DNA of 64,000 bases from Acidobacteriota bacterium (GTDB taxonomy: Bacteria > Acidobacteriota > Terriglobia > Acidiferrales > UBA7541): contig JABDEK010000014.1 in NCBI GenBank assembly GCA_013287135.1, forward strand, positions 1 through 64,000, given 5' to 3'. The position numbers and the translations under genes are program-made. Within the stretch, counting starts at the first letter, position 1; each line of letters starts with the position of its first letter. The notes beneath the pieces are model-generated. The model saw only the letters and a list, made by a program, of their open reading frames with translations, did no database searches and was not told the origin of the DNA. This document shows, piece by piece, positions 1 to 64,000 of the stretch.

Positions 1-2
1 AT

Positions 3-80
3 GTGGTGCTTCAGCGCTTTGCGGATTCGATTTTCGAGGACTTTATACATGCGCCGCCCTTCGAGAAACGAGTCCAGTAA
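3..80 (+). CDS. possible C-terminal end of an unidentified gene (5' outside window)
   Basis: Reading frame 3 is open from the window edge to a TAA at 78-80 and reads like ordinary protein (LQRFADSIFEDF... ending EKRVQ). The other two forward frames look compositionally poor. It is too short to assign to a family. It may equally be chance, since only 25 codons are visible. The gene would run in the same direction as larC, about 680 bp upstream of it. Confidence 0.3.
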   Translation: MVLQRFADSIFEDFIHAPPFEKRVQ

Positions 81-758
81 TGAGCGCGGAAGGGTGGAAA
101 AAACGCGTAAGGCAGAATTGAATTTTTTGGCGATTTAATTTGCGGGTTGGCAAGGCTGAGAAGTGCTCGTTACATTTGATTTTGGTGCGGGAGCGGGCGG
201 GCAACTCTGCGGCGTCGCCGAACTCTATCATCAATGATCTAATTTTTATCACGCCGGACGCTAGCACGTCGTTAAACGAAATTCAAGGAGTCGTGTGTGT
301 GGGTCGTGGCAGCGGCCGCTTGAAACCGTTCGCGGCCACGGTCGAACGCAAGGCCGGCTCTCTCGATGCGTTAGTCGATGTGGAGCCTTCGCATCAATAT
401 GACCTGTAGGGAAGTTGGCAGATTTGGGGGATCAGGGACAGCGCGTGACGTTTTGTCCTCTACAGATCAAATTATCGTGGAATAACCAGTCTCGGTTTCG
501 TTCGCGAGGAGAGCGATCAGGATTGCCCTGATACCACCACCGCCGGCAATTTGAATATTTCTGATGACGGACTGATTTCCGCGAAGCCGGAAGACGCCAG
601 CAGCCTCAATTAACCTGTATATACAGCTCAAAACAAAATCATTGAAAGCGAAACACGCCTCCTCAGCTAAAGAAGCAAAGATCGCGCAATTGACACTCTT
701 CCAGGGCCAGACTAGTATCGTTTTTTCAAGCATTTGCGGGGACTAGCGGCGTACGGAT
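81..758. other. long intergenic stretch upstream of larC, nothing recognised
   Basis: No convincing gene is seen here. The 89-codon forward ORF at 140-409 and the 88-codon reverse ORF at 467-733 have no recognisable motif, no good ribosome binding site and unlike-protein composition in their first halves. The second half of the forward ORF (NEIQGVVCVGRGSG onward) looks slightly more protein-like, so a decayed or very small gene cannot be excluded. No tRNA, hairpin or repeat was found by eye. Confidence 0.4.
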
Positions 759-1961
759 ATGAAGACTGCTCGGATCGCGTATTTCGATTGTTTTTCGGGG
801 ATTAGCGGCGACATGGTGCTTGGGGCGCTGCTCGATGCTGGGGCGGACCTGCGCGCGATTGAAGCGGAGTTGCGCAAGCTCGGGTTGCAGGGCTGGGCGA
901 TTTCGGCGGAGAAAGTGAAGCGCGGCGCGATTTTTGCCATGCATGTGAAGGTTGCATCATCCGAGGGGCATCACCATCGCGGCTTGTCCGTTATTTTAGG
1001 GAGGATTGATAAGGCTGGGCTTGCGCCTCGGGCTGCGGAGCGCGCGCGCCGCATTTTTACGCGGCTGGCGGAGGCGGAGGGGAAAGTTCACAACGTGCCG
1101 GTGGAAGAAGTGCATTTCCACGAAGTGGGCGCGGTCGATTCGATGGTGGACATTGTGGGAGCGGCAGTGGGATTCGAGATGCTGGGAATCGATGAGTTTG
1201 CGTGCTCGGCGCTGGATGTGGGCGCGGGGCAGGTGAAGACGGCGCATGGTTTGCTTCCAGTGCCCGCTCCTGCCACGGCGGAATTGCTGCGGGGCGCGCC
1301 GATGTACGCGAGCGGTATCGCTCGGGAATTGGTGACGCCTACTGGCGCGGCGATTGCGACTACGCTTTCATCTCGTTACGCGCAAATTCCGGAGATGACT
1401 TTGCGCGCGGTGGGGTACGGAGCGGGAAGCGCGGATTTTTCCGAGAAGGCTAATGTGCTACGCATATTGATCGGAGAGAAGGCCAGCAGTGAGGCGGGCG
1501 AGCATTGGGACGAGCCGGTTAGCGTGATTGAAACGAATCTGGACGATATGAGCCCGCAGATTTATGGGTATTTTGTTGAGAAGGCGCTGGCGGCGGGGGC
1601 GTTGGACGTGTTTTCGACCGCAGTGCAGATGAAGAAGAACCGACCAGGAGTGCTGTTGACGATTCTTTGCGAATCCGCGCATACGGCGAAGATGATGGAT
1701 TTGGTGTTTCGCGAGACGACCACGATCGGTGTGCGGACCTATGATGTGCGGCGCAAGGTTTTGGATCGGGAAATTGTGCGCGTGGCAACACAGTTTGGCG
1801 AAGTGCGCATGAAAATTTCGCGTATGAACGGGTCGGTGCTGAACGCGACGCCGGAGTACGATGATTGCCAGCGGCTGGCGGCGGAAAAAGGGATTCCGCT
1901 GAAGCAGGTGATTGCGGCAGCGTCGTTCGAATTTCAGAAGCAGAAAGAATCGCACAAGTAG
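759..1961 (+). CDS. larC: LarC-type nickel-pincer cofactor biosynthesis protein (DUF111 family)
   Basis: This 400-residue protein has the LarC signature start YFDCFSGISGDMVLGAL, a histidine-rich segment near residue 67 (EGHHHRG) and the conserved VHFHEVGAVDSMVDIVG block near residue 120. LarC inserts nickel into the pyridinium pincer mononucleotide that becomes the cofactor of lactate racemase-type enzymes. In Lactobacillus the protein is made from two frames by ribosomal frameshifting; here it is one uninterrupted frame. Usual partners larB and larE are not in the window, so it stands alone. The ATG at 759 begins the conserved N terminus directly (KTARIAYFDCFSG). The family call is secure; the role in this organism is inferred. 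Confidence 0.93.
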   Translation: MKTARIAYFDCFSGISGDMVLGALLDAGADLRAIEAELRKLGLQGWAISAEKVKRGAIFAMHVKVASSEGHHHRGLSVILGRIDKAGLAPRAAERARRIFTRLAEAEGKVHNVPVEEVHFHEVGAVDSMVDIVGAAVGFEMLGIDEFACSALDVGAGQVKTAHGLLPVPAPATAELLRGAPMYASGIARELVTPTGAAIATTLSSRYAQIPEMTLRAVGYGAGSADFSEKANVLRILIGEKASSEAGEHWDEPVSVIETNLDDMSPQIYGYFVEKALAAGALDVFSTAVQMKKNRPGVLLTILCESAHTAKMMDLVFRETTTIGVRTYDVRRKVLDREIVRVATQFGEVRMKISRMNGSVLNATPEYDDCQRLAAEKGIPLKQVIAAASFEFQKQKESHK

Positions 1962-2025
1962 TTTGCGGAGCTCCCTTCGTGATTTCGACGTGCTCCGGAG
2001 TGTGCGTCATTGCCCGGTGTCTTCA

Positions 2026-2041
2026 GGGGCTAAAAAGCCCC
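2026..2041 (+). terminator. short hairpin downstream of larC
   Basis: A perfect 6-bp stem with an AAAA loop (GGGGCT AAAA AGCCCC) lies 65 bp after the larC stop and 129 bp before metG. There is no run of T after it, so it is either a weak terminator or one copy of a small intergenic repeat. The placement between two same-strand genes fits transcript separation. Confidence 0.35.
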
Positions 2042-2169
2042 AGTGATAGCTGCTCTTTACCGCGGCACCGCGTCAAGTCGCGGAGTGCGGCCAATCGTGC
2101 CGAGCGGCCCGTCGTGACGAGCAGCCTGTCGTACATGTTTTAATTTCAGAATAGGAAACAGAAAACTGA

Positions 2170-4338
2170 ATGTCGAAGCCGAAGTTTTATCTAACGACGC
2201 CAATTTATTACGCGAATTCGCGGCCGCACGTGGGGTCTGCGTACACCACGATTGTGTGCGACGTGATCGCGCGCTACAAGCGTATGTGCGGCTACCACGT
2301 GGCTTATCTGACGGGCACAGACGAGCATGGCGTGAACATCGAGCGAGCGGCGGAGAAGCAGGGAATTACGCCGCAGCAGCTTGTGGACAAGAATGAAAAG
2401 ATTTTTCGTGAACTGTGGAAGCTGCTGGGAATCACAAACACGGAATTCATTCGCACGACGGAACCGCGCCATGCGCGGGCGGTGCAGAATCTGGTGCGGC
2501 GGACCGTCGAGCGAGACAAGGACCTGGAGACTTCTAAGCGGGCGATCTACAAAAAGAAGTATGAGGGCCGCTACTGCATCTACGACAACCTTTACGTAAG
2601 CGATACGCCTGAACCGGCAGATTGCCAGATCTGCGGCCGGCCGGGGGAGCTTGTCTCCGAGGAGAATTATTTCTTCCGCCTTTCGACGTACCAGCAAAAG
2701 CTGCTCGAGCTTTATAAAAATAATCCGCACTTTGTGCATCCGGATTTTCGGTTCAACGAGGTGAAGAGCTTCGTGGAGAGCGGTCTGAAGGATATTTCTA
2801 TCAGCCGGAAATCGATCAAGTGGGGAGTTCCGTGGCCGGACGATCCTGAGCATGTGTTTTACGTTTGGTATGACGCGCTGACCAGCTACATGTCCGGCAT
2901 TGGTTTTGAGAGTGAGGACCCGCAGAAGCACGCTGAATTCGAGCGTTTTTGGCCTGCCGACATACACGCGATGGGCAAGGAGATCATTCGCTTCCACGCG
3001 GTTTATTGGCCGGCGTTTTTGATGGCTGCGGGGATTGAACTGCCGAAGCAGATCATCGCGCATGGGTGGCTGCTGTTTGAGCAGGAAAAGATGAGCAAGT
3101 CGAAGGGGAACGTGGCATACCCCGAGCCAATTGTGAACGTGCTTGGGAATGATGCGCTGCGGTACTACTTGCTGCGGGATGTTGTGTTTGGGCAAGACGG
3201 GAATTTTTCGCGTGAGTCGCTGATTACGCGTTACAACGCGGATTTGGCGAACGGGCTGGGGAATCTGGCGAATCGCGTTCTTACGATGATTGGAAAGTAT
3301 TGCAATAGCGTGATTCCGAATGAAGATGACCATGGGATAGAGACTGCCGAGGAGCTTAAGATAGATTCGCTCTTCCACCGTGGTCCCGGCGATGCCGTTC
3401 TACTCTCGAACACGATGTATCGCGATTTCGATTTTAGTGGAGCGCTAGAAAAAATCTGGACAATCGTTTCTTGTAGCGATGGCTACATAACAGAGAGTCG
3501 TCCCTGGGCGCTTGCCGAGGATGGATCGAAACGCGCTCGCTTAAATGGGATTTTATGGAGGGCGGCAGAAGCGCTTCGATTCGTAACGGTGTTAGCTTAT
3601 CCGGTAATTCCGGATGCGAGCCAAAAGATTTGGGAGCAACTTGGGCAGAGCGGGAAAGTTGAGGCTGTCCGAATTGATCAATTGCAGTGGGGCGGACTTA
3701 AATCTGGAACGAAGATTGGAAAGCCTGAAGGGGTCTTTCCGCGCATTGACAAAAAAGAAGCACTGGAGAGGATTGAAACCATGGAAAACGAAATTCGGAA
3801 TCCGGGCAGCACGCAGCCAGACGCATCAACGACTACAACGAAAAAACCAGCGGAAGGAGCGAGCACTGGAACTTCGGTGCTGGGAGCGGCGGCAATCCCG
3901 TCTGGCGCGCCGGGAGGGGAAACCTCCGCTGGAGGAGTGGCGTCTGTTGCGTCGGGAGTTGGAGCGGCGGCTGCGGCAACTGCGGCTGGTGCGACGCCTG
4001 CTGTGCCGGCGAAAATTGGAATTGAGGATTTTGCGAAAGTTGAGCTGCGAGTGGGCGTGGTAAAGTCGGCGGAGAAGGTGGCGGGGGCCGACAAACTTTT
4101 GAAGGTGTTGGTGGATATTGGCGACGAGGTGCGGCAGGTGTTGGCGGGGATCGCGCCGTCGTACGCGCCGGAGGAGTTGGTGGGGCGCAAAGTTGTGGTG
4201 GTGACGAATTTGGCTCCGCGAAAGATGCGCGGCGTGGAGTCGAATGGGATGCTGCTGGCGGCGTCGGCGGGGCCGGATGGTAAGGCGGTTTTGTGCACGT
4301 TTGCGGAGGAAATTCCGGCTGGCGCAAAAGTGAAGTGA
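2170..4338 (+). CDS. metG: methionine--tRNA ligase with C-terminal tRNA-binding domain
   Basis: The enzyme charges tRNA-Met with methionine in the cytoplasm. The 722-residue protein opens with the class I fold motif PIYYANSRPHVGSAYTT; the HVGS form of HIGH also occurs in some bacterial MetRS. It continues with a zinc-type insert around residues 140-160 and KMSKSKGN near residue 310. The anticodon-binding helical region runs to about 545. An Ala/Gly/Thr-rich linker (about 550-615) then leads to an EMAP/Trbp111-like tRNA-binding domain (LRVGVVKSAEKV... to the end), normally used for dimerisation and tRNA affinity. The start ATG follows an A-rich leader containing AGGAAA. The large antisense ORF in the track is a shadow. 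Confidence 0.97.
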   Translation: MSKPKFYLTTPIYYANSRPHVGSAYTTIVCDVIARYKRMCGYHVAYLTGTDEHGVNIERAAEKQGITPQQLVDKNEKIFRELWKLLGITNTEFIRTTEPRHARAVQNLVRRTVERDKDLETSKRAIYKKKYEGRYCIYDNLYVSDTPEPADCQICGRPGELVSEENYFFRLSTYQQKLLELYKNNPHFVHPDFRFNEVKSFVESGLKDISISRKSIKWGVPWPDDPEHVFYVWYDALTSYMSGIGFESEDPQKHAEFERFWPADIHAMGKEIIRFHAVYWPAFLMAAGIELPKQIIAHGWLLFEQEKMSKSKGNVAYPEPIVNVLGNDALRYYLLRDVVFGQDGNFSRESLITRYNADLANGLGNLANRVLTMIGKYCNSVIPNEDDHGIETAEELKIDSLFHRGPGDAVLLSNTMYRDFDFSGALEKIWTIVSCSDGYITESRPWALAEDGSKRARLNGILWRAAEALRFVTVLAYPVIPDASQKIWEQLGQSGKVEAVRIDQLQWGGLKSGTKIGKPEGVFPRIDKKEALERIETMENEIRNPGSTQPDASTTTTKKPAEGASTGTSVLGAAAIPSGAPGGETSAGGVASVASGVGAAAAATAAGATPAVPAKIGIEDFAKVELRVGVVKSAEKVAGADKLLKVLVDIGDEVRQVLAGIAPSYAPEELVGRKVVVVTNLAPRKMRGVESNGMLLAASAGPDGKAVLCTFAEEIPAGAKVK

Positions 4339-4600
4339 CCGTCCGCATTTGAGAATGGCGCAGCGACGAAGCGGGATCACTTGCCGCTGGTGGAATCTGC
4401 GCAAAGGTAAGCGCTTTGCACTGTTCTATTATGTCGCCGCTAAAGCCGCGACCCACAATGCACGGCCCCAATTTTCGTGCGCGGTGAGGTAATGCAGAAC
4501 TAGAAGAATAAGAAGAAGCGAGTAAGTACCGGGGAAAAATCGGCCGGCCGGAAGGCCGCCGCTACAATATCTCTAGCTTCGCGAGACAGCAGGATCGACA
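4339..4600. other. intergenic spacer with a small GC hairpin
   Basis: No gene is seen between metG and tatD. Near the right end, 4545-4558 can fold as CGGCC-GGAA-GGCCG, followed by GCCGCTAC. This resembles short palindromic repeats found between bacterial genes, but no second identical copy was located in the window, so its status as a repeat is unproven. Confidence 0.35.
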
Positions 4601-5407
4601 TTGGAAATTATTGACTCGCATGCGCATTTGGAGTTTCCACAATTTGATGAAGACCGGGTGGCGATGCTCGAACGCGCGCGAGCTGCGGGGATTGAGGCTC
4701 TGCTGGCCATTGGAAGTGGGACGGGGCCGGAGCGGCTGAACGCGGCGATTCCGTTTGCGGAAGAGTACGACTGGATTTACGCGACGATTGGCATTCATCC
4801 GCATGAGGCCCAGCTCGCTAGGGAAGAGCATTTTGCGCGACTAGATGAGCTGGCGAAGCATCCGCGCGTGATTGCGTGGGGCGAGATGGGGCTGGATTAT
4901 TACTACGATCATTCACCGCGCGAAGCGCAGCAGCAGGTTTTTCGGCGGCAACTTGGGCAAGCACGCCAGGCCAAGCTGCCCATCGTGATTCACTGTCGCG
5001 ATGCGTGGGACGATTGCCTGGGCCTGATGGAGCAGGACTGGAAGCCGACCGGGCTTGGCGGGATTCTGCACTGCTTTACGGGAACGATCGCGGAGGCGCA
5101 GCGCGGGCTGGACATGGGGTTCATGATTTCGTTTGCGGGGAACGTGACTTATCCGAAGATGCAGCATTTGCGGGACGTGGCGGGCGAGTTGCCGATGGAG
5201 CGCTTGCTGACGGAAACGGATTCGCCGTTTTTGCCGCCGCAGGGGAAACGCGGAAAACGAAACGAGCCGGCCAACGTCGTGGAGGTAGCGCAAGCGTTGG
5301 CGAATGTGAGAAACTCAACGGCAGAAGAAGTCGCGGCCACGACGGCTGCGAATTTCAGAAGGTTTTTTGGGCTTCGCGCCCCGGCCTCTCCGGCGCCGCC
5401 AAGGTAA
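4601..5407 (+). CDS. TatD-family metal-dependent hydrolase (DNase-like)
   Basis: This 268-residue TIM-barrel hydrolase begins with the metal-binding DSHAHLEF motif, followed by GIHPHEA, WGEMGLDYYYDHS, IHCRDAWDD, HCFTG and TETDSPFLPP, which is the full set of TatD metal and catalytic positions. TatD proteins act as 3'-5' exonucleases or on related phosphoester substrates; the exact substrate here is unknown. The start is a TTG preceded by AGGA at the right distance, and the protein begins exactly at the conserved strand. A prenyl synthase follows after 8 bp, suggesting co-transcription. metG-tatD neighbourhoods are common in bacteria. Confidence 0.93.
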   Translation: MEIIDSHAHLEFPQFDEDRVAMLERARAAGIEALLAIGSGTGPERLNAAIPFAEEYDWIYATIGIHPHEAQLAREEHFARLDELAKHPRVIAWGEMGLDYYYDHSPREAQQQVFRRQLGQARQAKLPIVIHCRDAWDDCLGLMEQDWKPTGLGGILHCFTGTIAEAQRGLDMGFMISFAGNVTYPKMQHLRDVAGELPMERLLTETDSPFLPPQGKRGKRNEPANVVEVAQALANVRNSTAEEVAATTAANFRRFFGLRAPASPAPPR

Positions 5408-5415
5408 TTTTCAGG

Positions 5416-6462
5416 ATGGCATTCGCTGTCCAGATGGTGAAGGGGATTTTCGAGTTAGTCCGCGAGGATTTGGCGCTCGTGGAGCGGGAAATTGCGGCGC
5501 AAAACGGCGCGGCGATTGAGCCGGTAAGCGAAATTTCCAGTTATTTGTGCGAAGGCGGTGGAAAGCGGCTGCGTCCTGCGCTGCTTTTGTTGGCTGCGGG
5601 CGCGTCCGGATATCGCGGCGAGAGCGCGATCCGCTTGGGCGCAGTGGTGGAAATGATTCACAGCGCCACGTTGATTCACGATGACGTGATCGACGGAGCG
5701 GATACGCGGCGCGGGCGTCCTAGCGCGAATGCGCGCTGGGGAAATCACATGAGTGTGTTGGCGGGCGACTGGCTGTACATGCAGTCGTTCGAAATGGCGC
5801 TACGCGAACGAAATTTTCCGATTCTCGATATCCTGATCGACCTCACGCAAAACATGGTGGAAGGCGAACTGTTGCAGCTTACGAGGCTGGGGCGCATCGA
5901 TCTGAACGAAGTGGAAGCCACCGAGCTGGCGTATCGCAAGACCGCTTGTCTTTTTAGCGGATGCTCGCGGCTCGGCGCGGTTCTGGGCAAGCAGCCCAAA
6001 GCGGTGGAGGATGCGCTCGCGGAATACGGGCGAAATGCGGGGCTGGCATTTCAACTAGTGGACGACTTGCTGGACTTTACTGCGTCGCCGGAAAAATTGG
6101 GCAAGCCGGTGCTGAGCGATTTGAAAGAGGGCAAAGTTACGCTGCCGCTGATTTTTGCGTTGGAGGCTGTAGCGCTGGGTTCAGCGGATGGAAATGGCGA
6201 TGGTGCGGGGCACGCGCACTTGCGTTCGAACGGCGATGGGCGACGGCTGGTGGCGAAAGTTTTGGAAGAGCGGGATTTTCAGAGCGTGCGTCCGGAACAG
6301 ATTACGAAACTTGTGAAAGAGACGGGCGCGCTGGAGCGAGCGCAAAAGTTGGCGCGTGACTATGTTTGCCGCGCGAAGGCGAGTTTGAGCGAATTGCCTG
6401 CCACGGAATATCGGCGCGCGCTGCTGACTGTCCCCGATTTTATTCTCGACCGAGAAAATTAG
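5416..6462 (+). CDS. polyprenyl diphosphate synthase (trans-isoprenyl, IspB/HepT type)
   Basis: The enzyme condenses isopentenyl diphosphate units onto an allylic primer to make the long isoprenoid chain used in quinones. The first Asp-rich motif LIHDDVIDGADTRRG and the second LVDDLLDFTAS are both intact, and a GGGKRLRPALLLL block precedes them. The track ORF starts at 4876 inside tatD, but homology-like sequence only begins near the ATG at 5416 (348 residues, close to the usual 320-350). An ATG at 5434 is also possible. Chain length cannot be read reliably. An extra Gly/Asp/His segment (near GSADGNGDGAGHAH) is a small local insertion. Confidence 0.93.
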   Translation: MAFAVQMVKGIFELVREDLALVEREIAAQNGAAIEPVSEISSYLCEGGGKRLRPALLLLAAGASGYRGESAIRLGAVVEMIHSATLIHDDVIDGADTRRGRPSANARWGNHMSVLAGDWLYMQSFEMALRERNFPILDILIDLTQNMVEGELLQLTRLGRIDLNEVEATELAYRKTACLFSGCSRLGAVLGKQPKAVEDALAEYGRNAGLAFQLVDDLLDFTASPEKLGKPVLSDLKEGKVTLPLIFALEAVALGSADGNGDGAGHAHLRSNGDGRRLVAKVLEERDFQSVRPEQITKLVKETGALERAQKLARDYVCRAKASLSELPATEYRRALLTVPDFILDREN

Positions 6463-6632
6463 TCTTCTGAGCCCGGAAACTCCCCCACGAATTCGCAACT
6501 TCGTATCAAATCAAAAGAGCTGCCAAGATGGCGGCGCCACACGAACATTCCTGCGCAGAGTCGCTTGTATTCCGGTTGGGCAATCCCTAAGATGCTTTGG
6601 ATGAATTGTCGACAGAAAATTAGCATGCCGGC

Positions 6633-8102
6633 GTGGCGCGCATGATGCGGGATTGGGCCGCCTGGGCGATTGAAACTGCAAAACTTCGCGGAGCTACATA
6701 CGCCGACGCGCGCGTGATGGACACTCGCCAGCGCGAAATCACCACAAAAAATGGGGAAGTTGGCACGCTGCTGGAATCCGAGTCGCTGGGAATCGGGATT
6801 CGCGTGATCGCGAGCGGCGCTTGGGGATTTGCGTCCACCGACCGGTTAACGCGTGAAGGCGTGCAAGCTTGCGCGGCGCAAGCTGTGAACATTGCGAAAG
6901 CTTCCGCGCTCGCGAAACATGCGGACGTTGCGCTCGCGCGCGAAGACGTTTATGTGGACACCTGGCAAAACCCGTTCGTCAAAGATCCGTTCCGCATTCC
7001 GGTGGAACGCCAAATCGATTTGCTGCTGCGCGCGGACAAGGAAATGCTTGCGGTAAAAGGCGTGACGCTGGCCGAAGGGTCCATGATGTTCCGCAAAATC
7101 GATCAGCTGTTCGTTTCCAGCAGCGGGTCGGTGATTCACCAGGTGAAAATGCAGTCGGGCGCTGGGATTGTGGCCACTTCGTTTGCGAAGAGCGAAATTC
7201 AGAAGCGGTCGTATCCGAATAGTTTTGGCGGGCAACATTCGTTGCAAGGTTACGAGCTGATCGAATCGTTTGATCTGGTGGGCAATGCGCAGCGTATTGG
7301 CGGGGAAGCGGTCGCGCTACACTCGGCGGCTCAGTGTCCGGAGGGGAGCAGCACGATTATTCTGGCCGGTTCGCAACTTGGATTGCAGATTCACGAATCG
7401 GTGGGGCACCCGATTGAGTTGGACCGCGTTCTTGGGCAGGAAGCGAATTTCGCGGGCATGAGTTTTCTCACCGTGGATAAATTGCGCAAATTGAAATATG
7501 CGTCAGACATTGTGAATGTGGTGGCAGACGCGCGACTGGAGCACGGGCCGGGACTTGGCACGTTCGCATACGATGATGAAGGCGTGCCGGCGCAGTGCAC
7601 TCCCATTATTACAAACGGACTTTTTACCGGGTACTTGAGCAATCGCGAAACTGCCGCGGCGATTGGCGAAACGCGCTCGAGCGGGACCATGCGCACGGAA
7701 AATTGGAACCGGCTGCCCATGATTCGTATGACGAACATCAGTTTGAATCCGGGGACATGGAAATATGACGACTTGATCGCCGATACCGACGAGGCAATTC
7801 TGATGGAGACCAATCGATCGTGGTCCATCGATGACCGGCGATATCATTTTCAGTTTTCAACAGAAATTGGGTGGGAAATTAAGGGCGGCAAAAGGGGCCG
7901 CATGATTAAAAACCCGAGTTATAGCGGCATTACGACCGAGTTTTGGAATAGCTGCGATGCGATATGCTCTCGCGATCATTGGACGTTGTGGGGCACGCCG
8001 AATTGCGGCAAAGGCCAGCCGATGCAGACAATGGGCACCGGGCATGGGGCATCGCCGTCGAGATTTCGGAATATAAAAGTGGGAGTGGCGTTCGCCAAGT
8101 AG
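6633..8102 (+). CDS. tldD: TldD-family metallopeptidase subunit
   Basis: TldD is the zinc peptidase half of the TldD/TldE heterodimer, which degrades unfolded or leader peptides. In other bacteria it matures microcins and clears antitoxin CcdA. The zinc site HESVGHPIELDR is present near residue 252, and the C terminus carries the family's conserved glycine-rich end. At 489 residues it has normal length. The track start is GTG at 6633; an ATG pair at 6642/6645 would shorten it by three or four residues. It is followed after 15 bp by its partner gene, so the two are likely an operon. About 170 bp of spacer precede it. Confidence 0.93.
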   Translation: MARMMRDWAAWAIETAKLRGATYADARVMDTRQREITTKNGEVGTLLESESLGIGIRVIASGAWGFASTDRLTREGVQACAAQAVNIAKASALAKHADVALAREDVYVDTWQNPFVKDPFRIPVERQIDLLLRADKEMLAVKGVTLAEGSMMFRKIDQLFVSSSGSVIHQVKMQSGAGIVATSFAKSEIQKRSYPNSFGGQHSLQGYELIESFDLVGNAQRIGGEAVALHSAAQCPEGSSTIILAGSQLGLQIHESVGHPIELDRVLGQEANFAGMSFLTVDKLRKLKYASDIVNVVADARLEHGPGLGTFAYDDEGVPAQCTPIITNGLFTGYLSNRETAAAIGETRSSGTMRTENWNRLPMIRMTNISLNPGTWKYDDLIADTDEAILMETNRSWSIDDRRYHFQFSTEIGWEIKGGKRGRMIKNPSYSGITTEFWNSCDAICSRDHWTLWGTPNCGKGQPMQTMGTGHGASPSRFRNIKVGVAFAK

Positions 8103-8117
8103 GAACCGACACCAAAA

Positions 8118-9563
8118 ATGAAAAGTGGGAAGAAAAAATCGCGTTCGTCACGCGCCCGCGGCTCGCAAGGCGCCAAGACACACACGCAAACTGCGCTGGG
8201 CTCGGCCGCAAAAACTGAAAACAGTGCGCGATTTACGCTTTCGGAACTGCAACACATTGCCGACCGAGTGATCGGGTTCAGCGAAGCGGACGAAACGGAA
8301 ATTGAAATCGATTCGACCACCGATGCGCTTACGCGATTCGCAAATAATACGATTCACCAAAACGTAGCGGAGCACATGCTTGCCATTTCGGTTCGAGCCG
8401 TAGTGGATGGACGCACCGCGCGTGCTACGACCAACAAAACTGACGAAGAATCGTTGCGGCGCGTAGCGGCGGCTGCGGCGACACTGGCGCGTCACCAGCC
8501 CGAAAATCCTGATTTGCTGCCAATACTTGGCCCGCAAAAATATCAGAAGCTGATGCGTTATTTCCCGGCTACGGCGACGGAAAATCCCATGGACCGCGCC
8601 CGTGCCGTCACTCGCGTGTGCAAAATGGCGGAAAAAGTGAAGCAAACTGCGGCCGGGATTTTTTCCAGCGGCGTGCATCAATCCATTTTGGCGAATTCAG
8701 AGGGATTGTTTGCCAGCCATCAGTACACCGATGCTGAATTTTCGATCACTATTCTGGAAGATAATTCATCGGGTTGGGCCAAAGCGAACTCGCCGGACAT
8801 TCGCGATATCGATCCCGACGCACTCGCAGAGCGAGCCAGCAACAAAGCAATCGCTTCGCGCAAGCCGCGCGATCTGGAGCCGGGACACTATACGGCGATT
8901 TTGGAACCTTCCGCCGTGCTCGACATTATCGGTTCGCTTTTTTACGATTTTTCCGCTACCGCTGTGGCTGATAAACGTTCCTGCCTGAATGATCGCATGG
9001 GGAAAAAGATTTTTGGAGAGAACATCACATTGTGGGATGACGTGCACCATCCTCTCCAACTTGGCGCGCCCTACGACGGCGAGGGAATGCCGAGGCAGAA
9101 AATCCTGTTGGTGGACCGCGGCGTTCCAAACAACCTTGTTTACTCACGCGCAACCGCCAAAAAAATGAAAACAAAGCCGACCGGCCACGGTCTGCCGTTG
9201 CCAAACGAATTCGGTGAGGCGCCGATGAACCTGGTTTTCGCAGGCGGAGACAAGACCGTGGACGACATGGTGCGTTCTACAGAGCGAGGCATTCTGGTTA
9301 CGCGGGCCTGGTATATACGCGAAGTGGACCCCTATGAAAAAATCCTTACGGGCATGACGCGCGACGGCACCTTTCTCGTTGAAAACGGACGCATCGCCAG
9401 CGGAATCCGAAATTTCCGCTTCAATCAAAGCGTGATCGAAATGCTTTCGAACGTGGAGATGCTGGGCCCCGCTGTGCGCGCTGCCGGAGAAGAATCGTTC
9501 GAGATGGTGGTTCCGGCAATGAAGGTGCGCGACTTCCATTTCAGCGAAGTAACGAAATTCTAA
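8118..9563 (+). CDS. TldE/PmbA-family partner of TldD
   Basis: This 481-residue protein belongs to the same U62-like peptidase family as TldD but lacks the HExxxH zinc site, as expected for the TldE/PmbA half. Shared family features are the LTRFANNTIHQN segment near residue 75 and the C-terminal LVENGRIASGIRNFRFN strand. The N terminus has about 40 extra Lys/Ser/Ala-rich residues before the conserved domain. Position 15 bp behind tldD supports a co-expressed heterodimer. It ends 9 bp before a convergent gene, so the two transcripts must overlap or terminate bidirectionally in that gap. Confidence 0.9.
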   Translation: MKSGKKKSRSSRARGSQGAKTHTQTALGSAAKTENSARFTLSELQHIADRVIGFSEADETEIEIDSTTDALTRFANNTIHQNVAEHMLAISVRAVVDGRTARATTNKTDEESLRRVAAAAATLARHQPENPDLLPILGPQKYQKLMRYFPATATENPMDRARAVTRVCKMAEKVKQTAAGIFSSGVHQSILANSEGLFASHQYTDAEFSITILEDNSSGWAKANSPDIRDIDPDALAERASNKAIASRKPRDLEPGHYTAILEPSAVLDIIGSLFYDFSATAVADKRSCLNDRMGKKIFGENITLWDDVHHPLQLGAPYDGEGMPRQKILLVDRGVPNNLVYSRATAKKMKTKPTGHGLPLPNEFGEAPMNLVFAGGDKTVDDMVRSTERGILVTRAWYIREVDPYEKILTGMTRDGTFLVENGRIASGIRNFRFNQSVIEMLSNVEMLGPAVRAAGEESFEMVVPAMKVRDFHFSEVTKF

Positions 9564-9572
9564 GTTTTCCCG

Positions 9573-10910
9573 CTACGGCTTATCGGGCTGCGCGCCGGGG
9601 CGGATAAAGTATTTCCACTTGTCCAGATCGGGTCGGACCGCGACGTCGAAAAATCCCACCATCATTTCATCGTAAGTTTGGTCGCCCCATCGCACGGAAG
9701 CATCGGGATCGGGATTGTGCAAGTTGTTGCGTGAATTGTCGTATAACGCGACGGCCTGCAGCATGGTGCCGGCTTTCAGCAAGCGCGGTTCGGCTAACCG
9801 ATAGCTGAGCTGCCAGTAAAAATCATAATTCACGCGCAGAAGAGTTTCGATGTTTCCACTGGCGCCCACAATATTGTAGTCAAATTGTTTTCCACGCAGA
9901 TGCATATGCGGAAAAAAACTGAGCAGAGTCGCGTCGTTGGGAAGCGTGCCGCGCGCTTCCACCCGATAATTATCCGCGCCCGGTGGAATCACGAAGTGAT
10001 CGTTGGTCAGTTGCAGGGTGATCACGCGTTGCGTCGGCGGCTTGTTGGCGAAGACGATCCCGACGCCGGTCTGATCGCTGGCCGCGTGGCCGTGCGTGGT
10101 GTAATGCATCTGGAAAACCAAATCCGAACCGGCGGGAACGAATTTGGCCATCCCAGCGGGCCAATTATCCGGCGAGCTTCCGGGAGCGTACACCAGCAAA
10201 ATATCGCTGTCAGTCCAATGCGCGCCGTGCCGGCTATCTTCATCCGTCATATCGGAAGCGGTGAACGGCACGCCCACGGGCGCGTGCCTGAGCCATTTTG
10301 AATCGGGAGGACGAATATAAACTACGGCGTGATGCACATTTTCACGGGATGACGGGCGAATTTCCGACATCTGCACCCATTTATCTTCCGCGAAACCGGT
10401 CGGCGCGATTTCGTAGGTGTACTCGATATCGCCGTGAGCGGGCAGCGCGACTGGCTTTGGCATTTTGACGATTACGTCAGGCTGCGAAATATTCCATCCT
10501 TGTACCCATTCTCGCGGCGGCGGCGCGTCTTGGGCATCTCCTGCTGGCGCATGCGCGTCGGCCCACGCCACTATCTTTTGAATTTCCGCTTCGGTTAGCG
10601 AAGGATCGTTTGAGAAATGGCCGAAGCGCGGGTAGGCGAACCATGGCGGCATTTTTCTTTTGGCCACGGCAATCGCAATTTCGTGGGCGCGCGAGCGCAC
10701 ATCGTCGTAGCTGACCAGGGGCATCGGCGCAATTTCGCCGCTGCGGTGGCAGCTCTGGCAGTGCTGCTGAAGAATCGGAAGAAGGTCGCGGTAGAAAACT
10801 GGCGGCGTAACTCCATTGGGCTTTACCTGTACTCTTGTTACGCGGGCGTGCGCGGCGGCAAAAATCACCAGAACAATAGCTGTGGCGAGGGTTGATATTT
10901 TCAGCGGCAC
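9573..10910 (-). CDS. secreted monohaem cytochrome fused to copper-monooxygenase-like domain
   Basis: A signal peptide (ATAIVLVIFAAAHA) leads into a c-type haem domain with CQSCH and a downstream KMPPWFA segment likely to hold the distal methionine. The rest resembles the C-terminal half of copper type II ascorbate-dependent monooxygenases, with TDEDSRHGAHWTDSDIL, HYTTHG and PHMHLRGKQFDY. Proteins of this layout are frequent in acidobacteria and planctomycetes. Whether they are redox enzymes or electron carriers is not established. It is periplasmic by prediction. The gene is convergent with tldE and has no obvious operon partner upstream. Confidence 0.8.
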   Translation of the reverse strand: MPLKISTLATAIVLVIFAAAHARVTRVQVKPNGVTPPVFYRDLLPILQQHCQSCHRSGEIAPMPLVSYDDVRSRAHEIAIAVAKRKMPPWFAYPRFGHFSNDPSLTEAEIQKIVAWADAHAPAGDAQDAPPPREWVQGWNISQPDVIVKMPKPVALPAHGDIEYTYEIAPTGFAEDKWVQMSEIRPSSRENVHHAVVYIRPPDSKWLRHAPVGVPFTASDMTDEDSRHGAHWTDSDILLVYAPGSSPDNWPAGMAKFVPAGSDLVFQMHYTTHGHAASDQTGVGIVFANKPPTQRVITLQLTNDHFVIPPGADNYRVEARGTLPNDATLLSFFPHMHLRGKQFDYNIVGASGNIETLLRVNYDFYWQLSYRLAEPRLLKAGTMLQAVALYDNSRNNLHNPDPDASVRWGDQTYDEMMVGFFDVAVRPDLDKWKYFIRPGAQPDKP

Positions 10911-10965
10911 AAGAAGATTAGTTACGCATTCTCAAAGGTTGGTTGCAAGGGCCAGATATCTCTAC

Positions 10966-11946
10966 TCATTTGGTGAATTGAAGGCTGGAGATGGCGCGCG
11001 CGATGACGTTTTCTTGAATCTGCACCAAGTCCGTATCTGCGATGGTCATTCCGAATATGGTGTAGAGATGCGAGTCGTGGGGAATGTACACGACCACGCC
11101 GGACCAATCGCGCTGGTCAACGCTTCCGCGAAAATGGCGCTCGACGGCGGGTGCGCCGGAAATGGTGATGTGTTTTTCGTCCAGCGGTCGGAAGTTTTCC
11201 ATAATTTCGCGGAGGCGGCGATCGGTAGCATCCATGCTGTTGGCAACGGATTGTGATGTGCCGCTCTGCTGGCCGATCAAAAGATATGTCGTCTGATCGT
11301 CGGTGCCCATCGCGGTGATTGAGCCGGGCAGAAGCGCGCGCGCGCCTTCAATCACTTTCCACGCGGGCGGCTTGTACATGCGAAAACCGTAAGTGTCGTT
11401 GACGTAGCTGTTGCCGTTTACTTCCTCGCGCATGGGTTCGGGCGGCGCAGGTTTTACCGAAGCAGGCGGAGTTGTTGGCGGAGCGCTTGCAGTGGCGGGA
11501 TGGGCCGCAACAGCATTGGTTGCGGGTTTGCTCGCGGCTCCTGGCGCAGGGTTTGGCGAGCTTGAGCTGGATGATGCGACAGAATTTGTGGGAGCCGCTG
11601 AATTGTTCGCAACAGTCGGCGCTGGCTTTGAGGGTTTGGCGGCGGACGCGTCCGCGTCGGCTGATGCGTCTGCCGTGGGCTCGGATTTCTTGTCCGATTC
11701 TTTCTTTTTCGAGCCGGCAGATATTACGATCGATACGACTTGGTCTTTTTGCACTTCGGCGAAGCCGTAGCTTGTTTTCACTTTGAACGAATTTTCTTCA
11801 AATCCAACAATGGTGCCGCTTATGGTTGTGCCGTCTTTTAGTTTTAGCTCGTCGGCGCGCCCAGCGGGCAAATATGCGAAAAACGCGAGCGCCGCAATAG
11901 AAATTGCGCGCGTCAGTCCGCGGCGAAACTGTGAAACAAGAACCAT
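10966..11946 (-). CDS. secreted protein with Ala/Pro/Ser linker and PsbP/DcrB-like C-terminal domain
   Basis: This protein is not identified to a named family. A signal peptide (LTRAISIAALAFFAYLPAGRA) is followed by a small beta-rich segment (LKLKDGTTISGTIVGFEENS). This looks like an SH3/Sm-type barrel found in many Gram-negative envelope proteins. About 110 residues of Ala, Ser, Pro and Thr form a probably disordered linker. The last 140 residues (YGFRMYKPPAWKV... to SSLQFTK) resemble PsbP/DcrB-like domains. The ORF track starts at a TTG; the in-frame ATG at 11946 fits the signal peptide better and is used here (326 residues). Confidence 0.7.
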   Translation of the reverse strand: MVLVSQFRRGLTRAISIAALAFFAYLPAGRADELKLKDGTTISGTIVGFEENSFKVKTSYGFAEVQKDQVVSIVISAGSKKKESDKKSEPTADASADADASAAKPSKPAPTVANNSAAPTNSVASSSSSSPNPAPGAASKPATNAVAAHPATASAPPTTPPASVKPAPPEPMREEVNGNSYVNDTYGFRMYKPPAWKVIEGARALLPGSITAMGTDDQTTYLLIGQQSGTSQSVANSMDATDRRLREIMENFRPLDEKHITISGAPAVERHFRGSVDQRDWSGVVVYIPHDSHLYTIFGMTIADTDLVQIQENVIARAISSLQFTK

Positions 11947-12043
11947 ATATTGAAGTATGGCGCTCGAGGCCGTGGCGGGCAAGTTCGGGCGCGAAGACTA
12001 TGCCGGGTTAGTCAGCATGCGGCGGAGTTGACCTACTGCGGAC

Positions 12044-14089
12044 CTAGCGTGCACGCCGGGATTTTGCTTTTTGCTGGGTCTTCGATCCGGGCTTTGGCGA
12101 TGGAATAATCGCAAGAAGTTCCGGCTTTATCCGTGCGAATTCGGACTCGAGCGCGCGAAATTGGGGTCCAGCGTTAAACAAATGGCCGGAACGTCCCATG
12201 GCTTCCAGACCGCGCGCCATTGAAACTGCTTTCGCCGCGCCGAAGATTGCGATGGAGCCTTTTAAGGCATGTGCGGCGCTGGCGAGTTTCTGCGCGTCCT
12301 TCTTCGCAATGGCGCGGCGGATCCGAGAAAGAGTTTTGGGTGCGTCGGCCAGAAAAGTTTTGATCAGGGAGCGCTGGAGTTTTTTGTTTCCTCCCGTAGC
12401 GCGATGCAGATGCCCGGCGACGCTCTCGTCCTCTACCGCGGGTTGATGGGCGCTGGCAGGAGCCGGGACGTCAGGAGCGGATTGCGCTTCACCGATTTGC
12501 TGTGACTTTTCCGTCTGGTATTCGACGACCTGATACAACTTGTCCATGTGAACGGGCTTGGCTATGAAGGCGTCCATGCCCGCGTTGAGACAACGACGCG
12601 CGTCTTCGTCCGTTGCGTTTCCTGTGAAGCCGACAATACGAAGGTGGCGGCGAGTGGAAGTTTCCATTTTGCGAATCGCGCGAGTGGCGTCCAAGCCGTT
12701 CATGCGCGGCATTTCCTCGTCCATCAGGACAACGTCGAACGAATTACGATCGAGTGCGGCGAGAGCTTCGATTCCGTCGGCGGCAGTGGTGACCGAGTGG
12801 CCGCGCTTTGTAAGCAGCTCGCTAACGAGTTCGCGATTTATTTCGGTGTCTTCGGTGACGAGGATGCGCAGAAACTTTGCCGGCGGGCTGCGGCGAACAG
12901 TTGGCGGAGGCGCGACATTTGTGGCGCTATCTTCGTGTTCGTCTGCGGTTGTTCGTTCATACGATTTCGCGTCCGCGTCCGCGCGCGGGAGCCGAAACCA
13001 AAAGCGCGCGCCGCCTTGCGCGCGCGTTTCCGCGCCGATCGTTCCGCCCCAGCGTTCCACCGTGATCTTGCAGAAATAGAGGCCGAGGCCTGCTTTGCCG
13101 GAATGACCCTTACCTTTTGAGAAAAGGGCGAAGAGTTGAGTCGTCGGCAAATCCGGCGGGAGGCCGGGGCCTAGGTCATCCACGAAAGCGAGAACGCTTT
13201 CGCCTTGATCTTCCACGCCGATAGTGACCGTGGAATTGGGAGGACTGTGACGCAGAGTATTTTCGAGCAAGTTGCCGAAGATCCGATCCAGGCGCGGTGC
13301 ATCGCCGACTACATGCCAGTCCGATAAAGCGTTTGACGGAGGCGCGAAGCGAAGGTTGACGCCTTTGTCTTTGAACGCGGAAGAAAATTCCTCGATGGCT
13401 TGTTGAACGCAAACGGCCAGATCCGGTGGTGGCGCGCCGCTCTTATCCGCAGATCGCTGCGCGATGAGATCGCCGGAAAACGCGGAGAGGATGCTACGGA
13501 TCATCAATTCCTGGCGTTGCGATTCGCGCTGACCCGCTTCTACATATTTTTCAACCGGGGGAGGCAAATGTTCGAGGCGCAGCAAATTGAAGCAACCGCT
13601 GATGGCGGTAAGAGGTTGCGAAAGATCGTGAACGATGCAATGCAGCAGAATTTCTTTTTTTTGGATTTCGCTGAGGAGCTGCTCATGGGCCAGCAGGGAA
13701 TCGCGGGCGGTTTGGAACCATTGCTGTTGTTCGGCAAAGTGCGCGGCAAGATTGCGCAGGATCAGGATTCTCTTTTTCTCGAGGGAGAGAGCGAAGGCCT
13801 CGAGCGGAACTTCGCGGCCGCTTTTATCGCGTTCCATCCAGTTTCCCGAGCTGACCGAGCCTTCCGCTTGGGAGCTCCAGAAATCTTCGGCGTCCACCAG
13901 GAAATTTTCGAGGAAAGGAGACTTTTCGTCCAGACGCACGCGCGTTGCGTTGCGAGAATGCAATTCGAAGGTGTCGCGACACCATGCGGGGTAATCGCCA
14001 ATCGGAGAGAATTCCCCTTGGCCCAGCGATTCGAACAAAGCGTAACCCTGGCTGGTGAGGAACGATTCGAAAATAGAATTCGAGGACAT
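12044..14089 (-). CDS. soluble hybrid histidine kinase with REC and HPt domains
   Basis: The 681-residue protein has no membrane segment. Residues 1-120 are a PAS-like sensor region. The phospho-acceptor is in CIVHDLSQPLTAISG (His about 154). The ATPase domain has N (NLLENTLRHS), G1 (DDLGPGLP) and G2 (GKAGLGLYF) boxes. A receiver domain at about 410-525 carries ILVTEDTEINREL and VVLMDEEMPRMNG, and the HPt domain near 560-650 carries AAHALKGSIAIFGA. All elements of an internal His-Asp-His relay are intact. Its ATG directly abuts the TAA of the GTPase gene, implying coupled translation. No separate response regulator is nearby, so the output is unknown. The C terminus is basic (AKSRRAR). Confidence 0.92.
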   Translation of the reverse strand: MSSNSIFESFLTSQGYALFESLGQGEFSPIGDYPAWCRDTFELHSRNATRVRLDEKSPFLENFLVDAEDFWSSQAEGSVSSGNWMERDKSGREVPLEAFALSLEKKRILILRNLAAHFAEQQQWFQTARDSLLAHEQLLSEIQKKEILLHCIVHDLSQPLTAISGCFNLLRLEHLPPPVEKYVEAGQRESQRQELMIRSILSAFSGDLIAQRSADKSGAPPPDLAVCVQQAIEEFSSAFKDKGVNLRFAPPSNALSDWHVVGDAPRLDRIFGNLLENTLRHSPPNSTVTIGVEDQGESVLAFVDDLGPGLPPDLPTTQLFALFSKGKGHSGKAGLGLYFCKITVERWGGTIGAETRAQGGARFWFRLPRADADAKSYERTTADEHEDSATNVAPPPTVRRSPPAKFLRILVTEDTEINRELVSELLTKRGHSVTTAADGIEALAALDRNSFDVVLMDEEMPRMNGLDATRAIRKMETSTRRHLRIVGFTGNATDEDARRCLNAGMDAFIAKPVHMDKLYQVVEYQTEKSQQIGEAQSAPDVPAPASAHQPAVEDESVAGHLHRATGGNKKLQRSLIKTFLADAPKTLSRIRRAIAKKDAQKLASAAHALKGSIAIFGAAKAVSMARGLEAMGRSGHLFNAGPQFRALESEFARIKPELLAIIPSPKPGSKTQQKAKSRRAR

Positions 14090-14587
14090 TTATTCAGTCA
14101 GAGTGGCGGCGGCCAATTGTGAAAAAAGTTGTTCGACGGAAGCGCCGGTTTTGGCGCTGGTCCGAAGTATAATCCATCCAGCGGCGCTGAGTTCTGATTC
14201 GCGGTCGGAGTCGATCTCCCATCTATCGACTAAGTCACTCTTGTTCAAAACGAGGATCGCAGGAACCTTCCCGACTTCTTGCATTACGCGTTGGTTCAAG
14301 GCGAGAGCGTCTTCAAGGGTTTGGCGGCGCGTGCCGTCAATGACGAGCAGGTAGCCGGACATGCCGCGGAGATAGGACATGTGAATTTTCTGATACACAT
14401 CTTCGCCGTGAATGTCCCACAGAACCAGAGTTACGTCTTCGTTGTTTACGTGAACTACTTTCTTATCGACTTTTACACCGATGGAAGTTTGATACGCCTC
14501 GGAGAAAAGGCTTTCAACGAAACGGCGCACCAGGCTGGTTTTGCCTACGGAGAAGGAGCCTAACATGCAGATTTTCTTTTGGAGCAT
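14090..14587 (-). CDS. Ras/Rab-like small GTPase
   Basis: The 165-residue protein is essentially one G domain. It shows the P-loop GSFSVGKTS (10-18), a Rab-like switch I (YQTSIGVKV), G3 WDIHGED (58-62), G4 NKSD (115-118) and G5 TSAK (143-146). The residue matching the catalytic glutamine of Ras is glutamate (DxxGE). There is no C-terminal cysteine or tail for lipidation. It belongs to the prokaryotic Ras-superfamily proteins rather than to translation or Era-type GTPases. It lies 11 bp after the OmpA-domain gene and is stop-to-start fused with the kinase gene, so the three are almost certainly co-translated. It may cycle under control of the roadblock-like region next door; that is inference. 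Confidence 0.9.
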   Translation of the reverse strand: MLQKKICMLGSFSVGKTSLVRRFVESLFSEAYQTSIGVKVDKKVVHVNNEDVTLVLWDIHGEDVYQKIHMSYLRGMSGYLLVIDGTRRQTLEDALALNQRVMQEVGKVPAILVLNKSDLVDRWEIDSDRESELSAAGWIILRTSAKTGASVEQLFSQLAAATLTE

Positions 14588-14598
14588 TCGGCGCTCGC

Positions 14599-16380
14599 TT
14601 AGTTTCCGGACGAGGGTGGAGTGAAAGTGATCCTAAAAGTGACGCTGCGATTCAGGCGGCGGCTTTCTTCGGTGTCTTCAGGACGCAAAGGTTGCGTAGC
14701 ACCGACGCCGCGCGTGTGCAAATTCGCAGCTGGAGCGCCGCCGCGGACCAGAGCGCCGCGAATATTGTCGGCGCGCTCCTGGCTGAGCAGCATGTTCGTG
14801 CCCTCGATGCCGGTGCTGTCACTGTGGCCGGTGAGTTCGACGGTTGTTTGTTCACCCAGACGGCTGGCCCTGTAGACAATTTCGCGGATTCCTTTTTGAA
14901 TTTGAGCGAAGGTGTTTTCCTGGCCCGCTTCCAGTTCGGCGCGGCCAATGGGGAAGACGAGTATCACGGATTCGACGGCGCTTTTCGGCGCGTTGAGCTG
15001 CAACAGATGCGAATTCTGAAGATGAGATGTATCGACCGACGCCACTCCGGCAATATAAGGCGCGCGTTCCTGAACGCGCGAGATCCACTGAGGCGAGGCG
15101 GTCCCTTCCACATGCAACTCGCCGTGATTTTCGGAAAGTGTGACGCCTTCTGGCGGATGCAATAATTGGCGAGCGCGCTGCGCTACCATGGAGTCGTCCA
15201 AAGAATAGTAAGGAGCTAAATCGAACTGGGCGTTTTGCGGATCGAGGCCTGCTTGTTTGAGCAAGGTATTCGGATCTGGCGCGAGGGGATCCTTGAAGCC
15301 TTGTATGTGGTAGCGGCCGCCTTCGCGGCCGTAGGAAATAACCACGATGCCGGGCTGTCCGCGAACAGCGTGAAGAAAACGCGACCATTCGTACCTTAGA
15401 TACATCGAGTAGCCAAAATAGGCGACGAGCAGGACGCCGAGTATCGCTAAGGTTGCGAGCGCGGCGCTCGGTCTCTTTTTTGCTGCGGGTTCGCGATGCC
15501 GCGCGGCGAGAAGACGTATTAACGGTTCTTCGGCGGAGAGAAATGGCGCGGCGTCGCCTTTGAAATTTTCCAACGCCGAACTGTAGCGCTGCTGAATTTC
15601 TTCGAGGGCTTCTTTCATCGTGAGGCGATAATCCGACGGAGCGTGTCCGCGAATTACGGCGGCGAGCACTGCGTCAGGGCCTTCTTCGATCCAGACTTCA
15701 AGTTCGCCAACGTTCAAACTGTCGAGCGATTCTTCATTCTTGGAATCGAAAGAATCCCGCACGAACTGCTGAATCGCGGAGAGCATGCCCGCGACCAGGG
15801 AAGCATCCTGCGTGGCGACTTGACGCGCGACGACGTGGCTGAGGACGAGTCCAGTGTGTCGATGAATCAGGAAGACTTGCTCCACGCGAAACAGCAGGCT
15901 GTGCATCAGCACGATTTCGGCGAAAGGTTTTCCGGTACGAAGAGCTTCGATTCGCCATTTGATTCCGCGGGCGGAAAGGCTGTGTTCGAGAGCTTCGTTG
16001 AATGACTCGAGCATGCCGCGAAGGGCCTCGCTGATCGATTTCCGGATAGCGGGACCCATCACGGGGAACAAGGCATCGGCCAGAGGGTGTGGGTCGTGGC
16101 GAACGGACTCGCGGAGAGTTTCCTGCACGGTGGGGGCCAAGGCCTGGGCCAAGGCGCGTTCGCCATGCTGATCGCGGCGCATGCTGATGGCTTCGGCGAC
16201 TACCGAGCTGACATCCCGCGTGCGCCGAGCGCGATCGTCGAGACGCTCTTGTATGTCCGCAAGCTCTTCCTGCTCGGGCGCGATGATTAAGTGGCGGAGC
16301 TCTTCGTAGGCGTGATTATTGGCTGAAGGATTTTCTTCCGTTTGATTGTCGGGAGCGCGGCGATGTGCTTGGTCGGCCAT
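14599..16380 (-). CDS. single-pass membrane protein: cytoplasmic roadblock/longin-like region and periplasmic OmpA domain
   Basis: The 593-residue protein has a soluble N-terminal half and one membrane helix at about 306-326 (ALATLAILGVLLVAYFG). A periplasmic part follows, with two BON-like stretches (about 340-450) and a C-terminal OmpA/MotB peptidoglycan-binding domain (about 470-585; LTGHSDSTGIEG, LSQERADNIR, LNRSV). Residues about 164-245 (FRVEQVFLIHRHTGLVL ... GELEVWIEEGPDAVLAAVI) have the beta-helix-beta pattern and hydrophobic spacing of longin/roadblock modules, which in other systems bind or stimulate small GTPases. That assignment is by eye. The adjacent GTPase makes it attractive. 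Topology suggests a link from the cell wall to cytoplasmic signalling. Confidence 0.82.
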   Translation of the reverse strand: MADQAHRRAPDNQTEENPSANNHAYEELRHLIIAPEQEELADIQERLDDRARRTRDVSSVVAEAISMRRDQHGERALAQALAPTVQETLRESVRHDPHPLADALFPVMGPAIRKSISEALRGMLESFNEALEHSLSARGIKWRIEALRTGKPFAEIVLMHSLLFRVEQVFLIHRHTGLVLSHVVARQVATQDASLVAGMLSAIQQFVRDSFDSKNEESLDSLNVGELEVWIEEGPDAVLAAVIRGHAPSDYRLTMKEALEEIQQRYSSALENFKGDAAPFLSAEEPLIRLLAARHREPAAKKRPSAALATLAILGVLLVAYFGYSMYLRYEWSRFLHAVRGQPGIVVISYGREGGRYHIQGFKDPLAPDPNTLLKQAGLDPQNAQFDLAPYYSLDDSMVAQRARQLLHPPEGVTLSENHGELHVEGTASPQWISRVQERAPYIAGVASVDTSHLQNSHLLQLNAPKSAVESVILVFPIGRAELEAGQENTFAQIQKGIREIVYRASRLGEQTTVELTGHSDSTGIEGTNMLLSQERADNIRGALVRGGAPAANLHTRGVGATQPLRPEDTEESRRLNRSVTFRITFTPPSSGN

Positions 16381-16458
16381 GTTAGACCATCAGGGTTTTC
16401 CCGGCGGGACTCGGATTGCGTCCCAGCCGAGAACCTGTGAGTGCGTTTCGCTCGTTTC

Positions 16459-17019
16459 CTACTCTTCGGGCAATTCGAACTTGTTCTTCAGGCGCAGAGA
16501 GAATTCATTGAACAAGTCCGCGAGAGACGCGCGATCGGTTTTTTCGTCGCGCAGGACGTCCACTTCGCGATTCAGCGCGGCAGTGGTTTCGCGGCGCAGC
16601 TTGTCGATTTCCGCGGAGACGGATTTGGAATGCTCGAGAAGCTTTGCGCGAAGCTCGCTTTGCCCGTCCGACATCTGCTCTTCGAGCTGCGAAAGCTTTT
16701 TCTCGATAATTTTGGCCCCGTCCTTGATTTCGCGCGAAATTTCTTTGAGCCCTTCGCTGCGCTCGGACTTTTCGCTCTTTACGCGCGTGCTTAGGGAATC
16801 GACTTCTTGCCGCACGAACGCGCCCAGGGTATCGAGGCGCTTGGTCATGTCTTCGCGAAGGCCTTCGATGGCTTTGGTGACGTTGTCTTCCAGGCGCACG
16901 AAACGTTTTTCATAATCGCGCATCTGCGAACCGAACAAAATATCGCGTATTTTGTCTACATTTGCGCCTTCCGGAGCTTCTTTATTTGACGGATTAGGGT
17001 CTTTCGCCGCGGATGCCAT
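16459..17019 (-). CDS. predicted coiled-coil protein, first gene of the OmpA-GTPase-kinase cassette
   Basis: This gene is not assigned to a known family. After a short Pro/Ser/Asn-rich N terminus, most of the 186 residues form charged heptads (RLEDNVTKAIEGLREDM; KIIEKKLSQLEEQMSDG), predicting a long parallel coiled coil. No signal peptide or membrane helix is seen, so it is probably cytoplasmic. The ORF track begins at 17088. The ATG at 17019 is preceded by AAGGAGAGG at ideal distance and is chosen instead. It reads into the OmpA-domain gene after 78 bp and is likely the first gene of the transcript. Confidence 0.8.
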   Translation of the reverse strand: MASAAKDPNPSNKEAPEGANVDKIRDILFGSQMRDYEKRFVRLEDNVTKAIEGLREDMTKRLDTLGAFVRQEVDSLSTRVKSEKSERSEGLKEISREIKDGAKIIEKKLSQLEEQMSDGQSELRAKLLEHSKSVSAEIDKLRRETTAALNREVDVLRDEKTDRASLADLFNEFSLRLKNKFELPEE

Positions 17020-17167
17020 TTTGCGACCTCTCCTTTTCGGACTCTTGATCCCCTGCCTGCGGGACGTTCGGCTGGCTTTTTGGGGCATGCGCCGGAGGCT
17101 ACTACGAAAGCCGTTTTACCGCAACAGGACGAGCGATCTGGGCGATCTGGCCCTCGGGAGGGGCTAT

Positions 17168-17197
17168 TTGACAGGCAGAGGCGTTCGAGACTAGCAT
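17168..17197 (+). promoter_or_regulatory. sigma-70-type promoter for the HTH-TOBE gene
   Basis: TTGACA (17168-17173) and TAGCAT (17192-17197) are separated by 18 bp. This would start transcription about 15-20 bp before the ATG at 17220. The region also separates this gene from the divergent coiled-coil/OmpA cassette. Confidence 0.5.
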
Positions 17198-17219
17198 CCC
17201 TGAAAGCGAACGCGACCTA

Positions 17220-17636
17220 ATGAGCAACCACCCAAAATTATTTACGCCACGCGAAGCGGCGCAAGTGCTGGGAGTCAGCTACCCTACGGTGAAGCAGTGG
17301 ATCTATAAGCGCAAGATTAAAACGGTGAAGACGGCCGGCGGCCATCACCGGGTGCCGGAAAAAGAAGTGGACCGGTTCTTGTATCGCGAATCGGACCGCG
17401 CAGAAGTCCCGGCGCGCCGCAGCAATTACCGGCGCATCAGCGGGCGCAATCAACTGGTGGGACGCGTAACGGACGTGAAGCTAGGCGGTCTGATGGCGCA
17501 AGTGAGCATTTCGATTGGCGGGCAGCACATCACCTCCATTATTACGGCAGATGCGGTGCGCGAAATGCGACTCCAGAAAGGCCAGAAAGTGGCCGCGCTT
17601 GTGAAATCCACGGAAGTAATGATCATCCGCATTTGA
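17220..17636 (+). CDS. MerR/excisionase-type HTH fused to molybdate-binding TOBE (Mop) domain
   Basis: The 138-residue protein has an N-terminal winged helix-turn-helix of the excisionase/MerR type (TPREAAQVLGVSYPTVKQWI; AGGHHRVPEKEVDRFL). A basic linker (ARRSNYRRISGRNQ) leads to a C-terminal Mop/TOBE domain (LVGRVTDVKLGGLMAQVSI ... STEVMIIRI). TOBE domains bind molybdate or tungstate, so this is probably a cytoplasmic oxyanion-responsive regulator or storage protein. A molybdenum hydroxylase operon lies 26 kb away in this window, but no direct link is visible. It is divergent from the OmpA-GTPase cassette. The downstream porin has its own promoter. Confidence 0.88.
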   Translation: MSNHPKLFTPREAAQVLGVSYPTVKQWIYKRKIKTVKTAGGHHRVPEKEVDRFLYRESDRAEVPARRSNYRRISGRNQLVGRVTDVKLGGLMAQVSISIGGQHITSIITADAVREMRLQKGQKVAALVKSTEVMIIRI

Positions 17637-17706
17637 TTCGCGCTTTTGAAAACTCTCTCTTTTCGCGTGCAACATAGTTCCCACCGTAGAGTCATCTATT
17701 AGCGTA

Positions 17707-17735
17707 TTGACTTGCTAAATTCAGTCACATAAAGT
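17707..17735 (+). promoter_or_regulatory. putative promoter of the porin gene
   Basis: TTGACT (17707-17712), a 17-bp spacer and TAAAGT (17730-17735) lie 55 bp before the porin ATG, in an AT-rich stretch unlike the surrounding coding DNA. Confidence 0.5.
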
Positions 17736-17789
17736 CGTATTCCTTGTGCCCGGCGTGTTGCACAATAATTTAAATTGAAGGATTCCCTT

Positions 17790-19652
17790 ATGAAACTCAA
17801 GTTCTATTTCCTTCTCTTGACGGGTGTCTTGATCTGTTTGCCGATTACCACGAATGCTCAGGATCCCGGCGGCAAGCTGGTTTCAGTAACAGCCGCGGAC
17901 ACATCGACCGAGGCGTCGCGGGGCACGGCTGATGCAGGGGCGAGCCTTTCCGGCGTGGTGACAGACCAAACCGGCGCAGCCCTTTCCGATGTCGCGGTGA
18001 CAATCAAGAACGTCGACACGTCTGCAACGCGCATGGTCCTAACCGACGGCGCGGGGCACTACCAGGAGTCCGGGCTGCCTGCGGGGCGCTTCGAGATTCG
18101 AGCGGCCAAAAAAGGGTTCGCCGATGAAACGCGCGCGAGAATCAGCTTGGCGGTAGATCAGGGCGTCACGGTTGACATTAAGATGCAGCAGAAGGTGAAG
18201 GGCCCCGACCCGTGCACGAGCGGCAAGGAGTTCGCCACCACGGATTGCGCGCTGACTTGGCACGGCGTCACGCTGTACGGTGCGTATGACATCGGCGTCG
18301 GCTGGGTCAGCCACGGCTTACCGGTAAACGGCTATAACTACGAAGGTGAATCTCTGGTGAACCGGAACGGCGCCGGATCTCGATTCGTCGTCGCGCCGAA
18401 CAACTTGCAGCAGACGGGTTTCGGCATCAGGGGCAAGGAAGAGTTTGTACATGGCTGGTACATTGTGTTCAACGCTTCGACTGGCATCAATCCGAACTCC
18501 GGCCTGCTCGCCGACGCGTCAAAGACCAATATTGTAAACAACGGCCTTCCTCGGAGCAGCTATTCGGAAGCTATCGACGGCGCGCGCGCGGGCCAACCTT
18601 TCAATGACGAATACTATGGCGGTGTATCGTCCGACCGTTTCGGTACGATCACCTTCGGTCGTCAGCGCTCGCTCGGCACCGATGCGATGCTCCAGTACGA
18701 TCCAGTCGGCGGCGGCTATGGCTTTTCGTACATCGGGTATAACGGCACGATGGCCGGCGGCGGCGACACCGAAGACAGCCGTTGGGACGACGCCCTGAAG
18801 TATCGCCTCACCTATGGCCCGGTCCATTTCGGCGCGATGTATAAATTCGTCAATGGTTCTGGCGGCTGCTTCTCGGCCAACATGGTCTGGACTGCCGCCG
18901 ACTGTACGCCGGAAGAGCCGCATAACAACGCGTTTGGATTCGATCTCGGCGGCGAACGCGGCAACTTCTCAGCCGACGCCGTCTACCAACACTACAACCA
19001 GGCGATCAGCGTATTGAACCCCTTGCTGGGGCCTCAAAGTCTGTCGGCGCCATATCAATCGACCACGGACAGCATCAATACAAACCCGATCAGCGGGCCC
19101 TCCGGCAATCTGATCGACCCTAACGGCACCGTATATGGCATCGTGACCGACAACAACGCCATCATGTTCGCTGCCAAATATAAGTGGGACCCATTCAAGT
19201 TTTATGCGGGCTACGAATACATCTGGCAGAACAACCCGAAGAACCCCTTGGGCGTTGGCGCCTCGGACATGGCCGGCTATATCATGAGCGGGGTCGAAGA
19301 CAACAATCTTGATACACAGAAGTTGGTGAATATCTGGTGGACGGGAGCGAAATACACTTACCGCACCAAAACCGACGTCACTTTGTCGTGGTATCAACAG
19401 CGGCAGAACGATTTTCGTCTTCCGCCGACCTGCTCGCCCTCAGCCGGTTTCCGCAGTTCCTGCGCGGGTACCCTCAATGAGACATCGATCTATTTAGACC
19501 AACACTTCACCAAGCGTTTCGACGGCTACGCCGGAATTGCATATTCCTACGTGGACGGAGGTCTGGCCATCGCCATTCCTCATGGCCCTGGCGTCCCCTA
19601 TAACCACCACAGCAACTTTGCTCCGACAATCGGTGTTCGTTTCGCCTTCTGA
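17790..19652 (+). CDS. outer-membrane porin with N-terminal carboxypeptidase-regulatory-like domain
   Basis: A signal peptide (FYFLLLTGVLICLPITTNA) precedes a CarbopepD_reg-like beta-sandwich at about 50-135 (LSGVVTDQTGAALSDVAVTI; YQESGLPAGRFEI). The remaining 470 residues form a Gram-negative general porin barrel (VTLYGAYDIGVGW, LQQTGFGIRGKEEF, GTITFGRQRSLGTDAML) ending in a terminal phenylalanine (GVRFAF), the BAM recognition signal. Codon use in the barrel is richer in C-ending codons than neighbouring genes, and the barrel resembles proteobacterial porins, suggesting transfer of that part. The start is set at the ATG at 17790 after GAAGGA; the track's TTG at 17775 is less likely. The barrel assignment is strong; solute specificity is unknown. 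Confidence 0.88.
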   Translation: MKLKFYFLLLTGVLICLPITTNAQDPGGKLVSVTAADTSTEASRGTADAGASLSGVVTDQTGAALSDVAVTIKNVDTSATRMVLTDGAGHYQESGLPAGRFEIRAAKKGFADETRARISLAVDQGVTVDIKMQQKVKGPDPCTSGKEFATTDCALTWHGVTLYGAYDIGVGWVSHGLPVNGYNYEGESLVNRNGAGSRFVVAPNNLQQTGFGIRGKEEFVHGWYIVFNASTGINPNSGLLADASKTNIVNNGLPRSSYSEAIDGARAGQPFNDEYYGGVSSDRFGTITFGRQRSLGTDAMLQYDPVGGGYGFSYIGYNGTMAGGGDTEDSRWDDALKYRLTYGPVHFGAMYKFVNGSGGCFSANMVWTAADCTPEEPHNNAFGFDLGGERGNFSADAVYQHYNQAISVLNPLLGPQSLSAPYQSTTDSINTNPISGPSGNLIDPNGTVYGIVTDNNAIMFAAKYKWDPFKFYAGYEYIWQNNPKNPLGVGASDMAGYIMSGVEDNNLDTQKLVNIWWTGAKYTYRTKTDVTLSWYQQRQNDFRLPPTCSPSAGFRSSCAGTLNETSIYLDQHFTKRFDGYAGIAYSYVDGGLAIAIPHGPGVPYNHHSNFAPTIGVRFAF

Positions 19653-19718
19653 TCGTTTGCGCGGCGGGCTCAGTCGAGAGCTCACATGGGTACCTGAAAA
19701 GCGCAATCGGCGGCGGCT

Positions 19719-19744
19719 ATGCAATTGCGGTGACGCAATTGCAT
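19719..19744. repeat. perfect 10-bp inverted repeat
   Basis: ATGCAATTGC and GCAATTGCAT flank a 6-bp loop (GGTGAC), 67 bp past the porin stop. There is no following T-run, so it is either a terminator-like hairpin without a tract or a binding site. Each arm also contains the self-complementary core GCAATTGC. Confidence 0.55.
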
Positions 19745-19871
19745 CCGACAAACCACGTCGTCATTTGCAGGGTGCGGTTCCCGTCCTAGCAGAAGAGCGA
19801 ATTTGTCGGGTGTAGTTGCCAGCGCGCCCTGCAACCAAAAGCAACGCATGGTTTGCCGAGTTTGAGGTCCG

Positions 19872-20522
19872 TTACTTTCCAGGCTTGGCGAGTGGAACCG
19901 CGAAGAACATTAGCGGCTTGTTGCCGGGAATGACTGCCGCGTCGGGAACATAAAGGACGGATGTGTCTGCGAGCGACATGTCGCGGGCGAGATCGAAGAA
20001 AAGAAATCCGCGGACGGTAGTACCCGGGGCAACGATCTCGCCATCGAGCGCAAGCGGAGAAAGTATCTCCTCCATTTGCGCGGCCTTTTTATCTCCGCCG
20101 GGAAGAGAAAGGCTCGGCACGCGCGGAGGCTTTGGTCCGCTGGGGCCCTTGGGATGCGCGATCAGGTAGGCGGCATCGGCGGGGCTGAGCGAATTAATAT
20201 CCTGTTGCCCTCCATTTTGAAAATGGATTTCGAGTTGAATCGTGTCCAGATTCACTCGAATGGGATGGTCCGATTCGTTGCGCAGAAAAACTTCCACCGG
20301 CAGGATTCCCACGTCCACCGGATTCGCTTTACCGAATTTTTCTTTTGCACGAGCATGATCGGTATAGGGATCGGCAAGGACAGTCATACCTTCGTGAGTG
20401 TCGTGGGCTACGGACGGCGCGGGCGAACCGTCGGGCGTATGCTTCGCGGCAGGCGCTTGCGCGAAGATAGCGCTGGTGCACAGTAACAATCCCGCTAAGG
20501 TTAAACCGCTCGATCGAATCAT
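19872..20522 (-). CDS. secreted protein of unknown function
   Basis: This gene is not recognised. The true start is the ATG at 20522, giving 216 residues with a clear signal peptide (LTLAGLLLCTSAIFAQA). The long upstream extension in the ORF track overlaps the promoter region of waaA and reads as basic, Ser/Arg-rich nonsense. The mature part is a predicted beta-rich domain (VDVGILPVEVFLRNESDHPIR; DTIQLEIHFQNG; GEIVAPGTTVRGFLFFDLA), a pattern seen in periplasmic immunoglobulin-like folds. A Pro/Gly-rich segment (HPKGPSGPKPPR) interrupts it. It is divergent from the LPS operon across about 150 bp. Confidence 0.7.
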   Translation of the reverse strand: MIRSSGLTLAGLLLCTSAIFAQAPAAKHTPDGSPAPSVAHDTHEGMTVLADPYTDHARAKEKFGKANPVDVGILPVEVFLRNESDHPIRVNLDTIQLEIHFQNGGQQDINSLSPADAAYLIAHPKGPSGPKPPRVPSLSLPGGDKKAAQMEEILSPLALDGEIVAPGTTVRGFLFFDLARDMSLADTSVLYVPDAAVIPGNKPLMFFAVPLAKPGK

Positions 20523-20673
20523 ATTGGAATTTTCCAGCCGGGGGTTTCGATGCCCGGTGTCGGCGGGAAGTTGTGCATGTTTCCGGCTTGCTGCCACTAT
20601 AATACCCAATTTGTGTGCGAAGTTGCTGGGCGAAGCGCATGATGTCGAGGGCGCGATCGGCACAAACCTTCCC

Positions 20674-22086
20674 ATGTATTTCTTATATCGCATCGTCACC
20701 GCGGTGGGCATGTTCGTGCTCGCGCCGTACTTCGCGTTGCGCGGGTGGCGGCGCGGCGAGCGTCGCGGCGCGTTGCGCGAGCGCCTGGGAATTCTGCCTG
20801 CGAATATCGTTGCTTCTGCAAATAATGGTGCGGCCGAAGCAGCCGGTTCTGTTCGCGATGGAGGAGCAATCTGGGTCCACGCAGTTTCTGTTGGCGAAGT
20901 TCTAGCCGCTACTCCCCTGGTCGAAGGACTCAAGCGCAAATTTCCGGGTCGTGCGGTTCTGGTGTCCACCTCCACTGAAACGGGACAACGGCTTGCGTGC
21001 GAGCGACTGAAATCCGCCGACGCCATTTTTTATTTTCCTCTCGATTGGATTGTTCCGGTGCGCAAGGCACTGCGAGCAATTCGTCCGGCTGTCGTAATCG
21101 TAATGGAGACGGAAATCTGGCCAAATTTTCTTAGGGAATCGCGGCGCGCGGGTATCCCGGTCATTTTCGCGAACGCGCGTATCTCCGAGAGATCCTTTGC
21201 GCGTTTCGAGCGCTGGCGATTTCTCGTTGGCGGGTTTTTTGCCAGAACGTTAGCGGAGGCGGATCTTTTCTTAGCGCAAAGTGAGGAGGACGCCAAACGT
21301 TTGGTCGGTATGGGCGCAGCCGAAGATCGCGTAGAAATTGCCGGCAATATGAAATATGACGTGTCGCCTGCGCCGCTCGGCCAGTTTGGTACATGGCTTG
21401 AAACGCAAATTCGGCAGCAGGAACGCTGGCCAGTGTTGGTGGCTGGAAGCGTGGTCGAGGGTGAAGAAGAGGCCGTCCTGGCTGGTTACGATGCCGTGCA
21501 GCGGCAATGGCGACGGACGCTGTTGATACTTGCGCCGCGAAAGCCCGACCGATTTGCCGCTGCGGAAAAAATCGCGGCAGAAGCTGGCTGGAATACTTTG
21601 CGCCGGAGCCAGCTGAATCTCGGCGAGGTTCTGCCTGAGAATATCGATGTGCTGATTCTAGATTCGATCGGCGAGCTTGCTGGATTGTATTCGCTGGCGG
21701 ATGCCGCGTTTGTGGGAGGGTCGCTCGTCCGCGCGGGCGGGCACAACATTCTGGAGCCGGCGTGTTTTGCGCGTCCACCGGTATTTGGACCGTCCATGGA
21801 AAATTTTTCCGAGATGGCGGATCAATTTCTGGATGCGCATGCGGGCGTGCAAGTTGCGAATGGCCAGCAACTCGGAGAAGTGTGGGTGCAACTAATCGAA
21901 AATAATGCGATGCGCGAACGCATGGGCAATGCCGCGCGCGATATAGCGGAACGTAATCGTGGAGCTACGGCGCGTTCGCTGAATCGTATTGCGTCGATCA
22001 TTGCCGATGGTAGTAGTGCGGTCGGTGGGACTGGCGCGAAGGAACTAAATTCAGTGGGGCGCGGAGAAAAGGGAAGCGCAGCGTGA
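20674..22086 (+). CDS. waaA: 3-deoxy-D-manno-octulosonic acid (Kdo) transferase
   Basis: WaaA adds Kdo to lipid A precursor at the inner membrane. The protein starts at the ATG at 20674 with a membrane anchor (YRIVTAVGMFVLAPYFAL). It contains IWVHAVSVGEVLAATPLV, VIVMETEIWPNFLRE, IFANARISERS and AGGHNILEPACFARPP, all diagnostic GT30 blocks. At 470 residues it is slightly longer than usual because of an Ala-rich insert near residue 50 and a low-complexity tail. The upstream track extension to 20398 overlaps the divergent gene and is rejected. A TATAAT at 20598-20603 is a possible -10 element. Its last 4 bp overlap lpxK. Confidence 0.94.
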   Translation: MYFLYRIVTAVGMFVLAPYFALRGWRRGERRGALRERLGILPANIVASANNGAAEAAGSVRDGGAIWVHAVSVGEVLAATPLVEGLKRKFPGRAVLVSTSTETGQRLACERLKSADAIFYFPLDWIVPVRKALRAIRPAVVIVMETEIWPNFLRESRRAGIPVIFANARISERSFARFERWRFLVGGFFARTLAEADLFLAQSEEDAKRLVGMGAAEDRVEIAGNMKYDVSPAPLGQFGTWLETQIRQQERWPVLVAGSVVEGEEEAVLAGYDAVQRQWRRTLLILAPRKPDRFAAAEKIAAEAGWNTLRRSQLNLGEVLPENIDVLILDSIGELAGLYSLADAAFVGGSLVRAGGHNILEPACFARPPVFGPSMENFSEMADQFLDAHAGVQVANGQQLGEVWVQLIENNAMRERMGNAARDIAERNRGATARSLNRIASIIADGSSAVGGTGAKELNSVGRGEKGSAA

Positions 22087-23123
22087 CGTTCAGAGAGTCA
22101 CTTCTCTGGCCGCTGTCGCTATTTTATGGCGCTGTGGCGGCTCTTCGCGCGCGCGCGTATGCCAGAGAAATTTTTCGGCGGCGCCGTTTGGATGGCGTGG
22201 TGATCAGCGTGGGGAACCTGACTGTGGGCGGGACCGGCAAGACCCCGATGGTTTTGTGGATCGCCGAGCGCCTGCTGGCAGAAGGCAAAAGCGTGGGAAT
22301 TCTCACGCGCGGGTATCCAGGTAAGTCGGCGGCTCTTGCGGCGGAATCTAAAACGACTAGCGGATCGGAGATCATTTCTACGAGTGACGAAGTTCAGCTT
22401 CTGAAATCTCGCCTCGCGGAGCGTGTGCTGTTTGGAATTGGTGCGGATCGTTACAAAAACGGACTTGCGCTCGCGGGTCGCGGAGTGAAATGGTTCATTC
22501 TTGACGACGGATTTCAGCATTTGCAACTCGCGCGAAATGTGGACGTTGTTTTGATTGACGCGAGCAAGCCTTTTGGCGGAGGCCATGTGCTCCCGGCAGG
22601 GCGTTTGCGAGAGCCGCGCGGGGCGCTGAAGCGCGCGGATGTAATTGTCATCACGCGCAGTAACCATGCGCCGGCGATTGAGTCGGTTGTGCGGCACTAC
22701 TCAAGCGCACCGATTTTTTACGCACACACGGAATTAGACTCGGTGCGCTCGCGTTGGGGGTCGCAACTGCTACCTGCGGAGCTGCGTGGCAAAGCGCTGT
22801 TTGCTTTCTGCGGGATAGGCAATCCCGGAGCGTTCTACACCGACTTGCGCGAATGGGGCTTTCAAATTGTTGGCCATAAGTCTTTCCGCGATCATCATCG
22901 CTTCACGGCGGCCGACATGGCCGAGATCGAGAAGGAAGCCAGGGAAGCAGGAACCACCGAGCTGATTTGCACGGAGAAAGATAGTTTCAATCTGCCGGAA
23001 ACTTTGACGTCCATGGATTTGTGGGTCTGCGCAATTTCGCTGCGCGTGGATCGGGAAGACGAATTCTTGCGGACCGTGCTCAGCAAGGCTGACTCGGAGG
23101 TTCACGAAGGCATGCGAAATTAG
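22083..23123 (+). CDS. lpxK: tetraacyldisaccharide 4'-kinase
   Basis: LpxK phosphorylates the 4' position of the lipid A disaccharide at the inner membrane. The 346-residue protein has an N-terminal hydrophobic helix (LLWPLSLFYGAVAALRA) and the P-loop SVGNLTVGGTGKTP. It continues with DDGFQHLQLARNVDVVL, LPAGRLREP and, near the end, GHKSFRDHHRFT. The start is GTG at 22083, overlapping the waaA stop in the form GTGA, so the genes are translationally coupled. Its presence right after waaA fits lipid A-Kdo assembly. Confidence 0.95.
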   Translation: MTFRESLLWPLSLFYGAVAALRARAYAREIFRRRRLDGVVISVGNLTVGGTGKTPMVLWIAERLLAEGKSVGILTRGYPGKSAALAAESKTTSGSEIISTSDEVQLLKSRLAERVLFGIGADRYKNGLALAGRGVKWFILDDGFQHLQLARNVDVVLIDASKPFGGGHVLPAGRLREPRGALKRADVIVITRSNHAPAIESVVRHYSSAPIFYAHTELDSVRSRWGSQLLPAELRGKALFAFCGIGNPGAFYTDLREWGFQIVGHKSFRDHHRFTAADMAEIEKEAREAGTTELICTEKDSFNLPETLTSMDLWVCAISLRVDREDEFLRTVLSKADSEVHEGMRN

Positions 23124-23235
23124 ATTTTGTTGGTTACAAGTAGCCTGTGGCGGATTGCCGCATTCATTGCCGCTGTGATACTTTGCGGCCAACCTCTAAA
23201 ATGCATCCTGTTAATCTGAGACACGAGGAGATTTG

Positions 23236-24327
23236 TTGAGCGCCAGACGGGCAAAAATCAAGCCGAGCTCAAAGAAGCAATCGAGTGCTGCGGTGCGGGC
23301 AACGGATACAACCGTTGACCTCACTCGGCTTCTCGATATCGTCGCGACTTTCCCGCGGAGAACAATTTGTGTAGTCGGGGACTTTGTATTGGATCAATTT
23401 GTGTCCGGCGAAATATCGCGCATATCGCGTGAAGCGCCTGTGTTGATCCTGCGCCATCGTCGAACCGAAGCGTACCCGGGTGGCGCGGCAAACGCCGTGA
23501 ACAACCTTGCCGACCTTGGCGCGCGCGTTTTGCCTGTGGGCGTTGTGGGGGACGACGAAGGCGGCAAAATCCTGCTCGATTATTTTCGCGGGAAACGAAT
23601 CGATACTTCGGGAATTTTTCGCACGCGCGATCGTGCAACGACCACAAAAACGCGCTACCTTGCCGGGTGGACTCATACTACCGAGCAACAAGTTCTTCGC
23701 GTCGATAGCGAACCGCGGGAAGAGCTGCCTGAGCGCGTCGAGGAATCGCTTTCCCGCAAGGCTCGCAAAAACGCGAAGAACGCCGACGCTGTTCTTGTTT
23801 CCGACTACGGGTTGGGAGCGGCGTCGCCGGAAATAGTTCGCAAGCTAAGTGCGAAACGCATGACGCTGGATTCGCGTTATCGATTGCTCGAATATCGCGA
23901 TGCGGCAATTACGGCTGCCACGCCGAATGAGCCCGAGCTCGAAGCTGCGTATCACCTGACCGTGGGAAACGACATGCAGAAGCTGGAAGAGTCGGGCCAG
24001 CGAACTCTGCGCGATTTGGGTTTGGAAGCGTTGCTTGTGACGCGCGGAAAAGACGGAATGGCTCTTTTCGAGCGAAGTGCGGGCAAAGAAGCGCGCCTGC
24101 GCAACATCGCAATTTATGGCTCCGATGCACCGGTGGACGTGACCGGCGCAGGCGACACCGTGATTGCGGTGTTTACTCTGGCGCTGGCCGCGGGCGCTTC
24201 GTATCTGGAAGCTGCTCACCTCGCAAATTACGCCGGCGGAATCGTAGTGATGAAGCGGCGAACTGCAACCGTCACACGCACAGAACTGGAAGCCGTATTG
24301 CGTCGCGAAGCTACCGCGCAGCGCTGA
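23236..24327 (+). CDS. rfaE1: D-glycero-beta-D-manno-heptose-7-phosphate kinase (HldE kinase half)
   Basis: This PfkB-family sugar kinase phosphorylates heptose-7-phosphate at C1 during ADP-heptose synthesis. Recognisable blocks are VVGDFVLDQFVSGEISRIS, YPGGAANAVNNLADLGA, the anion-hole motif DVTGAGDTVIAVF and the substrate loop around TKTRYLAG. Two consecutive TTG codons could start it. The second (23236) is favoured because GAGGAG lies 5 bp upstream; the track uses 23233. In E. coli this kinase is fused to the adenylyltransferase; here the two activities are separate genes 5 bp apart. A 110-bp spacer with a possible internal promoter separates it from lpxK. Confidence 0.93.
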   Translation: MSARRAKIKPSSKKQSSAAVRATDTTVDLTRLLDIVATFPRRTICVVGDFVLDQFVSGEISRISREAPVLILRHRRTEAYPGGAANAVNNLADLGARVLPVGVVGDDEGGKILLDYFRGKRIDTSGIFRTRDRATTTKTRYLAGWTHTTEQQVLRVDSEPREELPERVEESLSRKARKNAKNADAVLVSDYGLGAASPEIVRKLSAKRMTLDSRYRLLEYRDAAITAATPNEPELEAAYHLTVGNDMQKLEESGQRTLRDLGLEALLVTRGKDGMALFERSAGKEARLRNIAIYGSDAPVDVTGAGDTVIAVFTLALAAGASYLEAAHLANYAGGIVVMKRRTATVTRTELEAVLRREATAQR

Positions 24328-24332
24328 ATTCC

Positions 24333-24821
24333 ATGGATACCCGCGAAAAAATATTGTCGCGCGAAGGTCTGCACGATGTGCTGGACGAGCATCGGCGCTC
24401 CGGCCGCAAAGTTGTGTTCGCGAACGGCGTTTTCGATCTGCTGCACGTGGGGCATGTGCGCTATTTGCAAGCGGCGCGCGAAGAAGGCGACTTGCTCGTC
24501 GTGGGGATTAATTCGGACGCTAGCACCCGGTCTTTGAAAGGCGCGGGCCGCCCGATCTTAACGGAACGCGCGCGCGCCTCTTTGGTGGCCGCTCTTGCCG
24601 CGGTGGACTACGTTGTGATCTTCGACGAACTCGACGTGCACGCGCTGCTTCGCGAGTTTCAACCGGATGTTCACGCGAAAGGCACGGACTACACTGCCCA
24701 CACCGTTCCGGAACGCGAGCTTGCAACGCTGCTCGGAATTCGTATAGCGATTGTCGGCGATTCCAAAAATCATTCCACGCGCGAACTTCTTGCCCGCTTA
24801 CGCGACCAGAAAGATGTCTGA
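24333..24821 (+). CDS. rfaE2: D-beta-D-heptose 1-phosphate adenylyltransferase (HldE transferase half)
   Basis: The protein transfers AMP to heptose-1-phosphate to give ADP-heptose. The nucleotidyltransferase signature is complete: FANGVFDLLHVGHVRYLQ (HVGH) and the C-terminal STRELL motif that resembles ISTT(R/S). At 162 residues it is a stand-alone transferase domain. It begins 5 bp after the kinase gene and its stop overlaps the following heptosyltransferase by 8 bp. Together the three give a compact precursor-to-core route. The first residues (DTREKILSREGL) are typical of RfaE2 proteins. Confidence 0.94.
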   Translation: MDTREKILSREGLHDVLDEHRRSGRKVVFANGVFDLLHVGHVRYLQAAREEGDLLVVGINSDASTRSLKGAGRPILTERARASLVAALAAVDYVVIFDELDVHALLREFQPDVHAKGTDYTAHTVPERELATLLGIRIAIVGDSKNHSTRELLARLRDQKDV

Positions 24822-25815
24822 ATCGCGCTTCCTGCTAGTTCGGCTCGGATCATTGGGCGATATTGTGCACGCGCTTCCTGCCGCGTCTGCGATTCGCCAT
24901 ACATTTCCGGACGCTCGCGTCGATTGGCTGGTTGACTCGAAGTGGACGCGCTTGCTGGAAGGGAACGCCGATCTGAACAGTGTAATTTCAATGGAAGGCA
25001 AAAGCGCGGCGGGAATCTCCGCCGCGGTGCGGCAGTTGCGTGCAGCGAAATATACGCACGCGATCGATTTTCAAGGACTTTACAAATCCGCGCTGTTGGC
25101 TTTCGCATCCGGCGCGCCACGGCGAATAGGGTTTCAGAGAAGTTACGCGCGCGAGGGATTTGCGTCGGTACTCTATACAGATCGATTGAACCCGCGAGGG
25201 CCGCATAAGGTCGATCACAACCTCACGCTCGCCGAGCGCGCCGGCGCCCAGGTCGAAAATCCGCGATTTTCGCTAGCGGTTCTTCCGGAAGATGACGAGC
25301 GTGTTTCTCGCGAACTCGCCGTCCACGGCTTGCAGGAATATTTTGTGTTGAATCCCGGAGGAGGCTGGCGCTCGAAATGCTGGCCAGCCGAGCGTTATGG
25401 AACGCTGCATGGTCAACTTGCCGAGAGATATGGTTTGCGCGGAATTGTCACATTTGGCCCGGGTGAAGAAGACTTGGCGCAAGAAATAATTCGTGCTGCA
25501 GGAGATCCTGCTCCTATTGCGCTGCCGCTTGATCTTGGTCCGCTAATGGCTGCGCTGCGCCGCGCAAAATTCGTAGTGTCTGCCGATACTGGGCCGCTGC
25601 ATCTCGCCTGCGCGCTTGGTGCGCCGGTGGTCGGATTGTTTGGGCCTACCGATCCCGTGAGAAATGGTCCGTACTCTTCAGACGTCGTTGTCAGAAATCC
25701 ACGATTCAGCGAAACGACATATCGCCGCGGCGCGTCTTACTCGCCGTCCATGCTTTCAATCACTGTTGGGCAAGTATTTGACGCGGTCGAACGCCGCTTG
25801 AGGCGTAGTACGTGA
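24814..25815 (+). CDS. waaC: lipopolysaccharide heptosyltransferase I (GT9 family)
   Basis: This cytoplasmic-face glycosyltransferase adds the first heptose to Kdo2-lipid A. The conserved N terminus FLLVRLGSLGDIVHALPA begins at the ATG at 24814; the track extension to 24751 lies inside the adenylyltransferase. C-terminal donor-binding blocks include LNPGGGWRSKCWPAERY and SADTGPLHLACALGAPVVGLFGPTDP. WaaC is favoured over WaaF by the LGDIVHALPA form and by the operon position next to ADP-heptose synthesis, but the two enzymes are close. The gene overlaps its upstream neighbour by 8 bp and its downstream neighbour by 4 bp. Confidence 0.88.
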   Translation: MSESRFLLVRLGSLGDIVHALPAASAIRHTFPDARVDWLVDSKWTRLLEGNADLNSVISMEGKSAAGISAAVRQLRAAKYTHAIDFQGLYKSALLAFASGAPRRIGFQRSYAREGFASVLYTDRLNPRGPHKVDHNLTLAERAGAQVENPRFSLAVLPEDDERVSRELAVHGLQEYFVLNPGGGWRSKCWPAERYGTLHGQLAERYGLRGIVTFGPGEEDLAQEIIRAAGDPAPIALPLDLGPLMAALRRAKFVVSADTGPLHLACALGAPVVGLFGPTDPVRNGPYSSDVVVRNPRFSETTYRRGASYSPSMLSITVGQVFDAVERRLRRST

Positions 25816-26387
25816 GCCAGCCCCGAAAATTCTGGATGCGTTGGCGAGTGCGCGTCGGATATCCGGTGGCGATTCTTTACTGGGTTCTTGCTACGCCAAA
25901 GCCCCATTGGATCGCAATTGGCGCTGTGATCGCGGGGCTTGGTTTGATCATTCGCGCAGCAGCTTCGGGACAACTGCGAAAGAATGAAGAACTAGCCACC
26001 TCCGGAATTTATTCAGTTACGCGAAATCCGCTTTACTTGGGAAGCGCGATTCTCGCAGCAGGATTTATTGTCGCGGGGCACTCTTTATGGGCTGGGTTGC
26101 TGGTAGCTGTTTATTTCTGCGTGTTCTATTACGCGGTCATGCGTAACGAGGAAGAAGAGCTGCGCGCGAAGTTCGGAGCTTCGTTTGAAAAGTACGCCGC
26201 CAACGTTCCACTTTTTTTCCCAAACATTTTTCGCGGCCCGAAACAGCCTGTAGATGGCGCGGCGCCAAAGGTTTTTTCCTGGGCGCAGTACCGGCGAAAT
26301 CGCGAATATAAACCGCTGATTGGAACCATAGGCGCTTTCGCCATGGTGTGGTTTAGAATGTGGTTTCGAACGCGCTACGGATTTTAG
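25812..26387 (+). CDS. ICMT/phospholipid-methyltransferase-like membrane protein
   Basis: The 191-residue protein has several hydrophobic helices and the core motif of the isoprenylcysteine carboxyl methyltransferase/PEMT superfamily: GIYSVTRNPLYLGSAILAAGF followed by RNEEEELRAKFG. These use S-adenosylmethionine at the membrane. In bacteria the substrate is usually unknown; small lipids or sugars are candidates. The start is GTG at 25812, overlapping the waaC stop as GTGA. It therefore belongs to the LPS operon, which suggests a late modification of LPS or lipid carrier; that is inference. The C-terminal tail is unusually basic and aromatic. Confidence 0.85.
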   Translation: MSQPRKFWMRWRVRVGYPVAILYWVLATPKPHWIAIGAVIAGLGLIIRAAASGQLRKNEELATSGIYSVTRNPLYLGSAILAAGFIVAGHSLWAGLLVAVYFCVFYYAVMRNEEEELRAKFGASFEKYAANVPLFFPNIFRGPKQPVDGAAPKVFSWAQYRRNREYKPLIGTIGAFAMVWFRMWFRTRYGF

Positions 26388-26391
26388 GCTT

Positions 26392-26661
26392 TTACTGCAG
26401 GCGGTAGATGGCGTGCATCACGCGTTGAAATTTCGGCCTGTATAACAGATCGAAGGCGCGTTCTTTGCCGGGGAACATTTCCAGCGCAACTCGCCGCGTT
26501 GCCGCAATCATTCCGGAGGCTTCTTCCGGCGTCAGGTCGCCCGCAGCGATCGATTCCAACGTTAATTGGACCAGGATCCGCAGGCGGCGAATGCGTCTGC
26601 TTTCGTCGTCAATCTGCTCCTGCGTAGGCTGAAACGACGTGCTGTTTTCGACGGGTTCCAT
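26392..26661 (-). CDS. small helical protein, function unknown
   Basis: The 89-residue protein is not recognised. It is predicted almost entirely alpha-helical (IDDESRRIRRLRILVQLTLESI; TPEEASGMIAATRRVALEMF), with no signal or membrane segment. It ends 4 bp from the convergent methyltransferase and lies back-to-back with the DUF2007-like gene, about 100 bp apart. The start ATG at 26661 fits; the composition is like a real protein. Confidence 0.65.
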   Translation of the reverse strand: MEPVENSTSFQPTQEQIDDESRRIRRLRILVQLTLESIAAGDLTPEEASGMIAATRRVALEMFPGKERAFDLLYRPKFQRVMHAIYRLQ

Positions 26662-26764
26662 AAACGGGTCCCTGAAGGCTTTCTAAGGGTATTATGGACT
26701 TGGCCTCAAGACCGCGCAATAGTACTGTGGAACAGTGTTCGAAGATATTTTTCGGGGAATTTAG

Positions 26765-27070
26765 ATGACTGAAAATTCGTCACATCAAGAAGCTCACGAC
26801 CCCACGCAAGAGCGCGTCGTTGTCGCCTACACCGCCGGGACTGCCGCGGAGGCTATGGTAATTCGAGGACTCCTGGAAAGTGCGGGGATTAGTTCGCCCG
26901 GTTCTGGCTCTAACGATCCTTTTCCGTTACGCGAGTCGCCGGAAGGTACGCACGGGGTTGAGGTGTACGTCCTTCAACCGCGTGCGGAAGAAGCGCGGCA
27001 ACTTATCGAGGAGTACCAGAAGGATAATCAGTCTTCTGCCGCCGAAGCCGACGACTCCGACGAAGCGTAG
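26765..27070 (+). CDS. DUF2007-type putative signal-transducing protein
   Basis: The 101-residue protein has the DUF2007 pattern. It opens with a strand (VVVAYTAGTAAEAMVIRGLLESAGI), where residues on the helix follow a strand, and continues with a second strand-helix unit (GVEVYVLQPRAEEARQLIEEY). Acidic ends flank the domain. The molecular function of this family is unknown. The gene is monocistronic as far as can be seen, with a start ATG at 26765. Confidence 0.75.
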   Translation: MTENSSHQEAHDPTQERVVVAYTAGTAAEAMVIRGLLESAGISSPGSGSNDPFPLRESPEGTHGVEVYVLQPRAEEARQLIEEYQKDNQSSAAEADDSDEA

Positions 27071-27365
27071 AGCGGGATCGTGCCGTAAAATTCCACGATA
27101 ATCTGCGGTCTTACTGCGGATGCGATTCTGCGAATGGGTGCACTTCGGGAGTGTGGCCGTCGGTCCGTGCAGTGACTTCGCCGTCGCGATCGGTGCGCAG
27201 GAACCGCACGCCGGCGCAATGCGAGGCACCAGGCGGATGCCGCGCGCCTCCGCCAAACTAAAATTAGACCGGCAAGGATTGCAACGGCTGCGCTGGCGAA
27301 CCAAATTTTCGGCGAACTCTGCTAGCGGCTGGCGAAGCCAATGTCTGTCCACAGCGCAGGTAATT
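27071..27365. other. non-coding spacer, nothing recognised
   Basis: The ORFs crossing this stretch on both strands are Arg/Ser/Cys-rich and lack motifs. It holds the 3' flanks of the DUF2007 gene and of rlmD. No terminator or repeat was clear. Confidence 0.4.
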
Positions 27366-28715
27366 TCATTCGCGTCGACGCAAACGCACAACCGTCTCCA
27401 TGTGAAATGTCTGCGGGAAAAGATCGAACAAGTTAAATTCGACGGGTTCATAGCCAGCTTGCACCAGTACGGCGAGATCGCGCGCGAGCGTAGGAGGCTC
27501 GCAGGAAACATAAGTAATCCGTGGGGTTTGCAAGCGGCCCAGGCGCTTGGCGGCTTCCGGAGCTAGACCATCACGCGGCGGGTCCAGAACAACCAGCTCA
27601 GGGCGCTCTTTATTTCTTTCGAGAAAACGTTCAACGTCCGCTGTGCGAACTGTGATTGAGGCCAGCCCGCGCATATTGATTTCGAGGTCACGCGTAGCAG
27701 CAGGATTCGATTCCACGGAGATAACTCGCTCGAAGTGCTTGGCGAGCGGAATCGAAAATAATCCCACCCCGGCGAATAAATCTAGGGCGACCCGGCCGTT
27801 TTCGGTATCGCAAACAGTTTGGATTAGATCGTCAACCAGAAACCGATTCACTTGAAAAAATGAAAAATGTCCGACGCGATATTTTGCGCCGGCAGCTTCG
27901 GTCTCCAGAAAACCCGGGCCGAAAAGTTCCATGCGGTCGTGGCTAGGATCGTGAAACAAAATACTGGCGGCTTCCGGAACAACGCCGCGAATCGTCTCAG
28001 CGTGTTCGGCGACGCGAGAGGGAAAACCAGCGAAGGTGGCCGTGAGTAACAGTTTCGCATTGGCGAGTGTGCTTAGGTCTCCAGAGCCTTCATTGCTGAA
28101 CGCTTCAATTTCGCGAAGCTCGCGCGGAAGTACGCCTGTGGCGAGAGCCTCCCGAAGTGCCAGCAATGTTTTAAGGAGCAGCGGCGACAGAATGGCGCAA
28201 TCTTCCACCGCGCACAGCGCCGTGGAACTCGCGCGAAAATACCCAATCTCGAGCTTGGCTATCGTTTCACTAGCTGCGCCAGAAGCTGCTTGCGATGATG
28301 AGCCGGATGCCGCTTCCGACGGTCGACGAATTTTCCATTGCGCGCGATTGCGATAGCCCCAGGCCGGCGAGGCGTGCGCTTTGATCTCGCCGGTCCAATC
28401 GAGTCGGCCGACGCGACGCAACGTTTCGCGCAAAATTTCAGTTTTGTATTTGAGCTGCGCTTCGTTTGGAATGTGCTGGTAATTGCAGCCGCCGCAAATC
28501 CCGAAATGAGGGCAGGGCGGCAGAGTGCGTTGTGGCGAAGGCTCGACTAATTGTTCCACGCGCGCGCGAACGAATTTATTTTTCTGTTCGACGGGCAGCG
28601 CGACCACGCGCTCGGCGGGCAGAACGAAAGGGATAAAAACCGTCGAGCCCTCGTGGTGCGCGAGGCCATCGCCGCCGTAAATCAACTTTTCGATTGTGAC
28701 GTCCATGGGTGGCAT
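27366..28715 (-). CDS. rlmD: 23S rRNA (uracil-C5)-methyltransferase, RlmD/TrmA family
   Basis: The enzyme methylates uracil in 23S rRNA (U1939 type) using S-adenosylmethionine. An N-terminal TRAM domain (VTIEKLIYGGDGLAHHEG) precedes the iron-sulphur cysteines CPHFGICGGCNYQH. The Rossmann part shows DLFAGVGLFSIPLA, and the catalytic region shows LDPPRDGLAP and YVSCEPPTLARDL with the nucleophilic cysteine. At 449 residues it has normal length. The family is certain; RlmD versus RlmCD/TrmA specificity is inferred from the [4Fe-4S] cysteines and TRAM domain. Confidence 0.9.
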   Translation of the reverse strand: MPPMDVTIEKLIYGGDGLAHHEGSTVFIPFVLPAERVVALPVEQKNKFVRARVEQLVEPSPQRTLPPCPHFGICGGCNYQHIPNEAQLKYKTEILRETLRRVGRLDWTGEIKAHASPAWGYRNRAQWKIRRPSEAASGSSSQAASGAASETIAKLEIGYFRASSTALCAVEDCAILSPLLLKTLLALREALATGVLPRELREIEAFSNEGSGDLSTLANAKLLLTATFAGFPSRVAEHAETIRGVVPEAASILFHDPSHDRMELFGPGFLETEAAGAKYRVGHFSFFQVNRFLVDDLIQTVCDTENGRVALDLFAGVGLFSIPLAKHFERVISVESNPAATRDLEINMRGLASITVRTADVERFLERNKERPELVVLDPPRDGLAPEAAKRLGRLQTPRITYVSCEPPTLARDLAVLVQAGYEPVEFNLFDLFPQTFHMETVVRLRRRE

Positions 28716-28766
28716 GAAGTGTCGATGGGCGTTTTTCGCTAGGATTGCGAACGCGCCGCGCTACGC

Positions 28767-29513
28767 TCAGGTCAAATAAAAAAGACTCAGGCGTGGTACG
28801 TTGAAATGTTCAAAAAGCCGTTTTTGAATGTATTGCCGTTCGAGCTGCGCCAATTGCTCTGCGGACATCTTACGCCGGTAGGGCGCCAGCGAGCGATCCA
28901 TTTCGCGGCGTACGGAAAGCAGGGCTTCTTCGTCTACGTCCGCGGAAAGCACCGCCGATAATTTTTCTTCCAGCACGGTCAGGCGACGTTCGAGATCTTC
29001 CAGGTCCAGCGCGCCTGGCGAATCGAGCAGAGGCATAACTTCTTCCAGGCGTTTGGCGGTGTCTTCCAACCTTCCGGCGAGGGCTGGAGTAGCGGCGCCA
29101 TTTCTCTTTGACGATTCGAGCAATTTTGCTGATGCGGTACGCAGACGCGCGGCGTTGCGTTCGAGATATTTTCTCAGCTCGTCCCGCGAGAAGGGCTCCG
29201 CGGTTCGCGACGATTTCACTTCCGGGCCCGCGCCAACTGCTGCCTCTGAGGATTCCGCCGCGGCGTCGAGGACGGCGTCAACGCAGTAGGCCAGGCTTTT
29301 CAGTTGGCGTCCCCCGGCGGCCCGGCGGGATCGCTGCCAGCTCTCGAAGGCGCGGTCGATGCCTTTTAGCACGGCGCCGAGCGGGATACCAGCTTTCTGC
29401 CAGGTTTCTACGATGGCCCAGTCCAAGGGGGAGACGAGCAGGTGCGCTCCGCGTTTGCGCCAGAAATAATCTTCGATTTCCGTAAAATAATTGAAGTAGT
29501 TGAAGGATTCCAT
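28767..29513 (-). CDS. conserved-looking helical protein downstream of coaX, function unknown
   Basis: This protein is not identified. The 248 residues begin with an aromatic patch (FNYFNYFTEIEDYFWRKRG) and a DnaD-like helical unit (SPLDWAIVETWQKAGIPLG), followed by long charged helices and a basic C terminus. DnaD/replication-initiator resemblance in the first 80 residues is suggestive only. The ORF track start (29675) overlaps coaX; the ATG at 29513 leaves an 80-bp spacer and begins the ordered sequence. It shares strand and probably transcript with birA-coaX. Confidence 0.7.
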   Translation of the reverse strand: MESFNYFNYFTEIEDYFWRKRGAHLLVSPLDWAIVETWQKAGIPLGAVLKGIDRAFESWQRSRRAAGGRQLKSLAYCVDAVLDAAAESSEAAVGAGPEVKSSRTAEPFSRDELRKYLERNAARLRTASAKLLESSKRNGAATPALAGRLEDTAKRLEEVMPLLDSPGALDLEDLERRLTVLEEKLSAVLSADVDEEALLSVRREMDRSLAPYRRKMSAEQLAQLERQYIQKRLFEHFNVPRLSLFYLT

Positions 29514-29593
29514 TTTGCTGAACTTCTGCGGAACGTTTCCCGCGCTGAAAATATTGTTGTCGCCGAAAAGTTTCTGAAGATCGCGTATGAGAT

Positions 29594-30421
29594 TCAGTTT
29601 TTTGTGCGCGGTGGAACGGTTGCCAGCTTTGGTCCTTTGGCTTGCGCCTGTGTGACGTCTTGGTTGCGCTCCCAAATGATGCGCAGGCCTTCTAGGGTCA
29701 GAAATTCGTCAATCGTTTCGATATGGCGCGACGCGGCGCCGATTAGCGGAGCTTGGCCGCCTGTCGCGATCACTTTTGTTTTCGCGCCCATGGTTTTCTT
29801 CATGCGCTCCAGGATGCCATCGACTAGATCGGTGTAACCGTAGAAGAGGCCGGCCTGCATGGAAGCGGCGGTGTTCGTGCCGATGATTTTTCCCGGGTCT
29901 TTGATTTCCACGCGGAAGAGACGCGCGGCGCGAGCGAAGAGCGCTTCGGCGGAAATTCCTATGCCTGGGGCGAGGACGCCGCCCAAGTATTCACCACGGG
30001 CTGAAACTGCGTCGAAATTAATCGCGGTGCCGAAATCAACGATGATGCATGGGCCGCCATATTTCTCGAAGGCCGCGACGCTGTTTACGATGCGGTCCGC
30101 GCCAACTTCCTGCGGATTATCGTAATGCACCGGCATGCCGGTTTTAATTCCAGGCTCGACGAAGAGCGCTTTCTTGCCGAAGTATCGTTCGGACATTCCT
30201 GACAGCGTGGAATTCAGCGGCGGGACGACCGAGCTGATGATTACTCCTCCGATCTCGCGCGGATCGAGGCCTGCCAGCGTGAAAAGTTCGCGGCATAGGA
30301 TGCCATACTCGTCGATGGTTTGATCGCGCGCGGTGGTTAAGCGCCAATTCGCGACGAGCTGTGCGCCGCGGAAAACTCCGAGGACTGTGTTGGTGTTGCC
30401 GACGTCGAGCGCTAGGAGCAT
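29594..30421 (-). CDS. coaX: type III pantothenate kinase
   Basis: CoaX phosphorylates pantothenate, the first step of coenzyme A synthesis. The ASKHA-fold motifs are present: LLALDVGNTNTVLGVF at the N terminus (phosphate 1), ISSVVPPLN, GADRIVNSVAA, IVDFGTAINFDAV (phosphate 2) and VIATGGQAPLI. The track begins at a TTG one codon earlier; the ATG at 30421 overlaps the birA stop (TGATG), so the two are coupled. Order birA-coaX is common in bacteria. The C terminus has an extra 15-residue Gln/Lys/Pro-rich tail. Confidence 0.94.
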   Translation of the reverse strand: MLLALDVGNTNTVLGVFRGAQLVANWRLTTARDQTIDEYGILCRELFTLAGLDPREIGGVIISSVVPPLNSTLSGMSERYFGKKALFVEPGIKTGMPVHYDNPQEVGADRIVNSVAAFEKYGGPCIIVDFGTAINFDAVSARGEYLGGVLAPGIGISAEALFARAARLFRVEIKDPGKIIGTNTAASMQAGLFYGYTDLVDGILERMKKTMGAKTKVIATGGQAPLIGAASRHIETIDEFLTLEGLRIIWERNQDVTQAQAKGPKLATVPPRTKN

Positions 30422-31437
30422 CAAGAGGCCTCCGCGACGTCGCCGGACAACACGGATTCGATCCCGCCACCGTCATCGCGCATCACGCGCAGAACGCCGC
30501 TGGGCTCCAGGCCCGCCGTGGTGCCGGTGTACACTTCGATAGGAGTCGTAATGCGCACACGCTTTCCTTGAAAATAGCTGGAGACTTCGGCGAAGCGTCG
30601 CAAAATCGGCGCGGCGCCTTCTGCGATAAATTCATTGTAGTAGCGGTCGAGGTGCCGCAGCAACCGAATCAGGACTTCCAGGCGCGAGTGGACTTTGCCG
30701 GTTTCCAGACGCAGCGAGGTGGCGAAGTCGGCAAGCTCGGCGGGCATTTTTGTCTGGTTGACGTTGATGCCAATGCCTACCACAGCGTAGTGCATGCGGT
30801 CGGGTTCGGCGTGCATTTCGGTCAGGATGCCGCAGAATTTTCGGCCGCGGAGGAGTAGATCGTTGGGCCAACGGATATCGGGGAGCACGTCGAGTTCTTC
30901 TGCGGCGGCATCGCGTGCGGCAAGGCCTGCGACCAACGTTAGTAGCGGTGCGTGTGCCGGAGGAATTGGCGGACGAAGCAGAATGCTGCAATGAATTCCC
31001 GCTGATTTTTCGGAGATCCATTTACGACCGGCGCGTCCGCGGCCTGCGGTTTGTTCTTCAGCCAGAACGATAGCGCCGTGGGGTTCGCTACGTTCGCCGA
31101 GTTGCATCGCGACAGTATTGGTAGAGTCAATTTTGAAGTAGTGGTAGATGCGCCGGCCGAAGGGCGTGCCGAACAAGCGGTGGCTGAGAAGCTGTGGGGC
31201 GAGAATGTCGGGGACGCGTTCGATGTGATAGCCGGTGCGAGCATGGCCTTTCACGCGGACTCCCAATCCGCGCATTTTCTGGACCCAGCGCCAAACCTGC
31301 TGTCGATTTACGCCGATTTCTTTGGCGATTTTTTCTCCGCTGATGACGATGGTGGAATTCTCGGAGAGGAGTGTGAGCAGCGCGTCGATGCGGCGGTCGG
31401 TTGCGCCCGGCAGAGTCGGCCTACGTTTGGTGGGCAT
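30421..31437 (-). CDS. birA: biotin--[acetyl-CoA-carboxylase] ligase with N-terminal HTH
   Basis: BirA biotinylates acyl-CoA carboxylases, and the HTH (residues about 15-75, IAKEIGVNRQQVWRWVQKMR) allows repression of biotin genes. The ligase shows STNTVAMQLGE, the nucleotide loop AGRGRAGRKWISEKSAG, WPNDLLLRGRKFCGILTE and GIGINVNQTKMP. At 338 residues it is the bifunctional form. A carboxylase beta subunit that would need a biotin carrier lies at 59-61 kb. The start ATG at 31437 is used; upstream is a spacer to the divergent beta-propeller gene. Confidence 0.94.
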   Translation of the reverse strand: MPTKRRPTLPGATDRRIDALLTLLSENSTIVISGEKIAKEIGVNRQQVWRWVQKMRGLGVRVKGHARTGYHIERVPDILAPQLLSHRLFGTPFGRRIYHYFKIDSTNTVAMQLGERSEPHGAIVLAEEQTAGRGRAGRKWISEKSAGIHCSILLRPPIPPAHAPLLTLVAGLAARDAAAEELDVLPDIRWPNDLLLRGRKFCGILTEMHAEPDRMHYAVVGIGINVNQTKMPAELADFATSLRLETGKVHSRLEVLIRLLRHLDRYYNEFIAEGAAPILRRFAEVSSYFQGKRVRITTPIEVYTGTTAGLEPSGVLRVMRDDGGGIESVLSGDVAEAS

Positions 31438-31626
31438 AGGGGATTGGAAAGAATACTTGAGCGGCGGCGCGGCGACAAGCGCGATACCGGCGTTACGCGA
31501 TGAAGATTTGAACTTCTCGGATGTCTTGAAGTCTGTGCTCCCGTCATTCTGTACTACCGTTACTAACTCTGATACGCTTTCGCGCTATCTCTCGATCGCA
31601 TTCAATTCTTGATGAAAGAGGTTTCC

Positions 31627-32847
31627 ATGCGACGCTTTGTGTTGGCCATGGCGCTACTTTTTTGTGTCGGCGCGCTTCCGATGAAATCAACCGACCAAAA
31701 AACGGCTGTGCCAGGAGACTACCTGTTTGTGTGGGCGGGCGACGCGGACCATAAGGGCAATGATTTTCTCGCGGTGATCGATGCGGACCCTTCGTCGGCT
31801 TCGTACGGGCGTTTGCTGACGACGCTGGCGACCGATCAAAAGACTATGCGAGTGCACCACACGGAATACACCATGCCCGCCAGCGGGATGCTCTTTGCCA
31901 ACGATCATGACGCGGGGCGTACTTTCATCTTTGACGTGCGGGACCCGTTGCATCCAAAGACGGTGACGTCATTTGCCGATATGGCTGGCTACATGCATCC
32001 GCATTCGTATATGCGGCTGCCCAATGGGCACGTGCTTGCAACGTTTCAGCACGCGCACCACGGCGAGAGTGACGCTCAGAGCGGGATGACTGGCGGGCTG
32101 GTGGAGATTGACGACCAAGGGAAAGTGGTTCGTTCGGCCAGCAATGCTGACCCTGCGTTTGCGGACGCGCTGTTGATGCCATACAGCCTGGTTGTACTTC
32201 CGGACGCGGACCGCATTGTTTCCACAAATTCGTCCATGCATCTGGACGATATTTTTAGCGGCGTGACTTACCAAGTTTGGCGCCTGTCCGATCTGAAGCT
32301 CCTGAAGACGGCTTATTTGGACGTGGGAGAAAATCGTTATGCGCAGACTAGTCCTGAAGAGGCGCGGCTTGCTCCGGACGGCTCGGTTTTAATTCAGACG
32401 CTCGGCTGCGGGCTGGAACGTATCACCGGAGTGGACACGAATGAGCCGAAATCGAAGCTGGTGTACACCTTTCCGGGGAACTGGTGCGGAGTGCCAACGG
32501 TTGTGGGGCACTATTTGGTGCAGAGTGTGCCGACGATACACGGTTTGATGGTGGTGGACATATCGAATGCGGCCAAGCCAGTGGAAGTGTCGAGGCTAAA
32601 GCTGAGTGATACTTACTTCCCGCATTGGACAGCGTGGGGAGCAAAGACGCAGCGCATCGTGGCGACGTCGGGAGCGGCGCCGGACCGCCTTTATTTGCTA
32701 AAACTGGATCAGGCGACGGGGGCTCTCACCTTCGATGATGCTTTTCGTGACGCGGACAGTAAGATGGGCTTCAGCTTCGCCGAACGCGAGTGGCCGCAAG
32801 GTTGGAAGGGAACCGGCGCGCCGCATGGCGCAGTCCTTTCGCGCTGA
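31627..32847 (+). CDS. secreted selenium-binding-protein-like beta-propeller
   Basis: The start is set at the ATG at 31627 after GAAAGAGG, giving 406 residues with a signal peptide (RRFVLAMALLFCVGALP). The rest has repeated beta-propeller strands and short motifs similar to the 56-kDa selenium-binding protein/methanethiol oxidase family (MHPHSYMRLPNGHVL; FQHAH; TYFPHWTAWG). Histidines that could bind copper are conserved in these motifs. The relationship is distant, so an unrelated seven-bladed propeller is possible. It appears to be a single-gene unit, divergent from birA across about 190 bp of otherwise empty DNA. Confidence 0.65.
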   Translation: MRRFVLAMALLFCVGALPMKSTDQKTAVPGDYLFVWAGDADHKGNDFLAVIDADPSSASYGRLLTTLATDQKTMRVHHTEYTMPASGMLFANDHDAGRTFIFDVRDPLHPKTVTSFADMAGYMHPHSYMRLPNGHVLATFQHAHHGESDAQSGMTGGLVEIDDQGKVVRSASNADPAFADALLMPYSLVVLPDADRIVSTNSSMHLDDIFSGVTYQVWRLSDLKLLKTAYLDVGENRYAQTSPEEARLAPDGSVLIQTLGCGLERITGVDTNEPKSKLVYTFPGNWCGVPTVVGHYLVQSVPTIHGLMVVDISNAAKPVEVSRLKLSDTYFPHWTAWGAKTQRIVATSGAAPDRLYLLKLDQATGALTFDDAFRDADSKMGFSFAEREWPQGWKGTGAPHGAVLSR

Positions 32848-32961
32848 AAGAGATTTCTCGGGTTCAATTGCTAAGCAGCCGATCAGAGCAGTCGCAGAAT
32901 GTCGCGCCTCTGCAAAAGCACATCGTTTACTTGGGCACGGCCATTAGTGGCATCTCGTCGT

Positions 32962-33360
32962 TCACTTGCCCATTAGGGCGTATCGATTGCCGTACAAATC
33001 CTCAAAAATAGCTTGTCTACCCCACGGCAGCGCCTTGGGCGGCGACAGAAACTTTACGCCGCGAGCAGACAGCGTCTCGTAGGTCTCGTCCAGATTGTCG
33101 GCTCGGAATACCCAGGTCGTGCCTTTGCCGATTTGTTCCATCTTCAAACGCGCGCTCTCGGCGCCGTGCTCCTCGACGTCGGGTTTCTGCAGAACGATAC
33201 CGAAATCGCTCTGATCATGAGGGGTCACCACCAGCCATCGGCCCCCTTTCCCATAGGAGGCATCTTGCAGTTTTCTAAGACCGAGCGTTTCCGTGAACCA
33301 ACGAAGGGCTTCGTCTTGATCGCGCACCAAAATAGTGACCAAGCTCAGCTTGGTAATCAT
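32962..33360 (-). CDS. VOC-family (glyoxalase/bleomycin-resistance) protein
   Basis: The 132-residue protein has two beta-alpha-beta-beta-beta units (LVTILVRDQDEALRWFTETLG; TWVFRADNLDETYETLSARG) and ends in FEDLYGNRYALMGK, typical of vicinal oxygen chelate proteins. Its substrate is unknown. The ATG is preceded by AGGAG at good spacing, and a group II intron remnant ends or begins directly upstream of that site. SRPBCC and ArsR genes lie beyond the insertion on the same strand, so the three were probably one operon. Confidence 0.85.
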   Translation of the reverse strand: MITKLSLVTILVRDQDEALRWFTETLGLRKLQDASYGKGGRWLVVTPHDQSDFGIVLQKPDVEEHGAESARLKMEQIGKGTTWVFRADNLDETYETLSARGVKFLSPPKALPWGRQAIFEDLYGNRYALMGK

Positions 33361-33491
33361 TTTGATTCTCCTGTGCGCCGGTTAAACCGGCGAGGTGTAG
33401 TGAATGCAAATGTCAGACGAACGTGGAGTAGCGACCCACATCGGCCCCGAGTCATGCGGAGCTGTTCGCTAAAGCAGTGTCGAAGCGTTGA

Positions 33492-34034
33492 GCGCATGCC
33501 GATCAGTTTCGGACCGAACTCACGGAACGAATGAAGAAGTTCCACCGGGAACTGCATCCCGAGAAAACGCGACTGCTGGAGGTTGGTCCGTTCGCGATCG
33601 ACAACCGGCAGAGACGCGGAGAAGGGAAACCGGAGACGTTCAACTTTCTTGGCTTTTCGCACATCGGCGTGAAGAACGGAAGCAACGGAATGTATACGGT
33701 TCTTCGGCGGACCATACGTAAAAGGTTGCAGGCGAAGCTGAACGAAGTGAAAGCCGAGCTTCAGCGGCGCATGCATGAACCCATCCTGGAAGTGGGCAAG
33801 TGGATGCAAGCAGTGGTGCGTGGACACGTCCGCTATTACGGAGTGCCCATGAACCAACCGACGCTGTTTCTCTTTCGGTTCCAAGTGGGACGCCTCTGGC
33901 ATCGCGCGCTGTCGCGGCGGAGCCAGAATGGCCGCGTCCTTTGGGACCGTATGCGGCGTCTCATCAACCGCTGGCTGCCTGTGCCTACCGTCTTTCATCC
34001 CTATCCTCTCCGCCGCATGGGCGTCGTCACCTAA
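33492..34034 (+). pseudogene. ltrA: group II intron reverse transcriptase/maturase, C-terminal fragment
   Basis: The frame carries the end of the RT thumb and the maturase X domain: ELHPEKTRLLEVG, FAIDNRQRRGEGKPETFNFLGF and GHVRYYGVPMN. The catalytic YADD box and all upstream palm and finger motifs are missing; the frame is closed by a stop at 33489. The ORF-track ATG at 33531 is therefore an artefact of truncation. The protein cannot be an active reverse transcriptase. The intact end (RRMGVVT) runs into domain V after a few bases. Confidence 0.85.
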
Positions 34035-34039
34035 GGCCA

Positions 34040-34073
34040 GAGCCGGATGCGGTAGTGCCGCTTGTCCGGATCT
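34040..34073 (+). ncRNA. group II intron domain V
   Basis: This is a 34-nt hairpin of exactly the expected size. It begins GAGCCGGATGCGG with the AGC catalytic triad, closes a small loop between GCGG and CCGC, and ends GTCCGGATCT. It is the most conserved RNA element of group II introns and fixes the identity and strand of the insertion. Confidence 0.85.
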
Positions 34074-34160
34074 GTGGAGCGGGCTGTGAGCGATCCCCAT
34101 CCCTACTCTGACTTCTCGCGCGGGTTATGGGGAGCAACGATCGCGTTATAGCGCAACCTA

Positions 34161-34583
34161 CTATTGCGCTTCTTGCATAGCGGCGTTTGAAAGCACTGCC
34201 GGCAAACGTTGTTCAATCTTGTGTACCCATCCATGGCCTAACACCCACGCCAGTGCAAGGCCGCGTAAGCCGCTCAAACCCTTATGCTCAAGACGCAATC
34301 GTGTCCCTTGGGACACCGGTTCCAGCCGGAAGGTTACGACGCTTCCGCTGTTTCCCCAGGCGTAGGAAAGAACACGTGGCTTCTCCACTTCCAGCACTTT
34401 ACATGGAATAATTCGCTCGAACCCAAGCCCGGATTTCGAGCGGAAGTGGAATTTGTGTCCCACCCGTGGTTTGAAGTTGTTTTCCATTAACCAACCGGCC
34501 AAAGCATCCGAATCCGTGAGAGCGCGCCAAACATCTTCTGGCCGATTCGGATAAACCATCTCGAAATTAAGATCTCTTTTCAC
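34161..34583 (-). CDS. SRPBCC/AHSA1-like ligand-binding protein
   Basis: The 140-residue protein shows the START-like fold pattern FEMVYPNRPEDVWRALTDSDAL at the N terminus and the C-terminal helix beginning GLRGLALAWVLGHGW. Such proteins next to ArsR genes are common; their ligands are unknown. The track start (GTG at 34613) would overlap arsR by 47 bp; the GTG at 34583 begins exactly at the usual KRDLNFEM start and overlaps arsR by 17 bp. The family is secure, but the physiological role is not. Confidence 0.83.
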   Translation of the reverse strand: MKRDLNFEMVYPNRPEDVWRALTDSDALAGWLMENNFKPRVGHKFHFRSKSGLGFERIIPCKVLEVEKPRVLSYAWGNSGSVVTFRLEPVSQGTRLRLEHKGLSGLRGLALAWVLGHGWVHKIEQRLPAVLSNAAMQEAQ

Positions 34584-34941
34584 GGTTTTTCCGGAGGTGC
34601 TCGCCCAGAGCACTTAGCTTCTCTGTCCAGAAGCGCTCGTATAGGGCAACCCAGTCATAGATTTGTTCCAATGGCTTAGGTTGGAGCTGGTAAAGCCGCT
34701 CTCTGCCGACGCGTCGCGCGCGCACCAGCCGCGTTTTGAGCAGTATGGCTAAATGCTGCGAAATAGCAGGACGACTCATGGCGAACCGTTCGGCGAGAGA
34801 ATTGACCGGCTCTTCACCTTGCGCTAGAAGATCAAGTAGCGCGCGTCGTGTAGGATCCGCCACGGCGTAAAATACGTCCCCGCCGAAGCGCGACATCGGC
34901 CGTTTGACCACACGGACGTCCTTGGTGCGGCTCGTAAGCAT
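34567..34941 (-). CDS. ArsR-family transcriptional regulator
   Basis: The winged-helix domain is VFYAVADPTRRALLDLL, AERFAMSRPAISQHLAIL and the wing ARRVGRERLYQL. No metal-binding cysteine pair (ELCVC-type) is present, so it is not an arsenic/zinc sensor of the classic kind; this subgroup often pairs with SRPBCC proteins. The start is ambiguous: the ATG at 34941 lies inside an inverted repeat only a few bases past the predicted transcription start, while the ATG at 34896 begins just before the conserved domain. The larger ORF is reported. It probably represses its own promoter. Confidence 0.88.
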   Translation of the reverse strand: MLTSRTKDVRVVKRPMSRFGGDVFYAVADPTRRALLDLLAQGEEPVNSLAERFAMSRPAISQHLAILLKTRLVRARRVGRERLYQLQPKPLEQIYDWVALYERFWTEKLSALGEHLRKNREKRS

Positions 34942-34982
34942 CAGCTTACAGCTTTATACGTAAGGCTGCGCTTACCTGTCAA
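34934..34982 (-). promoter_or_regulatory. arsR promoter with two GTAAG/CTTAC dyads
   Basis: On the minus strand a perfect -35 TTGACA (34982-34977) and TATAAA (34958-34953) are 18 bp apart. One dyad, GTAAG-N6-CTTAC (34960-34975), sits in the spacer. A second, perfect GTAAGC-N4-GCTTAC (34934-34949), covers the start region. Their centres are 26 bp apart, about 2.5 helical turns. The layout is what an autorepressor operator should look like. Confidence 0.65.
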
Positions 34983-35046
34983 GATCGAAGTTGGGCTGGT
35001 GCTAGCGAGTTGACCGAGGCGATCTGGAAAACACAATGCACATAGC

Positions 35047-36009
35047 TTACTTTGGGGCGGCGATCAGGAAGATAAATCCATTCACAGTGTAGGTGACTTT
35101 GCCGTTGCCTGCGGCGAAAGGTTCTACTGCTTCACCGCGGACTTTTTCGATTGCGACTAGCAGCTTCGGCAATTGCGAAGGATCGGCTATCGGAGCGTTG
35201 TGGGAGGGCAGGACTAGGTGGATTTTAGGCGCCAGCGCCGCGATTCGCGTGATGGACTGGACGTAAGCGTCGAGGTCAGTTTCCGGGCGGTATAGCCAGA
35301 TTGGTCCCGGGTAGAAATTATCTCCGGTAAATAAGAGGCCATTTTTGCGGTCGAGCAGGCAAATCTCATCCGGCGTGTGGCCGGGCGTCGAGATTATTTC
35401 CAGGACTCGGCCGCCTAGATCGACTGTGTCGCCGTCGTGAATCAAGTGAGTGATGTGGAAGGGGCGCGTGGCGTAGGACTTCGCGTCAAAATCAGCGGGG
35501 AGCTGGCCGCAAACCGATCCCGGAGCTAGCTCGGCTTGCGCGTCGGCGGCGGAGCCTTTCGCATTGGTGCGCGTGAAGTCAGTATCCATGCCATAAATTT
35601 CGTCGAATTCCCAGTTGTCGCCGACGTGGTCGTTGTGCGTGTGCGAATTCATAACGGTGATTGGCAAAGGCGTGAGCGAAGTGACTACGCGCTTGATATC
35701 GCCAATGCCGAGACCGGTATCGAACAGTACAGCGCGCTTGTCGCCCAGGATCAGGAAGGAGATTACTTCTTCGAACTGATGTGGCTCGTAAATCGCGAAA
35801 ACTCCTGGCGCGACTTTGTAAACTTCGAACCAAGGATCGGCTGACGGCACGCGTTCGAGGGTTTTGTATTGCGGGCGAGGAAGTTGTTTGCACCAGTCGG
35901 GCGCCATGTTGCTATTCGGGGACTGCGCGCACACAGGCAGCGTGGCGATAATTAATACAGCCAGCGCGAGAGCCATGAGGCTCAACTTGTTTCTTCGGCT
36001 CATCAACAT
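35047..36009 (-). CDS. secreted metallo-beta-lactamase-fold hydrolase
   Basis: The protein has a signal peptide (LSLMALALAVLIIATLPVCAQ) and the MBL fold metal motif HTHNDHVGD near residue 123. The family's later histidines are in STPGHTPDEICL and SHNAPI, and the second-shell aspartate is in FTGDNF. The class includes lactamases, thioesterases and glyoxalase II; the substrate here is unknown. At 320 residues it is slightly long. It is followed downstream by about 100 bp and the arsR promoter region on the same strand, but seems to be its own unit. Confidence 0.85.
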   Translation of the reverse strand: MLMSRRNKLSLMALALAVLIIATLPVCAQSPNSNMAPDWCKQLPRPQYKTLERVPSADPWFEVYKVAPGVFAIYEPHQFEEVISFLILGDKRAVLFDTGLGIGDIKRVVTSLTPLPITVMNSHTHNDHVGDNWEFDEIYGMDTDFTRTNAKGSAADAQAELAPGSVCGQLPADFDAKSYATRPFHITHLIHDGDTVDLGGRVLEIISTPGHTPDEICLLDRKNGLLFTGDNFYPGPIWLYRPETDLDAYVQSITRIAALAPKIHLVLPSHNAPIADPSQLPKLLVAIEKVRGEAVEPFAAGNGKVTYTVNGFIFLIAAPK

Positions 36010-36198
36010 GGGAGAAAGATTATAGCGCCGATTTCTGCTTTGACCCGAACCTACATCTGAGAAGGAACTGGAGCGAGAGATTTAAATTCTGCGCGGCGAC
36101 TCGGACGCCGGCGGCCAGGAAGGCGTGTCTTTATGCGAGGAAGGTCTACGAGCAGGATCGTCCATGGCAGGGTAATGCTGAAGCAGCAGCGCAACTTT

Positions 36199-37485
36199 TC
36201 AGCGAGAGCCCGAATTCAACTGGCTTTCAGAACAGGCTCGGGCGCGGTCTAACAGGAGTGCGCGTTCGCGTGCGTTGCGCGTTAGCGATGCGGCGCGCTG
36301 GAACTCCGCCCTGGCTTCGGATAAGCGGCCGAGCTTGAAAAGAAAATCGCCCCGGACACTGGGCAAGAGGTGATAGGCCTTCAGAGACGGCTCCGAGACG
36401 AGTGTGTCAATGATCTGGAGACCCGCTGCGGGACCGTAGGCCATGGCGACTGCGACCGCGCGATTCAGTTCCACGATGGGTGACGGAGTGAGCTGGGCGA
36501 GTTCTTCGTAGAGCGTGACGATGCGCGGCCAGTCTGTCTCCTGCGGCAAACGCGCACGCGCGTGGCAGGCAGTGACCGCAGCCTGCAGCGCGTAGGGGCC
36601 AGGCGCGCCGCCAAGCTTCTCCGCACGCTCGAGCGCCGCGAGACCACGGCGTATGAGCAATTGATCCCACAACGCGCGGTTTTGATCGAGCAGCAGGATG
36701 GGCTCTCCCGATGCGCCCGTGCGTGCGCGGGAACGCGACGCCTGAATCTCCATCAACGCGACGAGCCCGTGGACTTCCGGCTCCTCCGGAGCTAGCTCTG
36801 CGAGGATACGACAAAGTCGAAGCGCTTCTTCGCAGAGCGCGGGTCGCATCCAGTCGTCACCGGCGGTCGCCGAATAGCCTTCGTTGAAGACGAGGTAGAT
36901 CACCTCAAGCACCGATGAGAGACGCGCAGCAAGTTCGGGCCGGCGCGGGACCTCGAAAGGGACACGCTCGTCGGCGAGGGTTCGTTTGGCGCGGACGATG
37001 CGCTGAGCGATCGTCGGTTCCGGTGCAAGGAAGGCACGCGCAATCTCTTCGGTCGTCAGTCCGCCGAGCAAGCGGAGAGTGAGCGCCACGCGCGCTTCAG
37101 TAGAAAGAACTGGATGGCAGGAGATGAAAATGAGACGCAACAGGTCGTCGCCGAATTCATCGTCAATCGCGGTGTGCAGATCCTCCACGGCCATCTCCTG
37201 TTTGGCCTCCAGCTCGCGGCCAAGTTCCTGATGCTTGCGCTCAAGGAGTGTGTTGCGGCGGAAATGGTCAATGGCGCGATGCTTGGCGGTGGCCATCAGC
37301 CAAGCGCCGGGATTGTCCGGGACGCCCGACTCCGGCCACTGCTGAAGGGCGGCAACGAGCGCGTCCTGCGCGAGTTCTTCGGCAAGGCCCACATCGCGGA
37401 CGATGCGCGTGAGTCCGGCGATAATTCTGGCGGACTCGATCCGCCAGACTGCGTCGATTGCGCGATGTGCATCGGTCGTCGTCAC
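36199..37485 (-). CDS. ECF-type sigma factor with long C-terminal domain (SigJ/DUF6596-like)
   Basis: Sigma region 2 is seen in AHRAIDAVWRIESARIIAGLTRIVRD and WLMATAKHRAIDHFRR, and region 4 in LTLRLLGGLTTEEIARAFL. They are followed by a TPR-like C-terminal domain of some 200 residues (AVTACHARA, VELNRAVAVAMA, LKAYHLLPSVRGDFLFKLGR). The ORF track begins at 37800 inside the preceding gene; the GTG at 37485 starts the conserved MTTTDAHRAI-type N terminus, giving 428 residues. The neighbouring YCII gene is the usual partner of this sigma group. The regulon is unknown. Confidence 0.88.
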   Translation of the reverse strand: MTTTDAHRAIDAVWRIESARIIAGLTRIVRDVGLAEELAQDALVAALQQWPESGVPDNPGAWLMATAKHRAIDHFRRNTLLERKHQELGRELEAKQEMAVEDLHTAIDDEFGDDLLRLIFISCHPVLSTEARVALTLRLLGGLTTEEIARAFLAPEPTIAQRIVRAKRTLADERVPFEVPRRPELAARLSSVLEVIYLVFNEGYSATAGDDWMRPALCEEALRLCRILAELAPEEPEVHGLVALMEIQASRSRARTGASGEPILLLDQNRALWDQLLIRRGLAALERAEKLGGAPGPYALQAAVTACHARARLPQETDWPRIVTLYEELAQLTPSPIVELNRAVAVAMAYGPAAGLQIIDTLVSEPSLKAYHLLPSVRGDFLFKLGRLSEARAEFQRAASLTRNARERALLLDRARACSESQLNSGSR

Positions 37486-37574
37486 GACTACCGATAACAC
37501 CACGTTCAATCCTTGAGCGCAAGCCAGCGTGACGTAGAATATTTTTTCACTGCCATCGACACGAACGAGTGCGC

Positions 37575-37949
37575 CTACGTTTGGGGGTCGAAGGCTTCTG
37601 GTCCTAATACTTGGCGGACCTCCGTCTCGCCCTCCCATCCCGGCCAGTACTTCTTGTGAAGCTCCATGAACTGCTTCGCGCCTTCGATTGCTTCTTCTTT
37701 CGATTTCAACTCGAACATCGCGAAGCCGCCGACGACTTCTTTGGACTCGGTGAAAGGTCCGTCGATCGCGGTTACCTGACCGCGAGAAAGCCGCACGCAA
37801 GTACTTTTCGCAATCGGGGACAGGCCGCCGCTTTGGAGCATCGTGCCGGATTTGGCCGCCTCTTCGCCGAGCTTGGCCATCGCGTCCAAAAAGTCCTTGG
37901 GGGGAGGACCGGGGTTTTCGCCGTGCTTGACCAACATTAGGAATCGCAT
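37575..37949 (-). CDS. YCII/DGPF-domain protein, partner of the ECF sigma factor
   Basis: The 124-residue protein contains the DGPFTESKEVVGGFAMFEL block that defines DGPF/YCII-related proteins, and starts MRFLMLVKHGENPG. The fold is ferredoxin-like and a catalytic role is not established. These genes sit upstream of SigJ-like sigma factors in many actinobacteria, acidobacteria and proteobacteria, which supports a functional link. The 89-bp spacer to the sigma gene is short enough for a shared transcript. Confidence 0.9.
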   Translation of the reverse strand: MRFLMLVKHGENPGPPPKDFLDAMAKLGEEAAKSGTMLQSGGLSPIAKSTCVRLSRGQVTAIDGPFTESKEVVGGFAMFELKSKEEAIEGAKQFMELHKKYWPGWEGETEVRQVLGPEAFDPQT

Positions 37950-38019
37950 TGTTATGTCTCCATTCTGATTAGGATTGTGAGCCCGGCCGCCGGCCGGACC
38001 TCGACCGGCTGAACCCGCG

Positions 38020-38060
38020 CTCTACTTACACGTCGAACCAGGAACAGCAAAATCGACAGG
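38020..38060. repeat. 41-bp imperfect direct repeat, copy A
   Basis: CTCTACTT...ACGTCGAAC...AATCGACAGG occurs here and again at 38441-38481, with 31 of 41 positions identical. Copy A contains the stop and last codons of the small membrane protein gene (minus strand PVDFAVPGSTCK). Confidence 0.65.
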
Positions 38061-38414
38061 ATGTGCAGCAATTTTTTGGCAAGGTTCTTTGGTTTCGCCT
38101 ATCTGACTATGACGCAAAAATACGGTTCCTCCGATAACGACCAGCACGGGCCAGAACGATATTAGTATGTGATACAGGTCCCGCAAAAACTGCTGGTGAT
38201 CGAAAAAATAGGCCTGTAAGGCGTGCGAGGCCGCCAAGCCGACTGCGATCAGTACCCCTAGGGTGTTTGCCGCCCCGGCGGAAATGCCAAGGAGACGGCT
38301 CAACTGAGCAGCGGCCTCAGCCAGATGGTTATACAGAAGGAAGGTTCCGAGGCCAATGAGCGCCAAACCCGCGATGGATTTTAGATTCCGAAAGAGCTTT
38401 TGCTGCTTTGCCAT
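38022..38414 (-). CDS. small membrane protein, function unknown
   Basis: The 130-residue protein is not recognised. It has three hydrophobic segments (IAGLALIGLGTFLLYNHLA; TLGVLIAVGLAASHALQAYF; ISFWPVLVVIGGTVFL) and a cytoplasmic or periplasmic tail with two cysteines. The ATG follows GGAGGCGGTT. The last 14 codons lie within one copy of a 41-bp direct repeat. The other copy lies upstream and reads as a similar C-terminal peptide (PVDYAPSRSTFK and stop), as if the gene once followed a paralogue or arose by recombination between such ends. Confidence 0.65.
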   Translation of the reverse strand: MAKQQKLFRNLKSIAGLALIGLGTFLLYNHLAEAAAQLSRLLGISAGAANTLGVLIAVGLAASHALQAYFFDHQQFLRDLYHILISFWPVLVVIGGTVFLRHSQIGETKEPCQKIAAHPVDFAVPGSTCK

Positions 38415-38440
38415 AACCGCCTCCTAACGTGTACTTCTTC

Positions 38441-38481
38441 CTCTACTTGAACGTCGAACGAGAGGGTGCGTAATCGACAGG
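38441..38481. repeat. 41-bp imperfect direct repeat, copy B
   Basis: This is the second copy of the repeat described at 38020-38060. It lies upstream of the small membrane protein gene. On the minus strand it encodes a stop preceded by a peptide matching the end of that protein. Confidence 0.65.
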
Positions 38482-38568
38482 TATAGAATTTTCCTAAAGA
38501 GTTGTGTGGCGGAAGCGCCGTGCCCAACCGCGAACCGAGCCGGTTCCGAATAACTGCCGTATGCTGCT

Positions 38569-41418
38569 CTATTCGAGTTGGTGGAGGCGGTCTAGGAGCT
38601 TTTGATGTTCGATCTGGCGGGATGCCAGGGTGGCGCGGAGGTCTTCGACGATTTTGGCGGGGGCTTTGCTGATGAAGGTTTCGTCGGCCAGGCGGCTTTG
38701 TTTAGAGGCGATGTCTTTTGCCAGACGGTCGATTTCTTTTCGCAGGCGCGCAATCTCGACGTCTTTGTCGATAGCGTCACCGTATGCAATGCGCAGGTCG
38801 AATTGCGACGTGGAACGGACGGCTGCGCCCGCGCCATCCAGGCGGTTGGACGAAATATTCAGGGCGGAGAGCGTAGCCAGGCGCGCGAGCGGTTCGGCAT
38901 TCTGTTCCGCGAGCTTGCGGATTGCGGAATCGCTGCTTGAAAAGTCAGCGGGAATCTTGCGTTTCTGATCGATCTTCATTTCGGAGCGAATGTTACGCGC
39001 GGCAGTGATGATTTCCTGCAAGCTTGCGAATTCTTTTTCGGCTGGCGCGTCGATCCAGTTCGAGCGGGGCTCGGGGAATTTGTCGAGCGCAATGGAACGA
39101 GCGCCCTCTGGTTGCGGCAAGCGGTGCCACAATTCTTCGGTGAGAAAAGGCATGATGGGATGCAACAGGCGCAGAGCTGCTTCCAGTGCGGCGAAAATAT
39201 TGCGCCACGCAGCAACCGCGACTGCGCGATCAGGCGATGCGAGCTGCGGCTTGACCCACTCGATGTACCAATCGCAGAAATCCCCCCAGAAAAATTGATA
39301 AATCGCCTGCGACGCTTCGTGGAAACGAAAATCCTGCAATGCGCGGCTGGCTTGTTCCGACACCGCGGCGAGTCGAGCGAAAATCCAGCGGTGAATGAGG
39401 CCGTCTTCGCCGGGGATCGCGTAGGGCGCTTTTGCACGAATTTCTGGCGCGGCTAGTTCTTCCAGCGTGATTCCGGCCGCGGCTTCGGCCTTCTCGAGAT
39501 TCACGAACAGGAAGCGGGCGGCATTCCAAATTTTGTTGGCGAAGGCGCGAGCGCCCAGGATGCGGTCTTCGCTCAAAATAATGTCGGTGCCGGGGGCGGC
39601 CATGCTCGCCAGCATGTAGCGCAAGGCGTCGGTGCCGAATTTCTGAGTCAATTCCAGCGGATCGACTCCGGTGCCTTTGGTTTTGGACATCTTTGCGCCT
39701 TCGGCCGTGCGGACGAGAGAATGGAGATAGAGGCGGCGAAAGGGAATTGTGGATGCAGGATCGTTCGCACTTTTCAGAGATGCGGAAGATGGTGTCTCTT
39801 TTTTCTGTGGGACAGCACTAGCGTCGGAGACTTCCGCGGGTTCGAAGCGATTTCCGCTCAGTGGAAGGCTCATCATGATCATGCGCGCGTCCCAGAAAAA
39901 TAAAATGTCGTAGCCGCTGATCAAAAGGCTGGTGGGGTAATAAGTGCGCAGGTCATCGGTGTCGTCGGGCCAGCCGAGCGTGGAAAAGGGCCAGAGGCCG
40001 GAGCTGAACCAAGTGTCGAGGACGTCTTTGTCTTGCGTAAGTTTCCCGCCGCCGCACTTGGGACATTTTGTGGGGACGCCTGCGGCGCGCGCGTGGCCTT
40101 CCACAATTTCCACGCGCGAATCCAGGGCGGGAACCATTTCTTTGCAGTCGGCGCAATGCCATATGGGGATGCGATGGCCCCACCACAGCTGGCGCGAGAT
40201 GCACCAGTCGCGAATATTTTCGAACCATTGCAGCAAAATCGCGCGCTGATTGTCGGGGACAACTTCAATCAATCCGTCCAGAACAACTTTTGCGGCAGGC
40301 TCGGCGAGCGGCTTCATTTTCATGAACCATTGCGTGGAAACGCGCGGCTCGACGATTGCTTTGCAACGGTCGCAGGTGCCCACGGAATGAGTGTGCTCGG
40401 TAACTTTTTCCAGCAGGCCCAATTTTTCCAGGTCGGCGATAATTCGCGCGCGCGCCACGAAACGTTCCAGGCCAGCGTAGGGGCCGGCGGCTTCGTTCAT
40501 GTGCGCGTCGTCGGTCATCACGTCAATTTGGGGAAGATTGTGGCGCTTGCCCATCTCGAAGTCGTTGGGATCGTGCGCTGGAGTGATTTTCACCGCGCCG
40601 GTGCCGAATGCGCGATCGACGGAGGCGTCGGCGATGATGGGAATCTCGCGATGCATCAGCGGCAGCAAGACTTTTTTGGCGATTAAGTGCTGGTAGCGCT
40701 CGTCGTCAGGATGCACGGCGACGGCAGTATCGCCCAACATCGTCTCGGGGCGCGTGGTGGCGACGATGAGATGCTCTTTTGTTCCGGCGACGGGATAGCG
40801 GATGTACCACAAATTACCGACGCGCTCGTTGTGAACCACTTCGAGGTCGCTGATGGCGGTGAGGCAACGCGGACACCAGTTGACCATGTAGCGTCCGCGA
40901 TAAATCAGACCGTCGCGGTAGAGGCGCAAGAAAGCTTCGAGCACCGCGCGATAGAGCGCAGGCTCCAGAGTGAAACGCTCGCGCGTCCAATCGCAGGATG
41001 CGCCGAGGCGAATCATTTGTTCCTTGATCACGCCGCCGCTTTCCGCTTTCCATTTCCAGACGCGGCGCTCGAATTCTTCGCGGCCGAGATCCTGGCGCTT
41101 GATGCCTTCTTTGGCGAGCATGCGTTCGACAACGAACTGCGTGGCGATCCCGGCGTGGTCCATGCCGGGGAGCCACAGCGTGCGTTCGCCGCGCATGCGA
41201 TGCCAACGAACGAGCGTGTCAATTTGCGTGTGCTCGAGCATGTGGCCGATGTGTATCGAGCCAGTAACGTTGGGCGGAGGAAGAGCGATGGAGAATGTGC
41301 GGCCGCTGCCATCGCCGGAATTTTCAGCGCGACATAATTTTTCGTCGAACCAGGTTTTGGCCCAGCGCTGTTCAATTTCCTGCGGCTCGTAGGCTTTTGG
41401 TATTTCTCTCGGCATCAT
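38569..41418 (-). CDS. valS: valine--tRNA ligase
   Basis: ValRS charges tRNA-Val and edits threonyl mistakes. The 949-residue protein has the HIGH motif in PPNVTGSIHIGHMLEHTQ and a CP1 editing domain (TTRPETMLGDTAVAVHPDD). KMSKTKGTGVDPLEL, a KMSKT variant seen in several bacteria, is followed by an anticodon-binding region. The C terminus ends in the tRNA-arm coiled coil (IARLRKEIDRLAKDI). A 25-residue Ser/Ala-rich insert before KMSK (around DASAVPQKKETPSS) is unusual. The start ATG at 41418 has a second methionine next to it. No T-box leader is visible. Confidence 0.97.
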   Translation of the reverse strand: MMPREIPKAYEPQEIEQRWAKTWFDEKLCRAENSGDGSGRTFSIALPPPNVTGSIHIGHMLEHTQIDTLVRWHRMRGERTLWLPGMDHAGIATQFVVERMLAKEGIKRQDLGREEFERRVWKWKAESGGVIKEQMIRLGASCDWTRERFTLEPALYRAVLEAFLRLYRDGLIYRGRYMVNWCPRCLTAISDLEVVHNERVGNLWYIRYPVAGTKEHLIVATTRPETMLGDTAVAVHPDDERYQHLIAKKVLLPLMHREIPIIADASVDRAFGTGAVKITPAHDPNDFEMGKRHNLPQIDVMTDDAHMNEAAGPYAGLERFVARARIIADLEKLGLLEKVTEHTHSVGTCDRCKAIVEPRVSTQWFMKMKPLAEPAAKVVLDGLIEVVPDNQRAILLQWFENIRDWCISRQLWWGHRIPIWHCADCKEMVPALDSRVEIVEGHARAAGVPTKCPKCGGGKLTQDKDVLDTWFSSGLWPFSTLGWPDDTDDLRTYYPTSLLISGYDILFFWDARMIMMSLPLSGNRFEPAEVSDASAVPQKKETPSSASLKSANDPASTIPFRRLYLHSLVRTAEGAKMSKTKGTGVDPLELTQKFGTDALRYMLASMAAPGTDIILSEDRILGARAFANKIWNAARFLFVNLEKAEAAAGITLEELAAPEIRAKAPYAIPGEDGLIHRWIFARLAAVSEQASRALQDFRFHEASQAIYQFFWGDFCDWYIEWVKPQLASPDRAVAVAAWRNIFAALEAALRLLHPIMPFLTEELWHRLPQPEGARSIALDKFPEPRSNWIDAPAEKEFASLQEIITAARNIRSEMKIDQKRKIPADFSSSDSAIRKLAEQNAEPLARLATLSALNISSNRLDGAGAAVRSTSQFDLRIAYGDAIDKDVEIARLRKEIDRLAKDIASKQSRLADETFISKAPAKIVEDLRATLASRQIEHQKLLDRLHQLE

Positions 41419-41637
41419 TTCCCCAAACTAAACGCGCGGCGGCGGTTTCCGTACGCCACACACGCTTTAAAAACGAGACTACTGACGGCGTGCTGTGCGT
41501 CGCGCAAAGAATCCATCAATCTTAGGGGCGGATGCGCTGCGCGTCAAATCGTCGCCGGTGTTGAGTTGCGCCACGGTTTTGCTGTGGTCAACGGCGATGT
41601 TACGATTCCAACTCCCGAAAACGGGAGACGAGGGCAC

Positions 41638-42924
41638 ATGGAAAAGAAGAATTTCCTGTTCGTATCTTTGACCGGGCTGATCGGTGACATCGCCTGGCAA
41701 ATTGCGAAAGAGGGTCACGAGGTCCGCTATTTTATTGCCGATAAAAAAGAGCGCGATATCGCGGACGGATTCGTGGCCAAGTCGAAAGATTGGGAGAAAG
41801 ACAAGGAGTGGGCGGACATTATCGTGTTCGACGACACGCTGGGGCAGGGCGAGAAGGCCCAGGCGCTGCGCAAGGAAGGAAAAATCGTAATTGGCGGCAC
41901 CGCTTACAGCGACAAGCTCGAAGACGACCGCTCGTTTGGGCAGGAAGAACTGAAAAAGGCCGGCGTGAACATTATTCCCTACGGCGAGTTTGAATCGTTC
42001 GATGACGCGATCGAGCACGTCACGCAGAATCCCGGCCGCTACGTGATCAAGCCAAGCGGCGAAGCGCAGAATATTAAGCGGCGGCTGTTCGTTGGCGAAG
42101 AAGACGACGGGCAAGACGTGATACGAATGCTCGAAGCTTACAAGAAGGCGTTCGCCGACGAGATCAAAGTGTTTCAGTTGCAGCGGCGCATGATTGGAGT
42201 AGAGGTGGCTGTCGGAGCTTTTTTCAACGGCAAGAGCTACATATATCCAGTGAATATTAATTTCGAGCACAAGAAACTTTTTCCGGGAGATATTGGTCCA
42301 CCGACGGGTGAAATGGGGACGTCCATGTTTTGGACTGGGCCGAACCAATTGTTCAATGAGACGCTTCTGAAAATGGGGCCCAAACTCGCCGAAGAGGGCT
42401 ATGTGGGCTACATCGATGTGAATTGCATCGTGAATAACAACGGCATTTATCCGCTGGAGTTCACCGCGCGGTTTGGCTATCCGACCATTAGCATTCAGCA
42501 AGCCGGGATGATCACGCCGATTGGTCAGTTCTTTTGGGATTTGGCGAACGGACTGGACCCCAAGCTGAAAGTTCGCAGCGGATTTCAGATTGGCGTGCGG
42601 ATCGTGGTACCGCCGTTTCCGTTTGACGACGATGAGACTTTCGAAGCTTTCTCCAAAAATTCCGCAATTGTGTTCAAGAAGCCGCCTGCGGATGAAACGC
42701 ATATTGAGGACGTAAAGCAGCTCAACGGCCAGTGGCTTATCGCGGGAACTTCCGGCGTGATCCTGATCATCGTGGGGACCGGGCAAACCATGAAACAGGC
42801 GAAAGCGCAGGTGTACTCGCGCATTAAAAATGTTTTGATTCCGAATATGTACTACCGCACGGACATCGGCGACCGTTGGGAAGAAGACAGCGACCGGTTG
42901 CACAACTGGGGCTACTTGCGGTAG
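41638..42924 (+). CDS. PurD-like ATP-grasp ligase
   Basis: The 428-residue protein shows the ATP-grasp order: an N-terminal Rossmann-like part (FLFVSLTGLIGDIAWQIAKEGH), lid and lysine block (PGRYVIKPSGEAQNIKRR), an acidic metal segment (GYIDVNCIVNNNGIYPLEFTAR) and a C-terminal domain. The overall design resembles phosphoribosylamine-glycine ligase, but sequence is divergent and no purine genes flank it. The substrate is therefore uncertain. The start is the ATG at 41638 with GAGACGAGGG upstream; the track ORF begins 24 codons earlier. It is divergent from valS across about 220 bp. Confidence 0.75.
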   Translation: MEKKNFLFVSLTGLIGDIAWQIAKEGHEVRYFIADKKERDIADGFVAKSKDWEKDKEWADIIVFDDTLGQGEKAQALRKEGKIVIGGTAYSDKLEDDRSFGQEELKKAGVNIIPYGEFESFDDAIEHVTQNPGRYVIKPSGEAQNIKRRLFVGEEDDGQDVIRMLEAYKKAFADEIKVFQLQRRMIGVEVAVGAFFNGKSYIYPVNINFEHKKLFPGDIGPPTGEMGTSMFWTGPNQLFNETLLKMGPKLAEEGYVGYIDVNCIVNNNGIYPLEFTARFGYPTISIQQAGMITPIGQFFWDLANGLDPKLKVRSGFQIGVRIVVPPFPFDDDETFEAFSKNSAIVFKKPPADETHIEDVKQLNGQWLIAGTSGVILIIVGTGQTMKQAKAQVYSRIKNVLIPNMYYRTDIGDRWEEDSDRLHNWGYLR

Positions 42925-43138
42925 CGGAACTTAGTTCCTTGCGGTAAGGGCCAAATTAGAATTGTTTCTTCAGCTTGCGCACATTGGGTTGCAACGAATT
43001 CGTTTCCGACAGATAATCTTTTTGCCCAGTCCGACGCGTTTTGCTCTCGCGTCAAGAAATCTTTTTGCAAAATGTGATGCTCCGTTTTCACACAAAAACC
43101 TTTCACATTCGGGTCCGGCCTAAAACAAGGAGGCGTCC

Positions 43139-43609
43139 TTGATTTCATTCACTGTTAATGGCAAGCCAGTTAGCGTGGAGGATCCGCCATCCACTCCGCT
43201 GCTGTGGGTCATTCGAGATTCGCTAAACCTTACCGGGACGAAGTTTGGCTGCGGGATGGCGCTCTGCGGCGCTTGCACCGTCCACATCGACGGGCAAGCC
43301 GTGCGCTCGTGCGTGGCTCCCGTTTCGCGCGCGGAAGGGAAGAAAGTTACGACCATTGAAGGAATTTCCCCCGACCTTACGCATCCGCTGCAACAGGCTT
43401 GGATTGAAATTGACGTTCCGCAATGCGGCTACTGCCAGTCGGGGCAGATCATGAGCGCAGCGGTTCTCTTGGCGGAAAAGGCTGCGCCTACCGATGAGGA
43501 CATTGACGAAGCCATGTCCGGAAATATTTGCCGCTGTGGCACATATCCGCGCATCCGGCGCGCCATTCATCGCGCAGCGGAAATCAAAGCGCAGAAAGGT
43601 GCGAAATGA
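43139..43609 (+). CDS. 2Fe-2S subunit of a molybdenum hydroxylase (xanthine/aldehyde dehydrogenase family)
   Basis: The 156-residue protein has a plant-type ferredoxin cluster ([16 protein letters not shown]) and a C-terminal [2Fe-2S] domain ([32 protein letters not shown]), the two clusters of this family. It passes electrons from the molybdenum cofactor subunit. The start is TTG at 43139 with an excellent AAGGAGG 5 bp upstream. The stop overlaps the next gene as ATGA, giving a coupled pair. No FAD-subunit gene is present, so this is the small two-subunit form. Confidence 0.94.
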
Positions 43610-45771
43610 CGGTCGCTACGCGAATGAAGCGGCGCGATTTCTTGAAGACGGGAGCGGCACTCAGCGGCGGCTTGCTCTTGAATCTTTATGTGCCCGACTG
43701 GGCGCCTGCGCGCGCGGCCCAAGCATCGAGCAAGCCGGTTGCCTTGAACGCGTTCGTACATATCAGCAGCGATGATTGGGTGACGGTAATCTCGAACCAT
43801 TCGGAGATGGGGCAGGGAATTTATACTTCGCTGCCGATGTTGATCGCGGAAGAACTGGAAGCTGACTGGAGCAAAATTCGCGTGGAATCATCGCCTGTGG
43901 CTGCGGTCTATAACCACACTGTATTCGGCATCATGATGACTGGCGGCAGCACGACGACGAATTCCGAGTACGATCGTTTTCGAAAAATGGGCGCAATGGC
44001 TCGCGTAATGTTGATTGACGCCGCGGCGCAAGGTTGGGGCGTGGACTCAGGAACCTGCCACGCGGAAAAAGGGTACGTGCTTCACGCTGCGAGCAAACGT
44101 CGCGCGTCGTTCGGCAGCCTCGCCGAGGCGGCTTCAAAAATAGAGCCTCCCAAAGATGTTGTGCTGAAGGATCCCAAAGACTTCACGATAATAGGCAAGC
44201 CCAAGCACCGGCTGGACACTCCTTCGAAAACAAATGGCGCCGCGCAATTTGGACTGGACGTTTATATTCCGGGCCTGCTGACCGCGGTGGTGGCGCGCGC
44301 ACCGGTTTTTGGCGGGAAGGTTACGAGTTTTAACGCCGACAAAGCAAAAGCCGTTCCCGGCGTTGTAAATGTTCTGGAAGTGCCGTCGGGCGTGGCTGTG
44401 ATCGCCAAAGGTTTTTGGCCGGCGAAGCTTGGGCGTGAGAAGCTCGACATTATTTGGGAGGAAGGTCCGGGCGCGCAAATCTCTACGGTGGCGATGCGCG
44501 AGCAGTTCGCGGCGCTGTCGAAGACGCCTGGCGCGGTGGCGAAAAAAGTGGGCGATCCCTCCGGAGCGCTTGCGGGAGCCGCAAAAACAATTACGGCGGA
44601 GTTCGAAGTGCCTTATCTTTCGCATTCCATGATGGAGCCGCTGAACACGGTGGTGGATTTGCACGAAGATCACTGTGAGATCTGGAGCGGCACACAATTT
44701 CAAACTGGCGATCGAGCTGCGGCTGCCAGAGTGGCGGGTCTGAAGCCGGAGCAGGTGGACATCCACACCACGCTGCTGGGTGGAGGATTTGGACGCCGCG
44801 CGAATCCTGCATCCGATTTCGTCACCGAGGCTGTGCAGGTGGCGAAAGTTGCGAAGGCTCCGGTGAAAGTTGTGTGGACGCGCGAAGATGACATTCGCGG
44901 CGGCTGGTATCGTCCGATGTGGTACGACCATTTCGAGGCTGGCGTGGATGCCAGCGGAAATCCGGTGGCGTGGAAGCACACTATTGTGGGGCAATCGATT
45001 TTCGACGGCACGATGTTCGCCAGCTTCGGAATTAAGGACGGTATAGATTCTGCTTCAGTGGAAGGTGCTGCAGATATTATTTACACCATTCCAAATATTC
45101 AGGTGGACTTGCACAGTCCCAAGAACGAAGTGCCGGTGCAGTGGTGGCGCTCGGTGGGCCATTCGCACACGGGATTTTCGGTGGAAGCGTTTTTCGATGA
45201 AGTGGCGCACGCGGGCGGCAAAGACCCGTACCAGTTACGCCGCAGCCTTTTGGCTGGGCAGCCGAGGATGCTCGCGGTGCTGGACCTGGTCGCAGAAAAA
45301 GCGCATTGGAACGGGCCGCTTCCCGCGGGGCACGCGCGCGGTATCGCCACGCACTTTTCCTTCGATAGTTATGTGGCGCAGGTCGCCGAAGTCTCTGTGA
45401 CGAAGGACGGCGCTGTGCGAGTGCATCGCATCGTGGCCGCCGTGGATTGCGGGCGCACGGTGAATCCGGATACGGTGAAGGCGCAACTCGAAGGCGGCAT
45501 CATTTTTGGATTGACCGCGGCCTTGAAAACGGAAATTACTTTGGATAAAGGGCGCGTGCAGCAGCGGAATTTCCACGACTATCCGATGGTGCGCATGTTT
45601 GAGTCGCCGGAAATCGAAGTTTACATCGTTCCCAGCACGGAGCACCCCACCGGTGTAGGCGAGCCAGGAGTGCCGCCGGTTGCGCCAGCCGTAGCCAATG
45701 CGATTTTTGCTGCTACCGGCAAACGAGTGCGTCGCCTGCCGATTAAGCCAGAAGATTTGCGTTCTGCGTGA
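43606..45771 (+). CDS. molybdopterin-binding subunit of a Tat-exported hydroxylase (IorB-like)
   Basis: A twin-arginine signal ([20 protein letters not shown]) shows export across the inner membrane, so the holoenzyme with its 2Fe-2S partner is periplasmic. The 721-residue protein resembles isoquinoline 1-oxidoreductase beta subunits, with [19 protein letters not shown] and the catalytic region [17 protein letters not shown], whose glutamate is the expected base. The ATG at 43606 overlaps the previous stop; an ATG at 43624 would start directly at the Tat motif. The organic substrate cannot be told from sequence; N-heterocycles or aldehydes are typical. Confidence 0.9.
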
Positions 45772-45792
45772 GATCTATTACGGGGACCTGAG

Positions 45793-46470
45793 ATGGCGAA
45801 AAAAATAAAGCGGGGTGTTGTCGCGGGACTCTTTTTAGTCGGATTGGCCGGAGTGAGTGTTTCGGTTTGGTCCCAGCAATCCTCGTTTGCGAATACTGCT
45901 GGCACGTCGGCGAAGGCGCGTGCGTTCAGGGCAGGGAATTCGTCTGGTGCATCTGCTAGCGCAACCGCTTCGCCGGACGCGGATGCTGCGGCCGCGAAGG
46001 CCGCGTTTGAACGCGCCTACCCCGTCTTTGTTTCTCCCCGCTGCCAGAATTGTCATCCGGCGGGTGACGCGCCTCTGCAAGGTGACGACAGCCACGTGCA
46101 CGCGCAATACGTGAAGCGCGGGCCTGATGGCCACGGCTTGTATGGAATGACGTGCCACACGTGTCATCAGGATGCGAATATTCCGGGAGCGAATATGCCG
46201 CCGGGAAATCCGAAGTGGGGTTTGCCGCCTGCGAAAACGAAGATGGTTTTTGTGGGGAAGACTGCGGGCGAGCTTTGCCGCCAACTAAAAGATCCCAAAC
46301 TGAATGGCGGGCGCACAATCGCGCAGATTATTACGCACGTTTCTTCAGACGATCTTGTTGGCTGGGGTTGGAATCCTGGCGACGGGCGCACCTTGCCACC
46401 GTTGAGCCGTCCAGATTTTGCGGCCGCGATGCAGGAGTGGGCGAATGATGCAGCCGCTTGCCCGGATTAG
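45793..46470 (+). CDS. periplasmic di-haem cytochrome c-like partner of the molybdenum hydroxylase
   Basis: After a signal peptide (GVVAGLFLVGLAGVSVSVWS) and an Ala/Ser-rich linker, the 225-residue protein has two CxxCH sites, CQNCHPAGDAP and CHTCHQDAN, about 45 residues apart. It lies 21 bp behind the Mo-subunit gene, on the same transcript. It is therefore a plausible electron acceptor that carries electrons from the hydroxylase to the respiratory chain; this role is inferred from position. It does not clearly match a described cytochrome family. Confidence 0.8.
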   Translation: MAKKIKRGVVAGLFLVGLAGVSVSVWSQQSSFANTAGTSAKARAFRAGNSSGASASATASPDADAAAAKAAFERAYPVFVSPRCQNCHPAGDAPLQGDDSHVHAQYVKRGPDGHGLYGMTCHTCHQDANIPGANMPPGNPKWGLPPAKTKMVFVGKTAGELCRQLKDPKLNGGRTIAQIITHVSSDDLVGWGWNPGDGRTLPPLSRPDFAAAMQEWANDAAACPD

Positions 46471-46605
46471 CCTCCTCGCCGCATCCGAAACTTCTGCAAG
46501 GGTCGGTATCCGATCTCGGTCTTCTTAAACTTATCTGAGCGTATGTTTCGATTCCTCTTCGCTTGACACAGCGGAGGCGACCCGCCAGTATTCATCGTTT
46601 ATTAA
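46471..46605. other. spacer before the GH9 remnant
   Basis: Stop-rich DNA between the cytochrome gene and the cellulase fragment. No hairpin with T-run was seen. Confidence 0.3.
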
Positions 46606-47156
46606 ACTTCAATAAAACGGCGCCTCCTACACAACAGGGGAAACCAAGGCGCGTGGGATTCCGCTCGGGATGACGAGTTGGGGTGGAGCGCCGAACCGGA
46701 CGTGCTCTACCCGGGCCTGTTGTCCTTTTACCTGTCCGTTTCCAATGTGTACGACACTTACGCACAAAGATGGCTGGCGAATATCTTGGGCGCGAACTCG
46801 TGGAGATCGTCCTTCATCGTTGGCGACCGCAGCACTTTTCAGAACTGCATTCAGCACCAGGTGGCAAACCTAGCCGGAGCGCTGAACGGAACTTCGGGCG
46901 GCACTCCGGTTCTTTAGGGAGCGTCAACAGAGGGCCCGGCCGGTTACTCGAGCTCCGGGTTTTTAGCCGGTGTCCGGCGGGAGGAGTGGACACCTTCAAG
47001 ATTTTCAACGGGAACAATGGGAAGTTCGATGCGTCACAAGTAGCAGTGTACAAAGATAACGTGCAGTCGTTTAGCACCACCGAGCCGGGGATCGACTTGA
47101 CGGCTACTTCATTTTTGATGTGGTCGTGGAGACTGGCAGGGCGCCCAAGCTTCTAG
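46606..47156 (+). pseudogene. glycoside hydrolase family 9 (endoglucanase) remnant
   Basis: Translated fragments match the C-terminal half of GH9 cellulases: LANILGANSWRSSFIVGD, TFQNCIQHQVANL, then EGPAGYSSSGFLAG and, in another frame, CPAGGVDTFKIFNGNNGKFD and YKDNVQSFSTTEPGIDL. The reading frame is broken by a TAG at 46915-46917 in place of a probable tryptophan codon and by a frameshift near 46965. The N-terminal catalytic Asp region is missing, with a stop at 46603. It is thus a decayed cellulase gene, not an active one. The intact end is at 47156. Confidence 0.78.
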
Positions 47157-47235
47157 AAAATCGGATGGATAAAAATCCGCAAAAAAGTGGGGAACTAAAT
47201 GCGTGGATATAACCGTGTTGCGTTTTACCTAGGGC

Positions 47236-49290
47236 TTATCGGTCTTTTTTAGAAAGCTCGCTGTGAACCAGGTTCTCGACCAGTGGTTTCACGCCCTGCG
47301 AAAACAATTCCTGTAGATGCGGCTGAAGCTTTTCAAGAACTTTGCGCACCACTTCGTCAACTGCGTGGTCGTCGTTAGCTTGCGCGTGTGTTTCAACAGG
47401 CTGGTGTGACGGCGAAGCAGGCGGTGGCATCAGGAACGGAATGCCCGCAAGAGCTTCGCGATTCGGCGGCGGTAGAGTAGGAATGCGTTCGCTGAATTCC
47501 TCTACTCCAGCAGATTGCGAAGCTGGCTCGAATACGGAAGGTTCTAGGTGCTCGAGCAGGGCATCGGGTTGCCGGTCCTGCTGCTCCACGGAAGCCGGGA
47601 GAATGTGTTGCGCCGGTTCTGGAGCGGGTAAGTATGGAGACGCCTCGCTGTGCTCTTCGTCAACCAAGAGCGGTTCGGGCGACGGATGGCTTGACGTGTC
47701 GTGATCCTGAAGATCGGCGTCAGCCGGGGCTGGAACGAGATCCTGGGCCTGTTCTTGCGTGTTGTTCGGCTCGGATGCGGCCTGCGGTTCTTCGACTTTG
47801 GCGGCTGTCTCTCGCGATTCTTCTGACGCGAAGTGATAGGAAGACTTCGGCGTTTCCGGCGAAGTAGCGAAGAAACGCTCTTCTAAGTCGGCGTGCTTGC
47901 TGAATTCAAAATCGTCTTCTTGTTCTGATGATTGATGCAATGGTTCTTCGGCGCGAACTGCGGGTTCGTTGCCGTTGCCGTGATTCTCTGAAGAAAATTC
48001 GGCGTGCGCCGTCGTTGATTTCGCTTCCGGCTCGGCTTGCGTTGTTGAGCTCGCGTGCGTGGAAGGAGCGGAAAGGTTCGACATCCAACCGCCATCGGGA
48101 TATTCGGAGGGCGGGGGAGCCATCATGTCCATCCACTCGGTTGCGCGCGAGGCTGGGACCGGGCTGGGCGCGGGCTCGACGTTGCTTTCAGGTTGTTGTT
48201 GCTGAGATTCCTGGCGAACTTCTTCGCGTACGGGTTCTTTTCTTTCAAAGGATGCCGCAGCCAGGGCAGGCTCAGATTGAGGCTCGGGCTCCGGCTCGCG
48301 CAGCCACTTTGCGTGTGAAGTTTGCGGCGCATCTTCGACCGGTGAGGCTTTGTCAAACGCGTCAGAAGCCTGGTCTTCGGCCAGTATTGGCATTTCTAAC
48401 GAATGGCTGGAGGGGAAAGAAGCCGGTTCGTCGCGATGTTGGGGCGCTTCTTCTTCGTCAGAAAATTTTTCGTTGCGAATGTGTTTCGGCGGCACGTCCT
48501 TCTCAGAAGGAAACGAGCTCGGGTTGTAATCGTTATCTACAGGCTCGACCGAGTCTTGCGCTACGTTCTCGGGGACTTCGAAGTCCGCAGCGTTACGGCG
48601 CCAGTCGCTGACAGTAGCGACATTGTCGAAGTCATCGGTCTCCGCCTCAGCGGCCACCGGAGCCTTCGCCGTTTTCGAGCTCTTGGCGCTCTTGGATTTC
48701 TTTGAGTGCTTCTCTTCCTCTTCTTCCTCATCGTCGTCGCCGGCGAGAGCGCGCACGCCTTTTCCGAAACCATAGATCTGCGCAGCCTCTTCCGGGGTGG
48801 GCTCGGGAAATTCAGGCAGCGGCTTCGGTTCAACGCGTAGGGGAGCTTCGAGCATTTCAGGAGGTGGCGGCGGCTCGGCGATTACTTCTTTCTGTTTCGC
48901 CATTTCAGCCGCAACACGCGGATTCTTTTCCAGAACCTGCATGACCATGGCAATCAGCGGGTCAGGCGGGACAAAAGGTTTTTTCAGAACTCCGTCAGCG
49001 CCCACGCGACGGGCTTCTTTTTCGTCGAGCGGATCAAATGCGCCAACCAGCAGAATCACGGGGATGTGCGCGAAACGCGTGTCTTTCTTCACGTACTCGC
49101 ATACCTCGTAGCCATTGCGAACGGGCATGAAAACATCAGCAAGAACAAGGTCGGGATTCACATCGGGCAAGCGCCGAACGGCGGCTTCGCCATTGCCGAC
49201 GGCAACCACATCGATGCCGCGCTCTTCCAGCGCCAGCGTGACCATTTTCTGGATATTGGAATTGTCGTCTGCAACCAGAATTCTGGGCAC
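47236..49290 (-). CDS. response regulator with very long acidic disordered tail
   Basis: Residues 1-125 form a receiver domain with the acidic pocket and phospho-Asp (ILVADDNSNIQKMV; LVLADVFMPVRNGYEV) and the Lys switch (GVLKKPFVP). The following 500 or so residues are Glu/Ala/Pro/Ser-rich without visible domain structure. The last 45 residues are a likely amphipathic helix (VRKVLEKLQPHLQELFSQG). No DNA-binding or enzymatic output domain is present, so it works by protein contact. A cognate kinase is not adjacent. The ATG at 49290 starts directly at the receiver. Confidence 0.82.
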   Translation of the reverse strand: MPRILVADDNSNIQKMVTLALEERGIDVVAVGNGEAAVRRLPDVNPDLVLADVFMPVRNGYEVCEYVKKDTRFAHIPVILLVGAFDPLDEKEARRVGADGVLKKPFVPPDPLIAMVMQVLEKNPRVAAEMAKQKEVIAEPPPPPEMLEAPLRVEPKPLPEFPEPTPEEAAQIYGFGKGVRALAGDDDEEEEEEKHSKKSKSAKSSKTAKAPVAAEAETDDFDNVATVSDWRRNAADFEVPENVAQDSVEPVDNDYNPSSFPSEKDVPPKHIRNEKFSDEEEAPQHRDEPASFPSSHSLEMPILAEDQASDAFDKASPVEDAPQTSHAKWLREPEPEPQSEPALAAASFERKEPVREEVRQESQQQQPESNVEPAPSPVPASRATEWMDMMAPPPSEYPDGGWMSNLSAPSTHASSTTQAEPEAKSTTAHAEFSSENHGNGNEPAVRAEEPLHQSSEQEDDFEFSKHADLEERFFATSPETPKSSYHFASEESRETAAKVEEPQAASEPNNTQEQAQDLVPAPADADLQDHDTSSHPSPEPLLVDEEHSEASPYLPAPEPAQHILPASVEQQDRQPDALLEHLEPSVFEPASQSAGVEEFSERIPTLPPPNREALAGIPFLMPPPASPSHQPVETHAQANDDHAVDEVVRKVLEKLQPHLQELFSQGVKPLVENLVHSELSKKDR

Positions 49291-49425
49291 TGTATTCCCC
49301 TGGAGGCGGCCCGGATGGCGACACGCCCACGCCTTTCACTATGTATTGCAGCACTGGGAAACGTAGGCGTCAACAAACTCGAAGGACAGGAGTGCTACAG
49401 TTGTCAGCAGGGTGTTAACAGGTAG

Positions 49426-51207
49426 TTACCAGGGCAGCAGCTTCTTCACGCCCTTCTTTTTCTTGCTGGAGGACTCTTGTTTGGGGTCGGCTTTGTCCGC
49501 TTTAGCCGCATCGCTCTTGGACTGGGCGGCTGGTTTCGTAGCCGTTCCTGCAGGAGCTGTCCCGGCCGCTGGTGGCGCGCTGGAGTTGGATACGGGCGCC
49601 GTGACAGGCGAGCCTGTGGCGGTGCTGCTTGGAATCGCTTCTCTCGGAGCAGACGGATCGGCTGATGCGCCGGAGCTATTTGTCGCCGGCTGCGTCGGGG
49701 CCAGCAGCGGAACGCTGCTGGAGGGGGCTAGGGTTGAGCCGGAAGACGGAGCCGGGGTTTCTGCGACCGGAGCGGATGCGGCGGCGGCGTTCGGGTCGTT
49801 TGGAGCCGCTACGATCTCAAATCCTACGCTATTGCCGGGTGCGGAAACGGCTGCAGCCCCGGCTGGCACTGTTGTGGCGTCAACCGGAGCAGCATCGCTG
49901 CTGCCTTGGTCCGTCCCGGCCGCTGCTGTGTCCGTTCCAGAAATCGTGAACGCTGGACCTTTGGCGCCGGGCTTCAGAATGTCCGTCGCTGAAATTGCAT
50001 CGTTCGGCGGGTTCATCTGCGGAGTGCCGTTACGAGCCGCCAGCGAAACATCCGGGTTGCCTTTCAGCATCGACATGGGTGTCTTAATTATCGCCAATTG
50101 ATGATGCTGCTCCCGGTATAGCTGTTCATTCTTCATCCGCAGATAGGCATCCGGATCGGCGGATGGAGCGGGCAAGCCCATCGATAGAAGGCGAGCGCGC
50201 GCATCCACTGCCCTTTTCGACAGTGGATAGTCCTGGAGAATGCGGTCGTAGCACTTTGCCGCCAGATCGCCCCAGTGATTTTTGTCGTCCTCGTTTTTCA
50301 CGGATTGCTTCGCCTTGTAATAAATGTTGGCGAGCATCCACAGCGCTTCGTCGGTCTGGCTGTAAAGTGGATAGCGGTCGGTTGCTTCCACCAGGCGAGC
50401 AGCAGCGGCGCGGTAATCCGCCTTCACATAATAATAACGCGCGATTTTGAATTCGCCGTCGCCCAACACTTCTTGAACTTCGCGCAAATACTGTTCCGCC
50501 TTGGGCAGCAGCGGGCTCTGCGGATATTTTAGGATGAACGCCTGGAACTCGTCTTCCGCCGCTTGCGCTTGCGTGGAATCGCGATCCGCCTTTTCCATCA
50601 TGCGGTAGTGCGCCATGCCGACTTGCATTTGTGCGTAGGCCGCTTCGTCGAGAAAGGGAAAGAAGGTAATGAAGTCTTTGTACTCGGAAATCGCTTGGGT
50701 GGTGTTCGATGTGCCGCCCTCTTTGTAATATGAATCGGCGACGGAAAGCTTGGCCTTGGCCAGGTACTCGCTATCAGGATACGTGTTAATCAGGGTCTGG
50801 AGCGCGAGGCGCCCTTCGGTGTAGCGCCCAGCTTTCAGATCGTTTAGCGCGCGGTCGTACAGGACTTTGTCGGGTTCCGCAGAAGCGTCCACAACAGGCT
50901 TCGCCGCGGGCGCTTTTTTCTTGGATTTCGCTGGCAGAATCGCCTTCTTTTTTGGCGCGGGTTTTGGCGTTGGCGCCGGCTGGGACGTCTGCGGCGTGCT
51001 CTGCGGAGCCGGAGCCGTTACTGGCGCACCTTGGTCCTGTTGCGACGTCTGTGGAGATCCGTCGGCGGGCTGTTGCGCCTTGGCCGCGGGGCACAATTCC
51101 AGAGAGAAGAAAGCACCCAAAGCCAGGATTACAAGACAGCCTGTGTATCTGAAGTTTCCTGCCAGTGTACTCTTAATAACGGCCCCCAAAATCTTGCGAA
51201 TCTTCAA
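49426..51207 (-). CDS. BamD-like outer-membrane assembly lipoprotein/TPR protein with extended tail
   Basis: The protein resembles BamD/YfiO: TPR units (LYDRALNDLKAGRYTEGRLAL; YLAKAKLSVADSYYKEGG; EDEFQAFILKYPQSPLLPKA) in the middle and a hydrophobic N-terminal segment (GCLVILALGAFFSLELC). The cysteine there could be lipidated, though the lipobox is not canonical. The C-terminal 230 residues are Ala/Ser/Pro-rich and end in a Lys-rich motif (KKKKGVKKLLPW). BamD normally has about 250 residues; this has 593. The start codon overlaps rpe as ATGA. Confidence 0.75.
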   Translation of the reverse strand: MKIRKILGAVIKSTLAGNFRYTGCLVILALGAFFSLELCPAAKAQQPADGSPQTSQQDQGAPVTAPAPQSTPQTSQPAPTPKPAPKKKAILPAKSKKKAPAAKPVVDASAEPDKVLYDRALNDLKAGRYTEGRLALQTLINTYPDSEYLAKAKLSVADSYYKEGGTSNTTQAISEYKDFITFFPFLDEAAYAQMQVGMAHYRMMEKADRDSTQAQAAEDEFQAFILKYPQSPLLPKAEQYLREVQEVLGDGEFKIARYYYVKADYRAAAARLVEATDRYPLYSQTDEALWMLANIYYKAKQSVKNEDDKNHWGDLAAKCYDRILQDYPLSKRAVDARARLLSMGLPAPSADPDAYLRMKNEQLYREQHHQLAIIKTPMSMLKGNPDVSLAARNGTPQMNPPNDAISATDILKPGAKGPAFTISGTDTAAAGTDQGSSDAAPVDATTVPAGAAAVSAPGNSVGFEIVAAPNDPNAAAASAPVAETPAPSSGSTLAPSSSVPLLAPTQPATNSSGASADPSAPREAIPSSTATGSPVTAPVSNSSAPPAAGTAPAGTATKPAAQSKSDAAKADKADPKQESSSKKKKGVKKLLPW

Positions 51208-51890
51208 ACTTTCTGGCTCAGGGCTTCGCTTGCAAGCTTACGCAACTGACGCGTGGCTCCCGCCGGATCGCTTGCGTGAAAAATTGAAGTCCCCGCAACA
51301 AACGTATTTGCGCCAGCCTGGGCAAGCTCGGCGACGTTTTCCAGATCGACGCCTCCATCCACCTCAATCCGGAAGCTGGCATTATATCGCGAGCGCCACT
51401 GATTGAGTTGCCGAATTTTTTCCAGCGCGCCGCGAATAAATTTCTGCCCACCGAACCCCGGATTCACCGACATCACCAACACGGTATCCAGCTTATCGAG
51501 GACTTCGCTCAACATCATCACCGGAGTGGCGGGATTGATCGCTGCGCCGGCTTCGGCTCCATGTTCGCGAATCATGGCCAACGCGCGGTCCAGATGCACC
51601 GTGGACTCTTCATGGATCAAAACGCGGCTCGCTCCCGCGCGAACGAAGTCCTCAATGTATTCCTCGGGTTGCTCGATCATCAGATGCACATCGAGGGGCA
51701 AATGGGTTGCCTTGTGCAGCGACTCTACAACCGGAATTCCGATGGAAATGTTGGGGACGAAGTGGCCGTCCATCACGTCCACGTGAATCACGTCAGCGCC
51801 GGCTTGTTCTACCATGCGAATTTCTTCGCCGAGCCGAGCAAAGTTGGACGCCAGAATTGACGGAGCGATCTCGATGCGCGCGTGGGTCAT
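51204..51890 (-). CDS. rpe: ribulose-phosphate 3-epimerase
   Basis: Rpe interconverts ribulose-5-phosphate and xylulose-5-phosphate in the pentose phosphate pathway. The 228-residue TIM barrel has APSILASNFARLGEEI, the metal-binding VIHVDVMDGHFVPN, LVMSVNPGFGGQKFI and the phosphate-binding VDGGVDLENV. The gene is co-directional with bamD, whose start overlaps its stop by 4 bp, so the genes are coupled despite unrelated roles. Confidence 0.96.
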   Translation of the reverse strand: MTHARIEIAPSILASNFARLGEEIRMVEQAGADVIHVDVMDGHFVPNISIGIPVVESLHKATHLPLDVHLMIEQPEEYIEDFVRAGASRVLIHEESTVHLDRALAMIREHGAEAGAAINPATPVMMLSEVLDKLDTVLVMSVNPGFGGQKFIRGALEKIRQLNQWRSRYNASFRIEVDGGVDLENVAELAQAGANTFVAGTSIFHASDPAGATRQLRKLASEALSQKV

Positions 51891-51938
51891 GCGGTCAGGT
51901 GGATTTTAACATAAGCAGGTCGAGGTTACGGTGCGATG

Positions 51939-52664
51939 CTACTCGGCAAGCTGCAGCTCGATCGTCGAATTGGCGTCAACCTTGGCGCCGTGAGCCGGAG
52001 TTTGCGACGCAACTGTTCCATGCAGGATGCCTGGGAACGGCGAAAATGTGAGCTTCGACACTTTTAGTCCCGAGCCATTCAATTTTGATTCAGCCTCCGC
52101 CAGCGAAAGGCCCACCATTTCCGGCATCACGTAAGCGGGCGGCCTAGATCCCAAGGAAACCAGCAGATCGATATGCGGACTCGTTATATCGGAGTTGCCG
52201 GGCGCGGGTTCTTGCTGGATCACGGCGTCGTTCTCGCCTAACGGCAGGTACGCGCTGGACACTTCGCCCAACTGCAACCCACTGCGCAGCATCTCGATGC
52301 GCGCCGCACGCAAGCTGTGATCCACCAGTGCGGGGATCGTCGCTTTTTGCGGGCCGAGGCTCAACATCACGTGCGCGAATTGTCCTGTTTTTACGCGTGA
52401 GCCGGGCGCGGGGCTTTGTCTCACCACCGTATCGACGGGCAGGGGATGGTAGATGCGATCTTCCACCTTGATGCCGACGCCACGACTTTGGAGAGTGTGT
52501 TGCGCCTCCACGGCTTTCATGCCGACCACCTCAGGCATGGCCACTTCGCGGCCCTGTATCGCGAAGCGCACGGCAGTGAGCGCGCTCAGAAATGCCACCG
52601 AGGCCAGAATGAACGCCAGCAGCGACATTCGAAAGACCCATTGCAGGCGGTCCCGCAGCGTCAT
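51939..52664 (-). CDS. membrane-anchored PASTA-domain protein
   Basis: An N-terminal membrane helix (SLLAFILASVAFLSALTAV) anchors three successive PASTA domains (MPEVVGMKAVEAQHTLQSRG; IPALVDHSLRAARIEMLRSG; MPEMVGLSLAEAESKLNGSG). PASTA domains bind peptidoglycan-like ligands and usually occur on penicillin-binding proteins or Ser/Thr kinases; here no kinase or transpeptidase is attached. The protein may act in wall sensing. The gene is downstream of rsmB by about 85 bp on the same strand. Confidence 0.9.
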   Translation of the reverse strand: MTLRDRLQWVFRMSLLAFILASVAFLSALTAVRFAIQGREVAMPEVVGMKAVEAQHTLQSRGVGIKVEDRIYHPLPVDTVVRQSPAPGSRVKTGQFAHVMLSLGPQKATIPALVDHSLRAARIEMLRSGLQLGEVSSAYLPLGENDAVIQQEPAPGNSDITSPHIDLLVSLGSRPPAYVMPEMVGLSLAEAESKLNGSGLKVSKLTFSPFPGILHGTVASQTPAHGAKVDANSTIELQLAE

Positions 52665-52749
52665 TGCTTCGCTCCTCCGTTTATAAAGCGTAACACGCCA
52701 GGCGCGAGGTGCTGGCGCTTCTTTGCGTTAAGTGTTTTTAAGTTTCACC

Positions 52750-54117
52750 CTATTTTTTCTGTAGCAGCGCAGCAAAGAAGCCGTCGGTTTGATACCCGCC
52801 GGGCGTCGTGTGAAATTGGCCGGCATCGTCGAAAAGGTTCTTTGGTTCGATTCCGCCGGTGAGGTGCGGAGCGATGGATAGCGCTGCTTCACTCGCCGTC
52901 AGGCGCTTTATGTTGGGCAGGCCGCGGAGGACCTCGGTAATTACATTTTCGTTTTCTTCTGGCTCGAGCGAGCAAGTGGAGTACACCAGGCGGCCAGGCG
53001 CTAGTTGGTTGAGCGCCGAGGTCAACAATTCGACTTGCACACGATTGAGTTCGCTCAATTGTTCCGGCTTCAGCCGCCACCGAATTTCCGGATGGCGCGC
53101 GAGAGTTCCAGTGCCTGAGCAGGGTGCGTCGAGGAGTATGCGGTCGAACTGAATGCCGAAGGGCAGCGCGGTCGCAGCGTCCAGTTCCACGATGCGAACG
53201 TCGCTCAGATGAAGCCGCTTGAACTGTTCGCGCATGGCTCGCAGACGGTGCGCGTGGCGATCGGCGGCCACGATCAATCCGTTTTTCCCAGCGCGTCGCG
53301 CCAGGGAAGGCGTTTTTCCTCCCGGAGCAGCGCACAAATCCAGGACGCGATCTCCCGCCTGTACCTCGAGAAGCAACGGAATCGTTTGCGAGGCTTCGTC
53401 TTGAATCGAAATGTCGCCACGCCGAAATGCTTCGGTGCGAGTCGGGCTGCCGCCGGTTACCGCGAATGCCGGCTGCAAGAAGCAGCCTGGATCCACGCCG
53501 AGTCCGGATTTTCGCAAACTTTCAAGAATTCCCTCGCGACGCTCGGGGTGATGCAACGAGCACGCCAGCCGCGGCGTTCGATTGTTCGCCTGCAGCAGAG
53601 AAGTGGTCTGCATTTCGCCAAGCCGTGCGAGCCAGCGTTCTACTAACCAAGCCGGATGCGAATGCAAAATTGATAGCCGCTCAGTGAGCGAGATGTCCGC
53701 GGGCAGGAATTTCTGCGGCGGTTCCTTCGCTTCCGCTGCCAAACGCCGCAGGACTGCATTCACAAGTGAGGAAGCCGAAGATTTTCGCGCGCTTTTTACC
53801 AGTTCCGCAGACTCGTTTACGGCAGCGCGCGCGGGGACGCGTTCAAGAAAACGAAGCTGGTACAGGCCCATGCGCAACGCGATTGCCACCGGCAGATCCA
53901 GCCGCTCGACGGGCTTCTTCAGCGCGCGCTGAAGCAAAAAATCCAGAAGGCCGCGCCAGCGAAGAACTCCCAGAGCAATTTCCGTTGCCAGCGCCGCGTC
54001 GTCCGCTCGTACGCCCGCGCCAAGCTCTGTGTGCAAGACGTCGGTGGCGTACGCGGCCTCCCCCTCCACGCGTCGCAGCACGTCGTAAGCAATTTTTCTG
54101 GCAGCACTAACTGGCAT
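52750..54117 (-). CDS. rsmB: 16S rRNA (cytosine-967-C5)-methyltransferase
   Basis: RsmB methylates C967 of 16S rRNA. An N-terminal NusB-like RNA-binding domain (AYDVLRRVEGEAAYATDVL) is followed by the Rossmann methyltransferase with VLDLCAAPGGKTPSLA, LLDAPCSGTGTLARHPEIRW and the catalytic cysteine motif YSTCSLEPEENE. At 455 residues it has normal length. The gene lies 73 bp downstream of fmt, and the fmt-rsmB order is classic. Confidence 0.95.
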   Translation of the reverse strand: MPVSAARKIAYDVLRRVEGEAAYATDVLHTELGAGVRADDAALATEIALGVLRWRGLLDFLLQRALKKPVERLDLPVAIALRMGLYQLRFLERVPARAAVNESAELVKSARKSSASSLVNAVLRRLAAEAKEPPQKFLPADISLTERLSILHSHPAWLVERWLARLGEMQTTSLLQANNRTPRLACSLHHPERREGILESLRKSGLGVDPGCFLQPAFAVTGGSPTRTEAFRRGDISIQDEASQTIPLLLEVQAGDRVLDLCAAPGGKTPSLARRAGKNGLIVAADRHAHRLRAMREQFKRLHLSDVRIVELDAATALPFGIQFDRILLDAPCSGTGTLARHPEIRWRLKPEQLSELNRVQVELLTSALNQLAPGRLVYSTCSLEPEENENVITEVLRGLPNIKRLTASEAALSIAPHLTGGIEPKNLFDDAGQFHTTPGGYQTDGFFAALLQKK

Positions 54118-54190
54118 TTATTTTTGGAGCGCTTTCAGATAATTAATTGAATTCGTCAAGCGAGACAAAACGAGTCGTCCGGCGCAGCAA

Positions 54191-55162
54191 TTAACCGCCA
54201 AAGCGGTCGCCAGGAATCAGACGCGCGCCGTTTGCGAATTCCAGTGCGGTAACTCTCTTGCGTCCTTCGAGCTGTACAAATTCAAGGAGCAGCGCAGTCC
54301 CGTCGCCGCAAGCGACCACTACCTTAGCGTCGGCTTTGAAACTTTCTCCCGGTGAGCGGGACCCGTCCCTAGGGGAGCCTGGCATTCCGGCTGTCGCAGG
54401 CGGAGAAATCGGACGGCCCCAAATCGCGCAGTTTTTTCCGCGAAACGAACTGAATGCGCCGGGCCATGGCTGCAATCCGCGAATTCGATTGTAGATTTCC
54501 TGGGCGGATTGCGACCAATCAATTCTTCCTTCTTCTTTCTTCAGCGGCGGAGCAAAAGTGGCCTGGGAATCATCCTGCGGCACGCGCGTGATGGTTCCGC
54601 GTTCCAGGCCGCGCAAGGTTTCCGCCACAAGCGGCGCGCCCGCCTCTGAAAGCCGTGCGTACAATTCAGGCGCAGTTTCGTCCGGGCCGATCACCGTTTC
54701 AAATCTCAGCAGCTTAGGACCGCTGTCGAGACCTGCGTCGATATTCATGGTCGTCAGCCCCGTGCGTTTTTCGCCATTTATGATCGCGCGATGGATCGGC
54801 GCGGCCCCGCGATATTTTGGCAACAACGATCCGTGCAGGTTAACCCAGCCGAGCCGGGGAATTGCAATCAGCCTGGCGGAAATAATTTGCCCGTAGGCGA
54901 TGATCACCACAGCATCCGGCGCAGTTCGCTGGAAGAATTCAAATGATTCTTCAGATTTGATTTTCTCGGGCTGATAAACAGTGATGCCGGCGGAAATAGC
55001 GGCGTCTTTTACCGGCGAACGCGACACGGCCAGAGCACGGCCGCGTGGCCGGTCAGGTTGTGTCACTACGGCTACGATCTGAAAATCGGCTTGCGCCAGT
55101 AGATAGCGCAGAGAAGGGACCGCGAATTCGGGTGTGCCGCAAAAAACAATTCTGAGCGGCAC
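54191..55162 (-). CDS. fmt: methionyl-tRNA formyltransferase
   Basis: Fmt formylates initiator Met-tRNA from 10-formyl-tetrahydrofolate. It contains RIVFCGTPEFAVPSL at the start, the catalytic Asn/His region (NLHGSLLPKYRGAAPIHRAI), GLDSGPKLLR and a C-terminal oligonucleotide-binding domain (RIRGLQPWPGAFSSF). The gene begins 7 bp after the def stop, giving the usual def-fmt pair. Confidence 0.96.
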   Translation of the reverse strand: MPLRIVFCGTPEFAVPSLRYLLAQADFQIVAVVTQPDRPRGRALAVSRSPVKDAAISAGITVYQPEKIKSEESFEFFQRTAPDAVVIIAYGQIISARLIAIPRLGWVNLHGSLLPKYRGAAPIHRAIINGEKRTGLTTMNIDAGLDSGPKLLRFETVIGPDETAPELYARLSEAGAPLVAETLRGLERGTITRVPQDDSQATFAPPLKKEEGRIDWSQSAQEIYNRIRGLQPWPGAFSSFRGKNCAIWGRPISPPATAGMPGSPRDGSRSPGESFKADAKVVVACGDGTALLLEFVQLEGRKRVTALEFANGARLIPGDRFGG

Positions 55163-55169
55163 GCGCGCC

Positions 55170-55679
55170 CTACCACTCGCCGGCTTTTTTCATTTTGCGG
55201 ATTTTGCGCTTGATCATGTCGCGTTTCAGCATGCTCAAATGCGTGATGAAGAGGATTCCGTTCAAGTGATCGATTTCGTGGCAAAAAGCGCGGGCCAGCA
55301 ATCCTTCACCGCGCATTTCAAACTCTTTTCCGGTGGCGTCTTGCGCGCGTATGGTCACATATTGCGGTCGCGCTACGTGCGCGCGAAAACCCGGAACGGA
55401 AAGGCATCCTTCTTCTTCGCGCTGCTCTCCCTCCGCATGGATAATTTCCGGGTTCGCGCAGACGAGCTTGGCTTCGGCATTTTTACCGTTGCTTACATCA
55501 ATGACTGTAATTCGCAATCCCAGCCCAATTTGCGGCGCTGCCAGTCCCACGCCCGACGCCGCGTACATGGATTCGAACATGTCGTCCACGAGTTTCTGCA
55601 GGTCGGCGTCAAAGTTCTCCACGCGCTTGGTGGGAGTCTCCAGGATCGGGTCGCCGTACTTTACGATCGGGTGAATCAT
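55170..55679 (-). CDS. def: peptide deformylase
   Basis: This enzyme removes the N-formyl group from nascent proteins. All three metal motifs are intact: GVGLAAPQIG, EEGCLSVPG (cysteine ligand) and HEIDHLNGIL (histidine ligands and glutamate). At 169 residues it is a type I enzyme. The 510-residue forward ORF in the track is antisense to def and aroC and is a shadow. The context is the aroC-def-fmt-rsmB cluster. Confidence 0.97.
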   Translation of the reverse strand: MIHPIVKYGDPILETPTKRVENFDADLQKLVDDMFESMYAASGVGLAAPQIGLGLRITVIDVSNGKNAEAKLVCANPEIIHAEGEQREEEGCLSVPGFRAHVARPQYVTIRAQDATGKEFEMRGEGLLARAFCHEIDHLNGILFITHLSMLKRDMIKRKIRKMKKAGEW

Positions 55680-55715
55680 CTTCGCTGCGTCATTCCTTGT
55701 GAGCTTGATTCTTAT

Positions 55716-56888
55716 TCAAAACGCGTCGAGCTGTTGTTGGTACCCCTCATAGTTGCGGCGCATCTCTGGCATGGAATCCCCGCCAAACTTTTCCAGGAAA
55801 CCTCCGGCCAGTTCCAGCGCAACCATCGCTTCACCGATGACGCCCGCAGCAGGCACCACGCAAACATCCGAACGCTCGTACGCTGCTTTCACCGGCTCTT
55901 TTGTTTTCAAATCGGCTGTTTGCAATGTGCGACGCAATGTCGAAATCGGTTTCAAATATCCACGAACCACGATGTCGCTGCCGTTGCTGATACCACCTTC
56001 GATTCCGCCTGCGCGATTCGAAGAGCGCGCAAATCGTTTGCCAGCCTGATCGTAACGAATCTCGTCCTGAACTTCCGAGCCATAGCTTCCTGCGTTTTCG
56101 ATGCCTGTGCCAATCTCAACCGCTTTCACCGCTTGAATGGACATCACGGCGCGCGCCAGTTTTGCGTCCAACTTTTCGTCCCACTGCGCATGGCTGCCCA
56201 AACCTGCCGGAACTCCGCGCGCTACAACTTCAAAAACGCCGCCGACCGAATCGCCTTCCTTCAACGCGCGCTCCACTTCCGCCTTCATACGCGTTTCGGT
56301 GGCCGCATCCACACAACGCAACGGCGATTCCAGATTTTCGCACGCCGCAACGATTTCCGGCCAGTCGGCGACCCGGTCCAGTCGCACATGGCCCACCGCT
56401 GCCGTATGGCTCAGCACCGTAACGCCAAACTCGCCCAAGAGCAATTTCGCAAACGCGCCGGCCGCAACTCGCGCTGCCGTCTCGCGAGCCGAGGCGCGCT
56501 CCAGTATGTAGCGCGCATCATGGAAATTGAATTTCAACGCGCCAGCCAGATCAGCGTGGCCCGGGCGGGCTGCGGTGAGCGGACGCTGCGAATCTTCAGC
56601 GCCCTCGGTATCTTCCACCGGCAGCGCCTTTTCCCAGTTTTTCCAGTCACGATTTTCGATGCGTAACGCGATTGGCGCGCCGATCGTCTTGCCGTGTCGT
56701 ACGCCTGCGAAAATCTCGGCTTGGTCTTTCTCGATTCGCTGGCGCGCGCCACGCCCGTAGCCGAGTTGCCGTCGATGCAGTTCGCGCTGAATAAAATCCT
56801 GGTCCACCGCGAGTCCAGAAGGCAAGCCGGAAATCCATGCTACCAGCGCTTGACCGTGAGACTCGCCCGCAGTTACAAATCGAAGCAT
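55716..56888 (-). CDS. aroC: chorismate synthase
   Basis: This FMN-dependent enzyme makes chorismate from EPSP in the shikimate pathway. Conserved regions are LRFVTAGESHGQALV at the start, GYGRGARQRIEKD, the RPGHADLAGALKF block and the C-terminal part of the signature (SNRAGGIEGGISNG). The ORF track begins 21 codons upstream; the ATG at 56888 has AGGAG and starts at the conserved MLRFVTAGE sequence, giving 390 residues. It is the 5' gene of a cluster that continues with def, fmt and rsmB. Confidence 0.95.
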   Translation of the reverse strand: MLRFVTAGESHGQALVAWISGLPSGLAVDQDFIQRELHRRQLGYGRGARQRIEKDQAEIFAGVRHGKTIGAPIALRIENRDWKNWEKALPVEDTEGAEDSQRPLTAARPGHADLAGALKFNFHDARYILERASARETAARVAAGAFAKLLLGEFGVTVLSHTAAVGHVRLDRVADWPEIVAACENLESPLRCVDAATETRMKAEVERALKEGDSVGGVFEVVARGVPAGLGSHAQWDEKLDAKLARAVMSIQAVKAVEIGTGIENAGSYGSEVQDEIRYDQAGKRFARSSNRAGGIEGGISNGSDIVVRGYLKPISTLRRTLQTADLKTKEPVKAAYERSDVCVVPAAGVIGEAMVALELAGGFLEKFGGDSMPEMRRNYEGYQQQLDAF

Positions 56889-57046
56889 TTTCTCCTGACC
56901 AACCCACGAGGCAAACCTAAACGCGCGAACGAAAGATTCTACCGGACACACTGACGCGCGTAAAGCGAGGGCCTGCGCCAGAAAGATGCCGCGTTCGTAA
57001 AAATGAGAGGTCTTACGATGCCAAAACTATTGGAGTCCTGTGTCTT

Positions 57047-57829
57047 TTAGTGTCCACACCATTTTGGCCGGCGCTTTTCGAGAAACGACGCAAGCCCTTC
57101 GCGAAAATCTTCCGTTCCGCGAATTCGCGCGTTCTCTTGCGTGGCCATTTCCAACTCCTCGCGCATACGGCTATCGTGGCTGATCAGCAGGCGCTTCGTC
57201 ATGGCCAAGCTTACTGGGCTCGATTCGAGAAAAATGGTTGCAACTTCGCGGGCGCGTTTCATTAGATCTTCCAGCGGCACGATCTCGTTTACAAGACCCA
57301 GGCGAAATGCTTCGGCGGCATCAATAATGCGTCCGGTCAGCAAAAGATCGCGAGCGTGTTTCTCGCCCACCTGGCGGCGAAGCATCACCGAAACGAGCGC
57401 CGGAATAAATCCGATGCGCACCTCGGTATATCCGAAGTTCGCTTCGGGAGCCGCCAAAGTGAAATCTGAAAGGGTCGCTAGCCCGCAACCACCGGCAATC
57501 GCCGCGCCGTTCACGGCTGTGATGAGCGGCTTAGGGAAACCGTAAACGAGCTGAAACATTCTTGCCATGCGTCGCGAATCGGCAAGATTCTCTTCGTGGG
57601 TTTGTTTGTCGATGGCCTGAAGCGTCTCTAGGTCCATTCCGGAGCAAAAAGCTTTTCCCGCCCCCGTAAGGATTACGACGCGAACGGTGCTGTCCGCTTC
57701 CGCTGCGTTCAGCGCCGCGAAGAGCTCTTCAATCATCGGCGTCGAAATCGCGTTGCGTTTTTCAGGACGGTTTAAAGTTATCGTCGCGACCCGGCCGTCA
57801 CGCTCGAATTTTAGAGTGCTGTATTCCAA
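57047..57829 (-). CDS. enoyl-CoA hydratase/isomerase (probable methylglutaconyl-CoA hydratase)
   Basis: The crotonase fold motifs are present: oxyanion-hole strands KAFCSGMDLET and AAIAGGCGLATLSDFTLA, with the catalytic region FGYTEVRIGFIPALVS. It lies 13 bp behind an HMG-CoA lyase gene and near an acyl-CoA carboxylase beta gene. The leucine-degradation set would need exactly methylglutaconyl-CoA hydration, so that role is inferred from context; broad-range enoyl-CoA hydratase is possible. It has 260 residues. Confidence 0.85.
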   Translation of the reverse strand: MEYSTLKFERDGRVATITLNRPEKRNAISTPMIEELFAALNAAEADSTVRVVILTGAGKAFCSGMDLETLQAIDKQTHEENLADSRRMARMFQLVYGFPKPLITAVNGAAIAGGCGLATLSDFTLAAPEANFGYTEVRIGFIPALVSVMLRRQVGEKHARDLLLTGRIIDAAEAFRLGLVNEIVPLEDLMKRAREVATIFLESSPVSLAMTKRLLISHDSRMREELEMATQENARIRGTEDFREGLASFLEKRRPKWCGH

Positions 57830-57842
57830 GGTGCCCTCGGTT

Positions 57843-58766
57843 TCAGTTTACCGTCGGCGAAGTCATGGGATCGATCGTTTTTGGCTCATGGCTGTATTTT
57901 TCGCGTAGCTCGTCGGTCATCGCGCAAGCAACGGCAAGAGACTTCGTGTCAATGCCAGTGGAAACGCCGCGAGCAGAGAGCGTGGTCAAAATTGCTTCGG
58001 TGGGAATATTCCCCACCAGCTCGTCTCCCGCGAACGGGCATCCGCCCAACCCCGTCAACGCACCATCGAAGCGTCGGCATCCCGCTTCATACGCCGCCAA
58101 AACTTTTTCCGGAGCGTGCTCCGGACGGCTGTGCAAGTGAACTCCAATTTCAACTCCCGCCACGGCATTTTTCGACGCGTGGTAAAGGCGAGCCACGTCT
58201 TCGGGAGATGCCGTGCCAACGGTGTCTGCCAGAGAAACAATTCGTACGCCGACATCTTTCAGCCACACCAGCGTTTCTTCCACAACTTCCGGGCCCCATG
58301 GCTCGTCGTAGGGATTTCCAAAAGCCATGGAAATATAAATCACCAGATTTTTGCCGGCGGCCTTGGTGTCATTTTGCAGTTTCTGCACCAGCAAGCGAGT
58401 TTCCTCGCGAGACATGTTTGCATTCGCGCGCCGAAAATAGGCGGAGATGGAATACGGGTAGCCGATGGTCGTGACGCCGGGCGTGGCCAGAGCGCGTTCG
58501 AGGCCCTGCGCGTTCACGACAATCCCTATAATGTCCGGCGTATGCCCGGGAGTGGTCTGGCACTGGCCTAAGCCTTGCATCACTTCTTCGCTATCGGCCA
58601 TCTGCGGCACGTGCTTGGGCGACACAAAACTCACCGCGTCGATGTGCCGAAATCCGAGCGCGAGCAAGCGGCTCAGGTAATGAACTTTTTCCTTCGTGGG
58701 AATAATCTGCCTCAGACCTTGCCAGGCATCCCGCGGACATTCAACGATGGTTACGTTTTCTGCCAT
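57843..58766 (-). CDS. hydroxymethylglutaryl-CoA lyase-type enzyme
   Basis: HMG-CoA lyase cleaves HMG-CoA to acetoacetate and acetyl-CoA, the last step of leucine degradation. The TIM barrel has VECPRDAWQGLRQIIPTK, IDAVSFVSPKHVPQM, LADTVGTASPEDV, the metal-binding VHLHSRPEH and the active-site cysteine loop GLGGCPFAGDELVGN. The start is set to the ATG at 58766; the longer track ORF overlaps the upstream small gene. The gene is 5 bp after the small membrane protein stop. The assignment is good; citramalate or related lyase activity is less likely. Confidence 0.9.
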   Translation of the reverse strand: MAENVTIVECPRDAWQGLRQIIPTKEKVHYLSRLLALGFRHIDAVSFVSPKHVPQMADSEEVMQGLGQCQTTPGHTPDIIGIVVNAQGLERALATPGVTTIGYPYSISAYFRRANANMSREETRLLVQKLQNDTKAAGKNLVIYISMAFGNPYDEPWGPEVVEETLVWLKDVGVRIVSLADTVGTASPEDVARLYHASKNAVAGVEIGVHLHSRPEHAPEKVLAAYEAGCRRFDGALTGLGGCPFAGDELVGNIPTEAILTTLSARGVSTGIDTKSLAVACAMTDELREKYSHEPKTIDPMTSPTVN

Positions 58767-58771
58767 ATGTT

Positions 58772-59101
58772 TTAGTACCAAGGGCTCCGATAGATGTGAA
58801 CCGCGTACCAAAGCGCCGAAATTCCACTAACAATGGAAATCGCCATGAGAAAAACAATTATCCGCGATATCGCGGCTTCCTTAGCATTAATAATCGTCAG
58901 AACCAGTGCGACTACAAGCCCGAGATAAGAGAGATATTGCGACACCTGATAAATGAACCACATTCCTGAATGAGAATTCGGGCCACCCTGCGAAATCACC
59001 CACGAGCATGCCCAGGCAAAGAAACACGGCGAAACAAGCAGCAAAGTGAAGAGTAGCGTGGTGACTCCGCCGCGCTTCGCAACCGCATTTTCCTCGTCCA
59101 T
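58772..59101 (-). CDS. three-helix membrane protein inside the leucine-catabolism operon
   Basis: The 109-residue protein is not recognised. Three hydrophobic helices (TTLLFTLLLVSPCFFAWAC; VSQYLSYLGLVVALVLTII; IIVFLMAISIVSGISALWY) and short loops make it an integral membrane protein. Its ATG touches the stop of the carboxylase gene and its stop is 5 bp before the HMG-CoA lyase ATG, so it is certainly in the operon. It has no known role in this pathway. Confidence 0.75.
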   Translation of the reverse strand: MDEENAVAKRGGVTTLLFTLLLVSPCFFAWACSWVISQGGPNSHSGMWFIYQVSQYLSYLGLVVALVLTIINAKEAAISRIIVFLMAISIVSGISALWYAVHIYRSPWY

Positions 59102-60778
59102 TTAGGTTTGCAAGACGCCCGTCTTGAACTCAGCCACATGCGGATTCAATGCCGCCAATTCCAGCGCCTCGATTAACGCTTCGCGCGTGCGTGCGGGATC
59201 GATGATCGCGTCCACCCATAGGCGCGCAGCAGCGTAGCGAGGGTCGGTCTGGTGCTCATAGGTCGCACGCGTAGTTTCGTAAAGTTCCTTTTTCTCCGCG
59301 TCACTCAACTTTTTGCCTTCGCGCTCGAGCTGCTTGATTTTAATTTCGACGAGCGTTCCGGCCGCGGCGTCGCCACCCATCACGGCGTATCGCGCGGTAG
59401 GCCAGGCAAAAATAAATCTGGGGTCGTAGGCTTTTCCGCACATGGCATAATGGCCTGCGCCGAAACTGCCGCCGCAAATCACGGCAATCTTCGGCACCAC
59501 GCTGTTGGCTACCGCGTTCACCATTTTCGCGCCGGCGCGAATGATTCCGCTCCATTCTGCTTCCTTACCCACCATAAATCCATTCACGTCGTGAAGAAAA
59601 ATTAAGGGCACCAGATTCTGATTGCAATCAAGAATAAAACGCGCCGCCTTGTCCGCCGACTCGGTGTAAATCACTCCGCCAAATTCGATTCGCTTGTCGC
59701 CCGTGCCGGGCGCGGCTATGGTGACAGATTTTTTCTGGTTGGCCACGATGCCGACGGACCAGCCGCCGATGCGTGCGTAACCGCACAGCAGCGTCTGTCC
59801 GTATTCTGGGCGATATTCTTCGAATTCGCTCTGGTCCACAATGCGCGCAATAATTTCGCGCATGTCGTATTGCTTGCCCGCATCGGCCGAGAAAATTCCG
59901 TAAATCTCGTCGCCGGGATGTTTGGGCGGCGCTGCCGGTTTGTGATCGAAGGGAGCGCGCGCGGGATGGCCGATCTTGTCCAGTAGGGCGCGCATGCGTT
60001 TGATGCACGCGTCGTCGTCCGGCTCGCGAAAATCGATGGTGCCGCTGATCTGCGCATGCATCTGAGCGCCGCCCAGTTCCTCTGCTGAAGTTTTCTGTCC
60101 GATGGCGGCTTGCACCAACGCCGGGCCTGCGAGAAAAAGGCCGCTACCTTCCGTCATCAGGATTTTGTCGCACATTACCGGCAGGTAAGCGCCGCCAGCC
60201 ACGCACATGCCCATAATTGCCGTGATTTGCGGAATGCCCATCGCGCTCATTACCGCGTTGTTGCGAAACACGCGCCCAAAATCGTCGGCGTCAGGAAAAA
60301 CGTCTTCTTGGAGAGGCAGAAACACGCCGGCTGAATCGACCAAATAGATTGTGGGTATATGATTTTCAATCGCGATATTTTGAGCACGAATTACTTTTTT
60401 CGCAGTCATCGGAAAAAACGCGCCCGCTTTCACGGTGGCGTCATTCGCGATAATCATCACGCGGCGTCCGGAAACTCGCGCCAGCCCCGTGATGGTTCCA
60501 GCCGCGGGAGCGCCGCCCCATTCTTCGTACATCTCATACGCGGCGTAGAGTCCCAGCTCGAAAAATTCTGTTTTAGGGTCGATCAGCTTGGCGATGCGCT
60601 CGCGAGCTGTCAGCCGGCCCTTTTTGTGCTGCGCTTCGATGGCTTTCGCGCCTCCGCATTGCCGTATGCGCTCTTCCTCATTTTTTATTTCCGTCAACTT
60701 ATCGATCATCTGACGAGTGCGTTTCTGAAAGTCGGCAGATTTCGCGTCAACGCGCGTATCGTTTTTTGTGCTACTCAA
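59102..60778 (-). CDS. acyl-CoA carboxylase, carboxyltransferase (beta) subunit
   Basis: The 558-residue protein transfers carboxyl from biotin to an acyl-CoA. Both crotonase-like halves are seen: GLYAAYEMYEEWGGAPAAGTIT, MGMCVAGGAYLPVMCD, and the C-terminal HDVNGFMVGKEAEWSGIIR, ICGGSFGAGHYAMCGKAYDP and YAVMGGDAAAGTLV. Placement before HMG-CoA lyase and an enoyl-CoA hydratase suggests methylcrotonyl-CoA carboxylase. The biotin-carrying alpha subunit is not in the window. Propionyl- or geranyl-CoA use cannot be excluded. Confidence 0.88.
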   Translation of the reverse strand: MSSTKNDTRVDAKSADFQKRTRQMIDKLTEIKNEEERIRQCGGAKAIEAQHKKGRLTARERIAKLIDPKTEFFELGLYAAYEMYEEWGGAPAAGTITGLARVSGRRVMIIANDATVKAGAFFPMTAKKVIRAQNIAIENHIPTIYLVDSAGVFLPLQEDVFPDADDFGRVFRNNAVMSAMGIPQITAIMGMCVAGGAYLPVMCDKILMTEGSGLFLAGPALVQAAIGQKTSAEELGGAQMHAQISGTIDFREPDDDACIKRMRALLDKIGHPARAPFDHKPAAPPKHPGDEIYGIFSADAGKQYDMREIIARIVDQSEFEEYRPEYGQTLLCGYARIGGWSVGIVANQKKSVTIAAPGTGDKRIEFGGVIYTESADKAARFILDCNQNLVPLIFLHDVNGFMVGKEAEWSGIIRAGAKMVNAVANSVVPKIAVICGGSFGAGHYAMCGKAYDPRFIFAWPTARYAVMGGDAAAGTLVEIKIKQLEREGKKLSDAEKKELYETTRATYEHQTDPRYAAARLWVDAIIDPARTREALIEALELAALNPHVAEFKTGVLQT

Positions 60779-60865
60779 AGGGTCCTTTCTTACACGCCGG
60801 CCGCGCTCGCAAGCAGCGCCCCGGATGGAAATACGGCATCAGATTGTACCATCCACACTAAGTTT

Positions 60866-60893
60866 TTGACTTGGCGCTCGGATGCGCTAGAAT
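60866..60893 (+). promoter_or_regulatory. candidate promoter for the GNAT gene
   Basis: TTGACT (60866-60871), a 16-bp spacer and TAGAAT (60888-60893) are in the 351-bp divergent region between the carboxylase and GNAT genes. The leader to the ATG at 61130 would be about 230 nt, unusually long. No gene was found in this region apart from that. Confidence 0.4.
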
Positions 60894-61129
60894 CGGCCCC
60901 GGTTCGAGACCACGTCTTAACCAAATTCTTCTCGGAGGATGCCTATGCTCTGCGATACCCGCGCGAGGGACGGGTCCGCCTCCGGATTTTTGATTTAAGT
61001 CTTTGGACTCTTGCTCTCCTTCGGCGCGAAATTCTCCAGTCATTCCGCTTTAATAGCGACCCCGACCGTCGTGGCTGTTCCTTAATAACCCAATATGGCC
61101 TCAATGGCGCCGCAAAAAAGGAGAATCAA

Positions 61130-61939
61130 ATGGAATTCGTGGACTTGAATCTCGCACGTCGTCTGGAAATGGCAGAAGCTCAGGCGTGCCGTGCTTGCGC
61201 GGAGGCATTCCACCAGCAGCATCCTGAGTTTGCGGTCGCCGTGGAGGAAATCGCGGGCGGCTTTGCAGTTTTTGCTGGCGTAGACTCACCGGTTACGCAA
61301 GCAATCGGCGTTGGACTTCATGGTGACGTGCGGGACGCCGATCTCGACCGCCTCCAGGATTTTTTCAGTAGTCGTGGCGCCGCCGCAGCCGTCGAGCTTT
61401 GCCCGTTGGTCGAGATGTCTCTGTATGAAAGATTTGCAAAACGCGGTTTCCATTTGCTTGAAGTTTCGGATGTCTTATTCAAAAAACTCGCGCCGAGCGA
61501 TGGCCATGCGAGAGCGACGCCTTCGAATATCGTCGTCCGCCGAGCAGCACCTGATGAAGCGCAACTTTGGACGAAAACGGTAGCAGAAGGATTTGCGGAA
61601 CATAATCCAGTAACGCAGGCGATCCTCGACGTGATGGCGGGTTTCTTTCCGGCGGCTCATTGCTTCCTCGCGCTTGTGAACGGCTCGGTAGCAGGAGGTG
61701 GCGCAGTTTCCACGCGAGGAGGAGTCTGCGGTCTTTTTGGCGCGAGCACGCTTCCAGAGTTTCGCGGTCGGGGCGTGCAAATGGCTTTACTACAGGCGCG
61801 CATTGCATGGGCTACCGCACAGGGATGCCACCTTGCAGTAAGTATTACGCAACCGGGAAGCGCTTCGCATCGAAACATGGAGCGCCAGGGATTTCGCACG
61901 GCTTACACGCGGACCAAGCTGATTCGCGCCCTGTCCTAA
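61130..61939 (+). CDS. GNAT-family acetyltransferase
   Basis: The C-terminal half has the N-acetyltransferase fold (VVRRAAPDEAQLWTK; LFGASTLPEFRGRGVQMALLQARI, with the acetyl-CoA loop RGRGVQ). The N-terminal half (VDLNLARRLEMAEAQ...) is a second, degenerate domain of similar size, as in tandem GNAT proteins. The start is the ATG at 61130 after AAGGAG; the track ORF extends 257 codons further upstream only because of a missing stop. The substrate is unknown. Confidence 0.82.
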   Translation: MEFVDLNLARRLEMAEAQACRACAEAFHQQHPEFAVAVEEIAGGFAVFAGVDSPVTQAIGVGLHGDVRDADLDRLQDFFSSRGAAAAVELCPLVEMSLYERFAKRGFHLLEVSDVLFKKLAPSDGHARATPSNIVVRRAAPDEAQLWTKTVAEGFAEHNPVTQAILDVMAGFFPAAHCFLALVNGSVAGGGAVSTRGGVCGLFGASTLPEFRGRGVQMALLQARIAWATAQGCHLAVSITQPGSASHRNMERQGFRTAYTRTKLIRALS

Positions 61940-61970
61940 TTCGAATGGCTAGACTTTCGACGGGTGGGAA

Positions 61971-62408
61971 TTAGGCCGGGCCCGGCCTTAACGACGGCGC
62001 CCCTTTCGGAGCAGTCGAAGTTCGTTGGCGAATAAAATCGACGATCGCTTGCGTAGGTGTTCCGGGGAGAAAAACTTCCGCGATTCCGCCCTTCTTTAGC
62101 GCGGGGATGTCCGCTTCAGGAATAATTCCGCCGATCAAAACGGTTACGTCATCCATATGCTTTTCTCGTAACAAGTCCATTAAACGCGGGCAAAGCGTAT
62201 TGTGCGCGCCGGAAAGTATGGAAAGACCAATCACGTCCACATCTTCCTGCACCGCCGCCGACGCGATCATTTCCGGCGTTTGCCGCAGCCCGGTGTAAAT
62301 CACTTCCATGCCGGCATCGCGGAGCGCTCGAGCAATAATTTTGGCGCCGCGGTCGTGTCCATCGAGACCCGGCTTTGCAATCAGCACACGAATTTTCTTA
62401 TCGGCCAT
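61971..62408 (-). CDS. methylmalonyl-CoA mutase B12-binding (small) subunit
   Basis: The 145-residue cobalamin-binding domain has the motif [18 protein letters not shown] (DxHxxG, lower axial histidine) and a second block ([33 protein letters not shown]). It is a free-standing domain; the catalytic large subunit is encoded upstream (63521 onward). Archaea and many bacteria use this split form. The track start is a TTG three codons earlier; the ATG at 62408 is used. Confidence 0.92.
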
Positions 62409-62475
62409 GGCAGGCAAGAATACTTCAAATCGCGGTTGAAACGATAGTCACGCGAGCACCGGAATTTCCCGCCAG

Positions 62476-63471
62476 CTATCGCAAGTCGAGCAGGAACTCT
62501 TCCAGCATTGAATTAAACTGGTCGGCATCATCCACGAACAAAGCGTGGCCTGCGCCTTCAAAAACTTCGAGCTGCGAACCGTGAATCTGCTTTTGCATCT
62601 CCACAATTGTATTCATGTACTGGCTCTTGGCCGCGCACACGACGCTTGGCTTATCGATTTTCGGCAGCACGGAGCGATAGTCCGAAACGAAATATCCAAC
62701 CAGCAATGCGACGGCCGTATCCGTCGGCACGCGCAATGACGCTTGAATCACCCTTTTGAGATATTCTTCCGCTTGCGTTTTTTTGAAATTGAGATTGCGA
62801 ACGAATCCGTTCGTTGCATTTTGCCGGTCCTCTAGCACGCCTTTGAGAAGTCCGAATTTTTGATCGGCGTCACCAGTGCCGCGGCCGCCTGCGTCGTTGT
62901 CAATAAACACGAAGCCGGCGAAATCTCCCGTCCCAAACTGATCGATGTAGGACATGGTCTCAACCACCGCCATCGACCATGCTACGATGACCACCGGCGC
63001 GAGGTGCAGCTGCGCGACCACCGCTTTGATGTCACGCGCTCGCGCGGCAGGAAATAGCCCGTCGGAAGTTTGCGATGATTCGCCCTGCGAACGCGGATCC
63101 ATCGCCACCACGCGATAGTCTTTCGAAAAATACGAGATCTGGTTTTCCCATATCCACGCCGGCATGGTCCAGCCGGGCACAAAAAGCAGGGAAGGGAAAT
63201 TGTGCGCGCCCGTAACCGCGATATTGCCCTTTGTGGGTTTTACGTCGGCCGGAAGAGGATTTCCGACCTGCGCGCTCTCGACGTTTGCGGAGCGTCCCGC
63301 TTCGAGATAGTGAATTTTCACTCCGTCAGGCGTGGTGATAAATCCGCTTTTCACTGCCGCAAGCTTCTTGTCTTTCACTTCTGCGCGGGTCGAGCGAGCT
63401 CCCGCACAAGCCAAGACAAAAATCGACACAACAGCAAGCAGGGAAGTTCGAGCGGAGCTAAGAGTTTTCAA
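62476..63471 (-). CDS. secreted alpha/beta hydrolase
   Basis: The 331-residue protein has a signal peptide (TSLLAVVSIFVLACAGARSTRA). Catalytic elements are a nucleophile elbow without the usual serine pattern (VIVAWSMAVVETMSYIDQFG, with Ser in AWSMA), a HG-like loop near FVPGWTMPAWIWE and a final histidine in GAGHALFVDD. The substrate is unknown. The ORF track begins inside the mutase gene; the TTG at 63471, with GAGG upstream, begins at the signal peptide. It separates the two mutase subunit genes. Confidence 0.82.
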   Translation of the reverse strand: MKTLSSARTSLLAVVSIFVLACAGARSTRAEVKDKKLAAVKSGFITTPDGVKIHYLEAGRSANVESAQVGNPLPADVKPTKGNIAVTGAHNFPSLLFVPGWTMPAWIWENQISYFSKDYRVVAMDPRSQGESSQTSDGLFPAARARDIKAVVAQLHLAPVVIVAWSMAVVETMSYIDQFGTGDFAGFVFIDNDAGGRGTGDADQKFGLLKGVLEDRQNATNGFVRNLNFKKTQAEEYLKRVIQASLRVPTDTAVALLVGYFVSDYRSVLPKIDKPSVVCAAKSQYMNTIVEMQKQIHGSQLEVFEGAGHALFVDDADQFNSMLEEFLLDLR

Positions 63472-63520
63472 TGGCGGACCGCCTCTAAAGAATCGCGCGT
63501 CAATTTTCGGGGAAATGTTT

Positions 63521-64000
63521 TTAAGTAATGGCAACTTCTTCGTAAACGCCAAACACATCGCGCAGCGTGTCGCAAATTTCGCCAAGCGTGGCATACGCTT
63601 TCACCGCTTCGTAAATGTACGGCATCGTATTTTCCGTCCCGGCCGCCGCTTTGCGCAGGGCCGCGAGCCGCCGCGCAACTTCGTCATTCGAACGCTCCGC
63701 GCGAAGCTTGCGCAGCCGTTGCGTCTGGCCTTCGGCGACGGTTTCGTCAATTTGCAAAATATCCAGAGGCTTCTCTTGGGCCACGTAATCATTCACGCCC
63801 ACGATAATTTTATCTTTTCGATCCACCGCGACTTGGTATCGATAGGCGGCCTCGGCAATTTCGCGTTGAGGATAAGCGCGCTCGATGGCCGGCACCATTC
63901 CGCCTAGCGCATCGATTTTCTCGATGTAATCCCACGCGCCGCGCTCGATTTCGTTCGTCAACGTTTCCACAAAATAAGAACCGCCCAGCGGATCGGCCGT
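63521..64000 (-). CDS. methylmalonyl-CoA mutase large (catalytic) subunit, 5' end outside window
   Basis: Only the C-terminal 159 codons are inside the window. The visible part contains ADPLGGSYFVETLTNEIERG, IERAYPQREIAEAAYRYQ and VGVNDYVAQEKPLDILQID, which are signature regions of the TIM-barrel domain of B12-dependent acyl-CoA mutases. With the small subunit gene 1.1 kb downstream it forms a split mutase that converts methylmalonyl-CoA and succinyl-CoA, or a related isomer pair such as isobutyryl/butyryl-CoA. The frame is open to 64000. Confidence 0.93.
   Translation of the reverse strand, partial: TADPLGGSYFVETLTNEIERGAWDYIEKIDALGGMVPAIERAYPQREIAEAAYRYQVAVDRKDKIIVGVNDYVAQEKPLDILQIDETVAEGQTQRLRKLRAERSNDEVARRLAALRKAAAGTENTMPYIYEAVKAYATLGEICDTLRDVFGVYEEVAIT

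What the first reader, a model, noticed from the sequence alone, without database searches (positions are those of the whole stretch)
15620..15900. Possible roadblock/longin-like module fused to an OmpA membrane protein
Residues about 164-245 read as strand-strand-helix-strand-strand (EQVFLIHRHTGLVL ... ELEVWIEEGPDAVLAAVI), like MglB/roadblock or longin domains that regulate small GTPases. Fusion of such a module through one membrane helix to an OmpA domain would be an unusual GTPase-regulator design.
Basis: inference. Interest (0 to 1): 0.7.

Follow-up and report, generated by a model that had tools for sequence, protein, structure and literature searches.

The report
Roadblock-like domain in Rup GTPase operon
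A wall-anchored membrane protein of this acidobacterium carries an inner domain predicted to be shaped like the helper proteins (MglB, Ragulator, longins) that control Ras/Rab-type GTPases, and it sits in an operon with exactly such a GTPase, which suggests how a little-studied bacterial GTPase signalling system is held at the cell envelope.

Summary
Residues 147-272 of the 593-aa minus-strand protein (window 15565-15942) are predicted as helix-strand-strand-helix-strand-strand-strand-helix in two AlphaFold2 runs. In both, Foldseek's top 50 PDB matches are longin/roadblock-superfold proteins (MglB, MglC, Ragulator, Rag C-terminal domains, AP sigma, Sec22b; probability 0.95-1.00). One transmembrane helix and a peptidoglycan-binding OmpA domain follow. 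Sequence methods (Pfam, PDB hmmsearch, hhalign) do not see the relationship, so this is a fold-level assignment. The gene lies in an operon with a coiled-coil protein, a Rab-like small GTPase and a hybrid histidine kinase: the Group 1 Rup neighbourhood described in 2014, where this domain was called unknown and no Rup was coupled to MglB. Domain and Rup GTPase occur in exactly the same 16 of 297 Acidobacteriota genomes, and also in Rhizobium, Mesorhizobium and Nostoc. Best reading: an envelope-anchored roadblock/longin platform that binds and regulates Rup, which controls a swappable output (histidine kinase, GGDEF, nucleotide cyclase, sigma-54 activator). GTPase binding and GAP/GEF activity are inferred, not shown. 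The operon is known; the fold of its unknown domain appears new in the papers searched.

The parts
16459..17088 (-). first gene of the operon: 209-aa coiled-coil cytoplasmic protein (motif IRDILFGSQMRDYEKRF)
   Evidence: homologue directly upstream of the OmpA fusion gene in all 27 loci compared
14599..16380 (-). 593-aa roadblock/longin-like - TM - periplasmic spacer - OmpA protein
15943..16380 (-). residues 1-146: cytosolic helical region with degenerate repeats (ALAPTVQETLRESV.../ALFPVMGPAIRKSI...)
   Evidence: alignment; residues 62-146 predicted helical at low confidence; residues 1-61 not modelled
15565..15942 (-). residues 147-272: roadblock/longin-like domain, alpha-beta2-alpha-beta3-alpha
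   Evidence: AlphaFold2 pLDDT 76, pTM 0.65; Foldseek PDB top 50 all roadblock/longin superfold (also from the longer model)
15397..15468 (-). residues 305-328: single transmembrane helix, N-terminus inside by the positive-inside rule (AAKKRP before it)
   Evidence: hydropathy and charge; hydrophobic stretch at the same place in all 27 homologues
14947..15396 (-). residues 329-478: periplasmic spacer (BON-like in the Nostoc homologue)
   Evidence: TM-to-GHxD distance 174-197 aa in 20 of 27 homologues, 133-134 in two, 601 aa (module repeated four times) in the two rhizobia
14647..14946 (-). residues 479-578: OmpA-like peptidoglycan-binding domain; D521 of GHSD and R536 of SQERAD in the place of the two diaminopimelate contacts
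   Evidence: Pfam PF00691 E 2e-13, genome search, motif positions
14090..14587 (-). 165-aa Rab/Ras-like small GTPase (Group 1 Rup type), G1 GSFSVGKT, G3 WDIHGED (no Gln61), G4 NKSD, G5 TSAK
   Evidence: Pfam Ras E 2e-29; best PDB match Rab23 E 5.5e-26; motif table
12044..14089 (-). 681-aa hybrid histidine kinase-receiver-Hpt output protein with N-terminal domain of the Rup operon type
   Evidence: invariant Gln126 at the end of the N-terminal domain aligned in 21 of 22 output proteins

Best explanation
The 593-aa protein is the envelope anchor and GTPase platform of a Group 1 Rup signalling system. Its OmpA domain holds peptidoglycan, a single helix crosses the inner membrane, and its cytosolic roadblock/longin-like domain (probably as a dimer) binds the neighbouring Rab-like Rup GTPase and sets its nucleotide state or place, as MglB does for MglA or Ragulator for Rags. 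Rup then acts on the N-terminal domain of the operon's output protein, here a hybrid histidine kinase and elsewhere a GGDEF protein, nucleotide cyclase or sigma-54 activator. Shown: operon, co-occurrence, domain order, GTPase motifs. Predicted: roadblock/longin fold. Inferred: GTPase binding, dimerisation, GAP/GEF or recruitment role, direction of signal, and that the state of the envelope is the input.
For: Two AlphaFold2 runs from 24- and 47-sequence alignments give the same topology. The Foldseek top 50 is longin/roadblock superfold both times, including MglB 3t12/3t1r/3t1s, MglC, p14/MP1, Rag C-terminal domains, Asgard roadblocks, AP sigma (TM 0.60), Sec22b (TM 0.67, rmsd 2.8 A). Gene order coiled coil - fusion - GTPase - output is kept across Acidobacteriota, rhizobia and Nostoc. 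Fusion protein and Rup GTPase occur in the same 16 of 297 genomes; among nearer relatives the only two GTPases without a full partner lie at contig ends, with the cut-off 3' end of the fusion gene beside them. The own genome has no Pfam roadblock protein. Rup lacks Gln61 (Glu in 24 of 27), so help in trans is plausible. Published: roadblock/longin dimers are platforms for small GTPases (PMC10933270).
Against: No sequence-level support: no Pfam roadblock hit in 27 members, no PDB sequence match, hhalign to Robl_LC7 equalled by 20 of 200 column-shuffled decoys. Models are moderate (pLDDT 76, pTM 0.65) with Foldseek E-values near 1e-3. No complex could be modelled and no binding residue tested. 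The 2014 authors proposed the output protein's invariant Gln as the possible GAP residue. In one genome (G084) the GTPase is not next to the fusion gene.
Confidence: 0.62

Rival explanations
1. The domain has the roadblock/longin fold but only recruits: it is a passive membrane scaffold (Ragulator-like) that places Rup beside the wall, while the output protein's N-terminal domain with its invariant Gln is the GAP.
For: Invariant Gln in the output N-terminal region aligned in 21 of 22, proposed as a trans-catalytic residue in PMC4316618; Rup lacks Gln61; many roadblock/longin proteins are platforms.
Against: MglB, the bacterial precedent, is itself a GAP/GEF (PMC11016934); nothing here separates scaffold from GAP/GEF.
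Confidence: 0.27
2. The domain is a roadblock/longin-like fold used only for dimerisation or for binding the coiled-coil protein, not the GTPase.
For: The coiled-coil gene is as tightly linked as the GTPase; the superfold also serves non-GTPase roles such as dynein light chain, SNARE and adaptor subunits.
Against: Exact co-occurrence with a Rab-like GTPase and the usual pairing of this fold with small GTPases.
Confidence: 0.1
3. The predicted fold is wrong; the region is another module, such as a DotU/TssL-like or PAS-like domain ahead of an OmpA anchor.
For: Moderate model confidence and no sequence match to roadblock families; long-form TssL also has TM plus OmpA, and a sub-threshold DotU hit exists (E 0.2, residues 251-326).
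Against: The DotU hit lies mostly outside the domain and below cut-off; the TssL match covers the OmpA part only; DotU is all-helical (own knowledge); no PAS or other fold appears in the top 50 of either Foldseek search.
Confidence: 0.08

Closest known systems
Group 1 Rup GTPase neighbourhood (Wuichet and Sogaard-Andersen 2014, PMC4316618)
   Same: Same four genes: Rup GTPase lacking the G3 Gln, coiled-coil protein, unknown domain-TM-OmpA protein, output module with invariant N-terminal Gln. This locus fits it on every feature tested.
   Different: There the domain was 'of unknown function', not matching Pfam, and Rup was scored as coupled to MglB in 0 of 121 cases. Here the domain gets a roadblock/longin fold, and the range of outputs widens (sigma-54 activator, nucleotide cyclase, short N-terminal domain alone).
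MglA/MglB polarity switch (Myxococcus, Thermus)
   Same: Small Ras-like GTPase encoded with a roadblock-fold partner.
   Different: MglB is a soluble stand-alone protein found by the Robl_LC7 profile; here the module is fused through a TM helix to OmpA and not recognisable by sequence. Rup has the canonical G3 Asp, which MglA lacks (PMC3000849 abstract; PMC4316618).
Actinobacterial conservon (CvnA-D)
   Same: Histidine kinase + roadblock protein + unknown protein + small GTPase in one operon; the 2014 authors already drew the analogy.
   Different: CvnB is a free MglB homologue and the GTPase is MglA-type; no OmpA anchor.
Eukaryotic/Asgard Ragulator-Rag, TRAPP, Mon1-Ccz1 longin/roadblock platforms for Rab/Rag GTPases
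   Same: Roadblock/longin modules at a membrane handling Rab-family GTPases; the window Rup is closest to Rabs among solved structures.
   Different: Separate subunits on organelle membranes; here one bitopic protein tied to peptidoglycan.
Long-form TssL (T6SS), MotB and Pal
   Same: OmpA peptidoglycan anchor, in TssL and MotB after an inner-membrane helix.
   Different: Cytosolic part unrelated; no type VI or motor genes noted beside this operon.

Membership tests
Roadblock/LC7 (Pfam PF03259) | Sequence match to the family profile | tested here: not met
   No hit in any of 27 members; hhalign equalled by 20 of 200 decoys; genome search with PF03259 does not ring in the own genome
Roadblock/LC7 (Pfam PF03259) | alpha1-beta1-beta2-alpha2-beta3-beta4-beta5-alpha3 topology | tested here: met
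   Predicted elements in that order, the first helix at lower confidence (pLDDT about 62-65); MglB, MglC, p14/MP1, Ego3 among top Foldseek matches
Roadblock/LC7 (Pfam PF03259) | Homo- or heterodimer with a shared beta-sheet | not testable with these tools
   No multimer prediction available
Longin | beta2-alpha-beta3-alpha core without a preceding alpha1, helices after strand 5 | tested here: inconclusive
   Core superposes as well or better on longins (Sec22b TM 0.67, AP sigma 0.60) but the conserved preceding helix favours roadblock
Group 1 Rup system | Ras-superfamily GTPase under 240 aa with G3 Asp and no catalytic Gln | tested here: met
   165 aa, WDIHGED; Glu in 24 of 27 homologues
Group 1 Rup system | Neighbours: coiled-coil protein, unknown domain-TM-OmpA protein, signalling output | tested here: met
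Group 1 Rup system | Invariant Gln in the output protein's N-terminal region | tested here: met
   Gln126 aligned in 21 of 22
Group 1 Rup system | Placement in the Rup clade by phylogeny | not tested
   No tree with the published Rup/MglA set was built; M. loti has a Group 1 Rup and a Mesorhizobium plasmid holds the homologous operon (L016)
OmpA-like peptidoglycan-binding domain | PF00691 match and the Asp/Arg pair that contacts diaminopimelate | tested here: met
   E 2e-13; D521 in GHSD and R536 in SQERAD (role of the pair from own knowledge)
GTPase regulator (GAP/GEF) | Changes GTP hydrolysis or exchange of the cognate GTPase | not testable with these tools
   Needs biochemistry

The most novel reading that the evidence does not exclude
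Rup GTPases, reported as the prokaryotic Ras branch without MglB partners, do have a roadblock/longin partner; it was missed because it has diverged beyond sequence recognition and is fused to a peptidoglycan anchor. Pairing of this fold with Ras-like GTPases would then extend to the bacterial branch closest to Rab/Ras, as a wall-anchored receptor that feeds a small GTPase into interchangeable histidine-kinase, c-di-GMP, cyclic-nucleotide or sigma-54 outputs.
Probability: 0.55. Interest if true: 0.8.

Novelty: new variant of a known kind. Interest (0 to 1): 0.62.

Why it matters
Group 1 Rup GTPases are the bacterial GTPases grouped closest to the eukaryotic Rab/Ras/Rho/Ran set, and in 2014 none had been characterised experimentally; the held papers searched name no later study. 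A roadblock/longin module built into their operon partner gives a concrete candidate for how they are held at the envelope and regulated, brings them in line with MglA-MglB, conservons and Ragulator, and makes a direct test possible with two small soluble proteins.

Tried and rejected
Sequence-only homology to Robl_LC7: an alignment of 33 Acidobacteriota roadblock loci was compared profile to profile; the match falls in the expected strand1-strand2-helix2 register (P about 0.08 against 0.31-0.36 for reversed controls), but 20 of 200 column-shuffled decoys scored as high, so it is not counted as evidence. DotU/T6SS reading: sub-threshold hit only. PDB sequence search: nothing. Viral-contig search for relatives: none. 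Reaching other phyla through the genome search with plasmid loci as centre was not possible, so the range outside Acidobacteriota rests on plasmid records.

Full report
WHAT IS THERE. The finding's coordinates (15620-15900) fall on the minus strand inside ORF 16380..14599, 593 aa, as residues 161-254. The protein is one of four minus-strand genes in a row with short gaps: 17088..16459 (209-aa coiled coil), 16380..14599 (the fusion), 14587..14090 (165-aa Ras/Rab-like GTPase, Pfam Ras 2e-29) and 14089..12044 (681-aa histidine kinase-receiver-Hpt). The fusion protein has a cytosolic part of about 300 residues, one hydrophobic helix at 305-328 preceded by positive residues, a spacer, and an OmpA domain at 479-578.

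IS THE DOMAIN REAL AND CONSERVED. Homologues of the cytosolic part were found in 9 of 61 near relatives, 16 of 297 genomes across the phylum, 31 of 162 and 5 of 193 genomes of two other classes of the phylum, and on plasmids of Rhizobium, Mesorhizobium and Nostoc. Across 47 Acidobacteriota copies the domain keeps L162, E167, L171, L180, A202, D209, G245 and P248 without exception (positions shifted by 146). Every one of 27 copies examined has a hydrophobic helix 36-47 residues after the domain, and the stretch from that helix to the OmpA motif is nearly constant (174-197 aa in 20 of 27, 133-134 in two, motif not found in three) except in the two rhizobia, where the module is repeated four times (601 aa).

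FOLD. AlphaFold2 on residues 62-265 with 24 homologues gave pLDDT about 57-86 over the domain and the order helix, two strands, helix, three strands, helix. A second run on residues 147-272 with 47 homologues gave mean pLDDT 76, pTM 0.65 and the same order. Foldseek against the PDB returned longin/roadblock-superfold proteins among the 50 best for each model: Rag C-terminal domains and Ragulator subunits, folliculin-complex chains, MglB, MglC, Ego3, p14/MP1, axonemal LC7-type chains, Asgard roadblocks, AP sigma and mu chains, zeta-COP, Mon1-Ccz1, Sec22b. Their E-values run from 4e-4 to 8e-3 with probability 0.95-1.00; the best TM-scores are 0.67 (Sec22b) and about 0.6 (MglB, AP sigma). Whether it is a roadblock or a longin is not settled: the conserved helix before strand 1 points to roadblock, while the superposition is as good on longins. 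Sequence methods see nothing: no Pfam hit in 27 members, no PDB sequence match, and a profile comparison with 33 real Acidobacteriota roadblocks that shuffled decoys equal in 20 of 200 trials.

WHAT SYSTEM IT BELONGS TO. Wuichet and Sogaard-Andersen (2014, PMC4316618; [quoted passage not shown] They found no Rup coupled to MglB, and supposed an unknown GAP because Group 1 Rups lack the catalytic glutamine. The window locus meets the features that could be tested: G3 is WDIHGED (Glu in place of Gln in 24 of 27 homologues), the output protein has the Gln (position 126, aligned in 21 of 22), and the gene order coiled coil - fusion - GTPase - output holds in nearly all of 27 loci (one reordered, L087; one with the GTPase elsewhere beside a second output-type gene, G084). 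The outputs vary: hybrid or plain histidine kinases, GGDEF, guanylate/adenylate cyclase, sigma-54 activator, PAS with a neighbouring FHA-GAF gene, or a short N-terminal domain alone.

CO-OCCURRENCE. In the 297-genome sample the fusion protein and the Rup GTPase were found in the identical set of 16 genomes. In 61 near relatives the GTPase was found in 11 and the fusion's cytosolic part in 9; in the two extra genomes the GTPase sits at a contig end with the cut-off C-terminal piece of the fusion protein beside it. Linked genes travel together, so this shows a unit, not contact. The own genome (79% complete) shows no Pfam roadblock protein that could serve Rup instead.

HOW IT MOST LIKELY WORKS. 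Shown: operon, domain order, co-occurrence, GTPase motifs. Predicted: the roadblock/longin fold. Inferred: the wall-anchored protein offers a roadblock/longin surface, probably dimeric, to Rup at the inner membrane; this sets Rup's nucleotide state or position; Rup then acts on the N-terminal domain of the output protein. Precedents are MglA-MglB (GAP and GEF), the conservon (roadblock + GTPase + kinase) and roadblock/longin platforms for Rab and Rag GTPases. The constant spacer and OmpA anchor fit a sensor of the envelope, but no input is known. Whether help with GTP hydrolysis comes from this domain or from the output protein's glutamine is open.

NOVELTY AND LIMITS. The operon and the TM-OmpA build are known; the fold of the unknown domain, and hence a roadblock/longin partner for Rup, was not found in the held literature. 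Subscription papers and most preprints were not searchable, and no library of predicted cellular structures was on hand, so someone may have noted it. Model confidence is moderate, no complex was modelled, and nothing was measured.

Noticed in passing
L015:5857-8922 and L016:5857-8922 (rhizobial homologues): The periplasmic spacer module of about 150 aa is repeated four times in tandem (601 aa from membrane to OmpA) where Acidobacteriota and Nostoc have about 190 aa, as if reach through the envelope were tuned.
   Followed up: partly
L017:5800-6500 (Nostoc) and window 15943-16200: The cytosolic helical region before the roadblock-like domain is built of degenerate repeats of about 22 residues (V.DAI.P.IG.AI...I); Nostoc has more of them than the window protein.
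   Followed up: no
L075:4647-6416: Rup operon whose output protein is a sigma-54 activator (PAS, AAA+, Fis-type HTH), a direct transcriptional output not mentioned in the 2014 main text.
   Followed up: partly
L076 and L129 (genome G084): The only locus without an adjacent Rup GTPase: coiled coil and fusion gene are followed by a PAS-type output and an FHA-GAF gene, while the GTPase sits on another contig next to a second output-type gene.
   Followed up: partly
L077:5893-7112 (genome G121): Two different Rup-type GTPase genes in tandem behind one fusion gene.
   Followed up: no
window 17220-17636: Divergent gene next to the operon encodes an HTH_17-TOBE protein, the build of a molybdate- or oxyanion-binding regulator.
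   Followed up: no
window 9573-10910 and 10966-11982: Two minus-strand ORFs downstream of the operon without any Pfam match at 1e-5.
   Followed up: no
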